From Chitinophagaceae bacterium (GTDB lineage: Bacteria > Bacteroidota > Bacteroidia > Chitinophagales > Chitinophagaceae), in assembly GCA_018061385.1 (NCBI GenBank), contig JAGOUF010000037.1, positions 1-10,615 of the forward strand: a stretch of 10,615 nucleotides of DNA, given 5' to 3'. Positions 1 through 10,615 of this stretch are shown piece after piece. The notes beneath the pieces are model-generated. The model saw nothing but the letters and a program-made list of their open reading frames with translations, searched no databases and was not told the DNA's origin. Position numbers and translations under genes: made by a program. How positions within the stretch are numbered: position 1 is the first letter of the stretch; every line of letters begins with the position of its first letter.

Positions 1-597
1 GTATTACTCATTGTAACAGTTTCTACTTTATTAATTGGAAATATTACCGCCGTTTTTCAACAATCGGTTAAACGTATGTTGGCTTATTCTAGTATTGCAC
101 AAGCAGGCTTTATGTTGTTTGCTTTGTATGCTAAAAACGATTTAGCTAAAGAAGGTATTTTATTGTATTCTGCAGCATATTCATTGGCAACCATTGGTAT
201 TTTTGCAGTATTAATTAAGCTTGAAGATCATAGCTATGAAGGCTACAATGGCTTAGCGAAATCCAGTCCTGTATTGGCTATTACATCAACTATATTTTTA
301 TTTTCATTGGCTGGTATTCCTTTAACTGCTGGCTTTTTTGCTAAATATTATATGTTGGCTGCTGTATTAAAAACTGGTGGAACTTTTGCAGTAACATTGG
401 TAATTATTGGTGTTTCGTTTGCAGCTGTAAGTGTGTATTATTACTTTAAAGTAATACAAGCTATGTATTTTAAAGAAGGCACACCAACCGTTATGCCTTT
501 TACAAATAGATTTAAATATGCGTTAATAGCATTGGCAATAATTATAATTGTATTGGGTGTTTATCCAGATGCATTATTGGGTTGTTTCTACTTTTAA
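1..597 (+). CDS. nuoN: NADH-quinone oxidoreductase subunit N, 3' part (5' end outside window)
   Basis: This is the C-terminal part (198 codons visible) of the antiporter-like membrane subunit N of respiratory complex I, which helps couple NADH:quinone electron transfer to proton pumping. The frame is open from base 1, so the start lies upstream. The segment reading VKRMLAYSSIAQAGF (visible residues 23-37) is the highly conserved helix motif of NuoN/MrpD-type subunits, and the following SLAGIPLTAGFFAKYY stretch (about residues 98-113) with its Pro, Phe and Lys is equally characteristic. Several hydrophobic helices follow, the last ending in GVYPDALL. Subunits L and M share the fold, but the short C-terminus right after the GVYP motif fits NuoN, normally the last gene of the nuo operon. 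That position agrees with the strong terminator about 20 bases downstream. Confidence 0.92.
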   Translation, partial: VLLIVTVSTLLIGNITAVFQQSVKRMLAYSSIAQAGFMLFALYAKNDLAKEGILLYSAAYSLATIGIFAVLIKLEDHSYEGYNGLAKSSPVLAITSTIFLFSLAGIPLTAGFFAKYYMLAAVLKTGGTFAVTLVIIGVSFAAVSVYYYFKVIQAMYFKEGTPTVMPFTNRFKYALIALAIIIIVLGVYPDALLGCFYF

Positions 598-614
598 TAT
601 CAACTAAAAATTTT

Positions 615-648
615 AAAACTCATCTATATTTTATAGATGAGTTTTTTT
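615..648 (+). terminator. Rho-independent terminator after nuoN
   Basis: A perfect 14-bp stem (615-628 with 632-645; core ACTCATCTATA / TATAGATGAGT) closes a 3-base loop and runs into a T-rich tail to 648. It lies 18 bases past the nuoN stop and would end the nuo operon transcript. The A/T flanks make it potentially active on the other strand as well, but no minus-strand gene ends here. Confidence 0.85.
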
Positions 649-780
649 ATGCAGTTCTTGTAAACAATACAATGGCAATTATCAAAAAATTAAACATCAT
701 TTGCACCAATCAATAAATTAATCCTATAAAATGTACATTTCTCTTTTATCTTTATTCAACCTAATTTTTAATTGAGTACA

Positions 781-2043
781 ATGACTATTACTGATTCTTT
801 TTTATTGGCATTTCGTACAGTTAAAGGCAATAAACTACGTACTGGCATTACGGTAACCATTATTGCTTTTGGCATCATGGCATTAATAGGTATTATTACA
901 GCTATTGAAGCCATGAATCAAAGCTTAAAAGAAAGTTTTTCTAGCATGGGAGCAAATGCATTTAGCATTCGATTTAAAGAATCCAATGTTCAATTTGGAA
1001 GAAAAAAAATAGAGAAATCTACAAAAGGGAAAGAAAAAAAATCGAATTTAGATAAAGTAATTAGAAAAGAAGATGCTGAATATTTTAAAGCCAATTATCA
1101 TTTTCCATCGTTGGTAAGTATTTATAGAAGAGGTGGAGGAGGAATAGATTGTAGTTATGAAAATAAAAAAACCAATCCCGTTACAACCATTTTTGGTGGC
1201 GATGAAAACTATTTAACTGTTAATGGATACAATATTGTACAGGGAAGAAACTTGAATAATTTAGATGTAAAAAGTGGTAGAAATGTTTGTTTAATTGGTA
1301 GCAGTACAGCTTTAAAACTATTTGGCGAAAACCCCGAAAAGCCTTTGGATAAAATTATTAGGGTTGCAGGAATACCTTACAGAGTAATTGGCGTTTTAAA
1401 AGCAAAAGGATCTAGTGGTTTTTTACGACAAGATGATGTGGTGATTTCTTCATACACCAATATTTCTCGTTTACAAACAGCATCATCTTCTTTTTTAATT
1501 GGTGTAATGGTAAACAATGTTGTAGAATTAGATGTTGCTACAAGTGAAGCTACAGCTGTGTTTAGAGCTGTAAGAAAATTAGAACCAATTGATGCCGATA
1601 ATTTTGCAATTGAAAAAAGCGACAAGTTTGCCGAATTGTTTATTGGGTTTTTAAGCAGTATTACTGGTAGTGCAGGTGCTATTGGAATGATTACTTTAAT
1701 TGGTGCAGCCATTGGGTTAATGAATATAATGTTGGTGGCAGTAAACGAACGTACAAGAGAAGTTGGATTAATAAAAGCAATAGGAGGCAAGAGTAGTAAT
1801 GTAAGGCAACAGTTTCTGTTTGAAAGTGTAATTATTAGTTTAATGGGTGCTTTTTGTGGTATCGTTTTAGGAATTTTAGTGGGAAATATATTTGCCTCTT
1901 TTTTAAATACAGGTTTTATAATTCCTTGGAACTGGGTTTTTGCGGGGATAATAATTTGTAGCTTAGTTGGGTTATTGGCTGGAATTTATCCTGCAATGAA
2001 AGCTGCTAAACTAAACCCAATTGTTGCATTAAGGTATGAGTAA
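781..2043 (+). CDS. ABC transporter permease, FtsX/MacB family
   Basis: A 420-residue inner-membrane permease of the MacB/LolC (FtsX-like) type. Such proteins pair with an ATPase and act on substrates at the periplasmic face rather than carrying them through a classic channel. Order: short cytoplasmic N-terminus, TM1 at about 22-44, a large periplasmic MacB_PCD-like domain (about 45-295), then TM2 (about 298-321), TM3 (about 346-372) and TM4 (about 384-404). The segment NERTREVGLIKAIGG (322-336) is the conserved FtsX coupling region, and AAKLNPIVALRYE is a standard C-terminus. Residues 70-97 are unusually lysine-rich. A TTG at 772 would add three residues; the ATG at 781 is preferred. No ATP-binding partner is in the window. 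It converges with the PorP/SprF gene, with only 8 bases between the stops. The substrate cannot be told from sequence. Confidence 0.9.
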   Translation: MTITDSFLLAFRTVKGNKLRTGITVTIIAFGIMALIGIITAIEAMNQSLKESFSSMGANAFSIRFKESNVQFGRKKIEKSTKGKEKKSNLDKVIRKEDAEYFKANYHFPSLVSIYRRGGGGIDCSYENKKTNPVTTIFGGDENYLTVNGYNIVQGRNLNNLDVKSGRNVCLIGSSTALKLFGENPEKPLDKIIRVAGIPYRVIGVLKAKGSSGFLRQDDVVISSYTNISRLQTASSSFLIGVMVNNVVELDVATSEATAVFRAVRKLEPIDADNFAIEKSDKFAELFIGFLSSITGSAGAIGMITLIGAAIGLMNIMLVAVNERTREVGLIKAIGGKSSNVRQQFLFESVIISLMGAFCGIVLGILVGNIFASFLNTGFIIPWNWVFAGIIICSLVGLLAGIYPAMKAAKLNPIVALRYE

Positions 2044-2051
2044 AGTAAGTT

Positions 2052-3065
2052 CTAAAACTTAGGGCAATGAATATATTTATCAGTATTGGGTCTTCGAATA
2101 TAAATAAGAGAAATCTCAATTCCACCTCTGTTTACACTTGCAGTTTTTAATGAAGATGTGTTGATATCGTAAGTTGCACCAAACCTAAAATCGTCAAATT
2201 CTAAACCAATATAAGGGATAATGGCATCTTTAAAACGCAACCAAGAACCAGCATAAAAGCTAGTTGGTTTTTCAGCACCTTCGCCACTTACATTAAATTG
2301 AAGTGCAGTACCCAAAACAGTTTCATTGGCACCACCTTGCATACTATGCAATGCACTAACATGTAAAGTTGTAGTAGACCCAATGCCAAAATATCCACCA
2401 CCATGTATAGTAGTTCTTGAGTTTAATAAATAATTGGCACCAGTAAATACTTGTTTAGGGCGTGTAATATGATACATACTTACACCCAAATAATAATTGT
2501 TTCTATCGTTGCTACTGCCTGTGTATAAAACCCCTGCATTCAAATCGATATAATTTGATTTTAGGGCAGCAGGGTTGCTAAAAATTTCAGAAGTTACGCC
2601 TGTAAAACCTGCAGTAGTTAATTGATCTTCAAATTTTAAACTAGTGGTATTAATTAGCATATTGGCATACGTTGCTTGAAAGCCAACACCAATTTGACTG
2701 TAACCATCTTCATCTAACCCTTTGTGAAATGCAGTTGAAACAGATGCATAATTAAATTTAACTGCACCATTTGCACTAGCATCGCTATAAGCCATCATGC
2801 CAACACCCCAAGTATCTGTATAGCCAATATTTTTTTGCATTATTTGAAAGTCAACAGAAGCTGTATTGGTTACATAAGCTCTATTAATTTCGGGCCATTG
2901 ATTTCTGTAATTACCAGCAACCCTAACTGTGCCATTAAACTTACCAGTAAATGCAGGATTTAATGTTAGTGGAGAAGCAAAAAATTGAGAAAAGTGTGGA
3001 TCTTGAGCTTGTACAAAACTACAACCAAGTAGAAAGAATAATATAAAAATTGATACGTGCTTCAT
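2052..3065 (-). CDS. PorP/SprF family type IX secretion-associated outer-membrane protein
   Basis: A 337-residue protein of the Bacteroidota-specific PorP/SprF family, predicted outer-membrane beta-barrels linked to type IX secretion and, in gliding species, to export or anchoring of adhesins. Residues 1-20 form a signal peptide with likely cleavage after VQA, giving the family's hallmark mature start QDPHFSQFFASPLTLNPAFTG (21-41). The body has many aromatic-rich beta segments (such as GGYFGIG and FYAGSWLRF), a GLEFDDFRFGATYD block, and the typical C-terminal Cys-Pro-Lys-Phe. Length is normal for the family. LLGC in the signal resembles a lipobox, but the conserved AQ|D junction makes signal peptidase I processing more likely. 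It stands alone: no large repeat adhesin or other gld/spr/por gene is adjacent, so it is probably one of several paralogues, and its partner cannot be named. Confidence 0.93.
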   Translation of the reverse strand: MKHVSIFILFFLLGCSFVQAQDPHFSQFFASPLTLNPAFTGKFNGTVRVAGNYRNQWPEINRAYVTNTASVDFQIMQKNIGYTDTWGVGMMAYSDASANGAVKFNYASVSTAFHKGLDEDGYSQIGVGFQATYANMLINTTSLKFEDQLTTAGFTGVTSEIFSNPAALKSNYIDLNAGVLYTGSSNDRNNYYLGVSMYHITRPKQVFTGANYLLNSRTTIHGGGYFGIGSTTTLHVSALHSMQGGANETVLGTALQFNVSGEGAEKPTSFYAGSWLRFKDAIIPYIGLEFDDFRFGATYDINTSSLKTASVNRGGIEISLIYIRRPNTDKYIHCPKF

Positions 3066-3173
3066 TGTAAAAAAGAGATACCGAAAATAAGGGAAATGCT
3101 CCTATAAAATGGATACTGTGAATGTTTTAACAAAAAAAGAAATGACTTATTGGAAAATGATTGACAAATAATT

Positions 3174-3437
3174 TTATTTTTTAAAAGTTAGTTTAAAATA
3201 AATAAGCAATGCACTGAGCAACATAATAATTCCATTGCAAATAATTACTGGTATTAGGTGTAAACTAAAACCATATACTAGCCAAATAATGGTACTTGTA
3301 AAAACAATTAACATCATGCTTAGGCTTAAATCGCCAGCACTTTTCATTTTCCAAGTTTTATATACTTGAGGCATAAATGTAATGCTGCTTAAAAAAGCAC
3401 CGATTAAACCCATTATTTCCACTAGCTCTTTGCTCAT
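3174..3437 (-). CDS. SemiSWEET-type sugar transporter (PQ-loop / MtN3 family)
   Basis: An 87-residue protein with three predicted membrane helices (about 6-25, 37-57, 62-83), the size of bacterial SemiSWEETs. These dimerise in the inner membrane to make a facilitative sugar channel. The PQ motif is at 23-24 in FMPQVYKTWK. Trp52 and Asn68 have the same 16-residue spacing as the Trp/Asn pair lining the sugar pocket in characterised SemiSWEETs. The ATG at 3437 is chosen because the upstream in-frame start at 3467 is a GTG that would add a polar 10-residue extension before the first helix. It lies between the DUF3467 terminator and the PorP/SprF gene, with about 110 bases to the latter, so co-transcription is possible but not shown. 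The family assignment is firm; the substrate is inferred from the family only. Confidence 0.88.
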   Translation of the reverse strand: MSKELVEIMGLIGAFLSSITFMPQVYKTWKMKSAGDLSLSMMLIVFTSTIIWLVYGFSLHLIPVIICNGIIMLLSALLIYFKLTFKK

Positions 3438-3471
3438 ATTTTTTAAATTGATATTAAAGATAATCACAAAT

Positions 3472-3507
3472 AAAAAACCTCTAGCATTTAAGTATGGTAG
3501 AGGTTTT
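3472..3507 (-). terminator. Rho-independent terminator after the DUF3467 gene
   Basis: A 10-bp stem pairs AAAACCTCTA (3474-3483) with TAGAGGTTTT (3498-3507). Inside it a 3-bp CAT/ATG extension follows one G-G mismatch, leaving a 6-base loop. On the minus strand the 3' arm runs into six T residues. It sits 17 bases past the stop of the DUF3467 gene and just upstream of the SemiSWEET start, which argues that the two are separate units. Confidence 0.8.
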
Positions 3508-3523
3508 AAAATAAATTGGTTGT

Positions 3524-3835
3524 TTATGCTTGTGCAGTTGGACCTCCAAAATTCATTGGAATTTCAACTTGTTCTAAATCTTGTATATGGCCATGTGCAG
3601 CTTCATAACGTTCTATATTTTCGGTCATTGCTTTCATAAATCGTTTGGCATGCATGGGTGTAAAAATAATTCTACTTTTTACTTTACTTTTTGGTGTGCC
3701 AGGCATTACGTTTACAAAGTCTAAAACAAACTCTGCATGGCTATGTGTAATTATGGCTAAGTTGGCATAAGTTCCTTCAGCTACTTCTTCTGTAATTTCA
3801 ATATTTAATTGATTGTTTGGTTGTTGTTGTTCCAT
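3524..3835 (-). CDS. DUF3467 domain-containing protein
   Basis: A 103-residue soluble protein filling the whole DUF3467 family length. The recognisable core is residues 17-80: EEVAEGTYANLAIITHSHAEFVLDF, then VMPGTPKSKVKSRIIFTP, then HAKRFMKAMTENIERYEAAHG. The start (MEQQQPNN) is polar and low in complexity and the tail (NFGGPTAQA) is flexible. There is no signal peptide or membrane helix, so it is cytoplasmic. No biochemical function is established for the family. From memory, in many Bacteroidota this gene sits directly behind rpoC, suggesting a link to transcription; here it is away from rpoBC, between DUF4293 and SemiSWEET genes. A terminator follows it, and a 14-base tandem repeat lies just upstream of its start. 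Confidence 0.88.
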   Translation of the reverse strand: MEQQQPNNQLNIEITEEVAEGTYANLAIITHSHAEFVLDFVNVMPGTPKSKVKSRIIFTPMHAKRFMKAMTENIERYEAAHGHIQDLEQVEIPMNFGGPTAQA

Positions 3836-3842
3836 TTAATTA

Positions 3843-3898
3843 TGTTGAATGTTTAATGTTGAATATTTAGTGTTGAAGTTTTAAGGTTGAGTACTAAG
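3843..3898. repeat. 14-base tandem repeat, four degenerate units
   Basis: Four consecutive 14-base units: TGTTGAATGTTTAA (3843-3856), TGTTGAATATTTAG (3857-3870), TGTTGAAGTTTTAA (3871-3884) and GGTTGAGTACTAAG (3885-3898). Each unit looks like two related heptads. The array fills most of the gap between the DUF4293 stop and the DUF3467 start, immediately upstream of the latter's ATG on the minus strand. Role unknown. Confidence 0.75.
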
Positions 3899-3953
3899 TT
3901 TAAAAAAGAAACACAAAACTTACACCCCATAACTTGCCACACACCCTTCTACC

Positions 3954-4376
3954 TTACCTCAATCTATCTACACTTTTTATCAATTGCTCATCTTTCCAAA
4001 TGGCTCTTGCAGCCAACAATATCAATGCAGGAATAATGATTGCAACAATTGCTGTAATGCTAATTTTACCTTCGGCAGGAATGAATTTTTTTATTTGAAG
4101 ATAGTAAACAAATAAATTGAGTAACGATAATGCAAAAGCTGCAATGGTTAATTTCAATTGCAGTTTTCTATCCTTATATAAAAAAATAATGATTAAAGAT
4201 GCAACAGCCAATGCAACAGTAAGAATCATTAAAATAACATGACTCATGCCGTTTAATTCTTCAAATGTTTTTATATTATCTACATATTTATTGCCACTAA
4301 AAAAAGATAATTTTAAAGTAATAAAAGCTGCTGCACTTGCAGCCAAAAGCCAAATTGTTTGTATACGTTGTAACAT
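3954..4376 (-). CDS. DUF4293 family integral membrane protein
   Basis: A 140-residue inner-membrane protein with four predicted helices (about 5-25, 45-67, 74-92, 106-124) joined by short loops. The start MLQRIQTIWLLAA and the short positively charged tail are typical of the Bacteroidota DUF4293 family, and the length matches. No catalytic motif is visible and the family has no established function. It lies downstream of glyA on the same strand, separated by about 90 bases of heptad repeats with imperfect hairpin potential, so co-transcription with glyA is uncertain. The ATG at 4376 opens directly into the first helix and has no better alternative. Confidence 0.82.
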   Translation of the reverse strand: MLQRIQTIWLLAASAAAFITLKLSFFSGNKYVDNIKTFEELNGMSHVILMILTVALAVASLIIIFLYKDRKLQLKLTIAAFALSLLNLFVYYLQIKKFIPAEGKISITAIVAIIIPALILLAARAIWKDEQLIKSVDRLR

Positions 4377-4380
4377 AAAA

Positions 4381-4469
4381 AAGGTTTAAGGTTTGAGGTT
4401 TGAGGTTGAAGGTTGAAGGCAACTTATACTTTTAACTTTTGCCTTTTACCCTTTGCCTTAACTCTTTAA
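4381..4469. repeat. Heptanucleotide tandem repeat in two complementary arms
   Basis: Six 7-base units on the left (AAGGTTT, AAGGTTT, GAGGTTT, GAGGTTG, AAGGTTG, AAGGCAA; 4381-4422) are followed after a short gap by pyrimidine-rich heptads (ACTTTTA, ACTTTTG, CCTTTTA, CCCTTTG, CCTTAAC, TCTTTAA; 4428-4469). The second array is roughly the reverse complement of the first, so the transcript could fold into a long imperfect hairpin just after the glyA stop. It resembles short tandemly repeated repetitive (STRR) sequences of other bacteria. It may serve as a transcript end for glyA, but that is inferred. Confidence 0.7.
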
Positions 4470-5746
4470 CCCAATTCTGGATATAAATTAAATTGATGCA
4501 TAAACTCATTTACACTGGCTTTTGTTTTAGAAAGTACACTTGCGTCATCTGCATTCATTAAAGTTGTATCAATAGCATCTACAACAAAATTCATGTGTTC
4601 TTCTTTCATTCCTCTTGTTGTAATTGCAGCAACACCAAACCTAATGCCACTGGTTACAAAAGCACTTTTGTCATCGTAAGGAACCATGTTTTTATTAGCA
4701 GTAATATCGGCATGCCCCAAAGTAATTTCAGCTTTTTTACCACTAATATTTTTGTTACGTAAATCAATTAACATTAAATGATTATCAGTTCCACCACTAA
4801 TAATATTGTAACCTTTATTTACAAAAGCTTTTGCCATTGCTTGTGCATTGCTTTGTACTTGCTTTGCATACACAGTAAATTCATCTGTCAAAATTTCGCC
4901 AAAGGCAATTGCTTTACCAGCAATTACATGTTCTAATGGGCCACCTTGTGTACCAGGAAAAACAGCCATATCTAATAAATGGCTCATCATTCTAATATTT
5001 CCTTTTACATCTTTTAAGCCAAATGGATTTTCGAAATCTTTACCCATCATAATTACGCCACCTCTTGGACCACGTAAAGTTTTATGTGTAGTTGATGTTA
5101 CAAAATGACAGTGATTGAAAGGAGAAGACAACAATCCTTTTGCAATTAATCCTGCAGGATGAGCAATATCGGCCCAAACAAAAGCACCAATTTCATCGGC
5201 AACTTTTCTAATTCTTGCATAATCAATATCTCTACTATAAGCACTAGCACCACAAATAATAACTTTTGGCTTTACTTCACGGGCCTTGGCTTCCAACATT
5301 TCATAATCAATTAAACCTTCTTCTTTTGTTACACCATAAAAATGTGGTTTGTATAATTTACCACTAAAATTTACAGCAGCACCATGTGTTAAATGACCAC
5401 CCATACTAAGGTCTAAACCTAATATATCATCACCAGGTTGTAAAATGGCCAACAACAATGCAGCATTGGCTTGTGCACCACTATGAGGTTGAACATTTGC
5501 ATATTCAATTCCAAAAACTTCTTTCAATCTATCAATGGCCAATTGTTCAGTTTGGTCAACAATTTCGCAGCCACCATAATATCTACGACCAGGATAACCT
5601 TCAGCATATTTATTGGTCATTACGCCACCCATGGCTTGCATTACTTGCAAACTGGTAAAATTTTCAGATGCAATTAATTCAATACCCCTTCTTTGTCTTA
5701 ATAATTCTTGATGAATAAGATCGAAAACCTGAGTGTCTCTTTGCAT
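4466..5746 (-). CDS. glyA: Serine hydroxymethyltransferase
   Basis: A 426-residue cytoplasmic PLP enzyme that interconverts serine plus tetrahydrofolate with glycine plus 5,10-methylene-tetrahydrofolate, the main one-carbon source of the cell. Family blocks are present in order: IELIASENF (22-30), [15 protein letters not shown] (45-59), [11 protein letters not shown] (84-94), GHLTHG (117-122), [11 protein letters not shown] (191-201), the PLP-lysine motif [14 protein letters not shown] (217-230, Lys222), and [11 protein letters not shown] further on. No catalytic residue is missing. An in-frame ATG at 5794 would add 16 residues, but [11 protein letters not shown] is the normal N-terminus. The promoter at 5802-5831 would start transcription only a few bases before 5794, so 5746 is the better start, leaving a leader of about 50 bases. 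The leader shows no clear riboswitch. Confidence 0.97.
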
Positions 5747-5801
5747 GATATTTTCTTTACAATTTAGTAGATGGCTGAGTAATGTAAAACTCATTGAGTT
5801 G

Positions 5802-5831
5802 CAAATTTAACCGTTACGAGTTTGTAAGCAA
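5802..5831 (-). promoter_or_regulatory. Bacteroidota-type promoter for glyA
   Basis: On the minus strand, TTG (5831-5829) is followed by exactly 19 bases and then TAAATTTG (5809-5802), a perfect match to the -33 TTG / -7 TAnnTTTG consensus of Bacteroidota housekeeping sigma factors. The expected transcript start near 5797 gives glyA a leader of about 50 bases. Confidence 0.65.
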
Positions 5832-5887
5832 TGTTTTGTTGAGATTGTTTTTCATAGAAGCTCAACTGTATAATATAAATGAGCAGC

Positions 5888-5959
5888 AGTCCTGCTTTTC
5901 ACTGCAAGTCCTCGCCATTCGTTCCTCATAGCTGTGGGCTTTTCGTTGCAATCAGGGCT
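5888..5959. repeat. 72-base interspersed repeat with inverted ends (AGTCCTG ... CAGGGCT)
   Basis: The unit opens with AGTCCTGC and closes with CAGGGCT, terminal inverted repeats with one wobble. Inside are two direct copies of CTTTTCNNTGCAA (5895-5907 and 5939-5951; the variable pair is AC in one and GT in the other) around a CATTCGTTCCTC core. From memory, similar GC-richer elements (cagtcctgc...atcagggct) recur between genes in many Bacteroidota genomes. Only one copy is in this window, so repetitiveness rests on recollection. It lies upstream of glyA and beside the CCACCCC palindromes and does not look protein coding. Confidence 0.55.
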
Positions 5960-5994
5960 AGGTTTTGAGCTGTAGTAACACAGAAGAAGATGAA

Positions 5995-6140
5995 CCACCC
6001 CCTAGCCACTCTTCCATGGAGGGGAATTGGTTGCTGCTATTCTGTGGTCGTTTGTTGTTTTCGGTATTCTCATTTACCTCTTGAGTAGTGTTTGATGTTG
6101 TTGGGTTCTCATTCCCCTCCTTTGGAGGGGTTAGGGGTGG
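5995..6140. repeat. Composite palindromic element 1 (CCACCCC ... GGGGTGG ends)
   Basis: A left palindrome (5995-6030, centred on CCATGG, ending GGAGGGGAATTGG) and a right palindrome in inverted orientation (6112-6140, ending GGGGTTAGGGGTGG) flank about 80 bases beginning TTGCTGCTATT. The spacer is closely matched at 7491-7570, so the whole unit is one family member. Its right end supplies the last codons of the DUF559 gene. The minus strand stays open here (reading PPLTPPKEGN...NQFPS), the same phase as in element 3, but this is most likely repeat-derived rather than a separate gene. Flanks (TGAA left, TTGT right) show no target duplication. Confidence 0.8.
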
Positions 6141-6555
6141 TTGTCTCTCCAAACTCTTTTACAATATAATTTTCCAACAATTCCAGTACGTCTAATATTC
6201 TTAGTTTAACTTCTCCATCGGTTGTTCTAAATACTTTTAAACCTAAACTTTCTAAAAACAATTGTCTTGTTGCATCGTATTCAACTTTACCTTCATGACT
6301 AACACCATCAATTTCTACAACCAACCCCAATGCTTTAACATAAAAATCTACAATGTAGTTTCCAATAATTCTTTGTCTATCGAAATCGATATTATGAAAC
6401 TGTTTGTTTCTGACTTGTTGCCAAAATAATACTTCACTGTAAATACCAGCTTTTCGTTTTTCTTTTGCAAGTTGTTTTAAGGTTGAGTTGTAGGGTAGTT
6501 CTTTTACAAAATTTCGTTTAATAACAGTGCCATTTATGGTTGTTAGTATCTCCAT
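6109..6555 (-). CDS. DUF559 domain endonuclease-like protein (Vsr-like fold)
   Basis: A 148-residue DUF559 protein, a family placed with PD-(D/E)xK / very-short-patch-repair-like nucleases. The signature runs ELPYNSTLKQLAKEKR (19-34), YSEVLFWQQVRNKQF (39-53), FDRQRIIGNYIVDFYVK (58-74), then VVEIDGVSH (79-87), RQLFLESLGLKVFR (97-110) and a final helix DVLELLENYI. Likely catalytic or metal-binding residues are Asp70, Glu81, Asp83 and His87, all present. The family normally ends around residue 135; here the tail ETTTPNPSKGGE is encoded by the right arm of composite element 1, so the original stop was replaced by repeat sequence. The gene is bracketed by inverted palindromes (6112-6140 downstream, 6589-6619 upstream). 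Its substrate and role are unproven; a partner for the repeats is an inference. Confidence 0.87.
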   Translation of the reverse strand: MEILTTINGTVIKRNFVKELPYNSTLKQLAKEKRKAGIYSEVLFWQQVRNKQFHNIDFDRQRIIGNYIVDFYVKALGLVVEIDGVSHEGKVEYDATRQLFLESLGLKVFRTTDGEVKLRILDVLELLENYIVKEFGETTTPNPSKGGE

Positions 6556-6586
6556 ATTTTGTTTTTTATTGTAGTTAATTTTTCTG

Positions 6587-6619
6587 AACCACCCCTAACC
6601 CCTCCATGGGAGGGGAATT
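6587..6619. repeat. Palindromic unit upstream of the DUF559 gene
   Basis: The near-perfect palindrome ACCACCCCTAACCCCTCC then ATGGGAGGGGAATT. Its orientation is opposite to the copy at the 3' end of the DUF559 gene, so the gene lies between inverted copies. It lies 31 bases before the DUF559 start codon and is therefore probably in or near its leader or promoter. It also forms the left end of the 6589-7182 repeat-dense stretch. Confidence 0.85.
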
Positions 6620-6820
6620 TGTATCGCATGTTTTTTAAGGCTTTCGTTTGTGTTTTTCTACTTTTAAAAGTATGAAATTGATTGCTAATATTTTAAATGT
6701 TTCTAGTTTTTTGTGTTTCTTATTCTCGTCCATGGGAGGGGAATTAGTTACTGCTGCTTTTATTTTTTTCAAATAAATCTATTTCTTATTCTTTATAAAA
6801 GGAAGGCAATTGGTTACTAT
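6609..6820. repeat. 212-base direct repeat, copy 1
   Basis: Matches 6909-7120 at 208 of 212 positions by direct reading, with differences at 6712, 6744, 6746 and 6757 and no gaps. Both copies open in the right arm of a palindrome (GGAGGGGAATTTGTATCGC), contain the perfect palindrome CTTTTAAAAG, carry an internal right-arm relic (CCATGGGAGGGGAA) and end at GGAAGGCAATTGGTTACTAT, itself a decayed right arm. No convincing open reading frame is present; this part of the 634-base gene-free gap between the DUF559 and methylase genes is repeat DNA. Confidence 0.92.
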
Positions 6821-6862
6821 AGTTTTGAAGTGAGCAATGAGTTTTTTTTGTGTTAGGGAATG

Positions 6863-6919
6863 AACCACCCTTAACTCCTCGCATGCTTGCAGCTTGGTTT
6901 GCAACAAAGGAGGGGAATT
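6863..6919. repeat. Palindromic unit, 57-base extended-loop variant (copy 1)
   Basis: AACCACCCTTAACTCCTC on the left and GGAGGGGAATT on the right are separated by an extra GCATGCTTGCAGCTTGG...TTGCAACAAA segment that can form its own TTGCA/TGCAA stem. The same 57-base layout recurs at 8297-8353 with about six substitutions, so this is a defined subfamily. It sits in the 88-base spacer between the two 212-base direct repeats. Confidence 0.85.
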
Positions 6920-7120
6920 TGTATCGCATGTTTTTTAAGGCTTTCGTTTGTGTTTTTCTACTTTTAAAAGTATGAAATTGATTGCTAATATTTTAAATGT
7001 TTCTAGTTTTTCGTGTTTCTTATTCTCGTCCATGGGAGGGGAAATGGTTACTGCTGTTTTTATTTTTTTCAAATAAATCTATTTCTTATTCTTTATAAAA
7101 GGAAGGCAATTGGTTACTAT
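6909..7120. repeat. 212-base direct repeat, copy 2
   Basis: The second copy of the 212-base unit, offset by exactly 300 bases from the first with four substitutions. The junctions fall inside palindromic right arms (GGAGGGGAATT) at the left end, which suggests duplication by recombination or slippage between neighbouring palindromes. Downstream, 7121-7153 resembles the composite-element spacer and leads into the palindrome at 7154-7184. An open frame across this copy (reading FPSFGGARGGW at its end) is judged a repeat artefact. Confidence 0.92.
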
Positions 7121-7153
7121 TATTCTGTAGTAATTTATTTTCTGTGGTTCTTA

Positions 7154-7184
7154 TTCCCCTCCTTTGGAGGGGCTAGGGGTGGTT
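7154..7184. repeat. Palindromic unit at the 3' end of the methylase gene
   Basis: TTCCCCTCCTTTGGAGGGG followed by CTAGGGGTGGTT, the right-hand orientation (GGGGTGG outward). It starts six bases past the stop of the methylase frame (7190-7192 on the minus strand), so it may act as its transcript-end hairpin. It closes the repeat-dense stretch that opened at 6589. Confidence 0.85.
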
Positions 7185-7189
7185 GGTAT

Positions 7190-7729
7190 TTACACCCTCA
7201 AAAAACCTAACTCATACACCATTGGTTGTAGCTTTTCTGTTAAAGCTTTATAGGCTTCTTCAAATGGTTTAAAGTTTACTGGTGCATAATCTCCACTGGC
7301 GTTTCTTGCTTGTAATGCTTTGCGTATTTGATACCAACCTACATCACTTCTATTTAGTTTTAATTCTTCTCTTACTGTGTGTACATCGGTATTTGTAAAG
7401 TAAGCTTGCCATAATAATTTGCCTTGGTTTAATACATTGATTGCTTCTTTACTTAAACCACCCCTAACCCCTCCAGGGGAGGGGAATTGGTTGCTGCTAT
7501 TTTGTAGTGGCTTATTGTTTTCGGTATTCTCACACACCTTTTGAGTAGTGTTTGATGTTGTTGGGTTCTCATTCTCTTCCTTTGTGTGGGTTGTGGTGTT
7601 GGCATTGTTCCCCTGATTTGCAGATGCTGTGGTGCTTGCATTATTCCCCTCCACTGGAGGGGTTAGGGGTGGTAAATCTACCAAATACCTCACCATAAAA
7701 TCACTCTCAAATCTTTCAGGACTACCAAC
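7190..7729 (-). pseudogene. C-terminal part of the restriction-modification gene, cut off by an in-frame stop
   Basis: This stretch continues the frame of the upstream methylase gene directly after its TAA (7732-7730). It reads GSPERFESDFMVRYLVD, then a repeat-encoded stretch, then LSKEAINVLNQGKLLWQAYF, HTVREELKL, VGWYQIRKALQARNASGDY and finally YELGFLRV before a stop at 7192-7190. The non-repeat parts read like the conserved C-terminus of large type II-like methylase proteins (acidic and aromatic-rich, ending near LGFLR), so the two pieces were one polypeptide. Codons from 7672 down to 7458 encode 72 residues of Asn/Thr/Ser-rich, low-complexity sequence derived from composite element 3. A start at the ATG at 7696 (MVRYLVDL) would give a 168-residue separate protein, but that start would fall in mid-domain. 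Either a pseudogene fragment or, less likely, a split gene. Confidence 0.75.
7458..7672. repeat. Composite palindromic element 3, in-frame insertion with TTTA duplication
   Basis: A 215-base unit with CCACCCCTAACCCCTCC at the left and GGAGGGGTTAGGGGTGG at the right. On the minus strand it is flanked by TTTA on both sides (7676-7673 and 7457-7454). Element plus one TTTA is 219 bases, exactly 73 codons. Removing it restores a smooth ...RYLVDLSKEAINV... junction. The first part of its interior (7491-7570) matches the spacer of element 1, and 7571-7607 holds a decayed palindrome. It stays open in the frame of the host gene. Confidence 0.88.
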
Positions 7730-9877
7730 TTAATCTTCTGTAAAAGGTATAAAATGATTGACGATACTCCATTGTTTATTGTTCCATTCTAAATTATTGG
7801 CACTAGCTGTTAGGTTGCTGCCATTGAATAACATCCATAGTAAACAATCGCTTTTAAACTCGTTGCTTAATGGTTGTGTGGGTTGCAAAAACTGGTCTCT
7901 ATCGTTGAGCCAGGTGGGTTTTACTAATCTTCTCACAGAAAAAATAATGGCTATTTCACAAAGATTTTCTTCATTAATAAAATAACCTCTTGCACTGCCA
8001 TATCCTGATGAAAATATTACAGTTTGTATGCCTGAGTGTTGTAAGTCATTTCCACCACTTAACATATAACCAATTGCATTATTAGACCATTTGGTACCTC
8101 TTAAATCTTTTGTTGCTGTTGCTGGAACAATTGCATTTTTTAATGGAATAACTTCTGTTTTATTTGTCTTCGGTCTTTCAATCCAGTTCGTTAATAATTG
8201 TTTATTTGGAATATTGTAAAATGTTTTTTCTCCAATTGGATTTGCATTTTTATCTAATACTTCTGTTAGGATTTCTTTTATTGGTGTTTTGTTTTCAACC
8301 ACCCCTAGCCCCTCCCATGCTTGCTGCTTGGTTTGCAACATAGGAGGGGAATTGCGAAGTGGGTTGCTTGTTTTCCAAATTAAAAAACCAATGGGAAAAT
8401 TTCCTTTTAGTCCGTCAAATCCTTTGCTATGAACAACAAATCCTCCTAAATATTTTGCACTCCAATTATCCCTAAATACATCAAGTGTTGGTGAAATAAC
8501 ATATTTCAAAGTGCTAAACATTGCTAAAGTTGCAGTAGGGATTTCCTGTGCTACTCTTGTTACAAATTGAGTGTATAATTCATTGCTTGCCTTGCCATAT
8601 TTTTCCATAGCATTTGCAGCAAATTTTGTTTTAGCGACTCCAGTTTTATTTTCTGGATTTTCTTCACCAATACCAGTATTATCAGCATTCGTAGCTTCCG
8701 CATAAGGCGGATTAATCAACACTAAAATTTTCTTGCCTTCTTTAATGGCTTGTTGTAAAGTAGCAGGTATTTTATTGGTTAGGGTATAATCTATTTGTCC
8801 AAAATCATTTATATCATCATTCAAATAATCGTATTGAAATCTTGTTGCTGCTACACAGGTTTTGGTGGCTTTCATTACATCTACATCGGCAACATCTAAT
8901 GTGCTCATAAATATATTGCGTTGGTTGCTATGCTTTACTTCTAGGTTGCCAACACCACAACACATATCCCAAACTATATACTCTTTTTGCCAATTTTTGC
9001 CTAAGGTTTCTGTTAGTTTATCGTAGGCTTTATCTACCACTGCCAATGGTGTGTAGTAAGCACCTTTAAAACTACGTTCGTCAATTGGTATCAAGCTGTC
9101 TCTACGTTCTAGCAAATAATTTCTATATTCTTGTTTTGGTGGTCTATGGTAAATTGCCCAAAATTGTCGGTAACCTTCTTTGCTGCCCAATTCATAAATT
9201 TTGCCACCCAACATAAACACAGGTTGGTTGTTTTTGTGCAATAATTCGGCTGGTAAATTATCGTGTGTACTTATATTTCCATCACTCATTATATCGGCAA
9301 AAAATAAGAGTGCATAATCTTCTGCTGCTATGCCTTTTATTTCTTTACCTATCATTACCACCCATTTATCAAACACTTGTTTTAAATTGTCGGGTGTAAT
9401 TTGTGTTCTTATAATATCGCCACTTTTAATGGCATTTTTTATGGTTTGTATAAACTCATCTTCGTGGGTTTCTATTTTAAAACTTACTAGGTAAGTACCA
9501 ATGTATGCACTTACAACATCTAATGCTTCTTGTGTGTAACCACTGGCACTTTTGCCCCATTTTATGGGTTGCTTTTTATTGCTTATTAAAGGCAACGCAT
9601 CGGCAGTTTTCATAATGGCTGCCTTTTTGGTATCTATTACACATAAAAAAGGTGGCACATCTTCGCCATTGTTAAAAGCTTGTTGTACATAGTGCAGCAA
9701 TTGTGTAAACATTTGGTAAGTGCTGTGCTTATAACCATCTTTTGCTTCAAACCAAATTTCTTTAGTTTGTATATCTATTAAATTTTTGCTATAGCTTTTT
9801 AGTCCTAATGCTTTTATATAAGCATCTTTTACATCTTCTTCGGTTTGGGCTTGTAATAATTTGCTGTAAAGACTCAT
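7730..9877 (-). CDS. Type IIG-like restriction-modification protein (nuclease plus N6-adenine methylase), 3'-truncated by a stop
   Basis: A 715-residue protein that appears to fuse a nuclease and an adenine-N6 DNA methylase. The N-terminus (1-100) reads LIDIQTKEIWFEAKDG, with Asp35, Glu44 and Lys46 fitting a PD-(D/E)xK endonuclease centre. A helical linker (about 110-265) precedes the methylase: SAM-binding KGAYYTP (271-277) and VWDMCCGVGNLE (302-313), then catalytic INPPYAEA (388-395) and the GGFVVHSKGFDG block. Residues from about 530 on form the presumed target-recognition region. Residues 509-528 (NSPPMLQT...EGLGVV) are encoded by a palindromic repeat at 8297-8353, an in-frame insertion after the methylase core. 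Translation ends at FTED with TAA, yet the frame continues for 179 more codons (see 7190-7729). Catalytic residues are intact; whether the truncated product works is unknown. No separate specificity or nuclease gene is nearby. Confidence 0.85.
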   Translation of the reverse strand: MSLYSKLLQAQTEEDVKDAYIKALGLKSYSKNLIDIQTKEIWFEAKDGYKHSTYQMFTQLLHYVQQAFNNGEDVPPFLCVIDTKKAAIMKTADALPLISNKKQPIKWGKSASGYTQEALDVVSAYIGTYLVSFKIETHEDEFIQTIKNAIKSGDIIRTQITPDNLKQVFDKWVVMIGKEIKGIAAEDYALLFFADIMSDGNISTHDNLPAELLHKNNQPVFMLGGKIYELGSKEGYRQFWAIYHRPPKQEYRNYLLERRDSLIPIDERSFKGAYYTPLAVVDKAYDKLTETLGKNWQKEYIVWDMCCGVGNLEVKHSNQRNIFMSTLDVADVDVMKATKTCVAATRFQYDYLNDDINDFGQIDYTLTNKIPATLQQAIKEGKKILVLINPPYAEATNADNTGIGEENPENKTGVAKTKFAANAMEKYGKASNELYTQFVTRVAQEIPTATLAMFSTLKYVISPTLDVFRDNWSAKYLGGFVVHSKGFDGLKGNFPIGFLIWKTSNPLRNSPPMLQTKQQAWEGLGVVENKTPIKEILTEVLDKNANPIGEKTFYNIPNKQLLTNWIERPKTNKTEVIPLKNAIVPATATKDLRGTKWSNNAIGYMLSGGNDLQHSGIQTVIFSSGYGSARGYFINEENLCEIAIIFSVRRLVKPTWLNDRDQFLQPTQPLSNEFKSDCLLWMLFNGSNLTASANNLEWNNKQWSIVNHFIPFTED
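8297..8353. repeat. Palindromic unit, 57-base extended-loop variant (copy 2), inside the methylase gene
   Basis: AACCACCCCTAGCCCCTCC, then CATGCTTGCTGCTTGG...TTGCAACATA, then GGAGGGGAATT. It has the same length and layout as 6863-6919 with about six changes. It spans 57 bases, exactly 19 codons, and is read through on the minus strand as NSPPMLQTKQQAWEGLGVV. It is a single unit, without the second inverted palindrome seen in composites, and no clear target duplication is visible. Confidence 0.88.
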
Positions 9878-10327
9878 ATATAATTTTTGTTGCCGTAATA
9901 GTTGTTACAAAAAATAAATATACATAGATGTTATTAAAAGTAGAATGTAGTTGTGGCTAGAGAAAAAATTGATTAAATAATAGTTGATCAATTTCTCGTT
10001 TGTTGAAATTATTTTTTAGAAAATTATTGGCTTATTGTGATGTAGACAATAGGAAAAATGTTTTGAACCTAGGCAATATTAATGAACAAATTTTACCCTT
10101 TATCTAAAGCATTTTAGTGTGCCCAATTAAACAAAAAACTATATCTAAACATAGAAAAGTTATGCAAAAAAACTACGAATAATTATTTTTTAAATGGTTT
10201 CTTAAATTGCCTGTTAATGTTAAATACTTCTTTAAATACTAAATTTTGTTATTTTCACACTCCCAATTAAAGCAAGTGTGTTAACATTGGTATGGTGTGG
10301 TGGAAATTGGGAATAAAGAAAACATCA
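9878..10327. other. 450-base AT-rich divergent intergenic region
   Basis: This is the gap between the divergent methylase (minus) and nucleotidyltransferase (plus) genes. No convincing small gene was found. It holds an AT-rich inverted repeat (AAATTGAT 9966-9973 with ATCAATTT 9987-9994) and the decamer CCCAATTAAA twice (10122-10131 and 10262-10271). A possible -7-like TAAATTTTG lies at 10240-10248, one base longer than consensus and without a well-spaced TTG. The last 70 bases before the plus-strand gene can form a pseudoknot-like structure, reported separately. Promoters for both genes should lie here but none matches the consensus cleanly. Confidence 0.5.
10256..10312 (+). other. Possible pseudoknot or structured leader before the nucleotidyltransferase gene
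   Basis: CACAC (10256-10260) can pair with GTGTG (10276-10280), while TCCCAATT in that loop (10261-10268) is perfectly complementary to AATTGGGA (10305-10312), 15 bases before the ATG. The two pairings cross, as in an H-type pseudoknot. The stems are short, so chance is possible; no known riboswitch family is recognised. Confidence 0.3.
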
Positions 10328-10615
10328 ATGAAAGCAATTATTCCAGTAGCTGGTGCAGGTACAAAACTTCGCCCTCATACATATACTCAACCCAAGGCAT
10401 TAATACCAATTGCAGGTAAAACAATCTTAAGTTTTATTGTAGATCAATTACATGAAGCTGGCATTACAGAGTTTGTTTTTATTGTGGGTTATTTGGGCGA
10501 AAAAATTCAAGATTATGTACATCAATCTTACCCAAATTTAACTACACATTTTGTGTATCAAAATGAACGTCAAGGTACTGGCCATGCAATAGAATTAACC
10601 AAAAGCATTGTTGGC
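10328..10615 (+). CDS. Sugar-1-phosphate nucleotidyltransferase, 5' part (3' end outside window)
   Basis: The first 96 codons of a nucleotidyltransferase that would transfer a nucleotide from an NTP to a sugar 1-phosphate, making NDP-sugars for envelope polysaccharides. The N-terminal Rossmann-like start MKAIIPVAGAGTKLRPHT (1-18) carries the nucleotide-binding GxGTxLRP loop, and QPKALIPIAGKTIL (21-34) carries the conserved PKxLxP lysine. GYLGEKIQDYV (54-64) and the QNERQGTGHAI block (78-88), which contacts the base and sugar, complete the usual N-terminal order. Lys13 replaces the Arg of the usual GTRL. Glucose-1-phosphate thymidylyl- or uridylyltransferase are the closest types, but the missing C-terminus prevents a substrate call. 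The ATG at 10328 is the natural start. Confidence 0.87.
   Translation, partial: MKAIIPVAGAGTKLRPHTYTQPKALIPIAGKTILSFIVDQLHEAGITEFVFIVGYLGEKIQDYVHQSYPNLTTHFVYQNERQGTGHAIELTKSIVG

Follow-up and report, generated by a model that had tools for sequence, protein, structure and literature searches.

A DUF559 nuclease gene between inverted hairpin repeats: a candidate selfish unit that may enter genes in frame

Why would a small nuclease gene lie between two inverted copies of a palindromic repeat, and run to its stop codon inside one of them? This arrangement was found in a contig of a Chitinophagaceae bacterium, within a stretch of 10,615 nucleotides that we refer to as the window. The initial annotation of this stretch likened the arrangement to that of RAYT transposase genes between inverted REPs, and proposed a partnership between nuclease and repeat.

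The element has a single gene (6109..6555, minus strand), encoding a 148-aa protein of the DUF559 family (PF04480; profile match of 88.8 bits, above the curated cut-off of 20.6). One hairpin repeat lies on the 5' side of this gene (6587..6618, plus strand) and one on its 3' side (6111..6142, minus strand), both with the head towards the gene. The two are inverted, 32 nt long each, 94% complementary and 444 nt apart, and have the form AACCACCCCTAACCCCTCC-nnn-GGAGGGGAAT. The gene is thus bracketed by inverted palindromes and ends inside one, as had been described: its stop codon is at 6109-6111 and its last codons belong to the 3' repeat copy, although these account for about 10 residues (TTPNPSKGGE) and not for the dozen initially stated. 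The parallel with RAYT genes, as a like geometry around a different nuclease, also holds. The predicted fold of the PF04480 protein is Vsr-like. In the AlphaFold2 model (mean pLDDT 86.6), the nearest solved structures are a Neisseria DUF559 protein and the homing endonuclease I-Bth0305I (3r3p), the latter being also among the nearest by sequence (E 0.0036), and the predicted structure has the homing-endonuclease catalytic fold of the I-Bth0305I type.

Exact stems (CCCCTCC-n2-5-GGAGGGG) occur five times in the window and exact heads six times; 200 dinucleotide-preserving shuffles produced neither. Folded as single strands, the two 32-mers showed a modest gain over their own shuffles (z of -1.35 and -2.13), and the case for the hairpins was therefore built on their recurrence and not on folding energy.

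Further copies lie on either side of the gene. A degenerate one, read from the sequence, is at 5993..6028 (plus strand), and to the right stand a copy with a long loop insert (6863..6919, plus strand; repeat family D4), one detected by repeat comparison and head search (7153..7184, minus strand) and another degenerate one (7571..7602, minus strand; repeat family D2, 76%). Three more are in frame with a methyltransferase-like gene, two of them in its C-terminal part (7456..7487, plus strand, and 7643..7673, minus strand) and one, with a loop insert, inside it (8296..8353, plus strand). Duplicated tracts extend between the hairpin copies: the tract 6018-6132 is repeated at 7478-7592 with 88% identity, and a tandem duplication at 6609..7131 (repeat family D1) consists of two 96% identical copies, 6609-6831 and 6909-7131, each with the right arm of a plus hairpin as its start. 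In the genome of this bacterium (2.84 Mb, 80% complete), the head occurs nine times with at most two mismatches, and six of the nine are at window positions 6124-8315; the repeat is therefore a local island in this genome and not a widespread sequence. The GTAG tetranucleotide beside the stem is absent from the window copies, which read GGAGGGGTTAGGGGTGG there.

Within the family, the exact 18-base head was found at 19 places in 5 of 195 genomes, and DUF559 in 95 of the 195, including all five. Four of the 19 head copies flank a DUF559 gene: two in the window and two in a genome of another genus (G133), in which the geometry of gene and heads is identical to that in the window. A scan of named genomes yielded 243 confirmed relatives, and the best 80 of the 243 were kept for locus comparison. 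An inverted repeat common to both 220-base flanks (score of at least 13) was present at 67 of these 80 genes, whereas among 680 control positions, taken from other parts of these loci, it was present at 5. A stem with up to one mismatch lay within 200 bases of the gene in 77 of the 80 loci, and on both sides in 61, so that the anticipated enrichment of the repeat near DUF559 genes was indeed seen. Stem density is 8.6 per kb in the first 100 bases from the gene, 1.07 between 100 and 250 bases and 0.008 at 5-10 kb, a drop of about 1,000-fold. Upstream hairpins were in minus orientation in 67 of 69 cases; among 69 downstream hairpins 54 were plus, 11 minus and 4 unclear. Where both ends could be defined (65 of the 80), the unit measured 492-709 bases, in 15 distinct flank contexts.

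The ends of these relatives often carry two hairpins, with AATTCCCCTCC-nnn-GGAGGGGTG followed by a variable second hairpin and then by GGGGTGGTT. At the protein level, repeat-type peptides were found at one end of 70 of the best 120 homologs, by a pattern devised after inspection, and 24 of the best 120 have a C-terminal HP, which would be expected if the stop comes from the repeat head. In L146 and in G266 (C1:2788352 and 2788913), two tandem DUF559 genes lie about 560-570 bases apart, as if the whole unit had been duplicated.

We then compared copy numbers across 118 genomes of Chryseobacterium (the genus of locus L112), with DUF559 matches of 69-90 bits taken as window-type. The 65 genomes with a window-type gene have a median of 10 stems and never zero, as against a median of 2 in the 53 genomes without it, 17 of which have none. 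This excess persists after subtraction of the two flanks (p 5e-6, with genomes treated as independent of kinship). The idea that copy number follows DUF559 is thus upheld as a tendency but not as a rule, for at least five stems are present in 22 of the 53 genomes without the window-type gene, 17 of these 22 being without any DUF559 match of at least 30 bits. The gene is therefore not needed for solo hairpins to persist. Fifteen copies were read in a genome rich in stems (28), and most of them are single units of about 60 bases.

The type of nuclease goes with the type of hairpin. Among 178 non-identical DUF559 domains, with relatives counted individually, we distinguished hairpin A (stem CCCCTCC) from hairpin B (stem CCCCTCTCC and similar). 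The FDRQR type, to which the window's domain belongs (n=86), has hairpin A in 81 cases, B in none and neither in 5; the xRRQ type (n=83) has A in 4, B in 36, both in 1 and neither in 42; and nine unclassed domains have A in 2, B in 1 and neither in 6. Two genomes (G133 and G044) contain both types, each with its own hairpin, and in four of the Chryseobacterium group (G384, G336, G438 and G411) FDRQR is found with hairpin A and the xRRQ copy with none. No matched flanks were found around eight standalone xRRQ genes of the Chryseobacterium sample (L234, L237, L239, L241 and L244-L247), which appear fixed at one locus, have the same downstream gene (MKFGQVEDP...) and are possibly domesticated copies. 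The 42 xRRQ domains with neither hairpin, together with the 22 hairpin-bearing genomes without the window-type gene, argue against a strict dependence on the gene. The suggested repeat-nuclease partnership has strong genomic support (enrichment, copy number, subtypes and geometry), which is tempered by the 17 hairpin-rich genomes with no DUF559 match of at least 30 bits.

Related DUF559 units were also found in frame within the genes of LeuRS, MetRS, MetH and chorismate synthase. LeuRS has two insertion sites, and at site 1 the interval between NWIG and TTRPDTIFG measures 34-43 residues in six loci and 171-258 in nine loci with DUF559. A Pfam match is split by DUF559 in MetRS, the MetH activation domain, acetyl-CoA synthetase, chorismate synthase and a Type ISP enzyme (one case each), and in three loci of the window type (L056, L060 and L066) the reading frame continues into a Type ISP gene. 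In-gene domains for which heads were found have them facing outward in 13 of 14 cases, the reverse of the inward-facing heads of standalone genes; the ends of the element are therefore not uniform. On a tree of 77 domains, built from few columns and with many open forks, ten host labels need 23 changes compared with a shuffled mean of 43, a pattern in which host sites appear to cluster on the DUF559 tree but to have been switched repeatedly. In one HsdR gene (L026, ORF 106-3318), GIY-YIG and DUF559 inserts occur together, two nuclease types in a single host gene. Both the units within essential genes and the homing endonuclease among the nearest folds go beyond the initial annotation.

Part of the window is variable within its genus. 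Nine other genomes of the genus were compared, and six of them lack an island at 5859..10305: in these six the gene of window 10306-10615 comes 0.14-0.37 kb after glyA. This right-hand gene has no match in the remaining three. What these relatives lack is the whole island only, and its edges are not hairpins, so that a clean empty site of the DUF559 unit alone is not available from the window. The methyltransferase-like ORF of the island (7730..9877, minus strand) resembles N6-type DNA methyltransferases, by a weak PADLOC match to MTase_II (E 0.00046). It is closed by an in-frame TAA at 7730-7732, beyond which the frame runs on to 7190; a relative of 849 aa is open at this position, and intact relatives exist. 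At the hairpin site 8296-8353, most of 120 homologs have 10-12 residues; a stretch of at least 23 is found in only four, two of which bear hairpin-type peptides. Relatives (P0155, P0167, P0196 and others) contain different repeat-type peptides (SLRGTKQS, RHCEERSN-like) at the two methyltransferase sites, which may point to a second repeat family that likewise favours in-frame sites.

Occupied and empty states of one site were found in LeuRS and in one Chryseobacterium intergenic region between two conserved genes, for which 59 loci were compared (some genomes twice). The unit is in plus orientation in 30 of the 59 and in minus orientation in 16, and nine loci have a gene-free gap of 160-437 bases. 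Three of these gaps contain one hairpin (L183, L193 and L209), one is decayed (L208), two show degenerate traces (L203 and L205) and three have no repeat (L185, L188 and L212); of the last four loci, one has a unit that the motif missed (L211) and three have other sequence between the genes (L094, L080 and L084). Between the plus and the minus group the flanking sequences have diverged; the insertions thus share a region but are not proven to share a base. The single-hairpin alleles may be targets or scars, and the few flank contexts in Chryseobacterium could represent old, mostly vertically inherited insertions.

The association extends to other phyla, as seen in a plasmid collection in which 40 records have a DUF559 match. 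In the 13 fetched first, inverted flanks (score of at least 13) were found in nine, as compared to 9 of 260 control positions, and DUF559 genes of this collection lie between sufB and sufC, between transhydrogenase subunits and between paaD and paaZ. In the E. coli arrangement sapF-ycjD-fabI (L182 and L229), C-rich hairpins are situated on a single side of the gene, directly 3' of ycjD. At least 80% of the sapF-ycjD-fabI query is covered in 3333 of 5426 E. coli genomes, and 'box C' repeats of E. coli have been described near fabI. A Neisseria gonorrhoeae record has similar hairpins on both sides of its DUF559 gene, in direct and not inverted orientation.

We lean, with moderate confidence, towards the explanation that a single selfish unit of about 0.5 kb, made up of the DUF559 gene with its pair of hairpins, spreads by hairpin-directed breakage and copying. 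The protein would be an endonuclease or nickase of the Vsr / I-Bth0305I fold that recognises hairpin repeats, whether they are its own ends or solo copies, and breaks the DNA at them, after which host repair would copy the unit into the broken site with the hairpin arms as homology. We propose that both orientations could arise in one region because palindromic targets have no direction. Loss of the middle of a unit would leave one hairpin, solo hairpins would be non-autonomous copies or scars, and units and hairpins that keep the frame would survive inside genes. Linkage, fixed geometry, subtype matching, in-frame insertions and presence-absence differences emerge when the sequences are compared, and from these comparisons we infer that the unit is mobile; catalysis, hairpin recognition and repair-based copying are putative steps. 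Against this explanation weigh the hairpin-bearing genomes without the window-type gene, the xRRQ domains with neither hairpin, the standalone xRRQ genes that appear fixed, the one-sided repeats of E. coli and the direct repeats of Neisseria, the non-uniform element ends and the small number of flank contexts in Chryseobacterium. The DUF559 enzyme may account for the scattered hairpin repeats.

The main competing explanation is ordinary homing at allelic sites, in which the nuclease would cut empty alleles at its own sites and gene conversion would spread the unit, the hairpins being tolerated ends or hitchhikers. The closeness of I-Bth0305I in sequence and fold, the clustering of host sites on the DUF559 tree and the many insertions in conserved genes all speak for homing. 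We nevertheless consider it unlikely: host labels switch repeatedly in supported clades, such as those of LeuRS sites 1/2 and chorismate synthase (again on few columns and open forks), hairpin subtype goes with nuclease subtype, and solo hairpins abound where the gene is present.

It is improbable that another enzyme, for example a Y1 HUH transposase (RAYT), moves the hairpins while DUF559 genes are passengers between two copies. Such a mover is at hand in most cases, as PF01797 occurs in 17 of 19 searched genomes with such repeats or genes (G133 and G195 being apparently the same genome), but it was not found in G181 and G207, and none of the four fetched Y1 loci has a stem within about 1.5 kb, so that a Y1 transposase as the sole driver is unlikely. 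Moreover, the window's genome has a single PF01797 match, of 24.6 bits and on a different contig, and one gene family recurring between subtype-matched repeats would be hard to get by chance capture. Very improbable is an absence of present mobility, with DUF559 as a host-useful, Vsr-like repair enzyme and the GC-rich border hairpins serving as terminators, as insulators or as hot spots of recombination. Insertion events are needed to explain the in-frame units of unrelated essential genes, the gene-free and single-hairpin alleles found in one region, and the units splitting normally adjoining genes (sufB, sufC). In favour of this reading, some standalone copies are apparently fixed, and the available text of PMC12907096 connects VsrA, a DUF559 protein of Caulobacter, with a cytosine methylase and with the SOS response.

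Bacterial genomes commonly contain short palindromic repeats, and those of the CGTC type are reported without a dedicated enzyme (PMC3733652, available text). With a nuclease family of unknown function accompanying matched hairpins, a concrete candidate enzyme-substrate pair is at hand. DUF559 thereby gains a likely role, and DUF559-hairpin units would explain unusual in-frame inserts of essential proteins. In protein predictions, peptides encoded by repeats should be viewed with caution, as possible marks of insertion. In the literature searched, of which coverage was partial, we found no account of DUF559 together with such hairpin repeats.

The selfish unit favoured here is best read, by analogy, as acting in the manner of a REP/RAYT pair whose enzyme is unrelated. 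REP/RAYT (TnpA-REP) 'REPtrons' have inverted repeat pairs at the gene, solo copies and intragenic copies, and in Marinomonas REP copies can concentrate around a recently arrived RAYT gene (PMC3733652 and PMC8266576, available text). DUF559 units likewise have inverted palindromic repeats bracketing a nuclease gene, solo and intragenic copies and local concentration, but their enzyme belongs to the PD-(D/E)xK proteins, with a Vsr fold, and not to the Y1 HUH transposases, and their repeat consensus is without the GTAG tag. The window unit thus departs from a REPtron in two features, the Y1 enzyme and the GTAG tag. Rickettsia palindromic elements are in-frame palindromic inserts in protein genes, and the available text of PMC3733652 ties no nuclease gene to them, a difference drawn from description only. 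Vsr (1cw0) and Caulobacter VsrA differ in their known or proposed role, mismatch repair at methylated cytosines and not repeat mobility (PMC12907096, available text). The I-Bth0305I family is similar in fold, in weak sequence similarity and in being a selfish nuclease gene; unlike it, the DUF559 gene has no surrounding intron or intein, and the hairpin-bounded unit lies in frame without a splicing domain. CGTC-tagged REPs, a large class reported without a dedicated transposase, are palindromes starting with ATTCCC that occur in Bacteroidetes too and are intragenic (PMC3733652, available text). Several two-hairpin DUF559 units contain CCCCGTC, whereas DUF559 stems are C-rich and the window copies are without the CGTC tract, the two being compared by description only. 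With somewhat less than even confidence, we suggest that DUF559 and its C-rich hairpins constitute a separate and very widespread class of mobile element, in which a Vsr-fold, homing-endonuclease-like enzyme would target its own palindromic ends, enter genes in frame without splicing and seed a hairpin superfamily of Bacteroidota, Proteobacteria and Deinococcus that has so far been without an enzyme.
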